Source of the DNA: Fenollaria timonensis
GTDB taxonomy: Bacteria; Bacillota; Clostridia; Tissierellales; Peptoniphilaceae
Reading direction: 5' to 3'
Assembly: GCF_001457835.1 (NCBI RefSeq)
Contig: NZ_LN898230.1
Span: 451,600 to 515,599, forward strand
DNA length: 64,000 nucleotides
A program made the position numbers and the translations under genes. Positions 1 to 64,000 of this stretch are shown here, one piece after another (position 1 is the first letter of the stretch; each line of letters opens with the position of its first letter). A model generated the notes under the pieces. The model ran no database searches. It had not been told where the DNA came from and saw only the letters and a program-made list of their open reading frames with translations.

Positions 1-98
1 CAGCTGATTTAGCTAAAGAAGAAAACATAGACGGCTTCTTAATTGGCGGTGCTTCACTTAAGACTGAGTCTTTCGAAGCTATTGCTAAGGAGATATAA
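1..98 (+). CDS. tpiA: triosephosphate isomerase, C-terminal fragment
   Basis: The gene runs in from the left edge; the visible part is about 31 codons, in frame from base 3, ending in TAA at 96-98. The peptide contains DGFLIGGASLK, the phosphate-binding loop typical of the C-terminus of triosephosphate isomerase, which interconverts dihydroxyacetone phosphate and glyceraldehyde 3-phosphate. Only one base separates its stop from gpmI, so the two are in one glycolytic operon that continues to eno. The partial length limits confidence, but the motif and the gene order (tpiA-gpmI-eno) agree. Confidence 0.85.
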   Translation, partial: ADLAKEENIDGFLIGGASLKTESFEAIAKEI

Positions 99-99
99 G

Positions 100-2911
<2,812 letters not shown>

Positions 2912-2930
2912 TTTAAAAAATATCTATATG

Positions 2931-2958
2931 GGATGGGCCCCGTGCTCATCCTTTTTTT
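2931..2958 (+). terminator. intrinsic terminator after eno
   Basis: Stem GGATGGGC (2931-2938) pairs with GCTCATCC (2944-2951), 8 bp with one G-U, loop CCCGT, followed directly by seven T. It ends the glycolytic operon. The remaining bases to 3118 hold small imperfect repeats (TAAATCG occurs twice near 3043-3100) but no RNA family that I recognise. Confidence 0.9.
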
Positions 2959-3118
2959 CTGTCTGAAGAAGGCCATTGACTTAGTGGCAAGGCTATATTA
3001 ATAGCAAGACAAAAACGATTTTTACAAAAGCCGATTCACGCGTAAATCGATATTTGCACTTCCATAAACATGACCCAAAATGAATTAAGCATAAATCGAA
3101 GTAAATGAGAAAAAATCA

Positions 3119-3147
3119 TTGCAAAATAAATGCTCTTGTGGTAAAAT
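3119..3147 (+). promoter_or_regulatory. sigma-A type promoter for secG-hppA
   Basis: TTGCAA (3119-3124), 17-bp spacer, TAAAAT (3142-3147), about 34 bases before the secG start. It is the best -35/-10 pair between the eno terminator and secG. Confidence 0.6.
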
Positions 3148-3180
3148 AGATATGTTATAAGAGAGAATGGAGGTGTGTGT

Positions 3181-3399
3181 ATGACTTACGTATTGTATGC
3201 ACTAGTTGCAATTTCAGCTTTAGTATTAACTATATCAGTAGCAGCTACTGAGGGAGACGATCAAGGCTTACAAGCATTGGGCGGAGCTGAAAGCATTTGG
3301 GGTTCTAAAAATCCTACAAGAAATGTTCTTTTAAAAAGAATAACTACAGTTTCATCGGTTGTGTTTATGGTAACAACTTTGATATTAGCGGCTTTATAA
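3181..3399 (+). CDS. secG: protein translocase subunit SecG
   Basis: Small auxiliary subunit of the SecYEG channel. The 72-aa product has two hydrophobic helices (about residues 2-22 and 49-70) separated by a loop with QGLQALGGAESIWG, matching the conserved G-rich SecG loop. ATG at 3181 was chosen because GGAGG at 3169-3173 is seven bases upstream; a GTG two codons earlier overlaps that RBS. In many Firmicutes secG lies between eno and rnr; here hppA and three further genes are inserted before rnr. Confidence 0.92.
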   Translation: MTYVLYALVAISALVLTISVAATEGDDQGLQALGGAESIWGSKNPTRNVLLKRITTVSSVVFMVTTLILAAL

Positions 3400-3419
3400 T
3401 AATAAAATAGGAGGAAGAA

Positions 3420-5423
3420 ATGGACAAAATTTTAATCATAGCTCCTATAGTTGGAGCTATAGCACTATTATTTGCTTTAGTTAAAGCTATGTACGTTTCT
3501 AAGCAAGATGCTGGAAACGACAGAATGAAGGAGATAGCTGGCTACATTCAAGAAGGTGCTCTTGCATTTTTAACTAGAGAATACAAATATTTAGCAATAT
3601 TCATTGTTGTATTATTTGCAATTCTAGCTCTATCAATCAACATCGGTACTGCCGTTTGTTATTTAATAGGTGCGGTATTCTCAATTTGTGCTGGTTACAT
3701 CGGTATGACAGTAGCTACTAAGGCTAACGTAAGAACTGCAAACGCAGCTAAGGAAAGCGGTATGGGCAAGGCTCTAAACGTTGCTTTCTCAGGCGGTACT
3801 GTTATGGGTATGTGCGTTGTAGGTCTAGGTTTACTAGGTACTAGCATTGTTTGGATGATATTCAAAGATGCTAACATAGTTACAGGCTTCGGTCTAGGTG
3901 CTTCATCAATCGCTTTATTCGCAAGAGTTGGTGGCGGTATCTATACAAAGGCTGCAGACGTTGGTGCTGACTTAGTTGGTAAGGTTGAAGCTGGTATTCC
4001 AGAAGACGACCCAAGAAACCCAGCTGTTATCGCTGATAACGTTGGTGATAACGTTGGTGACGTTGCTGGTATGGGAGCTGACTTATTTGAATCATATGTT
4101 GGAGCTATAATTTCAGCTATCACTTTAGGTGCTCTAGCATTTAGCGACAACGGTATTGCATTTGCACTAGCTCTATGCTCAGTTGGTATCGTATCATCAA
4201 TTATCGGTACATTATTTGTAAAAGGCGATAAGAACCCTCAAAAAGCACTTGATATGGCTACTTGGGGAAGTTCAATAATCACTATAATCGCTTCTTACTT
4301 CTTATCTACAAAGATATTAGGCTCAATCCAACCATTCTATGCTATAGTAGCAGGTGTTGTTGTTGGATTAATCATAGCAAAAGTTACAGAATATTATACA
4401 GCTGCTGAATATAAACCAGTTCAAAAAGTTGCTGAAGAATCAGAAACAGGTGCTTCAACAAACATCATCGCTGGTCTATCAGTTGGTATGATGTCAACAG
4501 CTATCCCAATGATAGTTATTTCAATAGGTATATTAGCTGCATTCTTCTTAGCAGGTGGAGCAGCAAGCCCAGTAAATGGTCTTTACGGAATTTCACTTGC
4601 AGCAGTAGGTCTACTAGCAACAGCTGCTACAACTATCGCAGTTGACGCATACGGACCAGTTGCTGATAACGCTGGTGGTATCGCTGAAATGTGCGGACTT
4701 CCAGAAAATGTAAGAGATATTACAGATAAGCTAGACTCAGTTGGTAACACAACAGCAGCAGTTGGTAAAGGTTTTGCCATCGCTTCAGCTGCACTTACAG
4801 CTCTAGCACTATTCGCTTCATATACACAAGCAGTTGGACTTGAAAAGATCGACTTAACAAATCCATTAACTATAGCAGGTGTCTTCATTGGTGGTATGCT
4901 ACCATTCTTATTCTCATCATTAACTATGGATGCAGTTGGTAAAGCTGCTAACCAAATGATCGAAGAAGTTAGAAGACAATTTAAATCCATCCCTGGTATC
5001 ATGGAAGGAACTGCAAAACCTGATTACGGCAAATGCGTAGACATTTCTACTAAGGCAGCTCTTAAGGAAATGGTTATCCCAGGACTTCTAGCTGTTGTAT
5101 GCCCAGTACTTGTTGGTGTACTTCTAGGAACAGAAGCTCTAGGTGGTCTACTTGCTGGTTCATTAGTAACAGGCGTTCTAATGGCGATCTTCATGTCAAA
5201 CGCAGGTGGAGCTTGGGACAATGCTAAAAAGTATATTGAATCAGGTGTTCATGGTGGAAAGGGTTCAGATGCTCACAAGGCAGCAGTAACAGGAGATACT
5301 GTTGGCGACCCATTCAAGGATACATCAGGACCATCTCTAAATATACTAATTAAATTAATGACAATAGTAGCATTAGTATTTGCACAAGTATTTGTTAGCT
5401 ACGGTGGACTTATTATAAAATAA
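3420..5423 (+). CDS. hppA: membrane-bound ion-translocating pyrophosphatase
   Basis: Hydrolyses pyrophosphate and pumps H+ and/or Na+ across the membrane, recovering energy in anaerobes. 667 aa with about 15-16 hydrophobic helices. The substrate site [11 protein letters not shown] starts near residue 180 and is followed by the acidic repeats [27 protein letters not shown] at about 442-447 has Ala where K+-independent enzymes have Lys (GNTTKA), so the K+-dependent class is indicated. The ion pumped cannot be decided by eye. RBS AGGAGGA lies just upstream, 20 bases after secG, so the two are probably cotranscribed. Confidence 0.95.
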
Positions 5424-5441
5424 GATAAAATTGTAATTGGA

Positions 5442-5483
5442 CTCCCCTTGATTTTAATCAGCGATGCTATTAAATAAGGGGAG
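5442..5483 (+). terminator. long hairpin after hppA, probable weak terminator
   Basis: CTCCCCTT (5442-5449) pairs with AAGGGGAG (5476-5483); inside, ATTTTAAT and ATTAAAT can extend the stem. No proper T-run follows (CTTCATTT), so termination may be partial. A TATAAT at 5491-5496 could start new transcripts for the next gene, but no good -35 is visible. Confidence 0.5.
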
Positions 5484-5508
5484 CTTCATTTATAATATGG
5501 GTGATTTT

Positions 5509-6279
5509 ATGGAAATAACGATTGACAATATTAAAATAAATTACATAATAGAAGGCGAATCAGAAAAGCCGGTTCTTATACTTCATGGCTGGGGTGCTTC
5601 AATCGAAGCGGTCATGGGTATAGTGAATGCTTTGAAGGATACAAGAAAAGTTATTGCCATAGATTTACCAGGTCATGGCAAGTCGTCTGAACCAGACAGA
5701 GTTTTTGGTGGAGAGGACTATGCAAATATTGTTAAGGCCTTTGTAGAGGAGCTCGGCATTGAGAAATTTGACGCAATCGGTCACAGCTTTGGCGGCAAAA
5801 CTTTAATACAAATTGCTTCTGAAGGCTATGAAAGGCTAGATAAGATGGTTCTTATCGATGCTTCAGGCATACTTCCTAAGAGAAGTCTTTCATATTACTT
5901 AAAAGTTTATACATATAAATTCTTTAAAAAGCTTTACAGGCTAATCTTTTTTTACAAGAGTGAAGAGGAGCTTATGAAGAAGCTTTCAAAGAAATTTGGC
6001 TCTGATGACTACAAAAATACAAGTGGTATCATCAGAAAGACCTTTGTAAAGGTCGTTAACGAGTCTCTTCTTGATAGGCTGGAGCTTATTGAGAATGGTA
6101 CTCTTATATTATGGGGCAAAAATGACGATACAACTCCATTATATATGGGTAAAATAATGAATGAGAAGATAAAAAATTCTGCTCTGGTTGAGCTTGAGGG
6201 CGGACACTTCTCATATGCAGATGATTATCAAATATTTTCACGAGTAATTAGATCTTATCTTAGTAAGGAGGAACTATGA
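5509..6279 (+). CDS. alpha/beta-fold hydrolase
   Basis: A 256-aa alpha/beta hydrolase of unknown substrate. Visible landmarks: oxyanion loop HGWGAS (26-31), strand IAIDLPGHGKS, nucleophile elbow GHSFGG with Ser93, an Asp in WGKNDDTTP near 207, and a C-terminal His in GGHFSY near 233, giving a complete Ser-Asp-His triad. No signal peptide is seen, so it is cytoplasmic. ATG at 5509 is preferred because GGTGAT precedes it; in-frame ATGs at 5464 and 5497 lie in or next to the hairpin. The stop overlaps the next start (ATGA), so it is translationally coupled to the Mur ligase and may act on a cell-wall or lipid-linked substrate; that role is inference. Confidence 0.85.
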   Translation: MEITIDNIKINYIIEGESEKPVLILHGWGASIEAVMGIVNALKDTRKVIAIDLPGHGKSSEPDRVFGGEDYANIVKAFVEELGIEKFDAIGHSFGGKTLIQIASEGYERLDKMVLIDASGILPKRSLSYYLKVYTYKFFKKLYRLIFFYKSEEELMKKLSKKFGSDDYKNTSGIIRKTFVKVVNESLLDRLELIENGTLILWGKNDDTTPLYMGKIMNEKIKNSALVELEGGHFSYADDYQIFSRVIRSYLSKEEL

Positions 6280-7766
6280 TAGCTATATTTATATTCTTGC
6301 CAATATTATTAACAGTTTTAATATATATACACTCTTTGGCGTATTTCCAAATTATGCAATTAAATATGTATATCTCAAGTGAGTACGAAGCTTGGCTTAA
6401 AAATTTTGGCTGGTTTAAAAATTCATTAAAGAAAATAAAACCGGGAGATAAAAAGCCACTTGTCTTTACTGATAGGATGAAGAGAATGATGAAGATATTT
6501 GCTTTATTTAATACTCTTATCATGTTTACATCAATCATCGCTTATTTATTATTCGGTGAAAAAATTGCTCTAGCATATTTATTGGTACTTGCTTTTATTT
6601 TGTACATCATAAGAGCAAGGAGCGTTAAGTGTGCAAATATATTAGCACTACCGATTGAAAATAAAATCAATCACGGTTTTTACGTTCAAGCACAAAATAA
6701 AATTAAAAAAGAAAAAGAAAATAAACTCAAGGTAGTTGGAATAACTGGCAGCTATGGTAAAACATCTACAAAACTTGTTTTGAACGACATAGTTAAGGAA
6801 AGTTTAAAGACATATGCAACACCTAGTTCTTTCAACACACCTATGGGTATATCAAAGGTAATCAACAATGAGCTTGAGAGCGGAACTGAAGTTTTCATAT
6901 CTGAGCTTGGAGCAAGATATGTAGGCGAGATAAAAGAGGTAGCTGAGCTAGTTATGCCAGACATAGCCATCATCACAAACATCGGTCCGTGTCACATAGA
7001 AACATTTGGCTCTATGGAAAACATTGTTAAGACTAAGTTTGAGCTTATTGATACGCTTAAGGAAGGCGGTTTAGCTATATTCAATTATGATAATCCATAT
7101 ATCAAGGAAAAAGCAGCTGAAGTCAAGACTAGAAAGGTTTATATCTCGCTTGAAGATGACGCCTGCGATTACTTTGCTAAAGATATAAGCGTAGGTGAAT
7201 TTGGTACTGAATTTACTCTTATATACAAAAATAAAGAGTACAAGCTAAAGACAAAATTACTTGGCAAACACAATATTTACAATGTACTTTTATCTGTGGC
7301 TGCGGCTCATGAGCTAGGCATGTCCATGGAAGAGATAGTTAAAGCGGTTCTTGATGTTAATCAAGTTGAGCATAGACTATCACTCGTAGAAAACCCAAAT
7401 AAGCTCATCATCATAGACGATGCATTTAACAGTAACCCAAGCGGTGCACAAGCGGCTCTTGATGTAGTAAGTGAGTTTAAAGAAGGAAAGAAGATAGTTA
7501 TCTCACCAGGCATGGTCGAACTAGGAGATTTACAATACGAAGAGAATAAAAAATTCGGCAAGAACGCAGCAGCTCTTGTAGATCACTTCATCATAGTTTC
7601 AGAAGTAAATAAAAAAGCAATCAGAGATGGCCTCGTTGAAGGCGGACTTGAGGAAGCAAAGATACATGAAGCAGCAAGTTTAGAGGATGCACAATTAATT
7701 TTACAAAAAATATGTCAAGCAGGCGACGTGATTTTATTCGAAAACGATTTGCCTGATAATTATTAG
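6276..7766 (+). CDS. membrane-anchored Mur ligase (MurF-like)
   Basis: ATP-dependent amide ligase of the Mur family. The first ~115 residues are not a Mur domain: one hydrophobic helix at about 3-22 and two at about 75-115. Then follow the ATP loop GITGSYGKTS (155-164), the central domain with ISELGARYVGEI and ITNIGPCHIETFGS, and the C-terminal domain with VEHRLSLV, DDAFNSNP and FENDLPDNY. These fit MurF (adds D-Ala-D-Ala to UDP-MurNAc-tripeptide) better than MurC/D/E, but the UDP-MurNAc-binding domain is replaced by membrane helices. ddl, which makes D-Ala-D-Ala, is the next gene, supporting a cell-wall role. It could be the true MurF or a paralogue using a lipid-linked substrate. Confidence 0.8.
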   Translation: MIAIFIFLPILLTVLIYIHSLAYFQIMQLNMYISSEYEAWLKNFGWFKNSLKKIKPGDKKPLVFTDRMKRMMKIFALFNTLIMFTSIIAYLLFGEKIALAYLLVLAFILYIIRARSVKCANILALPIENKINHGFYVQAQNKIKKEKENKLKVVGITGSYGKTSTKLVLNDIVKESLKTYATPSSFNTPMGISKVINNELESGTEVFISELGARYVGEIKEVAELVMPDIAIITNIGPCHIETFGSMENIVKTKFELIDTLKEGGLAIFNYDNPYIKEKAAEVKTRKVYISLEDDACDYFAKDISVGEFGTEFTLIYKNKEYKLKTKLLGKHNIYNVLLSVAAAHELGMSMEEIVKAVLDVNQVEHRLSLVENPNKLIIIDDAFNSNPSGAQAALDVVSEFKEGKKIVISPGMVELGDLQYEENKKFGKNAAALVDHFIIVSEVNKKAIRDGLVEGGLEEAKIHEAASLEDAQLILQKICQAGDVILFENDLPDNY

Positions 7767-7777
7767 GAGTTGATAGA

Positions 7778-8932
7778 ATGCTAAAAGTAGGCGTTATATT
7801 TGGCGGAAGAAGTGTTGAACATGAAGTATCAGTTATTACAGGTATGCAAGTAATTGAGAACATGGATAAAGAAAAGTTTCTTCCAATCCCAATCTATATT
7901 ACAAAAGAAGGCAAGTGGCTAAGCTCCGAAGCCTTCAAAAATTTTAAAACATTTAAAGATGGTGACTTTAGCTCAGCTAAGAACGTTATGCTTGGCTGTG
8001 ACTATGGCGATTTTAATTTGTATATAAATCCAGAGGCAAAGTCCATGTTTGATAAAAAAGTTTATGAAACTTTAGACTTGGTGTTCTTTGCCCTTCACGG
8101 TACCAATGGTGAGGACGGCTCATGCCAAGGACTTGTAGAAACAGTTGGCCTTCCATACACAGGCACAAACGTATTAAGCTCCTCAGTTGGTATGGACAAG
8201 GTTATAATGAAGGACGTTTATAGAGCCAATGGTCTTCCTGTAGTTAACTACAGATATTACTATAGAAGCAAGTGGAGAAGCTCTAAAGAAGAAGTCATGG
8301 CAGATATTGAAAAGAATTTAACTTATCCATTATTTATAAAGCCATCGAACCTTGGATCATCCATCGGCATATCGAAGGTTAAGAACAAGGACAATCTTGA
8401 AGAAGCTTTGATGATAGCTTTTAGTTATGACAAAAAAGTCATAGTTGAAGAATCAGTTGAAAACGCAAGAGAAATTAACTGCGCTGTCATGGGCTACGAA
8501 GAAAATGTAGAGACATCAGAACTAGAAGAGCCACTAGATTTCAAAGAACTATTAACATTTGACGATAAATACGTATCAAATAAAAAGACTCCTGGAACAA
8601 AAACAATGAGAAATTTACTTAAGAAGGACGAGCCACTAAGAGAAGAACTAGAAAGCTTAGCTACAAAGGCGTTTACCTCCATTGACGCGGCAGGTAATGC
8701 CAGAGTCGATTTACTTGTATCTAAGGATACTGGCAAAATCTATATCAATGAGATAAATACAATACCTGGTTCGGTTGCCTTCTACTTATGGGAGCCTAAA
8801 GGATATTCGTTTAAAGAGCTTATAACAAAGATGCTTGAGATAGCTCAAGCAGTTGATACTATGAGAAAAGAAACTGTTTACTCATATGACGCTGAGCTCT
8901 TTAAACGTATTCAATATGGAAAGAAATTATAG
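7778..8932 (+). CDS. ddl: D-alanine--D-alanine ligase
   Basis: ATP-grasp enzyme that joins two D-Ala for peptidoglycan precursors. 384 aa, slightly longer than the usual 310-370. N-terminal motif GVIFGGRSVEHEVSV is diagnostic; FIKPSNLGSSIGISKV is the ATP-grasp lysine/serine segment; FDDKYVSNKKTPGTK is the omega-loop region; INEINTIPGSVAFYLWEP carries the metal-binding Glu/Asn. I see no basis to call D-Ala-D-Lac or D-Ala-D-Ser specificity. Eleven bases after the Mur ligase and in the same run, so substrate and ligase are made together. Confidence 0.93.
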   Translation: MLKVGVIFGGRSVEHEVSVITGMQVIENMDKEKFLPIPIYITKEGKWLSSEAFKNFKTFKDGDFSSAKNVMLGCDYGDFNLYINPEAKSMFDKKVYETLDLVFFALHGTNGEDGSCQGLVETVGLPYTGTNVLSSSVGMDKVIMKDVYRANGLPVVNYRYYYRSKWRSSKEEVMADIEKNLTYPLFIKPSNLGSSIGISKVKNKDNLEEALMIAFSYDKKVIVEESVENAREINCAVMGYEENVETSELEEPLDFKELLTFDDKYVSNKKTPGTKTMRNLLKKDEPLREELESLATKAFTSIDAAGNARVDLLVSKDTGKIYINEINTIPGSVAFYLWEPKGYSFKELITKMLEIAQAVDTMRKETVYSYDAELFKRIQYGKKL

Positions 8933-8940
8933 GTGATAAA

Positions 8941-11043
8941 ATGAAAATCAGGGAACTTGTAATGAATTATTTCAATAGTGAGGATTATGTTCCTCAAAGC
9001 AAGAAGGAATTATTAAGAACTTTTAAGATTAATAAAAAAGATAAGAGGATGTTTGAAAAACTACTTAAGTCATTAGAGAAGGATAAAAAGATTATATGCA
9101 GCAACAATAAATATTACACTTACAATAGTTCCCATATTATCACAGGAAAGTATGAGGCTAATAAGCGCGGTTTTGGCTTTGTTATCGGCGAAGACTTCGA
9201 CGTCTTCATTAGATTTGAAAATTCGATGTACGCGATGGACTCTGATGAAGTCTGCGCAATCATCACAGATAAAAAGCCCGATGGCAACTATGAAGGCAAA
9301 ATCATTAAGATACTTAATAGAGCTACTAAGAGGGTCGTTGGTACTTATCAAGACAATGACAGCTTCGGCTTTATCACTTGTGACGATGTCAAGATAGTCT
9401 ACGACGTCTTTGTTAATAAAAGCGCTTCTAAAGGCGCAAAGCATGGCGACAAGGTCGTTGCAGAGATTATTAAGTATCCAGATAAAAATAAAAATCCGGA
9501 GGGAAGAGTCGTTGAAATCATCGGTAAGATTGATGATCCAGGCATAGACATCACTTCGATAATCAAGTCATATGAGCTTAGAGAATATTTTCCGAATAGA
9601 GTTAAAGATGAATTAGAAGAGATAAATTATGAGATGGATTCTGAGGAGATAGCCCGCAGAGTCGATTATAGAGACTTACTTACTATAACTATAGACGGCG
9701 TTGACTCAAAGGACTTGGATGACGCCATCAGCGTAGTGAAAAATGATGATAAATATACATTATACGTACACATCGCTGATGTAGCGCACTATGTTAGGGA
9801 ACGCACTTACTTAGATAAGGAAGCTTATTTAAGAGGCAACTCCTACTATCTTCTTGATAGAGTGCTTCCAATGCTACCAAAGGAGCTATCGAATGGTATT
9901 TGCTCACTTAATCCAAATGAGGACAGATTAACTTTATCTGTCAGGATGGACATAGATAAAAACGGTGAGGTCCTTAGCCATAAGATATCTGAAGCAATAA
10001 TTAATTCAGACCATAGACTTAACTACCCACAAGTTTCTGACTTTTTAGAAGGAAAGAATAAGGCTGAAGAGCTTGGACTTGAGGGACTAGAAGATACTCT
10101 TAAGAATATGGAAGAGCTAATGCATATTCTTAATGAAAAGAGAAATAAAAGAGGCAATATTGACTTTGATATAGTTGAGACAAAAGTTATTTTAGACGAG
10201 AAAGGCAAAGTTATCGACATAAGGCCAGATGAAAGGCGCGTCGCTAACAAGATCATAGAAGAGTTTATGATAGCTGCAAATGAAACTGTGGCCAAAGATT
10301 ATTTTATGAAGGACATACCTTTCGTCTACAGAGTGCATGAGAAGCCAAAGAGGGAGAAGATGTTCTACCTTTCTGAGTTTTTGAAGCGTTTCGAGCTATA
10401 CATCAACCCAGATAGTGTCACTTCGGCTGATATAGCGAATGTGCTTAATGAGCTTAAGGGCAAGAAAGAGTCTGAGCTGATCTCAAACATCATTCTTAGA
10501 ACTATGCAAAAAGCGAGATACACTTACGAAGAGCTTGGTCACTTCGGCCTTGCATCAAAGTATTATTCGCATTTCACATCGCCAATCAGAAGATACTCAG
10601 ACCTTATAATTCACAGAATTATTAAAGATTTTATGAATGGCAGACTTAAAGAAAGCAAAATCGTATACTACGAAAAGAATCTTGATCAAATCACAAAACA
10701 CATTTCTGAGACAGAACTAGTTCAAGAAAAGGCAGAGCGTGACATAGTTCAAATGAAGTGCGCTGAGTATATGCAAGACAAGATTGGAAATGTATATGTC
10801 GGAAAAGTTTCTTCACTAACATCCTTTGGTGTATACGTTATGCTTGATAATACTATAGAGGGACTTTGTCACTTCTCAAATATGGATGATGACTTCTATT
10901 ACTTTGATGAAACAGAATACAAAGTCATTGGCAAAGACTCACTAAATGAATACAAGATAGGCATGAAGGTCAGAGTGGCAGTACTTGACGCTTCGAAAGA
11001 GACGAGAACTATAGATTTTAAAATTCTTGGAGTGGTTGAATGA
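8941..11043 (+). CDS. rnr: ribonuclease R
   Basis: Processive 3'-5' exoribonuclease for structured RNA and for trans-translation substrates. 700 aa: an N-terminal winged-helix-like region, cold-shock domains ([34 protein letters not shown]), the RNB catalytic core with [15 protein letters not shown] near residues 255-270 supplying the active-site Asp residues, SPIRRYSDL, and a C-terminal S1 domain ([18 protein letters not shown]). RBS AGGTGAT precedes the ATG. It overlaps smpB by four bases; RNase R and SmpB act together in ribosome rescue, so the pairing is functional. Confidence 0.96.
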
Positions 11044-11495
11044 AAGATGAAGATATAAAACTTGTAGCCAATAATAAAAAGGCGAGACATGATTATTTTA
11101 TAGAGAAGATATATGAAGCAGGCTTAGTACTTAAGGGAACTGAAGTTAAATCCATAAGACAGGGCAGAGTAAACCTAAAGGAGAGCTACGTCATCGTGAA
11201 AGATGGCGAGGTCTTCGTCTTTGGTATGCATATAAGTCCTTATAAAGAAGGCAACATTTTTAACGAAGACCCATTAAGAACGAGAAAGCTATTATTAAAT
11301 AAAAATGAAATTAGAAAGATCTCTCAAGACGTGAAGCTAGCGGGCTCTACTGTAGTTCCCTTAAGACTATACTTTAAGAATGGCAGAGCCAAGCTAGAGA
11401 TAGCACTTGCAAAAGGTAAAAAGCTTTATGACAAGAGAGAGAGTCAAAGAGAAAGAGATATTAAGAGAAGTCTTGATAGGAAGTATAAAATTTAG
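11040..11495 (+). CDS. smpB: SsrA-binding protein SmpB
   Basis: Binds tmRNA and delivers it to stalled ribosomes. 151 aa, the usual size. Motifs: [37 protein letters not shown], and a basic C-terminal tail ([19 protein letters not shown]) that enters the mRNA channel. The start overlaps the rnr stop (ATGA). No tmRNA gene is seen downstream, where the next gene follows after 10 bases, so ssrA must be elsewhere. Confidence 0.97.
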
Positions 11496-11505
11496 GAGGT
11501 AAGCG

Positions 11506-11877
11506 ATGAAGATCGGCGAGTCAAGAGAAAATTATTTAGAGATGATATTGATGCTACAAAACAAAGGCATAAAAGTTAGAAGCACAGACGTTGCTAAGGC
11601 CCTTGATTTTTCTAAGCCAAGCGTAAGTAGAGCGGTTGGTATATTGAAAGAAGACGGTTATATCGAAGTTCAAGACGACGGTGAGCTAACATTTACAAAA
11701 GAAGGCGAGAAGCTTGCAAAACTTGTATATGACAGACACTGTACACTTAGAAAGTTCTTTGAAAGCATTGGCGTTGACCCAGAGACAGCAAACGACGATG
11801 CTTGTAGAGTTGAACACGTTATTAGTCAAGTTACATTTGACAAGATAAAGGAATTAGTCAATAAAGATAATGAATAA
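11506..11877 (+). CDS. DtxR-family metal-dependent regulator
   Basis: A 123-aa winged-helix repressor with a dimerisation/metal domain and no C-terminal SH3-like domain, so of MntR length. The recognition region is STDVAKALDFSKPSVSRAVGILKEDGYIE (about 28-56). The metal site DDACRVEHVIS has Cys where DtxR/IdeR has Cys and MntR has Glu, hinting at iron-type sensing; Asn9 replaces Met10 of DtxR or Asp8 of MntR, so the metal is uncertain. RBS AGGAGG is clear. It overlaps the helicase start by eight bases. No metal transporter is nearby, so its targets are elsewhere or this operon itself. Confidence 0.85.
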   Translation: MKIGESRENYLEMILMLQNKGIKVRSTDVAKALDFSKPSVSRAVGILKEDGYIEVQDDGELTFTKEGEKLAKLVYDRHCTLRKFFESIGVDPETANDDACRVEHVISQVTFDKIKELVNKDNE

Positions 11878-14056
11878 TATACTAGATAGATTAAACACAA
11901 GACAGAGGGAAGCCGTTTTATATAACAGCGGTCCCTTATTAATCATGGCCGGAGCTGGATCAGGTAAGACAAGAGTAGTTACTTACAAGATTGCCTTTCT
12001 TATTGAGAATGGTCTTGCGAGCGAAAACGAAATACTTGCTATAACATTTACGAACAAGGCGGCTAAAGAGATGAAAGATAGGGTAGCGTCCTTCTTAAAT
12101 AAGGATGTTAGCCCAATGTGGATAGGCACATTTCACTCGATAGCGCTTAGGCTACTTAGGCGCCACGCAAACCTTGTTGGTTACACAAACAGCTTCACTA
12201 TATATGATAGAGACAATCAAATAACACTTATTAAGGATATACTAAAGGAGCTTGAACTCGATCCAAAGACCTATGTCCCATCATACTTCATAGCGTTAAT
12301 ATCAAATTTAAAGATGCAAAATATGGACGCTGACGAATATGAAAGCATTTCTGATAGCTATAGAAAGAAAACTGATGCTGAGGTTTATAGACGCTATCAA
12401 AAGAAGATGCTTGAGTACGACGCTATGGACTTTGACGATATGATAGTAAATTGCGTAAGACTTTTAGAAGAAAATGAAGACGTAAGACAAATCTATCAAG
12501 AAAGATTCAAGTACGTTTTTGTCGATGAGTACCAAGATACAAACTACATGCAATATAAGATGGCAAAGCTATTCTCAGATATGTACAAAAACATCTGCGT
12601 GGTAGGTGACGCTGACCAAAGCATATATGGCTGGAGAGGCGCTGACATTAGAAACATCTTAAACTTCGAAAAAGATTATAAGAATGTCAAGACCATACTA
12701 CTTGAGCAAAACTATAGGTCGACTAAGAATATATTAAAGGCTGCGAACAATATTATCAAAAACAATGACGAGAGAAAAGATAAGAATCTTTGGACGGATA
12801 ATCAAGAAGGAGACGATATATACTGCTACATAACACAAAGCAATGTCGAAGAGAGTTACTTTGTAGCGCAAAAGATAAAAGAGCTATTAGATGAGGGTTA
12901 TAATGAGAGCGACATCGCCATACTCTATAGAACAAACGCTCAGTCGAGATCCTTTGAAGATATGTTCTTGAAATTCGGAATTAAATATAATATAGTTGGA
13001 GGAGTAAAGTTCTATGACAGAAAAGAGATTAAGGACATACTTGCCTACTTTAAATTTTTAGATAACACAAACGATTTTATCTCGCTTAAGAGAATCATCA
13101 ATACACCTAGACGAGGTATTGGCGATAAAAGCGTTGAGAGCATCACGAGTGATATGATTAGTAAAAATATTAGCCTTTACGATGCTCTATCCATTAGCAC
13201 GAATAAAAAGATAAAAGAATTTTACGAGACGATTGAATCAATCAGAAAGCTTAAAGACAATGTGACTTTGTCGGAGCTATATGATTTAGTTCTTGATAGG
13301 ACTGATTATTTAAACGCACTTGAGAGAGAAAATACCGTTGAAGCAAGAACTAGGATAGAAAACTTAGATGAGTTTAGAAACCTATTGCTTGACTATGAAG
13401 ATAATTATGATAATATCACTCTTAAGGACTTTTTAGGAGAAATATCACTTTTAACTGACCTTGATAAGACTGAGGACAAGAGCGGGGATGCTGTAACTAT
13501 GATTACTATGCATAGTGCTAAGGGCCTTGAATATAACATAGTCTTCGTAGTTGGCATGGAAGACGGTCTCTTCCCAAGCGAAAGAGCCATCGAAGAAGGC
13601 AGTTTAGAAGAGGAGAGAAGGCTTTGCTACGTTGCTCTAACAAGGGCGATGCAAAAACTATTCTTAAGTTTAGCAAAGGAAAGAAGAGTCTATGGTCAAA
13701 GCATAATCTCAAAACCATCGAGGTTTATAGATGAGGCGGAAGAAGCTATCAAAGTAGTTAACTATAGATCAGATAAGTTTGACGATAGACCTATACTTGA
13801 AAACACTAGCATCAACAGAAGCGTTCACAAAGACCACGGCTTTGACAAAGCTGTTTCACGCTTTAAATCGTATACGGGCACTGATGGTGCTTCTACAGAT
13901 AAAAAAGATATCAAGGCAGGCGACAAGATTAAGCACAAAGCCTTTGGCGAAGGCATGGTTGTCTCTGTCAATGGCAAGAACCTTACTATAAGTTTTCCAA
14001 ATAAAGGTATTAAAATTTTGAATATTGATTTTGCACCAATAAAAAGGATAGATTGA
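11870..14056 (+). CDS. pcrA: ATP-dependent DNA helicase PcrA/UvrD
   Basis: Superfamily 1A 3'-5' helicase for repair and removal of RecA or stalled complexes. 728 aa with Q motif LNTRQREAV, Walker A MAGAGSGKT (about 25-33), motif II VFVDEYQDTN, motif III VVGDADQSIYGWRGAD, motif IV EQNYRST, motif V MTMHSAKGLEY-like (here ITMHSAKGLEY), motif VI EERRLCYVALTRA, and a C-terminal Tudor-like segment (AGDKIKHKAFGEGMV) typical of PcrA. It is followed one base later by ligA; a pcrA-ligA pair is common in Firmicutes. Confidence 0.96.
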   Translation: MNNILDRLNTRQREAVLYNSGPLLIMAGAGSGKTRVVTYKIAFLIENGLASENEILAITFTNKAAKEMKDRVASFLNKDVSPMWIGTFHSIALRLLRRHANLVGYTNSFTIYDRDNQITLIKDILKELELDPKTYVPSYFIALISNLKMQNMDADEYESISDSYRKKTDAEVYRRYQKKMLEYDAMDFDDMIVNCVRLLEENEDVRQIYQERFKYVFVDEYQDTNYMQYKMAKLFSDMYKNICVVGDADQSIYGWRGADIRNILNFEKDYKNVKTILLEQNYRSTKNILKAANNIIKNNDERKDKNLWTDNQEGDDIYCYITQSNVEESYFVAQKIKELLDEGYNESDIAILYRTNAQSRSFEDMFLKFGIKYNIVGGVKFYDRKEIKDILAYFKFLDNTNDFISLKRIINTPRRGIGDKSVESITSDMISKNISLYDALSISTNKKIKEFYETIESIRKLKDNVTLSELYDLVLDRTDYLNALERENTVEARTRIENLDEFRNLLLDYEDNYDNITLKDFLGEISLLTDLDKTEDKSGDAVTMITMHSAKGLEYNIVFVVGMEDGLFPSERAIEEGSLEEERRLCYVALTRAMQKLFLSLAKERRVYGQSIISKPSRFIDEAEEAIKVVNYRSDKFDDRPILENTSINRSVHKDHGFDKAVSRFKSYTGTDGASTDKKDIKAGDKIKHKAFGEGMVVSVNGKNLTISFPNKGIKILNIDFAPIKRID

Positions 14057-14057
14057 T

Positions 14058-16028
14058 ATGAATAGAATGGAAGAATTAATCAAGAAGCTTGAGGAATACA
14101 ACTACCACTACTATGTTCTTGACGACCCAATAGTTTCTGATAAAGAATATGACAAGCTATATGACGAGCTAGTGAAGCTTGAGAACGAGACGGGCACTCA
14201 CTTACCATACTCGCCAACTCAAAGAGTCGGTGACGCCATACTTGATAAGTTTGTTAAGCACACACATCTTGGAAGGCTTTGGAGCCTAGATAAAGCTCAA
14301 AGCTTTGACGCGCTTAGAGATTGGCACGCGAGAAACCTTCGCTTCATAGATACTTACAATAGCACTCATAGTGAGAAACTACCAAGCCCTGAGTATATAC
14401 TTGAATATAAGTTCGATGGCCTTACTATTAACCTAACATACGATGAAGGCATTTTGCAAATGGGGGCAACAAGGGGCAATGGTGAAGTCGGCGAAGAGAT
14501 TTACGAGCAAGTCCTTACAATAAAGTCGATACCCTTAAGAGTTAATTACAAGGGCAAATTTGAGGTACAAGGCGAGGGACTTATGCCGCTTTCAAAGCTT
14601 GAGGAGTATAACGAGAAGAATGAAGTTCAGCTAAAGAACGCGAGAAACGCGGCGGCTGGCGCACTTCGTAACCTTGATGTCAAAGAGACAGAGAAGAGGC
14701 ACTTAATAACTTATCTTTACAATATTGCTTACATAGAAGGCAAAGAATTTAAAACGCAAGAGGAGATAGTCGCTTTTATAAAAGATAATGCGATGCCAGT
14801 TTCAAAATATCATAAAAAGTTTACGGATATAGAAGAGCTTTTAAAAGAGATAGACGCACAAAAGGAAGAAAGGCTTAAAGAGGACTTCCTTACAGATGGC
14901 ATGGTTATCAAGATAAACGACGTTAGAACACAAAAGCTTATGGGCTACACAAACAAGTTCCCGCGCTTTGCGATTGCATATAAGTTCGAGGCACTTGAAA
15001 CATCTACTAGAATCATAGGTGTTGAGTGGAACGTTGGTAGAAGCGCGAAAGTTACGCCAACTGCGCTACTTGAGCCAGTTGACATAGGCGGCGTTACTAT
15101 AAAGAGGGCGACGCTTAATAATTTGGATGACATCAAGAGGAAGAACGTTCACTTAAACGAGAGGGTTTTGATTAGAAGATCAAATGACGTTATCCCTGAG
15201 ATTATGGGGCCACTAAAAACAGATGAAGAAGTTTATGATATAGAGCAGCCAGAATTCTGCCCATACTGTCACAGCAAACTTTATAAAGAGGGCGTTCATT
15301 ATTTTTGTCCGAATACCTTGGGATGTAAACCGCAGTTAGTCAAAACCATAGTTCACTTCGCTTCGAAAGAGGCCATGAACATAGATGGCTTCAGTGAAAA
15401 AACTGCAGAACTGTTTTTAGAAAAACTAAATATCGATCAAGTGTCAATGCTATATGACCTAAAAGAAGAGGATCTACTTAAGCTAGAAGGCTTTAAAGAA
15501 AAAAAAGCAAATAATATAATAAGTTCTATACAAAATTCGAAGACGGTAGAGCTTAAAAACTTTATTTATGCTCTATCCATTGCCAATGTTGGCGTTAAGA
15601 CAAGCAGGGACCTTGCTGAGCGCTATAAAACAGTAGATAATTTTTTAAATGCGAGCTTTAATGATTTAGTGGCCATCGAGGACGTAGGCGAGATAACTGC
15701 TAATGAAATAGTTTCATTTTTAACAGACGAAACAAGTAAAAAGTCTATACAAAGTTTATTTGACCACGGCATAAAAGTTTTAGACGTAGAAGATAGCGGC
15801 GATAAATCACTCGAAGGACTTAAGTTTGTCTTGACAGGAACGCTTGAAAATTACACTCGCGATGAATTAAAAAACATTCTCGAAGACAAGGGCGCTAAGG
15901 TACAAGGCTCTGTCTCATCAAAGACAGACTACGTAGTTGTTGGCGAAAACCCTGGTTCAAAATTTGATAAAGCAAAGACTTTAAATATAAAGATACTATA
16001 CGAAAATGATTTGAAGGAGTTGATATGA
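14058..16028 (+). CDS. ligA: NAD-dependent DNA ligase
   Basis: Seals nicks using NAD+. 656 aa with the full domain series: Ia helix (YNYHYYVLDDPIVSDKEYD), adenylation domain with the KxDG lysine in YKFDGLTI (about residues 117-124), OB fold, a four-Cys zinc finger (CPYC ... CPNTLGC, about 402-424), helix-hairpin-helix repeats and a C-terminal BRCT domain (LEGLKFVLTGTLENYTRDEL). Its stop overlaps the gatC start (ATGATG), implying coupling to the transamidosome genes. Confidence 0.97.
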   Translation: MNRMEELIKKLEEYNYHYYVLDDPIVSDKEYDKLYDELVKLENETGTHLPYSPTQRVGDAILDKFVKHTHLGRLWSLDKAQSFDALRDWHARNLRFIDTYNSTHSEKLPSPEYILEYKFDGLTINLTYDEGILQMGATRGNGEVGEEIYEQVLTIKSIPLRVNYKGKFEVQGEGLMPLSKLEEYNEKNEVQLKNARNAAAGALRNLDVKETEKRHLITYLYNIAYIEGKEFKTQEEIVAFIKDNAMPVSKYHKKFTDIEELLKEIDAQKEERLKEDFLTDGMVIKINDVRTQKLMGYTNKFPRFAIAYKFEALETSTRIIGVEWNVGRSAKVTPTALLEPVDIGGVTIKRATLNNLDDIKRKNVHLNERVLIRRSNDVIPEIMGPLKTDEEVYDIEQPEFCPYCHSKLYKEGVHYFCPNTLGCKPQLVKTIVHFASKEAMNIDGFSEKTAELFLEKLNIDQVSMLYDLKEEDLLKLEGFKEKKANNIISSIQNSKTVELKNFIYALSIANVGVKTSRDLAERYKTVDNFLNASFNDLVAIEDVGEITANEIVSFLTDETSKKSIQSLFDHGIKVLDVEDSGDKSLEGLKFVLTGTLENYTRDELKNILEDKGAKVQGSVSSKTDYVVVGENPGSKFDKAKTLNIKILYENDLKELI

Positions 16029-16321
16029 TGGAGAAGAAGGACATCGAAAATCTATGTTACACAGCTAGACTTGCCATCGACGAGTCGGACATGGATGCAT
16101 TCACCAAAAAATTTAACGATATAATCAAAATGATATCTGTTGTTAATGAGCTTGATGATAAGGACATACCAAAGACTTATCAAGTTAATGAGTACAAGGA
16201 GAGCTTATTAAGCAAGGACGAAGTCGACAGTGAATACTCATTATCAAAAGAGGACGCGCTTAAGAATGCGCCTGAAGAAAAATTTGGCTTCTTCAAACTA
16301 AAGAGAGTAGTAGAAGGGTAG
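16025..16321 (+). CDS. gatC: Asp-tRNA(Asn)/Glu-tRNA(Gln) amidotransferase subunit C
   Basis: Small scaffold subunit that stabilises GatA-GatB. 98 aa with the family pattern ENLCYTARLAIDESD at the N-terminus and a central DDKDIPKTYQV segment, ending in the conserved FFKLKRVVEG (family: F..P.vve). RBS GGAGTTGAT lies at the ligA 3' end. It is followed by gatA and gatB, so the complete GatCAB complex is encoded here; it converts Glu-tRNA(Gln) to Gln-tRNA(Gln) and often Asp-tRNA(Asn) to Asn-tRNA(Asn). Confidence 0.92.
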   Translation: MMEKKDIENLCYTARLAIDESDMDAFTKKFNDIIKMISVVNELDDKDIPKTYQVNEYKESLLSKDEVDSEYSLSKEDALKNAPEEKFGFFKLKRVVEG

Positions 16322-16336
16322 TTATAGGTGTTATTT

Positions 16337-17767
16337 ATGGATATTACGAATTTAAAAGCATGGCAGCTAAAAGAAAAAATCGCTAATAAAGAGCTAAAAG
16401 TTTCAGAGATAACAGAAGCCTTTATCAATAGAAGCAAAGATATAGACAAAGATATCAATTCATTCATATCAGATGACTATGAAGGAGCGCTAGCAAAGGC
16501 AAAGTCACTAGATGAGAAAGACCCAAGCGGTAAATTATTCGGCCTACCAATAGGCATTAAGGATAATATCTCTGTTAAGGGCATGAAAAACACTTGTGCG
16601 TCTAAGATACTTGAAAATTACGAAGCTGTTTTTGATGCGAATTGTACAAAGCATATCAAGGATGAGAATGGTATTATAATAGGCAAATTAAATATGGACC
16701 AATTTGCCATGGGTGGATCAAACGAAACATCATACTTCGGTCCAGTTCACAACCCACTTGATCTAAAGAGAGTGCCAGGCGGCTCATCAGGTGGATCAGC
16801 TGCAGCAGTTTCATCAAGACAAGTACCTCTTAGCCTAGGTACAGACACAGGCGGATCTGTTAGGCAGCCTGCAAGCTATTGCGCTTGCGTTGGATTTAAG
16901 CCAAGCTATGGAACAGTCTCAAGAAATGGAGTTGTATCTCTATCAAACACACTTGATCAAGTATCAACATTTGCAAACGATGTAAAGGACGTAGCACTTA
17001 TCACAAGTGCCATCGCTCCTAAGGACCACAGAGACCTAACAAGCCTTTCTAATCCTATTGACGAAGTCACTTACACATATGACGACGCCATCAAGTATTT
17101 AAAAACACTTAAAGTAGGCGTGCCAAAAGAAGTTCTAGCAGATGAAAAAGACGATGAAGTCGAAAAAGCATATAGAGATAGCATCAAACTATTAAAGGAC
17201 AATGGCGTAGAGATCGTTGAGATAGATCTTAAGGATCTTAAATACGCAGTTGCAACATACTACATCATCATGAATGCTGAAGCAAGCTCAAACCTATCAA
17301 GGTTTGACGGTGTGAAATATGGTCTTAGAGACTTTGATGCAGAAAGCCTTGAAGAGATGTATATTAAGACGAGAGCAGAAGGCTTTGGCCCAGAAGTAAA
17401 GAGAAGAATACTATTTGGCACATATATATTAAGCCAAGATAAGGACAGCGACTACTTCCAAAACGCATTAAAGGCAAGAACACTTCTTATAAATGATTTT
17501 AAAGAAGCATTTACAATGGTGGATACCATCTTGGTACCTACATCACCTGTAATGCCATTTGAAATTGGAACAAATATCAATGATCCAATCAAGATGTATA
17601 ACGCAGACAAATACACAGTTCCCGTTAATATAGCTGGTAACTGCGCTATATCGGTGCCAAGTACTAAAGAATATAAACTAAATCCTGGTATGGAATTTAT
17701 CTGTGACAATTTAGAAGACAATAAACTTCTAAAGATTGCTTATGCTTATGAAGGGTTGGTGAAGTAG
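16337..17767 (+). CDS. gatA: amidotransferase subunit A
   Basis: Amidase-family subunit that releases ammonia from glutamine for tRNA transamidation. 476 aa. The Ser-cisSer-Lys triad is visible: IGIKDNISV (Lys near 75), then PGGSSGGSAAAVSSRQVPLSLGTDTGGSVRQPA (about 145-177) with both serines. The ATG at 16337 follows AGGTG with good spacing; an in-frame GTG three codons upstream overlaps this RBS. It is followed directly by gatB. Confidence 0.96.
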   Translation: MDITNLKAWQLKEKIANKELKVSEITEAFINRSKDIDKDINSFISDDYEGALAKAKSLDEKDPSGKLFGLPIGIKDNISVKGMKNTCASKILENYEAVFDANCTKHIKDENGIIIGKLNMDQFAMGGSNETSYFGPVHNPLDLKRVPGGSSGGSAAAVSSRQVPLSLGTDTGGSVRQPASYCACVGFKPSYGTVSRNGVVSLSNTLDQVSTFANDVKDVALITSAIAPKDHRDLTSLSNPIDEVTYTYDDAIKYLKTLKVGVPKEVLADEKDDEVEKAYRDSIKLLKDNGVEIVEIDLKDLKYAVATYYIIMNAEASSNLSRFDGVKYGLRDFDAESLEEMYIKTRAEGFGPEVKRRILFGTYILSQDKDSDYFQNALKARTLLINDFKEAFTMVDTILVPTSPVMPFEIGTNINDPIKMYNADKYTVPVNIAGNCAISVPSTKEYKLNPGMEFICDNLEDNKLLKIAYAYEGLVK

Positions 17768-19195
17768 ATGGCTTACAAAACTATAATCGGGCTTGAGATA
17801 CACGTTGAGCTAAAGACAAAGACAAAGATGTTCTGTCACTGCAAAAACGAATTTGGCGAAGAAGCAAATACAAACGTTTGCCCTATATGCCTAGGACTTC
17901 CAGGAGCTTTGCCACAAGTGAATGAAGAGGCAATCAATTACGCAATCAAGGCTGGCCTTGCAATGAACTGCAAGATACATCAACACACTAGATTCGATAG
18001 GAAGAGCTACTTCTACGCAGACCTTGTTAAAGGCTACCAAATCACACAAGATGAGCTACCTCTATGCTACGAAGGTTATGTCAATATAGAAGACGAAGAC
18101 GGCAATGACAAAAAGATCAGACTAATTAGGATACACGTTGAAGAAGATACAGGTAAGTCACTTCACACAGACAAGGGCGAAACACTTCTTGATTACAACA
18201 GAAGCGGCGTCCCTCTTATAGAGATAGTTACTTATCCAGACATGAACTCAGCTAAAGAAGCGAGAGAGTTTTTGGAAAAACTTAAAGCAACAGTCATCTA
18301 CCTAGGCGTTTCCGATGGTAAGATGGAAGAGGGCTCATTAAGATGCGATGTTAATGTCAATGTAGTCGACACAGAGACAGGCGTTAAGACAAATATTTCA
18401 GAAATTAAAAACATCGGCTCATTCAGAGGAGTTGAAAAAGCTATAGACTTTGAAGTCTCAAGACACATCGCACTTCTTGAAAAAGGCGAAAACACTAAGA
18501 AAGAAACAAGGAGATGGGATGAACTTAAGGGCGAATCCATCTTGATGAGGGAAAAGATTAAAGCAAATGACTATAGATACGCGCCAGATGGCGACATACC
18601 ACCAATGGATATATCAGATGAAATGATCGACGCCGTTAGAAAAGAAATGCCAGAGCTTCCAGATGAAAAAGTTTCTAGAATAATGAAAGACTACGGCGTA
18701 AGTAAAGACGATGCCAAGACACTTAGCCTTGATGTGAGCCTTGCAAATTATTACGAAGAGCTTGCAAAGAAAGTTGGTGACAACGCTCTAGCGCTTAACT
18801 GGCTATTAGGCGACGTACTAAGAAGACTTAAAGAAGATAATAAGAGCATAGATCAAATGCCATTTGCAATAGAAGACCTAGAAAAACTACTTACACTTGT
18901 TAAGACAAATAAGATTAATAACAACGCTGGAAAGAAAGTTTTGCAAGAGATGTTTAAGGCACCAGAAGATCCTGAATCCATAGTCAAGAGGCTTGGACTA
19001 GTTCAAGTAACAGACGAAGGAGCCATAGAAGCAGTAGTTGATAAAGTTCTTGAAGCAAACCCACAATCAATCGAAGACTTTAAGAATGGTAAGAGTAGAG
19101 CCTTTGGTTTCTTAGTTGGACAAGTAATGAAAGAGATGAAGGGTAAGGGCAACCCACAAATAATAAACGAACTATTAAATAAGAAGCTTAATTAA
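17768..19195 (+). CDS. gatB: amidotransferase subunit B
   Basis: Kinase/tRNA-binding subunit: phosphorylates the misacylated Glu or Asp and recognises tRNA. 475 aa with the diagnostic start IGLEIHVELKTKTKMFC, the Cys-rich cluster CHCKNEFG...CPICLGLPGALP (zinc site, about 23-47), and DRKSYFYADLVKGYQITQ; the C-terminal YqeY-like tail region ends with MKEMKGKGNPQIINELLNKKL. The start ATG follows the gatA stop immediately. A terminator follows, ending the long gene run that starts with the hydrolase. Confidence 0.97.
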   Translation: MAYKTIIGLEIHVELKTKTKMFCHCKNEFGEEANTNVCPICLGLPGALPQVNEEAINYAIKAGLAMNCKIHQHTRFDRKSYFYADLVKGYQITQDELPLCYEGYVNIEDEDGNDKKIRLIRIHVEEDTGKSLHTDKGETLLDYNRSGVPLIEIVTYPDMNSAKEAREFLEKLKATVIYLGVSDGKMEEGSLRCDVNVNVVDTETGVKTNISEIKNIGSFRGVEKAIDFEVSRHIALLEKGENTKKETRRWDELKGESILMREKIKANDYRYAPDGDIPPMDISDEMIDAVRKEMPELPDEKVSRIMKDYGVSKDDAKTLSLDVSLANYYEELAKKVGDNALALNWLLGDVLRRLKEDNKSIDQMPFAIEDLEKLLTLVKTNKINNNAGKKVLQEMFKAPEDPESIVKRLGLVQVTDEGAIEAVVDKVLEANPQSIEDFKNGKSRAFGFLVGQVMKEMKGKGNPQIINELLNKKLN

Positions 19196-19217
19196 TTGTT
19201 TATAGTATAGCGTGAAA

Positions 19218-19242
19218 GGCACAGTGAGAGCTGTGTCTTTTT
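19218..19242 (+). terminator. intrinsic terminator after gatB
   Basis: GGCACAG (19218-19224) pairs with CTGTGTC (19231-19237), 7 bp with one G-U, six-base loop, then TTTTT. Confidence 0.85.
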
Positions 19243-19328
19243 ATGTGCTCGGAACAATAGTCATCGAGACAAAATTGATTTAGATAATATTTGAAGAACA
19301 AAAGATTAGATAAACTTTAACATAATAC

Positions 19329-19357
19329 TTGACAAAACAAAGTAAAAGAGTTATACT
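19329..19357 (+). promoter_or_regulatory. consensus promoter of the BlaI/M56 block
   Basis: TTGACA (19329-19334), 17-bp spacer, TATACT (19352-19357): a near-perfect sigma-A promoter, much stronger than others in the window, as expected for a promoter held off by a repressor. Confidence 0.85.
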
Positions 19358-19365
19358 TAAATTAG

Positions 19366-19393
19366 AATAAATATTCAACTATGAATATTTATT
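19366..19393 (+). promoter_or_regulatory. 12-bp perfect dyad, candidate BlaI-type operator
   Basis: AATAAATATTCA (19366-19377), spacer ACTA, TGAATATTTATT (19382-19393): perfect 12-bp arms starting nine bases after the -10 box, covering the expected transcription start and lying just before the repressor gene. The position suggests autoregulation by the BlaI-like protein. It lacks the TACA/TGTA core of staphylococcal operators. Confidence 0.6.
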
Positions 19394-19430
19394 TGAAAAA
19401 GAAAATCTATAATGAAAGGAGAGAATGAAC

Positions 19431-19817
19431 ATGAATTTTTCTGAAAGCGAATTGACAGTATTAGAGCTGCTGTGGGATGGAAAATGCTTAGACGAAAACG
19501 GAGAGATTATGGCATCAAACTTATCAAAGATACTTACAGAAAAGTATGGCTGGTCAAAAAGTTCTAATTATACATTCATAAGTAGACTGCTTGAAAAAGG
19601 AGCAATCACAAGAAGGTATCCTAAGTATACACTAAAGCCTGTAGTAACAAGAGAAGAAATAGGCACTGCACAAACAGAAGAGGTTATTAATAATGTATTT
19701 AATGGATCATTAATTAAACTTGTTTCGGCTTTTATGACAGAGAAAAAAGTAAGCAAAAAAGAATTAGAGGAAATGAAAGATTTAATCAATAGTTTTGAAA
19801 TAGAGGAAAAATATTAA
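19431..19817 (+). CDS. BlaI/MecI/CopY-family repressor
   Basis: A 128-aa winged-helix repressor (SESELTVLELLWDGK at the N-terminus; recognition helix about KSSNYTFISRLLEKGAI; wing RRYPKYTLKPVV), followed by a C-terminal dimerisation region with VINNVFNGSLIKLVSAF, the stretch that in BlaI contains the site cut on induction. ATG at 19431 gives nine-base spacing from GGAG; an ATG at 19425 is too close. The stop overlaps the protease start. By family it dissociates when cleaved in response to the partner membrane protease; the inducer here is unknown. Confidence 0.9.
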   Translation: MNFSESELTVLELLWDGKCLDENGEIMASNLSKILTEKYGWSKSSNYTFISRLLEKGAITRRYPKYTLKPVVTREEIGTAQTEEVINNVFNGSLIKLVSAFMTEKKVSKKELEEMKDLINSFEIEEKY

Positions 19818-21187
19818 TGATAAACATAGTAAGAGCTTCATATTTGGAGAAAAGTGTAAAAAGCATATTAATTATAGCTATAATACTTTTGTTTAGACAA
19901 ATCTTAAATGTAAAAAGTGTAAAGAGAGCAAATATGATTCTATGGTCAATACTTTTTATTTATCTAATTTCTCCATATCTGCTATTGATAAAAGTTGTAG
20001 ATTTTAATCAATATGGAGTGTTAAGGTACATTTTAGAGCCTATAATGATAGTAAGTGAATATGTAAGATTACTATTAATAGAGATAGGAAGCTTTTTAAA
20101 TAGAATAAACCGTTTGTGTGTGTCAGTTTTACTTTTAACTTATGTAGTAGTACGAGTTATTAAAATGAATAAGGCACTGAAGAATTCTACACAATTAGTA
20201 AATGATGCAAGAGTAGAAAAAGCACTCAATTTATTTAAATTTAAAAGGAAAATAAGTATATTAATAAACGACAAGATAAAAGTACCAATAACATATGGAG
20301 TTATTAAGCCTAAGATTATTATACAGAGTCATATATTAGAAGATGATGAGTTATTGAAATTTGTACTTGTTCATGAACTTACACATGTGAAAAAATTTGA
20401 TATTGTATTTAAACATATTAAAAATTTTATTGCTTGCATTCATTGGTATAACATATTTATTCTTGCAAGCCTAAAATTTATAGAAGATGATATGGAAATC
20501 CTCTGTGATAAGTTAGTAATTCAAAAATTAGGGGATACTATAGATAACAGAAAAGCATATTGTATGTCAATGTTGAAACTTATAGAACAAAATCAAAATG
20601 TACAATATTCGGTATTAAATTTACATCCAACAAAAGAAAGGATAATTATTATGAAAAAATGGAAACGAAGTTTAATAGGAGTCTGTGTGTTTGCACTAGC
20701 ATTAGTTTTATCTACATTACCATTTATAGATGTATATGCAGATAAAGGGAATAGAGTTATCTCGAGTGAGCCTGAGTCAAATATTGTGCTTAATATTGAT
20801 AATAGAGTATCAGAAATAACAAAAGATGAATATAAGAATTTAAAATTAGGAGAGATACACTTTAATGAGTTAAGGTCTGCTGACGTTGACAGTAAAGAAA
20901 GCTTAGAAGGCATGGAACACAAATCTTATAAATTTAATACAGACTCTTGGAATGGGACAAATCATGATGGATTTACTGTTAAAATGAGTGATATGTCGTG
21001 TAATGGTGGAGTAAAATACACTATTATAATAAGAGAAAATGGTAGTGAAATATATAATAGAGTTTTATCAAAAGATACTACATTAACTGTTAAAGCCTAT
21101 CATAATAATAACTATGAAGTTATTGTGCTTAATAATTCATCAAATATATTGAAATACAGAGTTAAAATAAACAGTTATATAAGGTAA
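19817..21187 (+). CDS. BlaR1-like M56 membrane metalloprotease, no beta-lactam sensor domain
   Basis: 456-aa M56-family protein. N-terminal hydrophobic helices (about 15-32, 38-58, 93-112), a cytoplasmic zinc protease domain with HELTH at 186-190, two further hydrophobic stretches (about 198-218 and 284-302), and an external C-terminal domain of about 150 residues. BlaR1/MecR1 carry a penicillin-binding domain there of about 250 residues with SxxK/KTG motifs; none is visible, so the signal is probably something else, such as envelope stress or a peptide. It is encoded with a BlaI-like repressor (TAATG overlap), so cleavage of that repressor is the expected output. Base composition is more AT-rich than the flanking housekeeping genes. 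Confidence 0.82.
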   Translation: MINIVRASYLEKSVKSILIIAIILLFRQILNVKSVKRANMILWSILFIYLISPYLLLIKVVDFNQYGVLRYILEPIMIVSEYVRLLLIEIGSFLNRINRLCVSVLLLTYVVVRVIKMNKALKNSTQLVNDARVEKALNLFKFKRKISILINDKIKVPITYGVIKPKIIIQSHILEDDELLKFVLVHELTHVKKFDIVFKHIKNFIACIHWYNIFILASLKFIEDDMEILCDKLVIQKLGDTIDNRKAYCMSMLKLIEQNQNVQYSVLNLHPTKERIIIMKKWKRSLIGVCVFALALVLSTLPFIDVYADKGNRVISSEPESNIVLNIDNRVSEITKDEYKNLKLGEIHFNELRSADVDSKESLEGMEHKSYKFNTDSWNGTNHDGFTVKMSDMSCNGGVKYTIIIRENGSEIYNRVLSKDTTLTVKAYHNNNYEVIVLNNSSNILKYRVKINSYIR

Positions 21188-21253
21188 TAACTTAATATGC
21201 AAGGTTTATAAGTACTGGTTAAAACTTTTCTAAATTTACAAATTAAGGAGATG

Positions 21254-21565
21254 ATGAAATTGAAAAAAGTATCTGTATTTTTATTGGTAGTAGTATTATT
21301 GATTAGCAATTTAGGAGGGATTGCTTTAGCAAAGAACGAGACTGATGTTAAAGTTTACAGGGTAAAAGAGATAGTTTTACCACTATCAGCGACATATGAT
21401 CCAAGAGTTGAAGGCTTAAGAATGAGGAAAACACCAGGACTTGACGGTATAATCGTTGGCTTGCTTTATCCTGGAGATTATATATCAGTTCAAGATGGAG
21501 GAGATATAATATATAAAGACGGATACGAATGGGTTTGGGGTACTAAACAATCAGATGGACGGTAG
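21254..21565 (+). CDS. small secreted protein with SH3-like domain
   Basis: About 103 aa. A signal peptide (hydrophobic VSVFLLVVVLLISNLGGIALA) is followed by a domain with VEGLRMRKTPGLDGIIVGLLYPGDYISV and a later YEWVW, the pattern of bacterial SH3 domains that bind cell-wall peptides. AAGGAG at 21245-21250 is too close to the ATGs at 21251/21254; TTG at 21260 has ideal spacing and may be the real start. It lies 66 bases after the M56 gene and is likely part of the same regulon. No enzyme domain is attached. Confidence 0.7.
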   Translation: MKLKKVSVFLLVVVLLISNLGGIALAKNETDVKVYRVKEIVLPLSATYDPRVEGLRMRKTPGLDGIIVGLLYPGDYISVQDGGDIIYKDGYEWVWGTKQSDGR

Positions 21566-21607
21566 TATTATCATACCTTGAAGAAATATGTTAAAACATA
21601 CTAAAAA

Positions 21608-21623
21608 TTACATATGAATGTAA
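21608..21623 (+). promoter_or_regulatory. TTACAT-N4-ATGTAA dyad upstream of lipoprotein gene
   Basis: Perfect 6-bp arms with spacer ATGA. The TACA/TGTA half-sites resemble BlaI/MecI/CopY operators more than the larger dyad at 19366 does. Located 34 bases before the lipoprotein start. It is short and in AT-rich DNA, so chance is possible. Confidence 0.35.
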
Positions 21624-21656
21624 AATTATAAAATTATATTGTAAAGGAGAAATGAA

Positions 21657-22331
21657 ATGAAAAATTTTAAAAACAAAAAAACATTAGTTTTTATCTTAGC
21701 GGTTTTTATGATGGCAGCGTTTTGCCTAACAGCTTGCACAAAAGATACTGATAAAGAAGTGCAAAATGAAAATACAAAGTTTGAGAAAGACGAATCTCTT
21801 GATAAGTTTATAAAGACAGATATACAAAATGAAGTTCTTGAATCACCTCTTGGAGCAGTTGCTCCAAAGCTTGCCTTTGCTAATGATAAATACGCTGGTG
21901 TACTTAATTACAATGGCTTATTGATATATAGCCTAGGTGATAAAAAATTAAGCTCAGCAATTGATATCAATGGTCTAGGATTTGATCAAATACAAGGTGA
22001 CGGTGCTATAGAAATCACATCGAATGACGAATATCTTGTTCTAAATAAAATGGGCAAAACAGACGGATATGTATACTCTTTAGAGGGTAAATACCTATCT
22101 AAGGCTGATGATATAAGTAAGATCAGCGCAAGTAAGGCAGAATATCTTGAAAATGATGGAATTAATGAAATCAAAGCAAAGATTGATGAAAAAGATAAAG
22201 ACATCGATGCGATTATGACTCAAAATGGATACGTAGTTTTGACACTTGATTATGACAATTTAAAAGATTCAAAATTAAGTAAACTTGATAAAAATTATGA
22301 ATTAGTAAATAGCTTTAATTTATCAGAGTAA
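21657..22331 (+). CDS. putative lipoprotein of unknown function
   Basis: 224 aa. N-terminal signal with lipobox LTAC (Cys near residue 24), so it should be lipid-anchored on the outer face of the membrane. The rest contains short strands with YNGLLIYSLGDKK and VYSLEGKYLSK, reminiscent of degenerate beta-propeller blades, and many Asp/Lys residues. I do not recognise a family. RBS AAAGGAG precedes ATG at 21657. It follows the SH3-like protein and ends at a strong terminator, so it may be the last gene of the BlaI/M56 block. Confidence 0.75.
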   Translation: MKNFKNKKTLVFILAVFMMAAFCLTACTKDTDKEVQNENTKFEKDESLDKFIKTDIQNEVLESPLGAVAPKLAFANDKYAGVLNYNGLLIYSLGDKKLSSAIDINGLGFDQIQGDGAIEITSNDEYLVLNKMGKTDGYVYSLEGKYLSKADDISKISASKAEYLENDGINEIKAKIDEKDKDIDAIMTQNGYVVLTLDYDNLKDSKLSKLDKNYELVNSFNLSE

Positions 22332-22383
22332 ATAAGTTGAAGTAAATCAAATTATATACGTTGATTAAAAGAAAATGAAATAT

Positions 22384-22420
22384 ACCCTCTTTACTATTAT
22401 CGTAAGGAGGGTAGTTTTTT
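22384..22420 (+). terminator. intrinsic terminator after lipoprotein gene
   Basis: ACCCTCTTTAC (22384-22394) pairs with GTAAGGAGGGT (22402-22412), 11 bp with one G-U, loop TATTATC, then AGTTTTTT. Confidence 0.88.
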
Positions 22421-22490
22421 GAATTATATAAGAAAAATATAATAGAAAAATGTATTATAAATATCAATTTTGAAGAGAAACAAATATTGT

Positions 22491-22510
22491 AATTATGTAA
22501 GTACATAATT
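22491..22510. repeat. 9-bp perfect dyad in the 22.3-22.7 kb gap
   Basis: AATTATGTA, spacer AG, TACATAATT. It is the only clear structure in the 364-base gap 22332-22695 besides the terminator; a possible operator. Near the end of the gap TATAAT at 22674-22679 may be the -10 of the amidase promoter, but the nearest -35 (TTGCAA, 22648-22653) is 20 bases away. Confidence 0.4.
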
Positions 22511-22695
22511 CGTTTTACTAGTGCTAGGACATAAGCATGTACTAAGAACATCTCAAGCGATATGCACTCAAAACCATAAACATAATTAATAAGGGCCATT
22601 CAAAGCCGTTTACTATGTTAAATTTATGTAACAGTCTTTGAAATAAGTTGCAATTTACTCTCGTTGATGTTAATATAATACTAGGAGGCATAGCT

Positions 22696-24531
22696 ATGAA
22701 AAAATTTATTTTAGGACTTCTTATTGTTTTATGCTTTTTATGTTCTGCGAATGTATATGCACAGAGCATAAATATAAGGATAGCGAATAAGAATTACAAA
22801 GCATCATTAATAAATGTAAAGGTTGATGGAGTGGATAAACAAAGCAAGGAGATGCCAAGTTTTATCTATCAAAGAAGGACGCTTGTTCCAATCAGGTTCT
22901 TATCCGAAACTTTTGGCGCGAGTGTTGATTGGAATAGTAAAAGTCAATCGGCTATCATAACTATGTCTGACAAGAGCATAGTCTTGACTATAGACAAGGC
23001 TGAGGCGACGATTAATGGCGTTACTAAGCCTATAGAAAAGGCATACACTCCAAGGCTTGTTAGGGTTAATGGCGGCGGAGCAAGGACTTATGTTCCCTTA
23101 AGGTTTATCTCTGAGCTTTTTGGCTACGAAGTAGGCTGGGATAATAAATCTCAGACAGCTACTATCAATACGAATATGCAAGTCGTTGAAGAGCCAAGCG
23201 GCGATGATGACGCTATCATACTACCGAGCGGTGACGAGGAGCCTGATCAAATCAAGCCTGACAATCCTAGTATAAAGCCGAACACTAGTGAGCAGCCAAG
23301 TATTAAGCCTAGTACTGATGGCTTTGCACACTTGACGAATGTTGTTGCTACTAGACATAATGACAGGGACGCAGTTTTATTCCAAGGGCTAAAGGGCAAA
23401 TATAAAGTGACTAAGCTTGATGGTCCGGATAGGCTTGTGCTTGATTTTGAAAAAGCAATCTTTGATGATCCGGAGCTATATAGGGAGTACAACATAGTCA
23501 TGAACGGCATCAAAGGCGTTAGAGCTAGTCAATTTGCTGACAATGACAAGTCTAAGTCTGATATGAATGTTAGGATAGTTATTGATATAGAGGATGCGAA
23601 TGTCGATTACAAGATTGAAGAAACAAGTGACGGCCTTGTATTTTACACAAAGAAGTCGATGAAGTCTTTCTATTCATACGATAGCAGAATTTTTGCCATC
23701 AAGAACACTGAGGGTAGAGTCTCTGATTACGTTTATGACGATCTAATGAAGACCATAACTATGAACGTAGAGACTAGTAAAGAGCTTGAGACTGGCACTG
23801 AAGATTTTAAGGACCCATATATAAGGTCGCTTGTTGTAGAAAAGGCACAAAATGGCTACACTTACACTATAAACCTAGTTAGAAACGTATCTTTAGAGAA
23901 AGTGGACGCTGGCAGCGCTGACTACGCAATCAAACTTAGTAGAATTATTAATAACAAGCCATCTGATTACTTAATTATGCTTGACCCAGGTCATGGCGGA
24001 AGGGATCCTGGTTCTGTATCTAAGATTGACGGATCAAGTGAAACTGATTATATTCCGTATGTAGCTAGGTCTTTGGAAGCGAAACTTAAGGCGGCTGGTT
24101 ACAATGTTTTGAAGACTAACGATACTGTCGATGAATACGTCGATATATTTGAAAGGGCAAGGATGGCAAATAGAGTAAATGCGGATATCTTTGTAAGTAT
24201 TCACGTTAATAGTGCTACTTCACCATCTGCAGCAGGCATAGAAGTCTGCTATTCTAGCGATGCAAAGCACAGCAATAAGACAAGAAATCAAAAAGAGTTT
24301 GCTGATTGCATACTAAATGCTGTTGGCAACCTTATTGGCAACAAGGGACGTGGCCTTAAGGAGGGCGCCTACGTTGTTACAAGAAATACCAATATGCCGG
24401 CGGCTCTACTTGAGATGGAATTTTTATCAAATAAAAATACTCTAGCGCTATTAAAGAGTCAAGCCTACCTTGATAAGATGGTTGATGGTCTATATAACGG
24501 CATTGTAGATTACTTGAACAATTATTATTAG
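22696..24531 (+). CDS. secreted N-acetylmuramoyl-L-alanine amidase with copper-amine-oxidase-like N-terminal and AMIN domains
   Basis: 611 aa; cleaves the amide between MurNAc and L-Ala in peptidoglycan. Signal peptide at 1-23 (ends VYAQ). Residues about 35-160 hold two copies of the PIRFLSE..G..V.W....(Q)A.I repeat of the copper amine oxidase N-terminal-like domain, a wall-associated module. An Asp/Pro/Ser-rich linker follows, then an AMIN-like domain (about 215-400), then Amidase_3 from LDPGHGGRDPGS with zinc His, SIHVNS with the second His, and catalytic Glu in LLEMEFLSN. ATG at 22696 is seven bases after AGGAGG. The next gene begins 9 bases downstream. Confidence 0.93.
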   Translation: MKKFILGLLIVLCFLCSANVYAQSINIRIANKNYKASLINVKVDGVDKQSKEMPSFIYQRRTLVPIRFLSETFGASVDWNSKSQSAIITMSDKSIVLTIDKAEATINGVTKPIEKAYTPRLVRVNGGGARTYVPLRFISELFGYEVGWDNKSQTATINTNMQVVEEPSGDDDAIILPSGDEEPDQIKPDNPSIKPNTSEQPSIKPSTDGFAHLTNVVATRHNDRDAVLFQGLKGKYKVTKLDGPDRLVLDFEKAIFDDPELYREYNIVMNGIKGVRASQFADNDKSKSDMNVRIVIDIEDANVDYKIEETSDGLVFYTKKSMKSFYSYDSRIFAIKNTEGRVSDYVYDDLMKTITMNVETSKELETGTEDFKDPYIRSLVVEKAQNGYTYTINLVRNVSLEKVDAGSADYAIKLSRIINNKPSDYLIMLDPGHGGRDPGSVSKIDGSSETDYIPYVARSLEAKLKAAGYNVLKTNDTVDEYVDIFERARMANRVNADIFVSIHVNSATSPSAAGIEVCYSSDAKHSNKTRNQKEFADCILNAVGNLIGNKGRGLKEGAYVVTRNTNMPAALLEMEFLSNKNTLALLKSQAYLDKMVDGLYNGIVDYLNNYY

Positions 24532-24540
24532 AGGTTTATT

Positions 24541-25707
24541 ATGAAAAAAGTTATTGTTTCAACAAACAATGAAAGTAAATTAAAAGAGATTAAATTAATA
24601 TTTCACGAGCTAGGCTACGAAGTCCTTTCAAAGAAAGAGGCTGGCATAGCTGACTTCGACGTAGATGAGACAGGTACTACACTAGAGGAGAACGCCTACA
24701 TCAAGGCAAAGGCTCTTCGTGATATGGTGGATTGCGCAGTCATTAGCGACGACTCAGGTCTTTTCTGCGACGGTCTTTATGGCGAGCCAGGTATTTACTC
24801 AGCTCGTTACGCTGGGGAGCATGGTGATGACCATAAGAACAACGAGCTCTTACTCAAAAATCTTGAAGGCAGAGACAGAACGGCTCACTTCAAGAGTGTC
24901 ATCTGCTTTATCGATGAGGATCAAAAAGTGTTCTATGGTCATGGCAATGTTGATGGCGAGATACTTTATGAGTACAGAGGTGATGGCGGTTTTGGATACG
25001 ATCCACTCTTTTTACCAAAGGGGCACGACAAGACTTATGCTGAGATAGGAACCGAAGAGAAAAACAAGTTTTCGCACAGAAAGAGGGCTTTGGAAGATAT
25101 TAAGGAAAAGATCTTACTTGAGGGAAAACACAAGGAGCTATATAAAAAAGTAGACTTTGCTTTGACACTTGATGAGATGAAAAATATTTTAAGAGTGAAT
25201 AAGATAGCTGACGGTTCGAGAAGAGAGAACGTCGCTGAACACAGCTTTCACGCTGCGGTTCTAGCACCAGTTTTTAAGTACATGGGCAAGTTTGAGGTTG
25301 ACGCAAATAAGACGGCGGTACTACTTTTGTATCATGACCTGATTGAGATATACGCTGGCGACACATATTGCTATGACACAAAGGGCAATGAGGACAAGAA
25401 GCAAAGAGAGAGCGAAGCAGCAGATAAATTATATTCAAAGCTTGATTCCCTAGGCGATGAGCTTAGAAAATATTGGGATGAGTTTGAGGCTGCTGAGACG
25501 AACGAAGCAAAGTATGCGAATGCACTTGACAGGTTCCAACCACTCTTAATGCACTTTGCCTTTAATTCGCATTCGTGGCAAGACCACAAGATTACAAAGG
25601 AAGCCGTTCTTAAGAGGATGGCACCTATAAAGATATATTCAGACGAAATGTATGATTTTGTCTTGGATTATGTAGAAAGTCAATTTAAGAAAGAGGAGAT
25701 GATTTAA
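24541..25707 (+). CDS. RdgB/HAM1-type XTP/dITP pyrophosphatase fused to a YfbR-like HD hydrolase
   Basis: 388 aa, about twice the length of RdgB. Residues 1-195 are a complete house-cleaning NTP pyrophosphatase: STNNESKLKE, DDSGLFCDGLYGEPGIYSAR, GFGYDPLF and FSHRKRAL, removing ITP/XTP/dITP. Residues about 200-388 are an HD-type domain like the 5'-deoxynucleotidase YfbR/HDDC2: ENVAEHSFHAAV (His), LYHDLIEIYAGDT (His-Asp), and ALDRFQPLL (distal Asp), so its metal site looks intact. The two domains are in one frame with no internal stop and a short linker. The first gives NMPs from bad NTPs and the second may dephosphorylate (d)NMPs. Stop overlaps pepA start (TAATG). Confidence 0.92.
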   Translation: MKKVIVSTNNESKLKEIKLIFHELGYEVLSKKEAGIADFDVDETGTTLEENAYIKAKALRDMVDCAVISDDSGLFCDGLYGEPGIYSARYAGEHGDDHKNNELLLKNLEGRDRTAHFKSVICFIDEDQKVFYGHGNVDGEILYEYRGDGGFGYDPLFLPKGHDKTYAEIGTEEKNKFSHRKRALEDIKEKILLEGKHKELYKKVDFALTLDEMKNILRVNKIADGSRRENVAEHSFHAAVLAPVFKYMGKFEVDANKTAVLLLYHDLIEIYAGDTYCYDTKGNEDKKQRESEAADKLYSKLDSLGDELRKYWDEFEAAETNEAKYANALDRFQPLLMHFAFNSHSWQDHKITKEAVLKRMAPIKIYSDEMYDFVLDYVESQFKKEEMI

Positions 25708-27152
25708 TGAAAATTACAGTAAACGAGAAGAAGGGTATCAAGGTTTTACCAGTATTTGAAGATGATTTGAACTTCTTCGAAAAATCAGAGGGTCTTGATG
25801 CTTTAGTAGAAAAAGAGTACTTTACAGGCAAAGCAAGCGAAGTATTTGTAGAACTTGGCGAAGATGAGATAATTTATCTTGGCCTTGGCAAAAAGGATGA
25901 GATCACTACTAAGAAGATTATAGTAGCTTTCTTTGAATTAGCAAAAGCACTTAGAAAGTACAAGATTAAAGACGCAAACATCATTTTCAATAAGAAGCTT
26001 GATAATATTTGCTATAGAACTACTATGAAGGCTATAGTTGATGGTCTTGCATGCTTTAACTATGATTTTGATAAATATTTAGCTGAAGACAAGAAGCCTA
26101 CTAAGCTTGGCACTATCAACATAGAAGTTATTGAAGATAAAAAGGATAAAGCTATGTCTGCCATAGAAGAAGGCATGAACATCGCTGAAGGATACTCACT
26201 AACAAAGGATTTAGTTAACACTCCTGCCATTGACATGTATCCAGAAGTTTTAGCTAAGAGAGCGAAGGAAGACCTTGAGCCGCTTGGCGTTACTGTTGAA
26301 GTATATGGCAAGAAAGAGATAGAAGATTTAGGTATGAAGGCGTTCTTAGCAGTTGCAGCTGGTTCAGACAAAGAGCCTAAGCTAATTGTTATGAAATATA
26401 TGAATGGTGAAGAAGGCGATAAACTTACTGCACTTGTTGGTAAGGGCTTAACTTATGACTCAGGCGGATACTGCATCAAGCACCCACAAGGCATGGCTAC
26501 AATGCATATGGATATGGGCGGAGCAGGTGCTGTTATAGGCGCAATGCATGCCATCGCCAAGAACAAAGTAAAGAAGAATGTTGTAGCTGTCGTTGCATCA
26601 TGCGAAAACTTAATTTCAGGCAAGGCATACAAGACTGGCGATTTAATCGGATCTATGTCAGGTAAGACTATAGAAGTAGCTAATACTGACGCTGAGGGAA
26701 GACTTACTCTTGCTGATGCTATCTACTACGCATCAGATGTGCTTAAAGCTGATAGGATAGTTGACCTAGCTACACTTACAGGCGCTTGTGTAGTTGCACT
26801 TGGCTCATATAGAACTGGTGTTGTTACAAATAACGATGAGTTTATGAATGAAATGAACGAAGCAGCAAAAAGAGCTGATGAAAAGCTATGGGTAATGCCT
26901 AACGACGATGAGTACAAGGACATGGTTAAGGGCACTATGACTGATTTACTAAACTCAGTACCTGGCGGCGCTGGTATGATTACAGCTGGTATGTTCCTTG
27001 AAAACTTTGTTAAGGAAGGAACTCCATGGATACACATGGACATAGCGGGAACTTCAGATACTTCAAAGGACTACGCACAATACAAAAAAGGCTCAACTGG
27101 CGTTCCAGTTAAGACACTTTACTACCTAGTAAATACTGAACACATTTGCTAA
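25707..27152 (+). CDS. pepA: leucyl aminopeptidase (M17)
   Basis: Cytoplasmic two-metal aminopeptidase for N-terminal residues of peptides. 481 aa. C-terminal catalytic domain has VGKGLTYDSGGYCIK (catalytic Lys and metal Asp), MHMDMGGAGAVIGAM, and the signature NTDAEGRLTLADAI. The N-terminal macrodomain-like half is less conserved, as usual. It is translationally coupled to the fusion gene and ends at a strong bidirectional terminator facing the minus-strand operon. Confidence 0.95.
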   Translation: MKITVNEKKGIKVLPVFEDDLNFFEKSEGLDALVEKEYFTGKASEVFVELGEDEIIYLGLGKKDEITTKKIIVAFFELAKALRKYKIKDANIIFNKKLDNICYRTTMKAIVDGLACFNYDFDKYLAEDKKPTKLGTINIEVIEDKKDKAMSAIEEGMNIAEGYSLTKDLVNTPAIDMYPEVLAKRAKEDLEPLGVTVEVYGKKEIEDLGMKAFLAVAAGSDKEPKLIVMKYMNGEEGDKLTALVGKGLTYDSGGYCIKHPQGMATMHMDMGGAGAVIGAMHAIAKNKVKKNVVAVVASCENLISGKAYKTGDLIGSMSGKTIEVANTDAEGRLTLADAIYYASDVLKADRIVDLATLTGACVVALGSYRTGVVTNNDEFMNEMNEAAKRADEKLWVMPNDDEYKDMVKGTMTDLLNSVPGGAGMITAGMFLENFVKEGTPWIHMDIAGTSDTSKDYAQYKKGSTGVPVKTLYYLVNTEHIC

Positions 27153-27173
27153 TAGCTTAATATAGACAAAGCG

Positions 27174-27208
27174 AAAGCTCTTCTCATTTTGATATGAGAA
27201 GAGCTTTT
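27174..27208. terminator. bidirectional terminator between pepA and femAB-type gene
   Basis: 14-bp perfect stem AAAGCTCTTCTCAT / ATGAGAAGAGCTTT with a six-base loop. A short T-run follows on the + strand; the minus strand has a weaker T-rich tail. Placed between converging genes. Confidence 0.88.
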
Positions 27209-27219
27209 CTAATGCAAAA

Positions 27220-28209
27220 CTATTTACTTAAGTATTTTTTATATGCTTCTTCGTCTAAAACCAAATCGAACTCACCTATAAACTCGGTGAAGTCCTCTTC
27301 GTTTAGGAAGCCTCTTTTAAATCTGTATAAACCATCTTCATCGTCAAGCTTAAATATGCCGCCGAAGTCGTAGCGAGTAGCGCCATGCTCCTTCGCATAC
27401 TTAATCATTTCCCACTGCATTTGATAGTTGGGCATATAGTTTCTGTGAAGATTGTTTGACGCACCGTACATGTACCACGCGTAGTCCTTATACATAATGA
27501 GTATCGCGCTCGATAGAGGTGTTCCTTCATAGTCTGATAAAAATATTTTAGCGTCGTAATTATCTATGAGTCTCTTAAAATACTCTTTTGGTCTATAAGT
27601 GATGCCGTTGCGCTCAGCCATGACCTTAGTCTCTTCGAAGAAGGTATTTAGGTCCTCATCACTTTGTGAGATCCTTGTCGTAACGCCTTTTCTGTAGCTT
27701 AGGCGAATGTTGTAGCGCGTCTTTGAGTGGAAGCCCCCCAGTATATCGTCTTCACTTTTACTTATATCGATGATGGCATTCCTTCTTGGCTGAATAAAGC
27801 TGTGTTCATCAGCGCCTCTCGTTCTTATTTTTAATTCTGTATCCTTATATAGACGGGTAAGCTTTTCATCATAGGCAATGGCTGGATCAAATATTAATAA
27901 AAATGCGTCCTTAAACTTATCCAATTTTTTCACTTCATCTACTAAGGCTAAAACAGTATCTTTATCATATATATCACAGACAGGTCCGCGATTGGCATAA
28001 AGCAGCCACTTTCCATCTATTGCCTTGATAGATAGTATGCTCATTGCGGCGACTATCTTACCATCGTTTTCTAAATAAACATAGTCTTCGGACCAATTGT
28101 TTTTTATCTTCGCCCAAGCTCTGTCCTGAGTTAAAAAGCTATATTCATTTCTTTTTACAAAGTCATCATAGCGTTTTAGCTCAGAAGGGTTATTTGTATC
28201 AAGTATCAT
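27220..28209 (-). CDS. FemAB-family peptidoglycan bridge aminoacyltransferase
   Basis: 329 aa, two GNAT-like folds. Recognised from WLLYANRGPVCD, the central SKTRYNIRLSYRKGV, the helical-arm-like segment and MYGASNNLHRNYMPNYQMQWEMIKYAKEHGATRYDFGG near the C-terminus, the hallmark of the FemX/FemAB family that transfers amino acids from aminoacyl-tRNA to the stem-peptide lysine or ornithine of lipid II. It starts directly after the stop of the ATP-grasp gene with GGTGA as RBS, so both are one operon. Which amino acid is added is unknown. Confidence 0.88.
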   Translation of the reverse strand: MILDTNNPSELKRYDDFVKRNEYSFLTQDRAWAKIKNNWSEDYVYLENDGKIVAAMSILSIKAIDGKWLLYANRGPVCDIYDKDTVLALVDEVKKLDKFKDAFLLIFDPAIAYDEKLTRLYKDTELKIRTRGADEHSFIQPRRNAIIDISKSEDDILGGFHSKTRYNIRLSYRKGVTTRISQSDEDLNTFFEETKVMAERNGITYRPKEYFKRLIDNYDAKIFLSDYEGTPLSSAILIMYKDYAWYMYGASNNLHRNYMPNYQMQWEMIKYAKEHGATRYDFGGIFKLDDEDGLYRFKRGFLNEEDFTEFIGEFDLVLDEEAYKKYLSK

Positions 28210-29424
28210 CTAATTCACCAACTTCTTCTTAAAAAATTCTTCAAATCTCTTGTCGTATCTCGAGTAGTACTCATCTAAACTTGCTTTTCTCTTTGCGTTC
28301 AAGTCCTTTCTATAGTATAGAGCCATGTTTTCAATATCGTCATTGTAGCTACTCATCTTTTCCTTTGCGGCATCGCTTTCGATGTATTTTAATACAGTTT
28401 CGTATCTTGCTCCTAAGAATAAAAACTTATCCTTGCCAATGATTATCTCGTCATCTTTATGATAAACAAAGTCATTGACAAGCGCTTCGGCTAGGTTTGC
28501 GCCCGCAAGCGTTGAGAAGAAAGACGAGCGTCCTTGTCTAAGATTGATTTCAAAAACCTTGTACTCTTTTGTTCTGTCATCAAGCTTGATATCAAAGTTT
28601 GCCAATCCACGATAATTTATTTTCTCCAAGAAATTTTTAATCATAGGGAAGATCTTTTCGTAGGCATCTTGACTTACATCAGCTATGGCAAGGTAGTTAC
28701 CTATAAGTAGTGGGGTAGGGTCCTCCATAAGAGCTCTTCCTAGGGAGAATAGTTTTAGCTTGCCACTGCTATCGACGTAGGCGTTGACCACATGCATATT
28801 CGAGTCGGCTCCTTCAATAAATTCTTGAGCTATCATGTAGTCGCCGTAGCCATTAGCATATATATCATTAAGAGCCTTATTTAATTCAGCTTCATTTTTT
28901 AATATATATGCTTTTTTCTTGCCCTCGAAGTCCAAGAAGAAGTATTCAACACTGTTAGATGGCTTTAAGACCATAGGAAAGTCAAAGCTTGTCTTGTAGC
29001 TCTTGTAATTATCCTTGTTAATGTACTCGCTCTTTGGATACTTAAGACCATATTTTTCGCATAAGTCGTAGAAGTTCTTCTTAAGTACTAGCTCATTAAG
29101 CATGGACTTATCTGTAAATGGCAAATTATATCCACGTATCTTATCTTTGTTCATGATGACTCTCTCTGCATATGAGTCAGACGATGCTACTAGTATGAGC
29201 TCCTTGTCTTGATGCGCTTCTTTAATTTTATTTAGCTCATCAAGCATGACCGCATCGTCATCTAAGTCCTTATTGATTATTATATCGACAATATCAGAGT
29301 TCTCAGTCATAAGCAGCCTTGCCTTACCTAAGACCAAAGACTTAATGCCGTATTTCATATGAAAGCTTCTCGCCATAGAGTAGCTGTTAACATCTGTTCC
29401 TAATATAACTGGTAAAAAATTCAT
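28210..29424 (-). CDS. ATP-grasp ligase, possibly a D-amino-acid (D-Asp-type) ligase
   Basis: 404 aa. An N-terminal Rossmann-like part (LPVILGTDVNSYSMARSF) is followed by an ATP-grasp domain: FPMVLKPSNSVEYF (ATP lysine), MIAQEFIEGADSNMH, and YKVFEINLRQGRSSF (metal Glu/Asn). This layout matches ligases such as the enterococcal D-aspartate ligase of the peptidoglycan cross-bridge; the identification is by layout only. Coupling to a FemAB-type gene supports a bridge role. ATG at 29424 was chosen for AAGGAG eight bases upstream; an in-frame ATG 16 codons earlier lacks an RBS. Confidence 0.78.
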   Translation of the reverse strand: MNFLPVILGTDVNSYSMARSFHMKYGIKSLVLGKARLLMTENSDIVDIIINKDLDDDAVMLDELNKIKEAHQDKELILVASSDSYAERVIMNKDKIRGYNLPFTDKSMLNELVLKKNFYDLCEKYGLKYPKSEYINKDNYKSYKTSFDFPMVLKPSNSVEYFFLDFEGKKKAYILKNEAELNKALNDIYANGYGDYMIAQEFIEGADSNMHVVNAYVDSSGKLKLFSLGRALMEDPTPLLIGNYLAIADVSQDAYEKIFPMIKNFLEKINYRGLANFDIKLDDRTKEYKVFEINLRQGRSSFFSTLAGANLAEALVNDFVYHKDDEIIIGKDKFLFLGARYETVLKYIESDAAKEKMSSYNDDIENMALYYRKDLNAKRKASLDEYYSRYDKRFEEFFKKKLVN

Positions 29425-29455
29425 AATTATCTCCTTTATATATATCACTACACTC

Positions 29456-29484
29456 ATTATAACATATATCAATCAAATTCTAAA
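29456..29484 (-). promoter_or_regulatory. promoter of the ATP-grasp/FemAB operon
   Basis: On the minus strand TTTAGA (29484-29479), 17-bp spacer, TATAAT (29461-29456), about 30 bases before the ATG. Confidence 0.55.
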
Positions 29485-29508
29485 TAATAATTAATTGATT
29501 ATTATTTA
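29481..29508. repeat. 11-bp perfect dyad between divergent transcription units
   Basis: TAAATAATAAT (29481-29491), spacer TAATTG, ATTATTATTTA (29498-29508). It touches the -35 of the minus-strand promoter and lies before the accessory secreted-protein gene. AT-only arms make chance more likely. Confidence 0.4.
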
Positions 29509-29553
29509 TTTACTAGGGTATATATATAATGTAAGATACATATTAATATGATA

Positions 29554-29561
29554 GGGGGGGG
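29554..29561 (+). repeat. poly-G tract (G8)
   Basis: Eight consecutive G in AT-rich DNA, 24 bases after a TATAAT (29525-29530) and merging into GGGTGATTCC, which resembles a strong ribosome binding site. Such tracts can vary in length by slippage. Confidence 0.7.
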
Positions 29562-29571
29562 TGATTCCATT

Positions 29572-29667
29572 GTGGACAAATTACTTATGATAGTATTTTA
29601 TTTATATTTAAGACTTATTTTAAGGAGGTATAGTTATGAGAAAAATAACAAAAATGTCAATATTTAA
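29572..29667 (+). CDS. possible 31-aa hydrophobic peptide ORF
   Basis: GTG start six bases after GGGTGAT; the peptide is a hydrophobic N-half (DKLLMIVFYLYLRLIL) and a basic/polar C-half, and its end overlaps the first codons of the secreted-protein gene in another frame. It contains that gene's RBS (AGGAGG). Could be a leader peptide that couples translation, a type I toxin-like peptide, or chance. A competing TTG at 29570 gives only six codons. Confidence 0.35.
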   Translation: MDKLLMIVFYLYLRLILRRYSYEKNNKNVNI

Positions 29668-30274
29668 TATTTTGGCTATTACAATAGTTTTTAGTATGCT
29701 TATAGTTCCAGTTAATACTTTTGCAAGTTCGCAAAGTAAAGAAACAGGATGCGAAGCTGGACATTATCAAGGAGAATTTAAGATTGGATCAACTATTGTT
29801 GGACAGACATATTTTTCACCTGCAGGGTCTAACTCAGATGAGCTTTATGTTGAAAATGATCTTTTAGAAGATGGAGAATATATGATTGGAAACTCTATAA
29901 TTGGGAAAACTATAGTTTCACCAGCTAACGACGTAGCTTTAAGAGGACCACGCCCATTAAAATCACCAAATTATTTTTATTCTGAGGAAATAAGTAATCT
30001 CAGATATGAAGGATATATACAATTTCAAGCAAGCTATAAAGTGCAAGATGGTGATGGATATGATTTAGTTGTTGGAAGACATGTAAAACAAGCATGGCTG
30101 GACTATAGGAGACAAGGAGAGTCTGTTATAGGCGGAATTAGATGGACAGAAGCTGCAGATAGTATTTATGATGATAATATATATAGTATGAGTGCTCAAT
30201 GTTATGACGACCCTATTCGTTGGGGAGAAGCAGGAAGAACATATTTTTATAGAGGATGGAAGTATTTTAATTAA
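29636..30274 (+). CDS. secreted protein with internal repeat, unknown function
   Basis: 212 aa. Signal peptide with hydrophobic core at about 8-28 ending NTFAS. The mature part begins with two copies of a motif GE(F/Y)-x-IG(S/N)-(T/S)-I-(V/I)-G-x-T-x2-SPA, at about residues 46-61 and 81-96. A C-terminal region rich in Tyr/Trp/Gly (YIQFQASYKV, GRTYFYRGWKYF) looks like a beta-sandwich. I do not recognise a family; the aromatic C-terminus is loosely like lactococcin-972-type secreted peptides, which is only a resemblance. AAGGAGG precedes the ATG. Its stop overlaps the following gene. AT-richer than the housekeeping genes. Confidence 0.75.
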   Translation: MRKITKMSIFNILAITIVFSMLIVPVNTFASSQSKETGCEAGHYQGEFKIGSTIVGQTYFSPAGSNSDELYVENDLLEDGEYMIGNSIIGKTIVSPANDVALRGPRPLKSPNYFYSEEISNLRYEGYIQFQASYKVQDGDGYDLVVGRHVKQAWLDYRRQGESVIGGIRWTEAADSIYDDNIYSMSAQCYDDPIRWGEAGRTYFYRGWKYFN

Positions 30275-31161
30275 TGAAAAATAAATTTATAAAAGCGTTA
30301 ACAATTGTACTCACATTAATTTTAATTATATCTATTTACCAGACTAATAAGTATTTATCTATAAGAAATAAGTATAATACTATGTTGTCTGTTTATGATA
30401 AATTGCCAATTAATTCTTATATCGCTTTGCGAAATCAAGATATGAATTTGCTAGAGGCAAATCGCAGTTTTGATGACAAGAAGATAAATGATTTATTTGA
30501 CAAGATTGATGAAATATGTGATAAAAAATATTCGTTTTATTCATATTTGCCAACTTCTATCAATAATGGCATTGCACGCAAACAAACCTTTATTGATTCT
30601 GATATGTATGATTTGTACAATTTTAGGATTGATAAAGGAAGAAATTTTACAAAGAATGATTTTCAAAGTAACGATGTAATTCCTATGATTGTTGGTTATG
30701 ATATTAAGGACGAGTATAAAATTGGTGAAATTTATACTTTTGGCCGTGGCGATAAAAAAGACATCCAAGCGAAAGTCATTGGTTATTTTTCAAAAGATCA
30801 AAATTTCGCTTCGTTGTTAGAACTTGTCGATACAACTAATAATGCATTGCTTATGCCTATTAGTGAAAATTTAGTAAAAAACAACTTTATTGAATCTGAT
30901 TTTGATATGTATTTAAATGGCACAGTTTTTGAATTGAAAAATGATGAAGATGCACAAAAAATTGAAGCACTTATTAATGATACTAAATTTTATAATGTTG
31001 AATTAAAAAAACTTCATGATGTATTAGATGATTTCAAAAACAAATATATAAAATCAAATAATAGAATGCTTATAATTTTTATATCTGTTGATATTGTTTT
31101 ATTAGCTGGTATAGCTTTATTAGAATTAACTAGTTCTAGAAAAAATAAAATGCAAGTTTAA
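30274..31161 (+). CDS. membrane protein with MacB-like extracellular domain, no ATPase partner
   Basis: 295 aa with one hydrophobic helix at about 8-25, an extracellular domain, and one at about 267-285. The domain has DKGRNFTKNDFQSNDVIPMIVG, YKIGEIYTFG and KVIGYF, the pattern of the MacB-like periplasmic core of FtsX-type ABC permeases. Full permeases have four membrane helices; only two are present, with no ATPase gene nearby. It may be a stand-alone receptor or immunity-type protein, or a cut-down permease. Start overlaps the stop of the secreted-protein gene (TAATG), so the two are coupled. Confidence 0.7.
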   Translation: MKNKFIKALTIVLTLILIISIYQTNKYLSIRNKYNTMLSVYDKLPINSYIALRNQDMNLLEANRSFDDKKINDLFDKIDEICDKKYSFYSYLPTSINNGIARKQTFIDSDMYDLYNFRIDKGRNFTKNDFQSNDVIPMIVGYDIKDEYKIGEIYTFGRGDKKDIQAKVIGYFSKDQNFASLLELVDTTNNALLMPISENLVKNNFIESDFDMYLNGTVFELKNDEDAQKIEALINDTKFYNVELKKLHDVLDDFKNKYIKSNNRMLIIFISVDIVLLAGIALLELTSSRKNKMQV

Positions 31162-31174
31162 ATAGTGATGATAT

Positions 31175-31216
31175 AATATCCCCTCAGTGATTAGTAATAT
31201 TGAGGGGATATTTTTT
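31175..31216 (+). terminator. intrinsic terminator after MacB-like gene
   Basis: 12-bp perfect stem AATATCCCCTCA / TGAGGGGATATT with 14-base loop, followed by a T6 run that overlaps the stem end. Confidence 0.9.
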
Positions 31217-31240
31217 ATTAAATAAAAAATGACTAAACTT

Positions 31241-31270
31241 TTGAAATTATATGTAAAAATATGTTATAAT
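31241..31270 (+). promoter_or_regulatory. promoter of lepB-lepA
   Basis: TTGAAA (31241-31246), 18-bp spacer, TATAAT (31265-31270) with an extended -10 TG at 31262-31263. Confidence 0.75.
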
Positions 31271-31288
31271 TATAAAGGAGGTCTTTTT

Positions 31289-31912
31289 ATGGAAAATAAT
31301 TTTGATGATAATAATAAAAACATTGATATAAATGAAGAAGCAAAGGCAGCGAGTGAGAATGAAATTTTAGAAGCTGCTGAGGCGATGGCGAAGGCAAAAC
31401 AAGATGATATCAAGTCGTGGATATACTCGATAGTAATCACTGTAGCCATCACTTTATTCCTCGTGAACTTCGTCTTTGCTCTAACAAGGGTTGAAGGCAT
31501 ATCGATGGAGCCGACCCTACATACGGGCGACAGGGTCTTCGAGTGGAAGCTATTTAAGTACTTCAAAGAGCCAAATAGAGGCGACATAGTCGTTATCAAG
31601 GGCGAGAAGACTAATAACGAGCACTATATCAAGAGGCTCATAGGTCTTGCGGGAGATGTTATTGACATAATCGACGGCGATGTTTACGTCAATGGTAATA
31701 AGCTAGACGAACCGTACCTAGACAGAAAGACTAGTGAGCAAAACGGTAACCACTGGGTTGTGCCTGAGGACTCATACTTTGTTATGGGGGACAATAGGGA
31801 AGGCGGTAACTCATATGACTCAAGGAGTTTCGGACCTGTAGAGAAAAAATATTTACAAGGCAAGGCTGTATTTAGATTTTGGCCTTTGAATAAATTAAAA
31901 ATATTTAGATAG
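31289..31912 (+). CDS. lepB: signal peptidase I
   Basis: Membrane serine/lysine peptidase removing signal peptides from Sec and Tat substrates. 207 aa: acidic N-terminal cytoplasmic tail of about 45 residues, one membrane helix (SIVITVAITLFLVNFVFAL), then the external domain with catalytic Ser in GISMEPTL, catalytic Lys in HYIKRLIGLAGD and the GDNREGGNSYDSRSFG box. ATG at 31289 is seven bases after AAAGGAGG. It will process the several exported proteins of this window. lepA follows nine bases later. Confidence 0.95.
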   Translation: MENNFDDNNKNIDINEEAKAASENEILEAAEAMAKAKQDDIKSWIYSIVITVAITLFLVNFVFALTRVEGISMEPTLHTGDRVFEWKLFKYFKEPNRGDIVVIKGEKTNNEHYIKRLIGLAGDVIDIIDGDVYVNGNKLDEPYLDRKTSEQNGNHWVVPEDSYFVMGDNREGGNSYDSRSFGPVEKKYLQGKAVFRFWPLNKLKIFR

Positions 31913-31921
31913 GATGATAAG

Positions 31922-33727
31922 ATGAATCAAAAATATATTCGTAACTTTTCAATCATAGCGCACATCGACCACGGTAAATCTACTTTGGCTGATAGAATCA
32001 TTGAAAAGACGGGCTTACTTACTCAAAGAGAGATGCAATCACAAGTTTTGGACAGCATGGATCTTGAAAGAGAAAGAGGAATAACAATTAAATTAAAGGC
32101 TATACGCTTGATATATAAAGCAAAAGATGGACAGGATTATATTTTTAACCTTATAGATACGCCCGGCCACGTCGACTTTAACTACGAAGTGAGTAGATCA
32201 TTAAAGGCGTGTGAGGGCGCGATACTTGTTGTTGACGCGACTCAAGGCGTTGAAGCGCAAACGCTTTCTAACGTTTATCTTGCTTTGGATCAGGACCTAG
32301 AGATACTTCCTGTTATTAACAAGATGGATTTGCCAAGCGCAAGACCAGATGAAGTTAAGGAAGAGATTGAAGATATCATTGGCCTTGACACGACTGATGC
32401 GCCGCTAATCAGTGCAAAGAGCGGACTTAATATTGAAGATGTTTTAGAAGATATCGTTAAGAATGTTCCGCCGCCAAATGGCGATAAGGATAAACCTTTA
32501 AAGGCACTTATCTTTGACTCGATATATGATGCTTACAGAGGCGTTATCTGCTACATCAGAGTTTTTGACGGCGTTATTAAAAAAGGTACTCAAATAAAGA
32601 TGATGCAAACAGGAACTACTTTTGAAGTTGATGAAGTTGGTGTAAATAACACATCACTTTTAAAGAAAGAAACGCTTGAGGCGGGCGAAGTAGGTTACTT
32701 TACAGCACAGATCAAAAATGTAAAAGACGCAAGAGTTGGTGACACAATAACTTATCTTGATAATCCAACAGATAAGCCACTAAGCGGTTACAAGAAGGTC
32801 GTACCAATGGTTTACTGCGGTATATATCCAGCAGAGGGCGAAGACTTTAACAGCGTTAGAGAGGCTCTTGAAAAGCTTCAAGTTAATGACGCATCTCTTG
32901 TCTTTGAAGCAGAAAATTCAGCGGCACTTGGCTTTGGCTTTAGATGCGGTTTCTTAGGCCTTCTTCACATGGAGATAATTACTGAAAGGCTTGAAAGAGA
33001 ATTTAATCTAAATATAATCTCGACTGCGCCATCGGTTATTTACGAAGTTCATAAAAAAGACGGTACTATGATGATGATACAAAACCCATCGAACCTTCCT
33101 GACCCAAGTGAAATTGATTACATGGAAGAGCCTATGGTTAACGCGGAGATTATGACGCCAAAGGATTATGTTGGAGCCATCATGGACATCTGTCAAAATA
33201 GACGTGGTGAATTCATTAACATGGAATACCTTGATCAAACAAGGGTTACGCTTCACTATAGAATGCCACTAAACGAGGTTATATACGACTTCTTCGACGC
33301 ACTTAAGTCAAATACAAAAGGCTACGCATCGCTTGACTACGAAATTTCAGGCTATCAAAGAAGTGAGCTTGTTAAGGTTGACATACTTATCAATGGCGAG
33401 CTTATCGATGCATTCAGCTTAATCTTACACGAGTCAAACGCTTATGAAAGAAGTAGGTCCATAGTCGAAGGCTTAAAGGACGTTATCCCAAGACATCAAT
33501 TCCAAATACCTATACAAGCGGCTATCGGCTCAAAGATTATCGCGAGAGAAACTATCAAAGCGCTTAGAAAAGACGTTCTTGCAAAGTGCTACGGCGGCGA
33601 TATTTCAAGAAAGAAAAAATTACTTGAAAAGCAAAAAGAAGGTAAGAAGAGGATGCGCCAAATTGGCTCAGTAGAACTACCTCAAGAGGCCTTTCTTTCA
33701 GTATTGAAGTACAAGGAAAAGAAATAA
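31922..33727 (+). CDS. lepA: elongation factor 4 (LepA)
   Basis: Ribosomal back-translocase/biogenesis GTPase. 601 aa, exactly the expected size. G1 AHIDHGKST (about 10-18), switch with RERGITIK, G3 DTPGHVDF, G4 NKMDLP, G5 SAKSGLN, EF-G-like domains III and V, and the LepA-specific C-terminal domain with [24 protein letters not shown]. The stop overlaps the hemW start (TAATG); lepA-hemW is a conserved pair in Gram-positives. Confidence 0.98.
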
Positions 33728-34851
33728 TGAATAAATTAGGAATATATATACATATTCCTTTCTGTGAAAGAAGATGTAAATATTGCGATTTTACATCTTT
33801 TATTTTTAATCAAAGCAGAATGAAGGATTATGTAGATCATTTATTATTAGAAATAAAAAATAATGAAGAGCTCTTAAAAAATTACATTGTTGATACCATA
33901 TTTATAGGCGGAGGCACACCATCTTTATTAAGCATAGATGAATTAACATGCCTTGTGAATGGTTTAAATGAGGCTATAAACCTAGATGAAAATTATGAAT
34001 TTACCATAGAAACAAATCCAAACTCAATAAGCGAAGAAAAATTATTAGTTTATAAAGAGCTTGGCATAAACAGAATTTCTATAGGTGTGCAAAGCTTTAA
34101 CGATAGGCTTTTACGTATTATAGGCAGGCTTCATACAGCTGATGAGGCGCGCGAAAAAATTAAATTAGCGATGAAATATTTTGACAATCTTAGTTTAGAT
34201 TTTATATTCTCACTGCCGACAGAAACTTTAGCAGATGTTATAGTGTCAATCGATACGGCAAGTGAACTAGGCGCCTCACACATATCGCTTTACTCACTTA
34301 TACTTGAGGAGGGAACTCTGTTAAATGCACTTGTTGAAAGAGGTGTCTATAGGGTGAACGATCAAGTGACAGATAGGCTCATATATAGAAAGGCGACTGA
34401 GCAATTGGAAAGCCTTGGCTACAAGCAATATGAAATTTCGAACTTTGCCAAGAACGGATGCTACTCAAGGCATAATTATAAGTACTGGTCCATGGATGAG
34501 TACCTAGGCCTTGGCATGGCGGCGCACTCACTTATTAAAAATAAAAGATTTTTTAATGCGAGTACTTTTAACGAGTACTTTGACGATGTGAAGAAAAGTA
34601 TCTATCACGATGAAGAAATTTTAAGTCACGAAGATAAAATCACTGAGTATATAATTTTTAAGCTAAGGACAAACGAAGGCATAATTGTAAACGAGATCAA
34701 TAAAAAATACGATATAGATTTTGAAGATATATATAGGGAAGAATTGAAAAAAGCGACAGAAGAAAAGCTGCTAAAAAAATGTGACGGCAGATACTTTTAC
34801 ACAGAGTTTGGCAGGGACATTGCGAACCAAGTAGAAATACTTTTTGTATAA
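33727..34851 (+). CDS. hemW: radical SAM protein HemW (HemN-like)
   Basis: 374 aa. Starts IYIHIPFCERRCKYCDF, with the CxxxCxxC iron-sulphur motif, followed by GGGTPSLL and ETNPNS. HemW proteins are now regarded as haem chaperones rather than coproporphyrinogen oxidases; the extra N-terminal residues of true HemN are absent here. No haem genes are nearby and the organism appears anaerobic, so its physiological role is open. It is coupled to lepA. Confidence 0.93.
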   Translation: MNKLGIYIHIPFCERRCKYCDFTSFIFNQSRMKDYVDHLLLEIKNNEELLKNYIVDTIFIGGGTPSLLSIDELTCLVNGLNEAINLDENYEFTIETNPNSISEEKLLVYKELGINRISIGVQSFNDRLLRIIGRLHTADEAREKIKLAMKYFDNLSLDFIFSLPTETLADVIVSIDTASELGASHISLYSLILEEGTLLNALVERGVYRVNDQVTDRLIYRKATEQLESLGYKQYEISNFAKNGCYSRHNYKYWSMDEYLGLGMAAHSLIKNKRFFNASTFNEYFDDVKKSIYHDEEILSHEDKITEYIIFKLRTNEGIIVNEINKKYDIDFEDIYREELKKATEEKLLKKCDGRYFYTEFGRDIANQVEILFV

Positions 34852-34860
34852 GGAGAGGCT

Positions 34861-35436
34861 ATGGACGAAATAATTAAAAGAGCGATTGATTATCTTGAAA
34901 ATATTTTTACTGGCAACTCAGACGGCCACGGCGCTGATCACAGCCTAAGAGTTTATAATAACGCTCTTAATATAAGAAAGGCTTATGAATGCAATGAGCT
35001 ATACGTAGACCTAGGAGCACTTCTTCATGACGTTGACGACCACAAGCTATTTAATAATAAAAATAATGAAAACGCAAGAAAATTTTTAATTGAAAATGAT
35101 TTCGACAGTGAGGCGATTGAAGATATTATTGAGATTATCAATTCTGTTTCATTTACAAAGAACAAGGGCACTAAGCCAAAGACGCTCGAAGCATGCATTG
35201 TTCAAGACGCTGACAGACTTGACGCTATAGGAGCGATAGGCGTAGCGAGGACCTTTATGTATAGCGGCAAGAACGGTCGCGGTATAGAGGAATCATTAAA
35301 GCACTTCGATGAGAAGCTCTTATTATTAAAGGATATGATGAACACGGACGAAGCTAAAAGGCTCGCTGAAGAAAGAAATAGCTTTATGAAAGAATTTTTA
35401 TCAGAGATAAATGACGAGCTTAATTATAAAAAATAA
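34861..35436 (+). CDS. HD-domain phosphohydrolase (YpgQ-like)
   Basis: 191 aa. Metal-binding HD pattern in order: HGADHSLRVYNNA (His), LLHDVDDHK (His-Asp) and IVQDADRLDAIGAIGVART (distal Asp), the arrangement of the YpgQ/YedJ group, some members of which hydrolyse nucleotide triphosphates to pyrophosphate. No signal or membrane segment. AGGAGAGG precedes the ATG. It is the last gene of the lepB-lepA-hemW run and faces the disrupted minus-strand gene across a shared terminator. Confidence 0.85.
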   Translation: MDEIIKRAIDYLENIFTGNSDGHGADHSLRVYNNALNIRKAYECNELYVDLGALLHDVDDHKLFNNKNNENARKFLIENDFDSEAIEDIIEIINSVSFTKNKGTKPKTLEACIVQDADRLDAIGAIGVARTFMYSGKNGRGIEESLKHFDEKLLLLKDMMNTDEAKRLAEERNSFMKEFLSEINDELNYKK

Positions 35437-35452
35437 AATATTATATGATAAG

Positions 35453-35489
35453 TAAACCCTCTTTACCAGCAATTTGTAAAGAGGGTTTA
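35453..35489. terminator. bidirectional terminator after HD gene
   Basis: 14-bp perfect stem TAAACCCTCTTTAC / GTAAAGAGGGTTTA with a nine-base loop. It lies between the HD gene and the 3' end of the disrupted minus-strand gene, serving both. T-runs are short on both sides. Confidence 0.75.
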
Positions 35490-35570
35490 TAAATTAATTC
35501 TCTAAGTTATCATTTTCGCTTTTTTTATCTTGTAGTGCTTGAGATTTTTCTAATGAATTTTTTAAAATTT

Positions 35571-35583
35571 TAATTTCTTCGTT
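35571..35583 (+). repeat. target-site duplication, left of IS30 copy 1
   Basis: TAATTTCTTCGTT, repeated exactly at 36849-36861 on the other side of the element. Confidence 0.8.
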
Positions 35584-36848
35584 GGAAGATTGTATAATTA
35601 ACTTAGCCACCAAATAAAAAAATCATGTGTACATATGGTATAGTATTAGTAACAAACAAAAAAACAACTATACGGAGGTACACATGACTCATATAAATTA
35701 TACCATAGAATTTACAGAACGCAAGAAAAATTCACATCTATCACTACATGAAATGTCATTAATACAGGCATGGAAAATAGATGGACATAGCAACAGAGAG
35801 ATAGCAAGAAGGCTAAATAGAGCCCCGCAGACAATAAACAACGCAATAAAGAAAGGCACAGTAAAGCAAAAGAGAATAATAAAAAGTAATAACAAAACAT
35901 ATACTTACTACGATGAAAAATACTTTGCCTTAACTAATTATGAGGTATATATAAACAATAGATCTTCTTGCGGAAGAAGACCAAAATATATAGATATAGT
36001 CGAATTTCTTAAATGGGCAGACAATAAAATGTTAAAAGATAAATGGTCTCCAGATGTATGTGTTGGATACGCAAAAGCAAATAGACTCTTTCCATCATCA
36101 GAAATACCATCAACAAAAAGCCTCTACAACTGGATAAATAAGTCACTAATGAAAACAAAAAATATAGATCTACTAGAAAAAGTAAAGAGAAAAAACAAAA
36201 ATAGCACAAGAAGAACAAGACAAAACAAGAAAAAGCTTGGCATATCCATAGAAGAAAGACCAGATAAAATACAAACAAGAGAAGAATTCGGCCACTGGGA
36301 AATAGATACAGTTATAGGTAAAAAGAAAAAGACAGATCCAGTACTACTTACATTAGTAGAAAGAAAAACAAGATATGAAAAGCTGATAAAAATACATGGA
36401 AAAACACCCGATGCAGTAGACATTGGACTTAAATTCTTAAAAGATAATGCGCAGTTAAACAAAGAAATATTTAAAAGTATAACATCAGATAATGGTTCAG
36501 AATTTTCAAGCTTATCAGAATTAGCAGAATATGTAGATATATATTTTTGTCATCCATATACATCATGGGAAAGAGGAACTAGTGAATGTCAACATAAATT
36601 AATACGAAGATTTATACAAAAAGGCACATCAATAGAAGAAGTATCAAAAGAAAAAATATACAGAATAAACGAGTGGATGAATAATTTGCCAAGAAAAATC
36701 TTTAATTACAAAACTGCAAAAGAAGAGTTCATAAAGGAAATAAAACAGCTTAAAAGTATCTAGTTTAATAAAAATAAATACTTTTAAGCTATACTATACA
36801 TTTAGTCTATATGATGTCTGGGTGGCTAACTTATTGTTGCAATTTATA
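35584..36848 (+). mobile_element. IS30-family insertion sequence, copy 1
   Basis: 1265 bp, matching copy 2 (61624-62888) in length and in the transposase translation. Ends carry an imperfect inverted repeat: the left end has AGATTG...TAAC followed by TTAGCCACC (35603-35611) and the right end has GGTGGCTAA (36821-36829) followed by the matching outer part, about 19 matches in 25 positions. Boundaries were set where the two copies stop being alike and where a 13-bp direct repeat abuts both sides. If the outer TAA is counted as element, it is 1268 bp with a 10-bp duplication. Confidence 0.88.
35684..36763 (+). CDS. IS30-family transposase
   Basis: 359 aa. N-terminal helix-turn-helix (HLSLHEMSLIQAWKIDGHSNREIARRLNRAPQT), a basic linker, and a DDE integrase core: GHWEIDTVIG (first Asp), TSDNGSEF (second Asp) and WERGTSECQHKLIRRF (Glu). 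Complete frame, apparently active. ATG at 35684 follows GGAGG; an in-frame ATG 19 codons upstream lacks an RBS. Most IS30 transposases read GTNENTNG where this one has GTSECQHK, so it belongs to a divergent branch. Confidence 0.93.
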   Translation: MTHINYTIEFTERKKNSHLSLHEMSLIQAWKIDGHSNREIARRLNRAPQTINNAIKKGTVKQKRIIKSNNKTYTYYDEKYFALTNYEVYINNRSSCGRRPKYIDIVEFLKWADNKMLKDKWSPDVCVGYAKANRLFPSSEIPSTKSLYNWINKSLMKTKNIDLLEKVKRKNKNSTRRTRQNKKKLGISIEERPDKIQTREEFGHWEIDTVIGKKKKTDPVLLTLVERKTRYEKLIKIHGKTPDAVDIGLKFLKDNAQLNKEIFKSITSDNGSEFSSLSELAEYVDIYFCHPYTSWERGTSECQHKLIRRFIQKGTSIEEVSKEKIYRINEWMNNLPRKIFNYKTAKEEFIKEIKQLKSI

Positions 36849-36861
36849 TAATTTCTTCGTT
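36849..36861 (+). repeat. target-site duplication, right of IS30 copy 1
   Basis: TAATTTCTTCGTT, identical to 35571-35583. From here to 37011 is the 5' part of the disrupted minus-strand gene; 37012-37286 holds nothing I recognise on the + strand. Confidence 0.8.
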
Positions 36862-37286
36862 TAAATTGTCAATTTTTTTAATTAAATAATAAGCTATTAA
36901 ACCTATACATATACATGTTCCAATACCTGTTTGAAATTTAACTCCTCTTCCTGTCCATGCTGGAATATATAAATTAAGTAGAATGCCTATTATTACATAT
37001 AATACTATCATGATTTAAATATTTTTTAGTAGAACGTATTTTAACGTTGATACTATTAACTCCTTTCTTTAAATAAAAATTTACATATTTTAGACTTAAT
37101 TTAATCTCCATTTTTGTACTTATGAAAATTTAACATAAATCTTCATCTCGCTTATTTATGTATTTATATTATTTATAACCAGTATTCAATACAATTAAAC
37201 ATTTTATAGTTTCTTAGAAATTTAATCGCTTTTAGAGCAATATTTTGCAAATATTTTGGAAAAAAGTAATTATTTTTGAAAAAAGC

Positions 37287-37314
37287 TTGATTTTTTTATT
37301 ATTTTGGGTATAAT
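37287..37314 (+). promoter_or_regulatory. promoter of hrcA-grpE-dnaK
   Basis: TTGATT (37287-37292), 16-bp spacer, TATAAT (37309-37314), with CIRCE starting 10 bases downstream. Confidence 0.75.
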
Positions 37315-37324
37315 AGATATAGAG

Positions 37325-37351
37325 TTAGCACTCACCAGTGAAGAGTGCTAA
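37325..37351 (+). promoter_or_regulatory. CIRCE operator (HrcA binding site)
   Basis: TTAGCACTC, nine-base spacer, GAGTGCTAA: a perfect match to the CIRCE consensus. It lies at the expected transcription start and 23 bases before the hrcA start codon, so HrcA represses its own operon and heat shock relieves it. Confidence 0.98.
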
Positions 37352-37374
37352 CAAAAATTATGGAAGGTGATCAA

Positions 37375-38385
37375 TTGGATGAGAGAAAATTAAAGATTTT
37401 AAAAGCTATAATCAGCTCATACAATGAAACTGGTGAACCGGTTGGCTCGAGACTTGTCGCTAAGAACGAGTCCATAGGTCTTAGCTCGGCAACTATTAGA
37501 AACGAGATGCAAGACCTTGAAGAAGCGGGCTACTTAATAAAAACTCATCTTTCTAGCGGAAGAGTGCCATCACAAAAAGCATATCGCTTGTATGTTGACA
37601 TGGTAGTTCAAAAAGACTTCGAAAAGCTTTCGTCTTCAGAAAAGAAAATTTTCTTAGATGATATAAATGACAAGTCGAAGAACTTAGATAGTATGATAGG
37701 AAAGATGTCAAAGCTATTGTCAAGCCTAACTGATTTTACATCGATTGCTTATATTAGGCACAAAGACGAGACAAAGTTAAAGAGCTTAGAGCTTTTAAAA
37801 GTCGACGAAAACAAAATACTTGCTATCTTTGTCTACGAGAACTTTGCCATCGACAAGACATTAATTACGCTTAATGAAGAGATAAGTGAAGAGGAAGTGG
37901 CTTATTTTAAGGAGATTTTAAATAAGAATCTTGCTGGCAAGTCCATAAACTCACTTGATTTCAATTCATTGAAGTATGAAAAGGACAGTCTAGTTAATTA
38001 TAAGACCATATTAGAGAGCGTTTTGGAAAAGTTTTCACAAAAAGACGAGACATATAGCGCAGACAAGATATTCCTTGAAGGGATAAATAAGATCTTGAAT
38101 TATCCAGAGTATTCTGACTTTGACAAAGCTAGAGAGCTTATAGAGCTCTTGGAAGACAAAAGAGGTCTACTTAATATCTTAGAGAATGAAAATTTGGATA
38201 ATGATCTTGTCATTAAGATAGGTAATGAGAATGAAATCGACATCTTCGACAACATTGCTCTAGTACTTAAGAACGTAAACATCTTGGATAATGAAGTTAC
38301 TTTTGGTTTAATCGCTCCAATGAGAATTGATTACAAAAAAGTTCTTTCTATATTTGATGATTTTTATAATGATGATTTATTTTAG
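37375..38385 (+). CDS. hrcA: heat-inducible transcription repressor HrcA
   Basis: 336 aa. Winged-helix N-terminus DERKLKILKAIISSY...GEPVGSRLVAK...LSSATIRNEMQDLEEAGYL, then SGRVPSQKAYRLYVD, typical of HrcA; the remainder is the dimerisation/inserted domain. I chose TTG at 37375 because AAGGTGATC is placed ideally before it and the family starts with LDERK; ATG at 37360 and GTG at 37345 are in frame but lie in the RBS and the CIRCE arm. HrcA needs GroEL for activity; groESL is not in this window. Confidence 0.95.
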   Translation: MDERKLKILKAIISSYNETGEPVGSRLVAKNESIGLSSATIRNEMQDLEEAGYLIKTHLSSGRVPSQKAYRLYVDMVVQKDFEKLSSSEKKIFLDDINDKSKNLDSMIGKMSKLLSSLTDFTSIAYIRHKDETKLKSLELLKVDENKILAIFVYENFAIDKTLITLNEEISEEEVAYFKEILNKNLAGKSINSLDFNSLKYEKDSLVNYKTILESVLEKFSQKDETYSADKIFLEGINKILNYPEYSDFDKARELIELLEDKRGLLNILENENLDNDLVIKIGNENEIDIFDNIALVLKNVNILDNEVTFGLIAPMRIDYKKVLSIFDDFYNDDLF

Positions 38386-38395
38386 GAGGGATTAA

Positions 38396-38935
38396 ATGGA
38401 AAAAGACAAAAAACTGAATGAAGAAATGGAAGAAGAAAAGCTTATAAATGAAGAAGCAGTAGATGAAGCAGAAGAAGTTCAAGAAAAAGCTGATTCTGAT
38501 GAGCAAGATAGCTTAGCTTCTGAAATAAATGATCTTCAAACAAAACTTGTAAGACTACAAGCGGACTTTCAAAATTACAAGAAGAGAGTAGAGAAAGAAA
38601 AGGACGACTTGGTATCGATAGGTGTTGTAAGCATAGCAAATGAAATACTTCCTGTTATAGATAACTTCGAGAGAGCCTTGGAACACGAGGGCGAGAGCGG
38701 ATCGTTTAAAGAAGGCATGGAGCTCATCTACGAAGGATTAAAAAATGCTCTTAAGGCAAAGGGCATAGTTGAATTAAAAGCACTGGGTGAGGATTTTAAC
38801 CCAGACTATCATCAAGCGGTATCTATGGGCCACAACGATGAATACAAAGAAAATCAAGTCATAGAAGTTTTATTAAAAGGTTATGAATACAATGGCAAGG
38901 TTATTCGCCATGCCATGGTTATAGTAAATAAATAA
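38396..38935 (+). CDS. grpE: nucleotide exchange factor GrpE
   Basis: 179 aa. Very acidic N-terminal region, then a long coiled coil (INDLQTKLVRLQADFQNYKKRVEKEKDD) and the beta-wing domain with LPVIDNFERALE, EGMELIYEGLKNAL, FNPDYHQAV and the closing GYEYNGKVIRHAMVIV. Promotes ADP release from DnaK. RBS AGGAGG; ten bases after hrcA, 26 before dnaK, in the CIRCE operon. Confidence 0.96.
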   Translation: MEKDKKLNEEMEEEKLINEEAVDEAEEVQEKADSDEQDSLASEINDLQTKLVRLQADFQNYKKRVEKEKDDLVSIGVVSIANEILPVIDNFERALEHEGESGSFKEGMELIYEGLKNALKAKGIVELKALGEDFNPDYHQAVSMGHNDEYKENQVIEVLLKGYEYNGKVIRHAMVIVNK

Positions 38936-38958
38936 GAAAATATATTAAGGAGGAATAA

Positions 38959-40809
<1,851 letters not shown>

Positions 40810-40828
40810 GATTTATTAGATTTAGATT

Positions 40829-40863
40829 AAGAAGAATGGAGAGTGCCTTCATTCTTCTTTTTT
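40829..40863 (+). terminator. intrinsic terminator after dnaK
   Basis: AAGAAGAATG (40829-40838) pairs with CATTCTTCTT (40850-40859), 10 bp, followed by a T6 run. Confidence 0.88.
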
Positions 40864-40909
40864 ACATATAGAAAAGAGATTTATTATACTTTTATTTTTT
40901 ACACATATT

Positions 40910-40918
40910 TGGTATAAT
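40910..40918 (+). promoter_or_regulatory. extended -10 promoter for dnaJ
   Basis: TGGTATAAT, an extended -10 box; the -35 region is only T-rich. No CIRCE is seen here, so dnaJ and the genes after it appear outside direct HrcA control. Confidence 0.55.
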
Positions 40919-40964
40919 ATAATGTATATGATAATTATTTTACATTTTAGAAAGGGTGTAAGTT

Positions 40965-42089
40965 TTGAAAGATTTATACGAAGTTTTAGAGATAGAATCA
41001 ACTGCGACTGAAGCGGAGATCAAAACTCAATATAGGAAGCTTGCAAAGAAGTACCATCCAGACCTTAATCCAGGTGATGAAGAGGCTGAAGCAAGATTTA
41101 AGGAGATATCTGCCGCATATGAAATCTTAGGCAATGCTGAGAAGAGAAAGCAATATGACACATATGGTGAGTCTATGTTTCAAAATGGAGGCACTGGATC
41201 TGGCGGTTTCGGTGGTTTCACTGACGATATATTTGGTGACATCTTTGATATATTTGGAGGCGGCTTTGGCGGCTTCTCGTCGTCTGCGTCGCAAAGCAAA
41301 AGGCCAATGTACGGAGAGGATGTAAGATATAACCTTACTATAGACCTAGAAGATGTTTTAAACGGCACTCAAAGAGAGATTGAAATAGAGAGAGTCGAAG
41401 AGTGCTCACATTGCCACGGAAGCGGAGCCAAGGACGAGAACAGCAAAAAGACTTGCTCTACTTGTTCAGGCAGAGGCACAGTTAGAAATGAGAGAAGAAC
41501 AGCCTTTGGCGTCTTCGTTCAAACAGATGTTTGTCCAGACTGTCATGGCACAGGTGAGATAATTACTGAAGAGTGCCCACACTGCCATGGTCATGGAACT
41601 GAAAAGAAGAAGAAAAAGATTCTTGTTAAGGTACCAAAGGGCGTTCGTGAAGACAGCGTAATTAGCATAAGAGGCGAAGGAAGCGTTGGTAAGAATGGCG
41701 GACCAAATGGTGATCTAAACGTTTACATCGACATAAGAGAAAATAAAAAATTCAAACGTAGCGGCGATGATTTATACACAAGCGTTAGCATAAATTATTT
41801 ACAAGCGGTTTTAGGTGACCAAATTGAAGTTGATACGCTTGATGGAAAGGTTAAATTAACTATACCTGAGGGAACGCAAAGCCATACTAAATTTAAGATA
41901 GCAAACAAGGGTTTATATCCACTACACAAAAATTACAGATGCGATTTATACGTTGTAGTCAAAGTTGATGTGCCAAAGAATTTGAATGACGAGCAAAAAG
42001 AATCATTAATAAATCACTTTAAAGACATGGATTTTGATTACGAGCCAAAGAAGAAAAATTTATTTGAAAAAATAAAAGACAAACTATAG
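40965..42089 (+). CDS. dnaJ: chaperone DnaJ (Hsp40)
   Basis: 374 aa. J domain with KKYHPDLNPGDEEAEARFKEI (HPD near residues 31-33), a Gly/Phe-rich stretch, four zinc-binding CxxCxGxG repeats (CSHCHGSG, CSTCSGRG, CPDCHGTG, CPHCHGHG) and the C-terminal substrate-binding domains. It stimulates DnaK ATPase. The start is TTG at 40965, preceded by AAAGGGTG. Nine bases separate it from prmA. Confidence 0.97.
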   Translation: MKDLYEVLEIESTATEAEIKTQYRKLAKKYHPDLNPGDEEAEARFKEISAAYEILGNAEKRKQYDTYGESMFQNGGTGSGGFGGFTDDIFGDIFDIFGGGFGGFSSSASQSKRPMYGEDVRYNLTIDLEDVLNGTQREIEIERVEECSHCHGSGAKDENSKKTCSTCSGRGTVRNERRTAFGVFVQTDVCPDCHGTGEIITEECPHCHGHGTEKKKKKILVKVPKGVREDSVISIRGEGSVGKNGGPNGDLNVYIDIRENKKFKRSGDDLYTSVSINYLQAVLGDQIEVDTLDGKVKLTIPEGTQSHTKFKIANKGLYPLHKNYRCDLYVVVKVDVPKNLNDEQKESLINHFKDMDFDYEPKKKNLFEKIKDKL

Positions 42090-42097
42090 GAGTTAAA

Positions 42098-43009
42098 ATG
42101 AATTATAGAGAGATTAAATTAAAATTTAAAAAAGAATATGAAGAGAAGGTCGAAATATTTTTATCAGACCTAGGTATTGACAATATGGCGATTGAAGACC
42201 CAGACGATTTAAAAATCTTTCAAGAAAGACAAAACGCTTGGGACTTATACGACGATGACCTAATTAAATTAGAAAAGGGCTATATAAGATTTACCATATA
42301 TCTAGACGATATAGCTGATAACGACGAGAGAGAAGCCAAGATTAAGGCTCATATCGAAGAGCTTGGCGGAGATTTTTCTAAGGAAATAATTGACGATAGC
42401 GATTGGAAAAACAATTGGAAGAAGTTTTTCAAGATTTTAAAGCCAAACAAAACTATAGTCATAGTGCCAACTTGGGAAGAGTACGAAAAGAAAGATGGGG
42501 AAGAAATCATCAAATTAGAGCCGGGCATGGCCTTTGGAACTGGATCACACGAGACAACGTCACTATGTATAAAGAAACTTGAAGAGTACATGAAGCCTGG
42601 TATGAAAGTTCTTGACATAGGTACAGGCAGCGGCATACTATCGATAGCAGCGTCAAAGCTAGGCGCGAGTGAAGTTTTAGGCGTTGACATAGACCCGATG
42701 AGCGTATATATTGCTAATGAAAATAAAAAGTTAAATGAAGTTACTAATGCAAATTTCATTGTCGGAGACCTACTTTCAAAAGTTAAGGACAAATACGATA
42801 TAGTCGTTTCAAATATACTTGCAGAAGTCATAGTCACTATGACAGGTGATTTACACAAGTTTTTAAACAAGGACGGAATTTTCATTTCCTCAGGCATATT
42901 AAAAGTTAAGTCCGCCATGGTTATCGACTCACTTGAAGCAAACGGTTTTGATATATTAAACGTCGAAGACCTAAACGAATGGACTTCAATCGTAGCTAAA
43001 CATGCATAG
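42098..43009 (+). CDS. prmA: ribosomal protein L11 methyltransferase
   Basis: 303 aa; trimethylates L11. The N-terminal L11-recognition domain is followed by the SAM-binding core: FGTGSHETTSLC, VLDIGTGSGILSIAASKLGA and GVDIDPMSV, then DIVVSNILAEVI, the PrmA version of the catalytic NPPY-like loop. RBS AGGAG. It is a common follower of dnaJ, and overlaps rsmE by eight bases. Confidence 0.96.
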   Translation: MNYREIKLKFKKEYEEKVEIFLSDLGIDNMAIEDPDDLKIFQERQNAWDLYDDDLIKLEKGYIRFTIYLDDIADNDEREAKIKAHIEELGGDFSKEIIDDSDWKNNWKKFFKILKPNKTIVIVPTWEEYEKKDGEEIIKLEPGMAFGTGSHETTSLCIKKLEEYMKPGMKVLDIGTGSGILSIAASKLGASEVLGVDIDPMSVYIANENKKLNEVTNANFIVGDLLSKVKDKYDIVVSNILAEVIVTMTGDLHKFLNKDGIFISSGILKVKSAMVIDSLEANGFDILNVEDLNEWTSIVAKHA

Positions 43010-43730
43010 ATTTTTCGCAGAAAAAAAGGACGAAGACCTTTTATACTTAGCAAAAGAAGATATAAAGCACTTCAAGGAAGTTTTAAGGATAAAGGATGAC
43101 GAAGAAGTCGAAGTCTACATTGATGGCAGTGGCTATATCGCTGTTTTTAACTCATATACAAAGGATGAATTGTCTCTTAAAATACTTTCTGAGATAAATG
43201 AAAAATATGAGTCAGATCTAAAAATCACCTTGTTTCAGAGCCTAGTAAAGTCTGATAAGATGGACTTTATTATACAAAAAGCTATAGAAATGGGTGCTTA
43301 TGGCATAGTGCCTATCGAGACTAAGAGGTCTATTGTCAAGAAAAAAGATATAAAAGATAAAAAGCGAGATCGATATAGAAATATCGCAAAGGCTGCAGCA
43401 ATGCAGTCAAAGCGTGAGTTTATCCCAAATGTTTCTGATGCGATGAAGCTAGATGAAGCAAAAGAAATTTTAGATGGCTTTGACTTAGTTTTAATTGCTT
43501 ATGAAGATGAGCTTGATAATAGCATAAAAAATTATGATATCAAAAATAAAAAGAATATCGCCATCGTCGTAGGACCTGAGGGCGGCTTCGACATAAGCGA
43601 GATAGATGAGCTTAAGAACTTTGGCTACAAATCCATTAGCCTAGGAAAGAGAATACTAAGAGCAGAGACAGCTCCAATAGCGCTACTAACCATGCTTTAC
43701 TACGAATTTAACGGAAGTGGTCTTTTATGA
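43002..43730 (+). CDS. rsmE: 16S rRNA (uracil-N3) methyltransferase RsmE
   Basis: 242 aa SPOUT methyltransferase modifying U1498. N-terminal PUA-like domain, a helical stretch with QKAIEMGAYGIVPIETKRSIV, and the C-terminal knot with VVGPEGGFDISEIDEL and LGKRILRAETAPIALL. It starts inside the prmA 3' end and overlaps mtaB by four bases, so the dnaJ-prmA-rsmE-mtaB-HIT genes form one unit. Confidence 0.95.
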   Translation: MHRFFAEKKDEDLLYLAKEDIKHFKEVLRIKDDEEVEVYIDGSGYIAVFNSYTKDELSLKILSEINEKYESDLKITLFQSLVKSDKMDFIIQKAIEMGAYGIVPIETKRSIVKKKDIKDKKRDRYRNIAKAAAMQSKREFIPNVSDAMKLDEAKEILDGFDLVLIAYEDELDNSIKNYDIKNKKNIAIVVGPEGGFDISEIDELKNFGYKSISLGKRILRAETAPIALLTMLYYEFNGSGLL

Positions 43731-45010
43731 TGAAGGTTTATGTACAAAACTTGGGCTGCAAAGTAAATTTATATGAGGCTCAAGCGATAAAAAATTCTTT
43801 TGAGCAAAAGGGCTACGAGGTCAAGGAAGATTTTGACGATATCGATGTTTATGTAATTAATACTTGTACTGTCACAAACAAGTCTGACTCGAAGTCAAGG
43901 CAGATGATATCTAAAGTCAAGAAGAAAAATCCTGATGCCATAGTCATCATTTGCGGCTGCTATAGCCAGATTAATGCTAAAGAGATAGAAGAGATGGATA
44001 TAGCGGATATCATAGTCGGCACACAAGGCAGAAACAAGATAGTAGAGTACTTAGAAGAATATTTGGACCTTGGCGAGAAGAAAAATTATGTTGAAGATAA
44101 TATCGACAAAAACTATGAGGAACTGCTTTTTGATAAAAATTTCGATAGCACTAGAGCCTTTATTAAGATAGAGGACGGCTGCAACAACTTTTGTTCCTAT
44201 TGCATAATACCATACGCAAGAGGAAGAGTTCGCTCGAGAAAGGCAGATAGCATTATTAAAGAGATAACCTCACTCGTTAAGGACGGCTACAAAGAATTTG
44301 TCATCACAGGTATACAGATTACTGATTATGAAGATGATGGCATTGATCTAATAAAGCTATTAGAAATGATAGATGAAGTGCTTGGCGTAGAAAGACTAAG
44401 ACTTGGTTCAATTCAGCCAAAGTTATTAAAGGATGAAACGGTAGAGAGACTTGCCGCTCTAAAGCACTTGCAGCATCAATTTCATCTATCCTTACAAAGC
44501 GGCTCAAACAAAGTCCTTAAGCTAATGAATAGGAAATACACGAGAGAAGACTATATAGAAAATACAGAGAAGATATATAAGGCAATGCCAGACGCTGCCA
44601 TTACTACAGACATCATAGTTGGCTTTCCTGGGGAAGACGATGAGGACTTTAAGGAGTCCATTGATATAGTAAAAAAGGTAAATTTCCTAAAGGTTCATGT
44701 CTTTAGATACTCAAGACGTAAGGGGACTAAGGCTTACGATATGCCTGATCAAGTTCCTGAGAGTATTAAGAAAGACAGAGCAGAAATACTTGATGAGTAT
44801 CAAGAGGCGTCGAGACATATATTTATAAATAAATTTATTGGGAATGAATTTGAAGTCTTGTTCGAAGAGAAAAAGGATGAGTACTTTGAAGGCTACACAT
44901 CAAATTACATCAGAGCTTATCTTAAAACAGATGAAGATCTTCATAACCATGTAATAAAAGTAAAGGCAGTAGAAAGATTTAAAGACGGAGTTTTAGTAGA
45001 AAGGATTTGA
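43727..45010 (+). CDS. mtaB: tRNA t6A37 methylthiotransferase MtaB
   Basis: 427 aa. N-terminal UPF0004 domain with three Cys (NLGCKVN, NTCTVTN, CGCYSQ) for one iron-sulphur cluster, radical SAM motif CNNFCSYCIIPYARGRVRS for the other, and a C-terminal TRAM-like domain. The sequence NLGCKVNLYEAQ and the gene's place after rsmE fit MtaB (ms2t6A) rather than MiaB. The start ATG ATG overlaps the rsmE stop. Confidence 0.93.
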   Translation: MMKVYVQNLGCKVNLYEAQAIKNSFEQKGYEVKEDFDDIDVYVINTCTVTNKSDSKSRQMISKVKKKNPDAIVIICGCYSQINAKEIEEMDIADIIVGTQGRNKIVEYLEEYLDLGEKKNYVEDNIDKNYEELLFDKNFDSTRAFIKIEDGCNNFCSYCIIPYARGRVRSRKADSIIKEITSLVKDGYKEFVITGIQITDYEDDGIDLIKLLEMIDEVLGVERLRLGSIQPKLLKDETVERLAALKHLQHQFHLSLQSGSNKVLKLMNRKYTREDYIENTEKIYKAMPDAAITTDIIVGFPGEDDEDFKESIDIVKKVNFLKVHVFRYSRRKGTKAYDMPDQVPESIKKDRAEILDEYQEASRHIFINKFIGNEFEVLFEEKKDEYFEGYTSNYIRAYLKTDEDLHNHVIKVKAVERFKDGVLVERI

Positions 45011-45014
45011 TTTT

Positions 45015-45353
45015 ATGGATTGTTTATTTTGTAAGATCATAGAAGGATCTATTCCTTCTGAAAAAGTTTATGAAGACGATATGATGCTTTGCTTCAAGGA
45101 CATCAACCCAACATGCCCAGTGCATGTGCTTATGGTGCCTAAAAAGCATATTGCGTCTCTTGATGAACTTACAGACGATGACAACGAAGTCATAGCTCAC
45201 ATGATGCTTAAAGTTAAGGATATAGCTAAGACTATGGGCCTTGACAATGGCTACAGACTAGTCATCAATACAGGTGAAGACGGTCAACAAAGTGTCAAAC
45301 ACTTACACATGCATTTAATAGGCGGCAGAAAACTTAATTGGCCAGCAGGTTAA
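45015..45353 (+). CDS. HIT-family nucleotide-binding hydrolase
   Basis: 112 aa, Hint-type. Start CLFCKIIEGSIPSEKVYED and the histidine triad HLHMHLIGG near the C-terminus. Likely hydrolyses nucleoside phosphoramidates or aminoacyl-AMP. No RBS stronger than TTGATT is seen, and the ATG is four bases past the mtaB stop, so it depends on coupling. Confidence 0.94.
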   Translation: MDCLFCKIIEGSIPSEKVYEDDMMLCFKDINPTCPVHVLMVPKKHIASLDELTDDDNEVIAHMMLKVKDIAKTMGLDNGYRLVINTGEDGQQSVKHLHMHLIGGRKLNWPAG

Positions 45354-45388
45354 AATCAAGAAAAATAGCAAAAAATAGCAAAAAAAAC

Positions 45389-45417
45389 TTGAAAAAGCTT
45401 TAGATATGTTGTATAAT
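45389..45417 (+). promoter_or_regulatory. promoter of rpsU-yqeY
   Basis: TTGAAA (45389-45394), 17-bp spacer, TATAAT (45412-45417). Confidence 0.8.
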
Positions 45418-45470
45418 ATTTGTAACTTAGTCATAAATGATAGTAATTGTTTTATGAGGGGAGGGATACT

Positions 45471-45653
45471 ATGACAGAAATAAGAGTTAGAGAAGACGAA
45501 TCACTTGATAACGCACTTAAGAGATTCAAAAGACAATGCGCAAGATCAGGCGTCTTAGGAGAAGTTAGAAAAAGAGAACACTATGAAAAACCAAGTGTAA
45601 GACGTAAACTAAAATCTGAAGCAGCTAGAAGGAAAAAACATCAAAAGTTTTAA
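45471..45653 (+). CDS. rpsU: 30S ribosomal protein S21
   Basis: 60 aa, strongly basic; begins [22 protein letters not shown] and ends with [21 protein letters not shown], typical of S21, which helps 30S initiation. ATG at 45471 follows GGGGAGGG; an in-frame ATG eight codons earlier has no RBS. Followed 33 bases later by yqeY, a frequent arrangement in Firmicutes. Confidence 0.97.
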
Positions 45654-45686
45654 CTTAAATTTATTTGAAAGAAATGAAGGTGTATG

Positions 45687-46136
45687 ATGTCCCTTAAAAA
45701 CGAATTAAAAAGTAGATATATAGAATCTATGAAAAATAAAGATACGATCATTAAAAACACTATCATGATGGTTAACTCAGCTATAAAACAAAGCGAAGTT
45801 GACCAAAGAAAAGAACTAAGTGACCAAGACATTATAGCAATAATACAAAAGCAAATAAAGGAAAAGAAAGGCGCTCTACCAGAATTTGAAAAAGGTAATA
45901 GAGCGGACCTAGTTGAACAGACTAAAAAAGAAATAGAAATTCTTATGGAGTACGTACCAAAGGAACTTTCTGAAGAAGAGATTAAAACTATAATCAATGA
46001 AACTTGCGAAGAGCTTGGAGACAAAGGAGCTAACTTTGGCTTAGTCATGAAGACTGTTATGTCTAAAGTTAAAGGCAGGGCAGATGGATCATTAGTTACA
46101 AATCTTGTTAAAGAATATCTAGCCGGTGCAAAATAG
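45687..46136 (+). CDS. yqeY: GatB/YqeY domain protein
   Basis: 149 aa. Helical protein related to the tail domain of GatB; pattern LKNELKSRYIESMKNKD...KQIKEKKGALPEFEKGNRADLVEQ...KEIEILMEYVPKELSEEEI and KGRADGSLVTNLVKEYL. Probably tRNA-associated, exact role unknown. ATG at 45687 is better spaced from AAGGTG than the ATG one codon before. The last two sense codons and stop are part of the following terminator stem. Confidence 0.92.
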   Translation: MSLKNELKSRYIESMKNKDTIIKNTIMMVNSAIKQSEVDQRKELSDQDIIAIIQKQIKEKKGALPEFEKGNRADLVEQTKKEIEILMEYVPKELSEEEIKTIINETCEELGDKGANFGLVMKTVMSKVKGRADGSLVTNLVKEYLAGAK

Positions 46137-46148
46137 CATCGGTTTTTT
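46123..46148 (+). terminator. intrinsic terminator overlapping the yqeY stop codon
   Basis: CCGGTGC (46123-46129) pairs with GCATCGG (46136-46142), 7 bp with one G-U, loop AAAATA, then TTTTTT. The yqeY stop codon lies in the loop and second arm. Confidence 0.85.
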
Positions 46149-46149
46149 C

Positions 46150-46178
46150 TTGTGATGGGCCTTAGCCCACGATATTTT
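46150..46178 (+). promoter_or_regulatory. possible promoter of scfA
   Basis: TTGTGA (46150-46155), 17-bp spacer, TATTTT (46173-46178), immediately after the yqeY terminator. Weak match; supported mainly by position. Confidence 0.35.
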
Positions 46179-46196
46179 ATACAAAGGGAGGATATT

Positions 46197-46349
46197 ATGA
46201 AATTTGTAAAAACTTTAAGCAAAAGAAACTTATTAAAAACAGCTAAGCACGGCGGATGCGGTGAATGCCAAACTTCATGCCAATCAGCTTGTAAGACATC
46301 TTGCACAGTTGGTAACCAAAAGTGCGAAAATAAGAAAAATCATAAATAG
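46197..46349 (+). CDS. scfA: SCIFF ranthipeptide precursor (six cysteines in forty-five)
   Basis: 50 aa. Basic leader (KFVKTLSKRNLLKTAKHGG) followed by a core with six Cys at 21, 24, 28, 32, 36 and 43, spaced with Ser/Thr (CQTSC, CKTSCT). This is the SCIFF peptide found across Clostridia, in which the radical SAM partner installs thioether crosslinks. ATG at 46197 follows AAGGGAGG. The maturase begins 3-6 bases after the stop. No dedicated transporter or leader peptidase is adjacent. Confidence 0.93.
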   Translation: MKFVKTLSKRNLLKTAKHGGCGECQTSCQSACKTSCTVGNQKCENKKNHK

Positions 46350-46355
46350 GCTTTG

Positions 46356-47711
46356 ATGTACGATATTAATTTAATACATAAGTTCTATCTTAATGATAAG
46401 TATGTAATCTTAGACATATACAGTGGTGCTGTACACGTAGTAGATGAGATTGTATACGACTTAGTAGATTATATGTCCAAAGGCTTAGATGAAGCTTTAG
46501 AAGGACTATCTAATAAGTATGAAGCTTGTGATATTAAAACTGCTTTTAAGGAAGTAGAAGAATTATACAAAGAAGGCTTGTTATTTACTGAGCCTATAAA
46601 GGAGACTGAACTAGACTTAAGTAAATACAACATTGTAAAGGCTCTTTGCCTACACGTTTCACACGACTGTAACCTTAGATGCAAGTACTGTTTTGCGTCT
46701 CAAGGCGATTTTAAGGGCAAAAGAGAGCTTATGAGCGTCGAAGTAGGTAAAAAAGCTTTGATTTTTTTAGTTCAAAACTCTGGCAATAGAAGAAACTTAG
46801 AGGTTGACTTCTTCGGTGGAGAACCACTAATGAACTTTGATGTTGTCAAAGAGCTTGTTACTTACGGAAGAAGCTTAGAAAAAGAATACGATAAGAATTT
46901 TAGATTCACTTTAACTACAAACTGCGTCTTATTAGACGATGAAATTATTGATTATTTAAATGAAAATATGTCAAATGTAGTTCTAAGTATAGACGGAAGA
47001 AAATCTGTTAATGATGAAATGCGTCCAACTACTAATGGAAAGGGTTCTTATGACTTAATTGTTCCAAAGATTAAACGCTTTGTTGAAAAAAGAGGCGATA
47101 AGGACTACTACATCAGAGGTACATTTACATCAGAAAACTTAGACTTTTCAGAAGACGTATTAGATTTCTACAATAACGGTTTTAAGAAGACATCTATGGA
47201 ACCGGTTGTAACAGACCAAAATGAGCCATATGCAATAAGACCAGAACATGTAGAAAGAATAAAAGAAGAGTACGAAAAATTATCCAGAGAATACATCAAG
47301 ATTAAGAAAAAAGATGATGATTTTCTATTCTTCCACTTTATGATAGACTTAGATCAAGGACCATGTTTGATTAAGAGATCCATAGGCTGCGGAGCGGGCT
47401 GCGAATACCTTGCTGTAACACCTAAGGGAGATCTTTATCCTTGTCATCAGTTTGTAGGTGAAGAGCAATTCAAGATTGGAACCGTTTTTGACGGCGTTAC
47501 AAAAACTGATTTAAGAGAAGAATTTAAAAAGTCAAATGTATTTAATAAAAAAGACTGCCAAGAATGCTGGGCAAAGTTCTACTGCTCAGGCGGCTGTCAC
47601 GCTAATTCATACTACAATACTGGCAATATAAACGGAAACTTTGAGATAGGCTGTGAATTAGAAAGAAAAAGAATAGAATGTGCAATCTCAGTTATTGCAA
47701 ATTTAGATTAG
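46356..47711 (+). CDS. scfB: SCIFF radical SAM maturase
   Basis: 451 aa. N-terminal peptide-recognition (RRE-like) region, radical SAM motif HDCNLRCKYCF (Cys near 105, 109, 112), and a C-terminal SPASM/twitch domain with auxiliary-cluster cysteines in SIGCGAGCEYLAV, GDLYPCHQF, CQECWAKFYCSGGCH and GCELERKRIEC. Family members form Cys-to-Thr/other thioethers in ScfA. ATG at 46356 (or TTG one codon before) has only AUAGG as RBS, so it relies on coupling to scfA. The secD RBS begins at its stop codon. Confidence 0.93.
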   Translation: MYDINLIHKFYLNDKYVILDIYSGAVHVVDEIVYDLVDYMSKGLDEALEGLSNKYEACDIKTAFKEVEELYKEGLLFTEPIKETELDLSKYNIVKALCLHVSHDCNLRCKYCFASQGDFKGKRELMSVEVGKKALIFLVQNSGNRRNLEVDFFGGEPLMNFDVVKELVTYGRSLEKEYDKNFRFTLTTNCVLLDDEIIDYLNENMSNVVLSIDGRKSVNDEMRPTTNGKGSYDLIVPKIKRFVEKRGDKDYYIRGTFTSENLDFSEDVLDFYNNGFKKTSMEPVVTDQNEPYAIRPEHVERIKEEYEKLSREYIKIKKKDDDFLFFHFMIDLDQGPCLIKRSIGCGAGCEYLAVTPKGDLYPCHQFVGEEQFKIGTVFDGVTKTDLREEFKKSNVFNKKDCQECWAKFYCSGGCHANSYYNTGNINGNFEIGCELERKRIECAISVIANLD

Positions 47712-47720
47712 GAGGCCAAA

Positions 47721-48998
47721 ATGAAAAAGTTAAGCACACTTAAGATTGTGATAACAGTCATTTTAATTGCCTGCTTTGCATTAGTAGCTGTATTCGGCTT
47801 TAACTTTGCTGGATACGAAATAAAGAGCGCTAAAGACTCTATTAACTTAGGTCTGGACTTAGCTGGTGGGGTATATGTACTTCTTGAAGCTGACACAGAC
47901 AAAACAGGTGAAGAGCTTAGCAAAGCTATGGAACAATCAAAGGCAATTATACAACAAAGAGTTGACGGTTTAGGAATTTCTGAACCTAACATATCTATAG
48001 AAGGTTCAAACAGAATTTCAATTGAACTAGCAGGTGCTAAGAATGCACAAGACGCAATCGAAACTATAGGTAAAACTGCTCAATTACAATTTATCGATCC
48101 AGATAACAATGTAATTTTAACAGGTAAAAACATTAAAGAATCAAAAGTTGTTTACTCACAAGACAATCTTGGTAAATCAACACCAGTAGTTTCAATGGAG
48201 CTTGACGAAGAAGGAACTCAAAAGTTCGCTGAAGCAACTACTAAGCTATATAATGAAACAGAACCAGAAAAGAAAATCCTTAAGATAGTTCTAGACGGTG
48301 AAGTTATTTCTGCACCTATAGTACAAAATTCACCTATTACAGATGGTAAGCCAATCATCGAAGGCGGATCAAAGGGATTCACAGTTGAAGAAGCATCAAA
48401 ACTTGCTACACTAATCAGAGCAGGTGCGCTTCCTATCGAGCTAAAAGAAGTTAGATCAGAAATCATCGGCGCTTCACTAGGTATAGACGCATTTGACAAC
48501 TCAATGAAGGCAATAGTAATTTCTATATTATTAATAAGTATACTACTAATCATAGTTTATAAGATCCCTGGTATAGTAGCAGCAATCTCACTAGTTGCAT
48601 ATACATTACTAGTTATGCTAGCATTTATCATATTCCATATCAAACTATCACTACCAGGTATATGCGGTTTACTACTATCAATAGGTATGGCAGTAGATGC
48701 TAACTGTATCATCTACGAAAGAATTAGAGAAGAATTACTTAATGGTAAGACAGTAAGATCATCTGTTGATGCAGGCTTCAAGAAAGCCATCGCAACTATC
48801 ATGGATTCAAACATCACAACTATCATCGCAGGCGTTGTACTTTATGTTTATGGTATCGGTTCAATCAGAGGTTTTGGTATTACACTTATCATAGGTATAG
48901 TCGTTTCATTATTGACAGCAGTTGTATTGACAAAATTCTTATTAAAGAACTTTGCTCAAATCACAGCTAATGACAATAAAAAGGCATATGGAGCATAG
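47721..48998 (+). CDS. secD: protein translocase subunit SecD
   Basis: 425 aa; with SecF uses the proton gradient to help release exported proteins. First helix at about 8-28, then the external domain starting INLGLDLAGGVYVLLEAD and containing FADPD-type QFIDPDN and a second part SAPIVQNSPITDG, then five helices with GMAVDANCIIYERIREEL and FGITLIIGIVVSLLTAV. Shorter than Gram-negative SecD, normal for Clostridia. RBS AGGAGG overlaps the scfB stop codon. Confidence 0.96.
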   Translation: MKKLSTLKIVITVILIACFALVAVFGFNFAGYEIKSAKDSINLGLDLAGGVYVLLEADTDKTGEELSKAMEQSKAIIQQRVDGLGISEPNISIEGSNRISIELAGAKNAQDAIETIGKTAQLQFIDPDNNVILTGKNIKESKVVYSQDNLGKSTPVVSMELDEEGTQKFAEATTKLYNETEPEKKILKIVLDGEVISAPIVQNSPITDGKPIIEGGSKGFTVEEASKLATLIRAGALPIELKEVRSEIIGASLGIDAFDNSMKAIVISILLISILLIIVYKIPGIVAAISLVAYTLLVMLAFIIFHIKLSLPGICGLLLSIGMAVDANCIIYERIREELLNGKTVRSSVDAGFKKAIATIMDSNITTIIAGVVLYVYGIGSIRGFGITLIIGIVVSLLTAVVLTKFLLKNFAQITANDNKKAYGA

Positions 48999-49007
48999 GA
49001 GGTAAAT

Positions 49008-49889
49008 ATGATTAATTTTAACAAATTGAAAAAGTTTTTTGCTCCAATACCATTCATAGTTATCATCGCAGGTATCATAGGATTCTGTATCAATGGTTTT
49101 AACTACGGTATCGACTTCTCAGGTGGTACTATCATGAGAATCAATGCTGGGCAATTTATTGAAGAAGAAAAAGTTTATGATATAGTTAACAAAGTTGACA
49201 ATGGAGCAAGCGTTGTATATGCAGGTGCTAACAAAGAAACTGTAGTTATCAAGTCCACACTTGCATTAACAAACGAACAAAAGAACCAAATCAGCCGTGC
49301 ATTTGTTGATGAATACAAGGTTGACAGAAACAATATCGAAGACACAACTACTGGTCCATCAATCAGTAGAGAAATTAGACAAAAAGCTGTTATATCCATC
49401 ATCATCGCATCAATCTTAATGCTTATCTACGTAACATTTAGATTTGAATGGAAATATGGTGTTGCAGCAGTATTTGCTCTAATCGTTGACGTTTTAGTTA
49501 TAGTAGCAACATACGGCATATTTAACCTACAAATCGATTCATCATTAATCGCAGCTACACTAACTATCGTAGGTTACTCAATCAACGCAACTATCGTTAT
49601 CTTTGATAGATTCAGAGAAAACAAAAGAATGTATCCAAAGATGGAAAACGCTGAACTTATTGAAACATCACTTAACTCAACATTTAGAAGAACAGTATTA
49701 ACAACAGTTACAACACTTATCGCAGTTGTTGTTTTATACATCACAGGTGGCCACGTAATCGAAGCACTTTGTATCCCACTACTTGTTGGTATCGTTGAAG
49801 GTATGATTTCATCAACATTCATCGCACCATATACTTGGGGACTACTTGAAAAGAACTTTGGCCATGGCGCAAAGAGCAAAAGAGCTTAA
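49008..49889 (+). CDS. secF: protein translocase subunit SecF
   Basis: 293 aa. First helix, then NYGIDFSGGTIMRIN, external domain, and five helices with FRFEWKYGVAAVFALIVDV, GYSINATIVIFDRFRENKR and FRRTVLTTVTTLIAVVVLYITGG, all standard SecF signatures. AGGAGG at the secD stop region gives tight coupling. A terminator follows, ending a probable scfA-scfB-secD-secF unit. Confidence 0.97.
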   Translation: MINFNKLKKFFAPIPFIVIIAGIIGFCINGFNYGIDFSGGTIMRINAGQFIEEEKVYDIVNKVDNGASVVYAGANKETVVIKSTLALTNEQKNQISRAFVDEYKVDRNNIEDTTTGPSISREIRQKAVISIIIASILMLIYVTFRFEWKYGVAAVFALIVDVLVIVATYGIFNLQIDSSLIAATLTIVGYSINATIVIFDRFRENKRMYPKMENAELIETSLNSTFRRTVLTTVTTLIAVVVLYITGGHVIEALCIPLLVGIVEGMISSTFIAPYTWGLLEKNFGHGAKSKRA

Positions 49890-49904
49890 TTAAACTTATA
49901 CAAG

Positions 49905-49930
49905 GGGAGACGACGAGTCTCCCTATTTTT
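49905..49930 (+). terminator. intrinsic terminator after secF
   Basis: GGGAGAC (49905-49911), loop GACGA, GTCTCCC (49917-49923), then TATTTTT. Confidence 0.85.
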
Positions 49931-49957
49931 ATAAAAATATTAATTAAGTATTATAAT
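49929..49957 (+). promoter_or_regulatory. promoter of folD
   Basis: TTATAA (49929-49934), 17-bp spacer, TATAAT (49952-49957). The -35 overlaps the end of the secF terminator T-run. Confidence 0.5.
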
Positions 49958-50005
49958 TATTGTGAATTGGGTATTAATGTATTAAGTTAATGAATAGTAA
50001 ATAGT

Positions 50006-50032
50006 TTTGATATAAGAACTATTAATATCAAA
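50006..50032 (+). repeat. 8-bp dyad just before the folD RBS
   Basis: TTTGATAT (50006-50013) and ATATCAAA (50025-50032), 11-base loop, ending right at GGGAGG. Could form an RNA hairpin that affects RBS access, or be a protein site. Confidence 0.4.
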
Positions 50033-50043
50033 GGGAGGTTATT

Positions 50044-50895
50044 ATGACAGATATTTTAAAGGGTAAACCCGTAGCAGATATGATTAAAGCTGATATGAGT
50101 AAAAAGATTGAGGACTTCCGTGCAAAAGGCATAGCACCAAAGATCGCTATAGTAAGGCTAGGCGAAGACCCAAGCGACATATCATATGAAAAGGCGATAC
50201 TAAAGGTTAGTGCAAACTTAAATATCGATTCAGAAGTATTTAACATTGCGAGAGAATCAACAACTGAGGAGCTTCTTGCCCTTATGGACAAGCTAAACAA
50301 GGACGATAAAGTGCATGGCATACTTGTATTTAGACCACTTCCTAAGCAAATAGATGCAGAAAAAGTTGCTGCCTTCATCAATCCAGATAAGGACATTGAC
50401 TGCATGAACCCAATTAATCTAGAAGCAATATTTGAAGGCAAGAAAGATAGCTTTGAACCAGCAACTCCAAGAGCAGCTGTTGAAATACTTGGCAGAACTG
50501 GATATGACTACACGGGCAAGAACGCTGTTATAATCAATCGTTCCATGGTAGTTGGTAAGCCACTTGCTATGATGCTACTTAATGAGAATGCCACAGTTAC
50601 TATCTGCCACTCAAAGACAAAGGATTTAAAGGCAGCTTGCAAGAACGCAGAGGTAGTATTCACAGCGCTTGGTAGAGCGAAGATGCTTGATAAGTCTTAC
50701 TTCAATGAAGACTCTATCATTATAGACGTCGGAGTAAGTATGGACAAGGACGGCAAGATTAGTGGTGACGCTGATTATGACAATCTTCTTGATTATGTAG
50801 CAAAGATAACACCAGTACCAGGCGGAGTAGGTAGCATAACAACTACAATACTTCTAAATCAAGTGCTAAAGGCAGTAGAAAAACAAAACAAATAA
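50044..50895 (+). CDS. folD: methylenetetrahydrofolate dehydrogenase/methenyltetrahydrofolate cyclohydrolase
   Basis: 283 aa bifunctional C1-folate enzyme (NADP-linked). Landmarks: KIAIVRLGEDPSDISYEKAILK with the catalytic YxxxK, GILVFRPLPKQID, DCMNPINLEAIF, the signature NRSMVVGKPLAMML and IDVGVSMD...VTPVPGGVG-type ending (here KITPVPGGVGSITTT). A usual GR before SMVVG is NR here. Single-gene unit between two terminators. Confidence 0.96.
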   Translation: MTDILKGKPVADMIKADMSKKIEDFRAKGIAPKIAIVRLGEDPSDISYEKAILKVSANLNIDSEVFNIARESTTEELLALMDKLNKDDKVHGILVFRPLPKQIDAEKVAAFINPDKDIDCMNPINLEAIFEGKKDSFEPATPRAAVEILGRTGYDYTGKNAVIINRSMVVGKPLAMMLLNENATVTICHSKTKDLKAACKNAEVVFTALGRAKMLDKSYFNEDSIIIDVGVSMDKDGKISGDADYDNLLDYVAKITPVPGGVGSITTTILLNQVLKAVEKQNK

Positions 50896-50919
50896 AAAAT
50901 AAATATCAGAATAAAAATA

Positions 50920-50953
50920 AGTGCTAAGCAAAATTAAATGCTTGGCACTTTTT
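50920..50953 (+). terminator. intrinsic terminator after folD
   Basis: AGTGCTAAGC (50920-50929) pairs with GCTTGGCACT (50940-50949), 10 bp with one G-U, then TTTTT. It also lies past the 3' end of the converging minus-strand gene. Confidence 0.88.
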
Positions 50954-50968
50954 CATATGCAGATTAAA

Positions 50969-51487
50969 TTATTTAAACGAGAAAAGATATATCTCTTCGC
51001 TAGTCACATCTGGATTTATTGCCATAGTGATGGCATATACCTTGTTTAATCCATCTTCTTCTTTTGTTAGCACTTCTTTTAGGACCACTGGATTTGCATC
51101 ATAAATACTTATTCTATCTTCATCATCAGTAGAAAATTCTTGCTTTGCTACTTTCCATTCGTCTCTGTTCTTCCAGTATATAGTGCCGTGATACTTATCA
51201 TTTTCATCCAGTCTTACAGTTTTTACATATACACTTGGCGCTAAAAAACTGTTTCTAAGATTGATACCAGCATCATGTTCAAGCGGCTTAGTAATATCTA
51301 CGTAGCCCTTCTTTACGAACTTTTCAATGTTTGGCTCTTCAAGTGAGGCAAAGTCTTTCATCTCCTTCGAAACTCTAGCTAAATCTATTTTACTCGACTT
51401 AGATATAAAATATATAGCTAGCGCAGCTACAATCAGTATTATAGCAAGTATTATCCAATACTTTTTTAATGATTTTTCATTGCTCAT
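50969..51487 (-). CDS. membrane-anchored protein, unknown function
   Basis: 172 aa. A short basic cytoplasmic N-terminus, one membrane helix (YWIILAIILIVAALAIYFI, about 10-28) and an external domain of about 140 residues rich in Asp, Glu, Lys. Pieces such as GYVDITKPLEHDAG and VYVKTVRLDENDKYHGTIYWKN suggest a beta-rich fold. I recognise no family. One base after the stop of the secreted-protein gene, so the two are coupled, and it may be that protein's receptor, anchor or protector; this is inference. Confidence 0.7.
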   Translation of the reverse strand: MSNEKSLKKYWIILAIILIVAALAIYFISKSSKIDLARVSKEMKDFASLEEPNIEKFVKKGYVDITKPLEHDAGINLRNSFLAPSVYVKTVRLDENDKYHGTIYWKNRDEWKVAKQEFSTDDEDRISIYDANPVVLKEVLTKEEDGLNKVYAITMAINPDVTSEEIYLFSFK

Positions 51488-51488
51488 A

Positions 51489-51974
51489 TTACTTTACCAT
51501 CACTAGATAAAGACTCGCACTATCAAGGGTTGCTAAATCGTGATAGTATGTGTATTGATATTGACCATATTGATATACATCAACTTTACAATGTTCTATT
51601 TTATAAGTTTGATCTGCCTTAATCCTATAATAATGATTATCAGCAGGTATATTTACAGCATATGCAGCTGGACTTTCACTTGCAAAACCAACAGAAATAG
51701 AAACGCTTATATGGCCCCAGCTTGCACCTATACCAATACTTATACTTGAGCCTTTTGTAAAATCTACATATACCGAACCTCCTGTTCGCATATTTATACC
51801 TGTTGGTAATTGACCTTCAGGAACAGTTGTTTTAGTTACATATTCAGTAGCAACTGTTTGGGCTTTTTCATATTCTCCATAACGTAATAAATTCTCATTA
51901 TTTTTGGCACTAACAATGTTGACATTACAAATTATTAATAATATTGACAATATTATTGATATAGTTTTTTTCAT
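51489..51974 (-). CDS. secreted protein, unknown function
   Basis: 161 aa. Signal peptide (ISIILSILLIICNVNIVSA, about 4-23). The mature part has a Ser/Gly/Ile-rich amphipathic strand region (SISIGIGASWGHISVSISVGF) and a Tyr-rich C-terminal half (VDVYQYGQYQYTYYH). One Cys in the mature chain. It does not match a family I know. RBS AGAAGG lies before the ATG. A short ORF with a stronger RBS precedes it. It forms a pair with the membrane-anchored protein downstream, similar in layout to the pair at 29636-31161. Confidence 0.72.
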   Translation of the reverse strand: MKKTISIILSILLIICNVNIVSAKNNENLLRYGEYEKAQTVATEYVTKTTVPEGQLPTGINMRTGGSVYVDFTKGSSISIGIGASWGHISVSISVGFASESPAAYAVNIPADNHYYRIKADQTYKIEHCKVDVYQYGQYQYTYYHDLATLDSASLYLVMVK

Positions 51975-52002
51975 AAAATAACCTTCTTTCTAAAACTAAT
52001 AA

Positions 52003-52034
52003 TTATTCAAGGGCTAGCAAATTTACACCTCCTT
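52003..52034 (-). promoter_or_regulatory. strong RBS with five-codon leader ORF
   Basis: Minus strand: AAGGAGGTG (52034-52026), five bases, then TTG CTA GCC CTT GAA TAA (52020-52003), ending 28 bases before the secreted-protein start. Either a leader peptide or the remains of a lost gene. The rest of 51975-52162 shows no clear promoter. Confidence 0.35.
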
Positions 52035-52162
52035 AATTGATGTATTTGAATAATCAGACTTAAAAATCTTTCCCCTATTAACATATTACCCAAATCTATC
52101 AAATTTAATCATTGAAAATTTTAATATAATCAGATAAAACTATAGAATATTTTATAGAAAAA

Positions 52163-52185
52163 ACAAGGCCTAAATTAGGCCTTGT
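52163..52185. repeat. 23-bp palindromic direct repeat, left of IS1182 element
   Basis: Arms ACAAGGCCTAA and TTAGGCCTTGT around a central A; identical to 53767-53789. On the minus strand it is followed by TTTTTT, so this copy now works as terminator for the transposase gene. Confidence 0.88.
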
Positions 52186-53654
52186 CAGAGTGAAGACAAA
52201 CCCAGGAATTTTTTCCTGGGTTTGCTTATTTTTATTAAATTTAGTAAAAAATCAAATTTTTTATGTATTTTTGCAAATAAACGAGTAAATACCTCCTTAT
52301 TTGGATCCATCCTATACATCATTAGTGCTAGTTTTTTCATATTTAAGCATGCAAAAGTAAGCGCAGCTTTCATATCCATCTTAGCTTTGCCCTTCATGTT
52401 TGTATATCTAAAACTATGATACTCTTTTGCGCTTCCAAATTGTCTTTCTATTGTTTCTTTTCTTCTTGCGTATTCTTTCTTGCCTTGATTTGTATATCTA
52501 TATTCTTCTGTTATGTCAAGGTAGTCTTGCCATATATGTCTTGTTATTACTTTTTGTTTGTTTTTACTATGTGTGCATCTATCTATGTTAGGACAGTTCT
52601 TGCAGTCGTTTATATCACTTTTATACTGTCTGTATCCTTCTCTATCTGTAGTTTTGTAATTTAAAAGTTTTCCTTGTGGACATATGTAGCAGTCATAATA
52701 TTCGTCGTATATGTAGTCTCTTTTGTAGTATGGATTTTCTATTTGTAAGTTTCTCTTTTGTCTTGTATATGGAAATACTGGGAGTATTTTATCGTCTATT
52801 AATGTTTTTGCTATGGCTGGTATTTTGTAACCTGCATCCATAACTATCTTTTGGGGTTTCATCTTTTTTAGTTTTTCTTCATAGAATGGTAAAAATGTTG
52901 TGCTGTCATGTAAATTTCCTGGAAATGATTTGTATGCTAGTATCCAGCCGTTTTTATCGCATGATGTTTCTACGCAATAGGCGAATACTTCTTTATGTTC
53001 TCCTTTGTGAAAGAGGCCGCTTTCTGGATCTGTTGTTGACTGAACTATCGTTTGCCTCTCTTTATCTTCTTTCTCTTTTAAGGGCTTTTTTCCGTTTTCT
53101 TCTCTTTCTTGTGCTATTTCTTTGTCTAGCTGTGCTTGATATCTTCTTGCTTTTTTCTCTATTGTTACTTTTTTGTTTTTATGTCTGTTTGCATGTGCTT
53201 TAACATGTGTTGAGTCTACGAATTGAATCTTCTCATCCACAAAACCTTGTTCTAGTGCTTGGTTTAATATGTTTTGGAAGATGTTTTCAAATATGTCTGT
53301 ATCTTTGAATCTTCTTCTATAGTTTTGGCTGAATGTTGTAAAGTGTGGAATCTTGTCGTAGAAGTCATATCCTAAAAACCATCTGTATGCAATGTTTACT
53401 TCTATCTCTTTTATTGTTTGCCTTATGCTTCTTATGTTGAATAGGTATTGTATGAATATTATCTTCATTAGCACTACTGGATCTATGCTTGGTCTTCCGT
53501 TATCTAATGAGTATTTATCTTCTACTAAATCATAGATAAAGTCAAAGTCTATATACTTATTGATCTTTCTTAGTATGTGTTCTTGTGGAACTAATTCTTC
53601 AACTGAAATTATTTGTGCTTGATCTGTTTTTGATTTACTATTTTTATGTAACAT
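52185..53654 (-). CDS. IS1182-family transposase
   Basis: 489 aa. N-terminal DUF772-like domain (PSIDPVVLMKIIFIQYLFNIRSIRQTIKEIEVNIAYRWFLG), DDE core with FVDSTHVKAHANRHK (first Asp), IVMDAGYKIPAI (second Asp) and KKEYARRKETIERQFGSAKEYHSFRY (Glu), and a Cys cluster YICPQGK...CKNCPNIDRCTHS before the Glu, all typical of IS1182. Frame is complete. RBS AGGTGAT precedes ATG at 53654. The last base of its TGA stop codon lies in the flanking repeat, so the stop is completed by the target DNA. Confidence 0.92.
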   Translation of the reverse strand: MLHKNSKSKTDQAQIISVEELVPQEHILRKINKYIDFDFIYDLVEDKYSLDNGRPSIDPVVLMKIIFIQYLFNIRSIRQTIKEIEVNIAYRWFLGYDFYDKIPHFTTFSQNYRRRFKDTDIFENIFQNILNQALEQGFVDEKIQFVDSTHVKAHANRHKNKKVTIEKKARRYQAQLDKEIAQEREENGKKPLKEKEDKERQTIVQSTTDPESGLFHKGEHKEVFAYCVETSCDKNGWILAYKSFPGNLHDSTTFLPFYEEKLKKMKPQKIVMDAGYKIPAIAKTLIDDKILPVFPYTRQKRNLQIENPYYKRDYIYDEYYDCYICPQGKLLNYKTTDREGYRQYKSDINDCKNCPNIDRCTHSKNKQKVITRHIWQDYLDITEEYRYTNQGKKEYARRKETIERQFGSAKEYHSFRYTNMKGKAKMDMKAALTFACLNMKKLALMMYRMDPNKEVFTRLFAKIHKKFDFLLNLIKISKPRKKFLGLSSL

Positions 53655-53766
53655 TTTATCACCTTCTATGTATTATATATACCCAATAGATGTGTATTTT
53701 AAGAGGTTTTCAAGTAAAAAAGTAGGCGTATTTTTATAAAAATACGCCTACTTTGTCAACAGTCTG
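52186..53766 (-). mobile_element. IS1182-family insertion sequence
   Basis: 1581 bp between two copies of a 23-bp palindrome. Terminal inverted repeats CAGAGTGAAGACAAA (left) and CAGACTGTTGACAAA (right, read inward) match at 12 of 15 positions. It carries a hairpin near each end: CAAACCCAGGAA/TTCCTGGGTTTG at 52197-52224 and a 36-bp palindrome at 53719-53754. Confidence 0.88.
53719..53754 (-). terminator. 36-bp perfect palindrome with T-run, inside IS1182 upstream end
   Basis: 18-bp perfect arms (AAAGTAGGCG... mirrored), no loop by sequence; on the minus strand it is followed by TTTTTT. It stands between the penicillin-binding protein gene and the transposase promoter region (ATTATA at 53672-53677 is its -10 on the minus strand) and should block read-through into the transposase. 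Confidence 0.85.
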
Positions 53767-53789
53767 ACAAGGCCTAAATTAGGCCTTGT
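53767..53789. repeat. 23-bp palindromic direct repeat, right of IS1182 element
   Basis: Identical to 52163-52185. It is 15 bases past the stop of the penicillin-binding protein gene and was its terminator stem; the T-run that followed is now displaced to the other side of the IS. Confidence 0.88.
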
Positions 53790-53804
53790 TTCTTCTATTT
53801 ATAG

Positions 53805-56777
53805 CTATGGTAATATTTTTACTTTACCTTCATTATTTGAATTATTATCAGTATTTGTATCGTTTTCCTTAGGTTCTTTTTCGCCGTTGTCACCATTATT
53901 ATGATCGATAACATCTGTAATTATCTCGTTCCAATCCGTATTGCCATTAGGATTGTCTGGATCTATACCATGCTCTTGATTATACTTATCTAAATCCTCT
54001 TGAGTATCCGAGGCGATAGGTGGGTAGTAGCTATAGTCCTTAGGTATGATACCATTGTGTTTAGCAGGATTGTATGCTGGGTTCAGTGCAGTGAAGACCT
54101 TGGTAATCTTTAACTCTTCCGGTGTAAACTCAGTTGCAATTTTATTATTTGATGAGTTTACCTCTAATGAAACGTGAACGTCACATGTATCTTTTGGCTC
54201 GGTTCCTTTGGCAAATATCTCTTGTTTAACGACGCCTCTTGGGTCAGAGGAGCAAAGCGAGCTTGGCTTTTTACCAGACTTAGTACATACGTAAGCCTTC
54301 ACTATGCCTTCTGGCTCAGCGAATTGAGGTTTGCTTTCTTTATCTTGATGTATCTTCGTCATTATGTGGCCCCAAAGTTTTGCTGCTAGCCATGAGCTTT
54401 GAGGTATAGTGATCTTAGGCGAGTCATTACCCATCCATGTTCCAGTTGCGTAGTAATTAGAGAAACCTACAAACCAGAAGTCTGCCTTGTAGTCAGTTGT
54501 ACCAGTTTTACCAGCTGTGGCTTGTCCTTTTACTACTGCGTTTCCGCCAGTATGTTCGTAAGCAGTTGATCTAAGTACATCCTTCATGATATAAGCAATT
54601 TGTGGGCTTACGACTCTTCTTTGTTTAGGCTCTTTATCAAGGACTATATTGCCGTCCTTATCTAAAACCTTAGTGTATATAGTCGGTTCGATGTAAACGC
54701 CGTCATTAGCGATTGCAGCATAAGCAGCAGTCATCTCAAGTGGGCTAACACCCTTTGTCATACCACCAAGAGCTAGAGCAGCAAGGTTTTCATCGTTGTG
54801 AGTTTTGTTTTCACTAGCCTCTACAAAATTATCTTTGCTTGGATTTTCTTCGTCAATTAGACCTAGTAGCTTTAGATATTTTATAGAAGTAGGTATACCA
54901 ATCTTTTTCAAAGTTCTAGCAGAACTTACGTTTATGGAGTAGATTAGTGATTCTCTAAGAGTTGTGATACCTTTAAAACCAGTATAAACGTTCTTTGGCC
55001 ATACCTTGCCTTCACCTGTTACCAATGGCACGTCAAGTATTGGTGATGCTGCTGTAAAGCCATTGTCAAGAGCAGGTAAGTATACTGCTATAGGCTTTAT
55101 AGACGAGCCTGGTTGTCTAGTCGTGTCAGTAGCTCTATTCAAAATTCTATTGCCTTTTACGTCACGACCGCCTATCATGGCAACTATGTGACCAGTTTTG
55201 TAGTCAATAACTACAGTTGCTGACTGTGGTTGAACTAGACCAGTCTTATTATTATAGAAATAGTCTGGACTTATGAATAAGTTGCCAGCCTCATTAACTT
55301 TATAGAAGCCAGCGTTATTTTTAAAGAATTCTGCTTTAATAATTAAGCTGTGTTTAGCTTGTCTTAAGTAGTAAGCATCAGGCACTGCAAGACCGCCAAC
55401 TCTGTGAGTTAGAAGGTTCTTCGCATCGTCAATAGTGTAGTAGTCTTGTATATCAGTTGATTTATTATATGCAAAGACCCTTGGGCTCGTGATAGTTAAA
55501 TCACCGTTATCAGCTATGCTAAACTCGCCCTTTGGTATGAATAAGTAGCCATCGTCAGTAAGTAGATTTGCCTTCTTTAAATAAACCATATTACCGTTCT
55601 TATCAACGATATTGCCAGACTTATCAAGGTTTCTGTCAACAAGCAGTGGAGCCTTGTATCTTGATACGTCGCCAAGAAGTATGCCGTTGAAGTTTCTGTT
55701 GACCTCGTCAAGATCCTTTTGCATCTTGGTGTCAATAGTTGAGTAAATTCTTAAACCGCCTGTGAATAGTCTTTCTTGAGCCTTTTGCTTAGTAATTTGA
55801 TACTTATCCATCAAGTCTTCAACGACCTGATTCTTAACGTAGTCGCTCGCATAGCTTGTGATCTCAGTTTGCTTCTTTTCACTTGGTTTTAAGCTTGCTA
55901 CTATATCAAAATTAATTGCTTCATCGTATTCAGCTTGAGATATTTTTTCAAGCTCAAGCATCTTTTTAAGAATTACCTTTTGTCTTTCAACAGATTTTGT
56001 GTTAAATACAAGGATGTATTTTTCACCTAATATTTCAGTTTCGCCAACCTTTCTCATAGTCGCCTCATCAAACTTAAGTGGGCTGACTCTGTAGAAAGGC
56101 TGATATATATTTGGTCCTTTAACAACGCCAGCAAGTAGAGCAGCTTGAGCGATGTTTATCTCATCAACATTCTTAGAGAAATATGTTCTTGAAGCCTCTT
56201 GAACACCATAGGAGTTTTGGCCAAGAGAAATCATATTCAAGTAAGACTCAAGTATTTGATCTTTGCTAAGCTTTGTCTCTAAGTTAAGGGCAAGATATAT
56301 TTCCTTAAGCTTTCTTGTAAGCGTTTGCTCATTAGAAAGGTAAGTATTTTTGATTAGCTGCTGAGTGATAGTTGACGCGCCACGTACAACGCCACCAGCC
56401 TTAAAGTTTTCATATAGAGATGACATGATACCCTTAGGGTCAACGCCAGGGTGATTGTAGAATCTTTCGTCTTCGATGCTTATAAAGGCGTCCTTCAAAT
56501 ATTGAGGCACCTTCGATAGCTTAACAAAAGTTCTGTACTCGGCAGTCTCTACCTTTTCTAGTAAATTATTATCCTTATCAAATATAAGAGACGTCTCTTC
56601 AAAGCCACTGTTAATTGCATAAGGGTCAATCTCAGGGGCAGTAGTAAGTATATTAACAAAAGCGAGGCCAACAGAGCCGGCAAATAGAGTTAATGATATA
56701 AGCACAGTCATAAGCATAATGACTATGAGCTTCTTAAGCGTAAACCTCGGCTTTCTTCTTCGTTTATTATTAGACAT
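53805..56777 (-). CDS. class A penicillin-binding protein (PBP1a-type)
   Basis: 990 aa bifunctional peptidoglycan synthase. Basic cytoplasmic tail (NNKRRRKPRF), one membrane helix, GT51 glycosyltransferase domain with SIEDERFYNHPGVDPKG (catalytic Glu), GASTITQQLIKN and RKLKEIYLALNLE, then a transpeptidase with SxxK in PGSSIKPI, SxN in YSINVSS and KTG in AGKTGTT. A Pro/Asn/Asp-rich tail of about 90 residues (DPDNPNGNTDWN...) closes it. A large insertion between the two domains makes it longer than the typical 700-850 aa. ATG at 56777 follows AGGAGTGAT; an in-frame ATG 14 codons earlier overlaps the promoter. Confidence 0.95.
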   Translation of the reverse strand: MSNNKRRRKPRFTLKKLIVIMLMTVLISLTLFAGSVGLAFVNILTTAPEIDPYAINSGFEETSLIFDKDNNLLEKVETAEYRTFVKLSKVPQYLKDAFISIEDERFYNHPGVDPKGIMSSLYENFKAGGVVRGASTITQQLIKNTYLSNEQTLTRKLKEIYLALNLETKLSKDQILESYLNMISLGQNSYGVQEASRTYFSKNVDEINIAQAALLAGVVKGPNIYQPFYRVSPLKFDEATMRKVGETEILGEKYILVFNTKSVERQKVILKKMLELEKISQAEYDEAINFDIVASLKPSEKKQTEITSYASDYVKNQVVEDLMDKYQITKQKAQERLFTGGLRIYSTIDTKMQKDLDEVNRNFNGILLGDVSRYKAPLLVDRNLDKSGNIVDKNGNMVYLKKANLLTDDGYLFIPKGEFSIADNGDLTITSPRVFAYNKSTDIQDYYTIDDAKNLLTHRVGGLAVPDAYYLRQAKHSLIIKAEFFKNNAGFYKVNEAGNLFISPDYFYNNKTGLVQPQSATVVIDYKTGHIVAMIGGRDVKGNRILNRATDTTRQPGSSIKPIAVYLPALDNGFTAASPILDVPLVTGEGKVWPKNVYTGFKGITTLRESLIYSINVSSARTLKKIGIPTSIKYLKLLGLIDEENPSKDNFVEASENKTHNDENLAALALGGMTKGVSPLEMTAAYAAIANDGVYIEPTIYTKVLDKDGNIVLDKEPKQRRVVSPQIAYIMKDVLRSTAYEHTGGNAVVKGQATAGKTGTTDYKADFWFVGFSNYYATGTWMGNDSPKITIPQSSWLAAKLWGHIMTKIHQDKESKPQFAEPEGIVKAYVCTKSGKKPSSLCSSDPRGVVKQEIFAKGTEPKDTCDVHVSLEVNSSNNKIATEFTPEELKITKVFTALNPAYNPAKHNGIIPKDYSYYPPIASDTQEDLDKYNQEHGIDPDNPNGNTDWNEIITDVIDHNNGDNGEKEPKENDTNTDNNSNNEGKVKILP

Positions 56778-56807
56778 ATTATCACTCCTAATATAATATA
56801 TACTTGT

Positions 56808-56816
56808 ATTATACCA
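56808..56816 (-). promoter_or_regulatory. extended -10 promoter of the penicillin-binding protein gene
   Basis: Minus strand TGGTATAAT (56816-56808), about 31 bases before the ATG; no good -35. Confidence 0.55.
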
Positions 56817-56861
56817 CATATTAGAGATTTTGGTATATATTTTAAGAAAAATAAATATATT

Positions 56862-56890
56862 TTGACATTTAACTCGGGCTTTGGTATAAT
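56862..56890 (+). promoter_or_regulatory. consensus promoter of hflX
   Basis: TTGACA (56862-56867), 17-bp spacer, TATAAT (56885-56890) with extended -10 TG at 56882-56883. Transcript start would be about 10-12 bases before the ATG, leaving a very short leader. Confidence 0.85.
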
Positions 56891-56907
56891 TACAAAAGAG
56901 GTGCTAT

Positions 56908-58152
56908 ATGGAAAGAGCAATTATATATACAATTGAATTTGATTCAAAGACTGATGAGTATCTTGATGAGCTTGAAGCGCTTCTTGAGGCGTGTGACGCT
57001 GAAGCTATAGTCAGAGTGAAGCAAAGTAAGGACGTTTTAAACCCGCGCTACTACATGGGCAAGGGTAAGCTTAATGAGATTAAAACTCTTATCAAAGCGA
57101 ATGACATTGACTTACTTGTTGTTAATGACGAGCTAAGCGGCGTTCAAACAAGAAACTTAGAGGACGAACTCGATATAAAAGTGGTCGACAGGACTAATCT
57201 TATCTTGGACATCTTTGCTCTAAGAGCTGAAACTGTTGAAGCAAAGCTACAAGTGGAGCTTGCTCAGCTATCATATAGACTGCCAAGGCTTGTCGGTATG
57301 AATAACTATCTATCAAGAGAAGGCGGCGGCATCGGCACAAGAGGTCCCGGCGAACAAAAGCTTGAAACTGACAGACGTCACATACAAGAACAAATCGATA
57401 GAATCAAAAATAAATTAAAGGAAGCTCAAAAGTCTAGGGACAATATCTCGAGAAAGAGAAACGAGAGCGATGTGCCATATGTAAGCATCATCGGCTACAC
57501 TAACTGCGGCAAATCTACTATATTAAATAGCATGATTAGGCTTTCTGAGAGCGGTGCGAAGGAAGTTTTGGCTAAGGATATGCTATTTGCCACATTACAA
57601 ACTTTTGTTAGGAAGATAAAATTCTCCACTAGATCAGAATTTATTGCCTCAGACACTGTAGGTTTTGTATCGAATTTGCCAACAAAGCTAGTTGAAGCCT
57701 TTAAAGGCACTTTGGAAGAGCTAAAGTATGCGGATTTGATACTACATGTGGTTGATATATCTGACGAGAACATGGATTTACAGATTGAGACGACACTTGA
57801 ATTAATGAAGTCCTTAGGACTTATGGACAAAAAAGTTTTAAGGGTATATAATAAGGTAGACAAACTTGATGAGCATAGAAGGGCCACTTTAAATGACACA
57901 GATGACATCATCTATATATCAGCAAAAAATGATGAGGACGTTAAAAAGCTTATAGATAAGATAGAGTCAGTACTTAAAGAGGATTACAAAGAAGTCACAA
58001 TGAAAGTGCCTTTCAAGGACAGCGCCCTTGTGGATAGGCTAAAAAAGAGCTATGCAGTAGAAGTTACAAAGTACGACGAAGCTTCAATGTACATAAAAGC
58101 GAAGCTTTCACAAATTGATTACAATAAATATAAAGAATATGTCTGCGAATAA
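56908..58152 (+). CDS. hflX: ribosome-associated GTPase HflX
   Basis: 414 aa. N-terminal HflX domain (VRVKQSKDVLNPRYYMGKGKLNEI), the Gly-rich loop GGGIGTRGPGEQKLETDRR, a coiled segment, and the G domain with GYTNCGKST (G1), SDTVGFVSNLP (G3), NKVDKLD (G4) and ISAKN (G5). It splits stalled ribosomes under stress. RBS GAGGTG is just before the ATG. Its 3' end overlaps the next gene by 14 bases. Confidence 0.96.
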   Translation: MERAIIYTIEFDSKTDEYLDELEALLEACDAEAIVRVKQSKDVLNPRYYMGKGKLNEIKTLIKANDIDLLVVNDELSGVQTRNLEDELDIKVVDRTNLILDIFALRAETVEAKLQVELAQLSYRLPRLVGMNNYLSREGGGIGTRGPGEQKLETDRRHIQEQIDRIKNKLKEAQKSRDNISRKRNESDVPYVSIIGYTNCGKSTILNSMIRLSESGAKEVLAKDMLFATLQTFVRKIKFSTRSEFIASDTVGFVSNLPTKLVEAFKGTLEELKYADLILHVVDISDENMDLQIETTLELMKSLGLMDKKVLRVYNKVDKLDEHRRATLNDTDDIIYISAKNDEDVKKLIDKIESVLKEDYKEVTMKVPFKDSALVDRLKKSYAVEVTKYDEASMYIKAKLSQIDYNKYKEYVCE

Positions 58153-58789
58153 TGAGTACAAATCGGTTCTGGAGCTAGTAAGCGCCGAGGACCTGATTAA
58201 TAAATCAAAGTTCATAGCAAATACAAAGCACGTTACGAGCGAAGATGAGGCCATAGCCTTCATTAACGAGATGAAAGAAAAGTATAAGGACGCGACTCAT
58301 AACGTTAGTGCCTACATTATTAATGGCAGCATACCCATAAAGCGCTACGATGAGGACGGAGAGCCACAAGGCTCATCTGCAAGACCCATACTAGGCGTTA
58401 TGGATGTGGAGGGGCTATCAAACATAGTCTGCGTCGTAACTAGGTACTTTGGCGGGATTAAGCTTGGCGTTGGAGGCCTTGTAAGAGCTTACTCAGGCGC
58501 ATTTAAGAAGAGCATCGAAGGCAAAATTTATGACTACGGCAGATTTCTTAAGTATAGACTGACATTCCCATACGCAGAGTTTGACAAGATTAAGAACCAT
58601 CTATCGCATACGGTTTATGATTTAGATAATTTAGAGTATATGGAAAATATTAGCGCTGACATATATATAAAGGAAGAGGATAGCGAAGAACTTTTAGAAA
58701 CGCTAAAAAATCTTGCCAATCGCGAGCTTGATTATGAGTTTGAAGATGAATATATAAAAGCGCATATTGATAAAAGGATAGTGAAATAA
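58139..58789 (+). CDS. YigZ/IMPACT-family protein
   Basis: 216 aa. N-terminal UPF0029 domain with KSKFIANTKHV, HNVSAYII, RYDEDGEPQGSSARPIL and VVTRYFGGIKLGVGGLVRAYSGA, diagnostic of YigZ/YvyE; C-terminal DUF1949-like part. Related to the eukaryotic translation regulator IMPACT; bacterial role poorly known. ATG at 58139 is inside the hflX 3' end with a weak RBS, so expression is probably by coupling. Confidence 0.93.
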   Translation: MSANNEYKSVLELVSAEDLINKSKFIANTKHVTSEDEAIAFINEMKEKYKDATHNVSAYIINGSIPIKRYDEDGEPQGSSARPILGVMDVEGLSNIVCVVTRYFGGIKLGVGGLVRAYSGAFKKSIEGKIYDYGRFLKYRLTFPYAEFDKIKNHLSHTVYDLDNLEYMENISADIYIKEEDSEELLETLKNLANRELDYEFEDEYIKAHIDKRIVK

Positions 58790-59515
58790 TTGAAAGATTA
58801 TGAAAAAGTAGTCCAAGATATGGTATCTTGGCTAAGAGATAAAAGAGACAAGACTGGCCTAAAAGGAGCGGTTTTCGGGCTTTCGGGCGGCGTTGACTCG
58901 GCAGTTGTCGCGGGCATATCGAAACTTGCCTTTGAGGGTGATCACTTAGGCATAGTGATGCCTATACACTCACTTGATGAAGACGAAGTAGATGCAAAAT
59001 TAGTAGCAGATAAGCTTGGTATTAAGATTAGCAGAGTTGATTTAACTAGTACTTACGATGACTTTGTTAAAAATGCCAAGGCAGAAGAATTTTCAAAGAT
59101 GAGCTTATCCAATGTAAAGCCAAGGCTTAGGATGACAAATCTTTATCTATATGGACAAAATTTATCATACATGGTAGCCGGCTCATCAAACAAGAGCGAG
59201 TACCTAGTCGGTTACTTCACCAAATGGGCAGATAGCGCTTGCGATATATATTTACTTAGAGATTTTTATAAGAGTGAGGTATATGAAATTGCCAAAGTTT
59301 TAGGCGTGCCAGATGAAGTCATAAATAAAAAACCATCGGCAGGGCTATGGAAGGGCCAAAGCGATGAGGACGAGCTAGGCGTTTCATATGATGATATAGA
59401 AAAATATTTCGAGGGCAAGACCATTGCCATAGAAAAAGAAGAAAGAATAAAAAAGCTATATAATTCAACTCAGCACAAGAGAGTGGATATAGATTATTTT
59501 AAAAACATTTATTAG
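58790..59515 (+). CDS. nadE: NH3-dependent NAD+ synthetase
   Basis: 241 aa; amidates nicotinate adenine dinucleotide with ATP. PP-loop GLSGGVDSAVV (about 31-41), RMTNLYLYGQNLSYMVAGSSNKSEY and GYFTKWADSACDI, then KKPSAGLWKGQSDEDELG, all NadE signatures. There is no N-terminal glutaminase domain, so free ammonia or a partner supplies nitrogen. Start is TTG one base after the preceding stop. Confidence 0.95.
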   Translation: MKDYEKVVQDMVSWLRDKRDKTGLKGAVFGLSGGVDSAVVAGISKLAFEGDHLGIVMPIHSLDEDEVDAKLVADKLGIKISRVDLTSTYDDFVKNAKAEEFSKMSLSNVKPRLRMTNLYLYGQNLSYMVAGSSNKSEYLVGYFTKWADSACDIYLLRDFYKSEVYEIAKVLGVPDEVINKKPSAGLWKGQSDEDELGVSYDDIEKYFEGKTIAIEKEERIKKLYNSTQHKRVDIDYFKNIY

Positions 59516-59525
59516 GAGGAATAAA

Positions 59526-60248
59526 ATGTCAGGACATTCAAAATGGAAAACAATAAAAGCTAAAAAAGGTAAAGAAGACCAAAGAAGAGCATCAGTATTT
59601 ACAAAGCTAGCTAGATACATCACGGTAGCGGTTAAGGAAGGTGGATCAAATCCAGAATTTAACCCATCACTTAAGTCAGCTATTGAAAAAGCTAAGGCTG
59701 AGAACATGCCTAACGACAACATCGAGAGAGCTATCAAGAAAGGTGAAGGCGGCGAAGGCGATGCTAATTACGAAAACGTTACTTACGAAGGCTACGGCAT
59801 AGGCGGCGTTGCTGTTATCGTTGAGTGCTTAACAGATAACAGAAACAGAACTGCTTCAGACGTAAGACACGCCTTTGATAAGCACGGCGGAAACTTAGGA
59901 ACAACAGGCTGCGTATCATATCTATTCGATAAAAAAGGCTTTATCGCTATCGAAAACGACGGATCAGTTGATGAAGATACATTAACTATGGACGCAATTG
60001 ATCTAGGAGCAGAAGATTTTAAAGCATATGAAGAAGGTTATGAAATCTACACATCCGTTGAAGACTTTAACCAAGTTGTTGAAGGCTTAAAGGATAGAGG
60101 ATACAAGCTAAGCGACTTCGATATATCAAACATACCTCAAACAACAGTTAAACTTGATGAAGAACAAGCAATTAAGTTTGAAAAGATGGTTGACGACCTT
60201 GAAGAATCAGATGACGTTCAAAGCGTTTCACACAATTTAGAAGATTAA
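59526..60248 (+). CDS. yebC: YebC/TACO1-family protein
   Basis: 240 aa. Begins GHSKWKTIKAKKGKEDQRRASVFTKLAR and continues GGSNPEFNPSLKSAIEKAKAENMPNDNIERAIKKG, the fully conserved family start; three-domain alpha/beta protein. Annotated as a transcription regulator in older work; recent work on relatives supports a ribosome role at proline-rich stretches. RBS AGGAGGA. The next gene starts one base after its stop. Confidence 0.96.
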   Translation: MSGHSKWKTIKAKKGKEDQRRASVFTKLARYITVAVKEGGSNPEFNPSLKSAIEKAKAENMPNDNIERAIKKGEGGEGDANYENVTYEGYGIGGVAVIVECLTDNRNRTASDVRHAFDKHGGNLGTTGCVSYLFDKKGFIAIENDGSVDEDTLTMDAIDLGAEDFKAYEEGYEIYTSVEDFNQVVEGLKDRGYKLSDFDISNIPQTTVKLDEEQAIKFEKMVDDLEESDDVQSVSHNLED

Positions 60249-60249
60249 A

Positions 60250-60924
60250 ATGAAGAATATGAAATTATCAGTTGCTATTATATTGACCTTAAATATAATA
60301 GCACTTATATTATGTCAAGCAATTCAAACAGTTTCTTACGATGAAAATGCTGTATATATGTGCGCCAAACACATGGATAGTTTTGATTACATCGACAGAT
60401 CTGAAGATGAAGTCTTAGTTGCTTCAAAAGTTATAGCAGGCTATCTAAGAGGGCTTAATGGTGATGAGCACCTAAGCCTTATAGGTTTAAATGATAAAGA
60501 GATAAGCCACATGAGAGATGTAAGAGGCATATATAAGACAATAAACACAATAAAGATAGTAGCTGCAATAATAACTTTAATCATCATAATGCTATATGCT
60601 TGGAAGAAAATTAATGTATTTAAGTTTAAAGAGCTAAGAAACACTTTGTTTACAGGATATCTAGTGCCAATATTCTTTGGCATCTTGTATCTAACAGACT
60701 TTCAAGGAGCCTTTGTAAAGTTTCATGAGATCTTCTTCAAAAACGATTTGTGGCAGCTTGATCCAAAGACAGATCTTTTAATAAGATTAATGCCAGAAGA
60801 ATTCTTTGTATCTGGCTTTATAAAAATCTTAGCTTACTACACAATATCGATATTTGTAATTCATATTTGCAGCTTTTATTACGTAGCAAGGTGTAGTAGT
60901 AAAATGAAGAAGAAGGGAGTATAA
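60250..60924 (+). CDS. DUF1461-type integral membrane protein
   Basis: 224 aa with four hydrophobic helices (about 6-24, 100-118, 133-151, 193-213). Between helices three and four it has FVKFHEIFFKNDLWQLDPKTDLLIRLMPEEFF, the motif that defines the DUF1461/TIGR01906 group, whose function is unknown. A longer external loop lies between helices one and two. It sits between yebC and deoC with no obvious shared pathway. Confidence 0.85.
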   Translation: MKNMKLSVAIILTLNIIALILCQAIQTVSYDENAVYMCAKHMDSFDYIDRSEDEVLVASKVIAGYLRGLNGDEHLSLIGLNDKEISHMRDVRGIYKTINTIKIVAAIITLIIIMLYAWKKINVFKFKELRNTLFTGYLVPIFFGILYLTDFQGAFVKFHEIFFKNDLWQLDPKTDLLIRLMPEEFFVSGFIKILAYYTISIFVIHICSFYYVARCSSKMKKKGV

Positions 60925-60933
60925 AATTCATAA

Positions 60934-61581
60934 ATGTTAGGTATAGCTAAATTTATAGATCAAACAAATTTAAAACAGGACGCAAGCGAGTCTGATATTA
61001 TAAAGCTTGTAGAAGAGCAAAGAAAATATAAGTTCAGATCCATATGTATAGCGCCATCATTTTTGCAAGTCGCTCGTAAAAACTTGCAAAATATTTACCT
61101 CACTACAGTGATATCATTTCCTAATGGATATGCATCTACAGAGGCGAAAATATTTGAAGCAAAAGATGCGATTAAAAACGGAGCAAACGATTTAGATATT
61201 GTTTCGAACATCGGAAGAATCAAGATGAGAGACTATGACTATCTAAGTAAAGAGGTAAATGCTCTAAGAGAGATTACTAAGTCACATATATTAAAATTTA
61301 TAATAGAAACTTCCTTCCTTAATAAGGAAGATATATTATATATAACAAAGATATTGGCTGAGAATGGCGTAGATTACGTGAAGACATCAACAGGCTTTAC
61401 GAAGTCCGGAGCAAAATTAGATGACGTAAAATTTATAAAAGAAAATTTCGATGGAAAAATAAAAATAAAAGCCTCAGGAGGTATTTCTGATTACAAAACT
61501 GCATTAGACTTTATCGATGCAGGTGCTGATGTTATCGGTACTTCACGCGGTTTAGAAATTATAAATTATAAAGAAATTTAA
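60934..61581 (+). CDS. deoC: deoxyribose-phosphate aldolase
   Basis: 215 aa class I aldolase that splits 2-deoxyribose 5-phosphate to acetaldehyde and glyceraldehyde 3-phosphate. FIDQTNLKQDAS at the start, VISFPNGYASTEAKIFEAKDAI, then the Schiff-base lysine in DYVKTSTGF and IKASGGISDYKTALDFIDAGADVIGTSRG. In canonical enzymes the start reads IDHTLL; here DQTNL. GGGAG is about 15 bases before the ATG, so initiation may be weak. Confidence 0.92.
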   Translation: MLGIAKFIDQTNLKQDASESDIIKLVEEQRKYKFRSICIAPSFLQVARKNLQNIYLTTVISFPNGYASTEAKIFEAKDAIKNGANDLDIVSNIGRIKMRDYDYLSKEVNALREITKSHILKFIIETSFLNKEDILYITKILAENGVDYVKTSTGFTKSGAKLDDVKFIKENFDGKIKIKASGGISDYKTALDFIDAGADVIGTSRGLEIINYKEI

Positions 61582-61596
61582 TAGTAGATAAATATT

Positions 61597-61607
61597 AATT
61601 GCAAGCT
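61597..61607 (+). terminator. left arm of the deoC terminator, separated by IS30 copy 2
   Basis: AATTGCAAGCT, 15 bases after the deoC stop. Its partner arm AGCTTGCAATT with T6 is at 62909-62923, beyond the IS. Removing the IS and one repeat restores an 11-bp stem with a 23-base-scale loop and a T-run. Confidence 0.75.
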
Positions 61608-61610
61608 CAT

Positions 61611-61623
61611 TTATGAATTTTTA
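61611..61623 (+). repeat. target-site duplication, left of IS30 copy 2
   Basis: TTATGAATTTTTA, identical to 62889-62901. Confidence 0.8.
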
Positions 61624-62888
61624 TATAAATTGCAACAATAAGTTAGCCACCCAGACATCATATAGACTAAATGTATAGTATAGCTTAAAAGTATTTATTT
61701 TTATTAAACTAGATACTTTTAAGCTGTTTTATTTCCTTTATGAACTCTTCTTTTGCAGTTTTGTAATTAAAGATTTTTCTTGGCAAATTATTCATCCACT
61801 CGTTTATTCTGTATATTTTTTCTTTTGATACTTCTTCTATTGATGTGCCTTTTTGTATAAATCTTCGTATTAATTTATGTTGACATTCACTAGTTCCTCT
61901 TTCCCATGATGTATATGGATGACAAAAATATATATCTACATATTCTGCTAATTCTGATAAGCTTGAAAATTCTGAACCATTATCTGATGTTATACTTTTA
62001 AATATTTCTTTGTTTAACTGCGCATTATCTTTTAAGAATTTAAGTCCAATGTCTACTGCATCGGGTGTTTTTCCATGTATTTTTATCAGCTTTTCATATC
62101 TTGTTTTTCTTTCTACTAATGTAAGTAGTACTGGATCTGTCTTTTTCTTTTTACCTATAACTGTATCTATTTCCCAGTGGCCGAATTCTTCTCTTGTTTG
62201 TATTTTATCTGGTCTTTCTTCTATGGATATGCCAAGCTTTTTCTTGTTTTGTCTTGTTCTTCTTGTGCTATTTTTGTTTTTTCTCTTTACTTTTTCTAGT
62301 AGATCTATATTTTTTGTTTTCATTAGTGACTTATTTATCCAGTTGTAGAGGCTTTTTGTTGATGGTATTTCTGATGATGGAAAGAGTCTATTTGCTTTTG
62401 CGTATCCAACACATACATCTGGAGACCATTTATCTTTTAACATTTTATTGTCTGCCCATTTAAGAAATTCGACTATATCTATATATTTTGGTCTTCTTCC
62501 GCAAGAAGATCTATTGTTTATATATACCTCATAATTAGTTAAGGCAAAGTATTTTTCATCGTAGTAAGTATATGTTTTGTTATTACTTTTTATTATTCTC
62601 TTTTGCTTTACTGTGCCTTTCTTTATTGCGTTGTTTATTGTCTGCGGGGCTCTATTTAGCCTTCTTGCTATCTCTCTGTTGCTATGTCCATCTATTTTCC
62701 ATGCCTGTATTAATGACATTTCATGTAGTGATAGATGTGAATTTTTCTTGCGTTCTGTAAATTCTATGGTATAATTTATATGAGTCATGTGTACCTCCGT
62801 ATAGTTGTTTTTTTGTTTGTTACTAATACTATACCATATGTACACATGATTTTTTTATTTGGTGGCTAAGTTAATTATACAATCTTCC
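61624..62888 (-). mobile_element. IS30-family insertion sequence, copy 2
   Basis: 1265 bp, same length as copy 1 and opposite orientation; all stretches I compared match, including the 378-codon frame and the frames on the other strand. TTAGCCACC is at 61643-61651 and GGTGGCTAA at 62861-62869. Confidence 0.88.
61709..62788 (-). CDS. IS30-family transposase, copy 2
   Basis: 359 aa, the same translation as the copy at 35684-36763: helix-turn-helix, DDE core (GHWEIDTV, TSDNGSEF, WERGTSE). Intact, so both copies could be active. Transcription runs toward deoC, against the direction of the neighbouring genes. Confidence 0.93.
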   Translation of the reverse strand: MTHINYTIEFTERKKNSHLSLHEMSLIQAWKIDGHSNREIARRLNRAPQTINNAIKKGTVKQKRIIKSNNKTYTYYDEKYFALTNYEVYINNRSSCGRRPKYIDIVEFLKWADNKMLKDKWSPDVCVGYAKANRLFPSSEIPSTKSLYNWINKSLMKTKNIDLLEKVKRKNKNSTRRTRQNKKKLGISIEERPDKIQTREEFGHWEIDTVIGKKKKTDPVLLTLVERKTRYEKLIKIHGKTPDAVDIGLKFLKDNAQLNKEIFKSITSDNGSEFSSLSELAEYVDIYFCHPYTSWERGTSECQHKLIRRFIQKGTSIEEVSKEKIYRINEWMNNLPRKIFNYKTAKEEFIKEIKQLKSI

Positions 62889-62901
62889 TTATGAATTTTT
62901 A
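62889..62901 (+). repeat. target-site duplication, right of IS30 copy 2
   Basis: TTATGAATTTTTA, identical to 61611-61623. Confidence 0.8.
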
Positions 62902-62908
62902 TAAAAAA

Positions 62909-62923
62909 AGCTTGCAATTTTTT
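62909..62923 (+). terminator. right arm and T-run of the split deoC terminator
   Basis: AGCTTGCAATT plus T's; complements 61597-61607. Part of this arm is also the -35 box of the next promoter. Confidence 0.7.
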
Positions 62924-62940
62924 AAAAAATGTTGTAATAT
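62912..62940 (+). promoter_or_regulatory. promoter of the oligopeptide-binding protein gene
   Basis: TTGCAA (62912-62917), 17-bp spacer, TAATAT (62935-62940). The IS30 insertion lies upstream and leaves it intact. Confidence 0.65.
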
Positions 62941-62992
62941 ATATGTAACATATAGCCGTTATTATATGAAAAAAATTTAAGGGGGAATATTA

Positions 62993-64000
62993 ATGAAACT
63001 TAAAAAGACATTAGTGTTTTTATTAGTACTTTCTATGGTATTATCAGCTTTCGCATTTGCATGCGGTAAGAAGACTGACGAACCAGCAGAAGAACCAGGT
63101 ACTGAAACAGACGCACCAGCTGAAGACGAAAATTCTGAAGATGAAACTCCAGATGACGAAACAGCTGACAAACCAACTGAACCAAGCGGACAATTAATCA
63201 TTGGTTCTACTACTGAAATGAGTGGAGACTTTTCAGGAGTGTGGCAAAACAACGCAACAGATGCTGACGTTAGACGTTTAATCCAAGGTTATGGTACTGT
63301 AGACAAAACTGACGAAGGTGAATACGTAATTGATGATTCTATCGTTAAGAGCTATGAAACTAAAGATAACGAAGACGGATCAAAAACATATACATTCACT
63401 ATAGTAGAAGGACTTAAATATGCTGACGGTAAAGAAATCAATGCTAAAGACTACGTTGCAAGTTACTTGTTATGGGGCTCAAGACTTATTGGACCAGACT
63501 TCTGCGGTGCTAAAAACACTGGTGGTATGGACTTAGTAGGTTATGACGCATTTAGTAAAGGTGAAAAGAAGGAATTTACAGGTGTTCACCTAATTGATGA
63601 TTACACTTTCTCAGCAACTATTAATCCTGAAAAAACACCATATTTCTATGAATTAAACTCTGTATCAGCAGGTCCAGAAGATCTAGAATTTTGGTTAGGT
63701 AAAAAAGTAGACATTAAAGATGACGGCGATGGATGTTACTTTGCAGAAGATATTAATACTGAAGAGTTCAAGAATGCAGTTAAAGCTGCAAGAGACAGAA
63801 AGACTCTTCCTGCAAGCGGTCCATATATGTTAGAAAAATACGACGAAGCACAACAATTAGCAACTATGGTTATCAACCCTAACTTCCAAGGCGATAGAGT
63901 AGGTAGAAAACCATTAATTGAAAAGATTATCTTAAAGAAGATAACTCAAGCAACTCAAATCGACGACTTAAAAACTGGCGGTGTTGACATGATCATGAAC
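62993..64000 (+). CDS. ABC transporter oligopeptide-binding lipoprotein, 5' part
   Basis: 336 codons are visible with no stop; the gene runs off the right edge. Signal with Cys in SAFAFACGKK (about residue 23), so a lipoprotein, then a long acidic/Pro linker (about 26-60), then the SBP_bac_5 fold: QLIIGSTTEMSGDF, VKSYETKDNEDG, YTFTIVEGLKYADGKEINAKDYVASY, a typical OppA-like motif, and LPASGPYMLEKYD. RBS AAGGGGGAA precedes the ATG. Peptide type is unknown. The transporter genes would be expected past the edge. Confidence 0.92.
   Translation, partial: MKLKKTLVFLLVLSMVLSAFAFACGKKTDEPAEEPGTETDAPAEDENSEDETPDDETADKPTEPSGQLIIGSTTEMSGDFSGVWQNNATDADVRRLIQGYGTVDKTDEGEYVIDDSIVKSYETKDNEDGSKTYTFTIVEGLKYADGKEINAKDYVASYLLWGSRLIGPDFCGAKNTGGMDLVGYDAFSKGEKKEFTGVHLIDDYTFSATINPEKTPYFYELNSVSAGPEDLEFWLGKKVDIKDDGDGCYFAEDINTEEFKNAVKAARDRKTLPASGPYMLEKYDEAQQLATMVINPNFQGDRVGRKPLIEKIILKKITQATQIDDLKTGGVDMIMN

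Follow-up and report, generated by a model that had tools for sequence, protein, structure and literature searches.

Organization of the locus

The window analyzed here is a stretch of 64,000 nucleotides from Fenollaria timonensis, and the fusion gene, its parts and the two genes flanking it lie on its forward (+) strand. A single frame of 388 codons plus TAA extends from ATG to TAA at positions 24541..25707 without an internal stop. The same fused frame is present in the Fenollaria loci L002, L003 and L031. Both the uninterrupted frame and the order of its domains, RdgB/HAM1 followed by HD, had been described in a first-pass annotation of this DNA and are borne out. In a Pfam scan of the fusion protein, Ham1p_like covers residues 5–189 (24553..25107) with 203.5 bits (E 3.6e-60, cut-off 22.5), in line with TIGR00042 and the structural model. 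HD_3 (PF13023) covers residues 211–361 (25171..25623) with 142.5 bits (E 1.5e-41, cut-off 22.5), in line with the model of the HD half and its fold match to 3kh1. The family YfbR-like matches the HD half more weakly (residues 206–360, 49 bits, E 7.3e-13). All three metal motifs named earlier are present, with AEHS starting at residue 232, YHD at residue 264 and ALDRF at residue 328.

The sequence AGAGG (24530..24534), located 6 bases 5' of the ATG, resembles a ribosome-binding site. An N-acetylmuramoyl-L-alanine amidase gene (22648..24531, assigned by Pfam) lies upstream and an M17 leucyl aminopeptidase gene (25707..27152) lies downstream, the latter overlapping the stop codon of the fusion by one base. 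On the opposite (-) strand follow the genes for a FemAB/FemX-like aminoacyltransferase (27220..28209) and an ATP-grasp-like protein that scores below family cut-offs (28210..29472).

GC content and GC3 are alike between the RdgB and HD halves, so there is no sign that either half is a recent foreign acquisition. The GC content of both halves is 41–43%, compared to 35.7% for the whole window. In its own genome, which is 99.74% complete, the fusion protein is the sole match to either half (E 0.001).

Conservation of the fused gene

The genus Fenollaria comprises a few anaerobic bacteria associated with humans and is placed in the family Peptoniphilaceae according to PMC9302094. The same fused gene is present in all three Fenollaria genomes found, with full-length matches in the two others at 96% (G001) and 93% (G002) identity. 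The best named match is F. massiliensis 9401234 (NZ_HG326224.1), with 96% identity over all 388 residues; G001 has the identical coding sequence. Among the Fenollaria genomes, dS of the whole gene is 0.64–1.07 and dN is 0.020–0.036. The dN/dS ratio is 0.029–0.036 in each half and 0.05–0.10 in the 16-residue junction, which comprises few sites. As the fusion is shared by the three Fenollaria genomes with a dN/dS of about 0.03 per half, it is maintained as a single gene product.

The first-pass annotation had raised the concern that a frameshift artefact might join two genes. The probability of such an error, or of a faulty assembly, is negligible. The same 388-codon frame occurs in three genomes and in NZ_HG326224.1, it contains no internal stop and its dN/dS is low in the junction, too. 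An artefact was therefore rejected on the basis of these full-length matches and of purifying selection. The fusion is genuine and specific to this lineage, and it unites two enzyme families that are already known.

The in-frame ATG, GTG and TTG codons of the Fenollaria sequences offer no evident conserved start from which the HD half could be translated separately. The closest one upstream of the HD half is TTG184 in the window; in L002 and L031 it is codon 63, and in L003 it is codon 104. Use of TTG184 or TTG208 as a start in the window species is conceivable.

The RdgB half

Enzymes of the RdgB family convert non-canonical purine triphosphates (dITP, XTP and ITP) to the monophosphate and PPi. 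The N-terminal half of the fusion scores above the cut-off of TIGR00042 (192.1 vs 145.35) and below that of the narrower equivalog NF011397 (207.8 vs 234). It is 41% identical to E. coli RdgB and has the SDDSG motif (residues 69–73, 24745..24759) and the SHR motif (residues 178–180, 25072..25080) in common with it. Over 37 aligned RdgB rows, 22 columns are invariant. These include Asn10, Lys13, Glu16, Glu43, Asp71, Lys174 and Ser178-His179-Arg180, all shared with E. coli RdgB, as well as Gly73. In 2pyu, an E. coli structure with bound IMP, the Asp that corresponds to Asp71 is replaced by Ala. The model of this half has pLDDT values mostly above 90 and matches S. aureus Ham1 (4bnq) with a Z-score of 26.8 (1.8 Å, 191 residues) and E. 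coli RdgB (1k7k) with a Z-score of 25.7. The likeness to the RdgB/ITPA/HAM1 proteins thus comprises the fold of the whole N-terminal half and both motifs. The fusion differs by its second, C-terminal enzyme domain, whereas the solved RdgB-type chains used for comparison comprise 181–221 residues.

RdgB also shares a chain with a different enzyme in the RNase PH-RdgB fusions that related genera of the same family possess (L010:748-2100, L026:1498-2802 and L135:12384-13706). These frames of 435–451 codons are located just behind an amidase gene. Their partner, however, is an N-terminal RNase PH, which is neither a nucleotide phosphatase nor the enzyme of a subsequent step. Long frames around RdgB were additionally observed in G006 (454) and G028 (555). 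PRK02491 (NF002698) is a longer protein whose RdgB domain lies towards the C-terminus. The RdgB half aligns to positions 130–318 of the 328 positions of this profile, but the extra region of that family is N-terminal and unmatched in the fusion, and the score of 139.7 is far below the cut-off of 301. KomB of the Kongming defence system (8zsg, 9v0g) is HAM1-like, with Z-scores of 18.4–19.7, and dITP appears in the title of entry 9xvc. KomB was solved in complex with KomC, whereas the fusion has an HD enzyme domain attached and is without a second RdgB match in its genome.

The junction

The junction comprises residues 190–210 (25108..25170). In a structure prediction, as proposed for the linker in the first-pass annotation, a helix is modelled for residues 179–203, and confidence is low after about residue 200. 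The last RdgB helix seems to continue towards the HD half in this model, so the junction is apparently short and a long linker is not recognizable. The model of the whole protein is reliable for the RdgB half, while the block of the HD half, for which two alignment rows were available, has pLDDT values of about 37–67; the pTM is 0.56. RdgB is a dimer. YfbR is likewise described as dimeric (PMC8475336), and a chain with two dimerizing domains could form higher assemblies.

The HD half

The designation of the C-terminal half as YfbR-like, given in the first-pass annotation, is accurate only with respect to the HD_3 family. It is not YfbR proper, as indicated by a score of 31.9 bits against the YfbR equivalog NF003009 (cut-off 122) and by a Val at the position of Trp19. 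The identity to E. coli YfbR is 29–31%.

Arg218, His234, His265, Asp266, Glu269, Asp274 and Asp330 are kept in 3/3 fused and 21/21 other sequences, so the conservation of metal residues in homologues, on which the earlier assignment had been made to depend, is confirmed. We take these residues to be the equivalents of Arg18, His33, His68, Asp69, Glu72, Asp77 and Asp137 of YfbR, respectively. Arg218 (first codon of 25192..25200, which also encodes Val219 and Asn220) is presumably the phosphate-binding or catalytic Arg of the HD site. The first metal ligand position, His234 (25240..25242), is His in YfbR as well. The HD pair His265-Asp266 (25333..25338) is invariant, as are Glu269 (25345..25347) and Asp274 (25360..25362), to which we ascribe the catalytic roles of YfbR Glu72 and Asp77. 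Entries titled E72A are found in the list of fold matches. Asp330 (25528..25530) occupies the last metal ligand position; it is Asp in all fused proteins and all 21 other relatives, the last Asp of YfbR being out of register in this alignment.

The residues following the conserved Arg differ. In the 2008 YfbR structure work by Zimmerman, Trp19 was reportedly proposed as the selectivity switch for deoxyribose. This position is Val219 in the fused proteins and Gln, Arg, Met or Lys in the 21 other relatives. The next residue is Asn220 in the fused proteins, compared to Thr (20 sequences) or Ser (one sequence) in the others.

Modelled alone from 14 sequences, the HD half has a pLDDT of 85.9. Its fold matches 3kh1 (Z 22.9, 2.4 Å, 192 residues), human HDDC2 (4dmb; Z 17.4, 3.9 Å, 178 residues), yeast YGK1 (5yox; Z 13.1, 3.8 Å, 153 residues) and YfbR (2paq; Z 12.5, 3.6 Å, 164 residues), and OxsA (5tk7; Z 10.6) and DatZ (6zpa; Z 10.2) are also among the matches. 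Thus, the HD half is a relative of YfbR, not YfbR itself, and its fold is closer to 3kh1 and HDDC2. With the HD_3 enzymes it has the fold and the metal and catalytic positions in common; it differs from them by its attachment to RdgB and by Val219-Asn220. The title of the nearest solved entry, 3kh1, reads "predicted metal-dependent phosphohydrolase". The open-licence literature matches listed for YfbR, HDDC2 and PF13023/COG1896 contain no experimentally characterized protein from the near HD subfamily; by title, those for PF13023/COG1896 deal with malaria and other parasites, the letters of the identifiers coinciding by accident.

DatZ and OxsA are HD-fold triphosphohydrolases. Their presence among the fold matches fits with an HD half that changed its substrate after the fusion or became mainly structural, so that the protein would be RdgB with an HD accessory domain, acting on triphosphates like DatZ and OxsA or serving oligomerization. 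Val219-Asn220 beside the phosphate-binding Arg is consistent with this explanation, as is the long branch in the HD tree (about 1.06 changes per column between the fused HD sequences and the other relatives), although this tree is weak and has a very long YfbR branch. However, the invariance of all metal-ligand and catalytic positions and an HD dN/dS equal to that of the RdgB half argue for a selected HD active site. Furthermore, the fold is nearer to HDDC2 than to DatZ or OxsA, with YfbR just about 2 Z-score units above the latter two. An accessory role or a new substrate of the HD half is rather improbable.

Distribution

Outside Fenollaria, an RdgB-HD_3 fusion was found in none of the 246 other genomes of the order Tissierellales. 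A search of the order with the complete fusion protein (E 1e-60) gave matches in 6/249 genomes, three of them the full-length Fenollaria sequences and three RdgB alone. HD_3 itself was matched in 112/249 genomes at E 1e-8. From stop to stop, the HD_3 frames of the order have 391 codons in the three Fenollaria genomes, 434 in G047, 408 in G051 and no more than 277 in any other genome. The G051 frame does not contain RdgB. The G047 frame joins HD_3 to an RNase H domain (L119:5804-7093, 430 codons). In the family, HD_3 is present in 37 of the 100 sampled genomes and joined to RdgB in three. No other full-length match was obtained in samples of the class (391 genomes) and the phylum (398 genomes) at E 1e-50; the E limits of the order, class and phylum searches are such that a much diverged fusion could be missed. 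A scan of GTDB contigs, which reaches close relatives only and may omit the records of the window genome itself, gave 73 relatives, with F. massiliensis as the only full-length match. Two apparently longer matches, L034 and L099, were rejected because they are RdgB genes without a fusion partner (202 and 196 codons, respectively).

HD_3 matches are present in 60/259 genomes of the phylum and at least 161/274 of the class, and many Firmicutes HD_3 genes reside in frames of about 375–442 codons. These long frames were considered as further fusions and rejected, because an RdgB profile hit was obtained in 0/39 fetched loci. The set consisted of 37 loci in which the frame has a length of ≥350 codons (15 from the phylum and 21 from the class among the matches listed, and G051) and two shorter ones. 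Any ORF of length ≥60 in the fetched stretch was searched by hmmsearch with E up to 0.01, and the positive controls L001–L003, L031, L010, L026 and L135 all matched the RdgB profile. In the ten loci that were also scanned with Pfam, HD-type families only were detected. A recurrent frame of about 400–442 codons from stop to stop (L155–L159, L161, L162 and L164, all from the phylum) has some 195–235 residues without a Pfam match (E 0.001) N-terminal to HD_3. Another frame of 388 codons (L160:461-1624) contains two YfbR-like stretches and is apparently a tandem YfbR.

Among phage and plasmid records, 36 and 143, respectively, gave a match, none of them covering 80% of the query, and viral contigs were not matched by the whole fusion protein. 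Fourteen viral contigs (L137–L150) encode relatives of the HD half, and an alignment of 12 of these shows no variation in the HD pair or in the last Asp. As far as searched, the distribution of the fusion is narrow and confined to one genus within the samples covered.

Origin of the fusion

An amidase gene is located upstream of rdgB on the same strand in 8/27 relative rdgB loci, most of which span only about 1.5 kb per side. It directly precedes rdgB or RNase PH-RdgB in L010, L023, L025, L026, L029, L030 and L135 and lies about 740 bases before rdgB in L007. In L006, L008, L016, L022 and L028, gatB is found upstream instead. In the tree of the RdgB half, the fused sequences group with the genus g21 (support 92/77); the HD tree gives the HD half no firm placement. 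The rdgB gene of G022, a member of g21, begins within the amidase gene, four bases from its end, and has its own stop, and the HD_3 gene of G022 is on a different contig. Given the amidase-rdgB order in relatives and the separate genes of G022, the RdgB half most likely occupies the ancestral place and the HD gene moved in behind it.

In 20 relative contexts of HD_3 genes (L117–L136, one of them an RNase H fusion), as well as in the short locus L021, rdgB is never adjacent to HD_3; in one of the 20 contexts it is about 7 kb away. There is thus no sign of an older link between rdgB and HD. This arrangement and the restriction of the fusion to one genus are consistent with two active, unrelated enzymes that share a chain without coupling, fixed by chance in a small genome. 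The RdgB half would clean dITP and XTP, and the HD half would act on the general dNMP pool (e.g. dCMP, dUMP and dAMP) for salvage or for control of the pool, which is presumably also the role of unfused HD_3 genes in relatives. In the review PMC8475336, YfbR is likewise described as acting on dNMPs generally and as tied to dCMP and thymidylate synthesis. Such an uncoupled protein is a real possibility. It is opposed by the retention of the fusion over a dS of about 0.6–1.1, with no second HD_3 gene found in the three Fenollaria genomes. Furthermore, the nucleotides of both partners could be successive intermediates, a property that an arbitrary fusion need not show.

Proposed function

The explanation preferred here, to which we assign a probability of about one half, is a bifunctional house-cleaning enzyme of Fenollaria that converts dITP via dIMP to deoxyinosine on one chain. 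In both halves the family and the active site are evident and catalysis is predicted; we infer the substrates and the coupling of the steps. The RdgB half would hydrolyze dITP, XTP and ITP to the monophosphate and PPi, and the HD half would dephosphorylate the resulting deoxynucleoside monophosphate, dIMP yielding deoxyinosine. Disposal would be one-way, because dIMP could then not be re-phosphorylated to dITP. IMP is a normal purine intermediate, and if the HD half retains the deoxy preference of YfbR, the IMP that arises from ITP would remain available for purine synthesis.

The two-step disposal is made plausible by domain scores far above the Pfam cut-offs, sole copies of both domains, purifying selection and intact sites. 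By analogy, the characterized HD relatives, being nucleoside 5'-monophosphatases, also render it plausible. According to the review PMC8475336, YfbR hydrolyzes dNMPs and in E. coli has a link to the synthesis of dCMP and thymidylate, and YfbR and YGK1 are listed as dNMP phosphatases in PMC11592144. PenF, a member of the HD superfamily, acts on dIMP, albeit less than on dAMP (PMC11592144). It also acts on XMP and AMP (PMC11592144), which means that HD enzymes need not be selective for deoxynucleotides. The score below the YfbR equivalog cut-off and the title of 3kh1, which names a predicted phosphohydrolase, speak against the two-step disposal, for which the HD activity is itself a prediction. 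The specificity of the HD half may have changed, as suggested by Val219-Asn220 and the long branch in the weak HD tree. Additionally, such a dNMPase does not appear to be needed beside RdgB in general, since 63 of the 100 family genomes have no HD_3 match.

In a more specific form of the two-step disposal, the HD half would have been re-tuned by Val219-Asn220 for the product of RdgB and would take over dIMP directly, by a possible substrate channelling of the kind raised in the first-pass annotation, the mutagenic nucleotide having no chance of being re-phosphorylated. We consider this specific form doubtful.

The novelty lies in the pairing, as both enzyme families are already known. A combination of RdgB with YfbR or HD was not found in the open-licence literature, where absence is weak evidence, and neither was a domain fusion of RdgB or a nucleotidase linked to RdgB, dITP and dIMP. 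The words "pyrophosphatase" and "nucleotidase" are both absent from the main text of the paper on the F. massiliensis genome (PMC4148993), and PMC12715507 yielded nothing relevant. Since RdgB is naturally fused to a presumed dNMP phosphatase and the genome has no other copy of either domain, the HD half is a candidate for the step after RdgB, and this step becomes approachable with one purified protein. To our knowledge, the fate of the dIMP made by RdgB is seldom assigned to a given enzyme. If the coupling is real, two sequential steps of nucleotide sanitation would be combined in one chain, which would suggest that unfused HD_3 proteins elsewhere in the Firmicutes may take part in this route as well.

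A purine nucleoside phosphorylase could cleave deoxyinosine, the sugar of which could then be used via DeoC. These later steps are possible, not assured: the only PNP-superfamily gene of the genome scores best as MTAP and below every NCBIfam cut-off, and deoC, located in the window at 60934..61581, scores above its NCBIfam cut-off.
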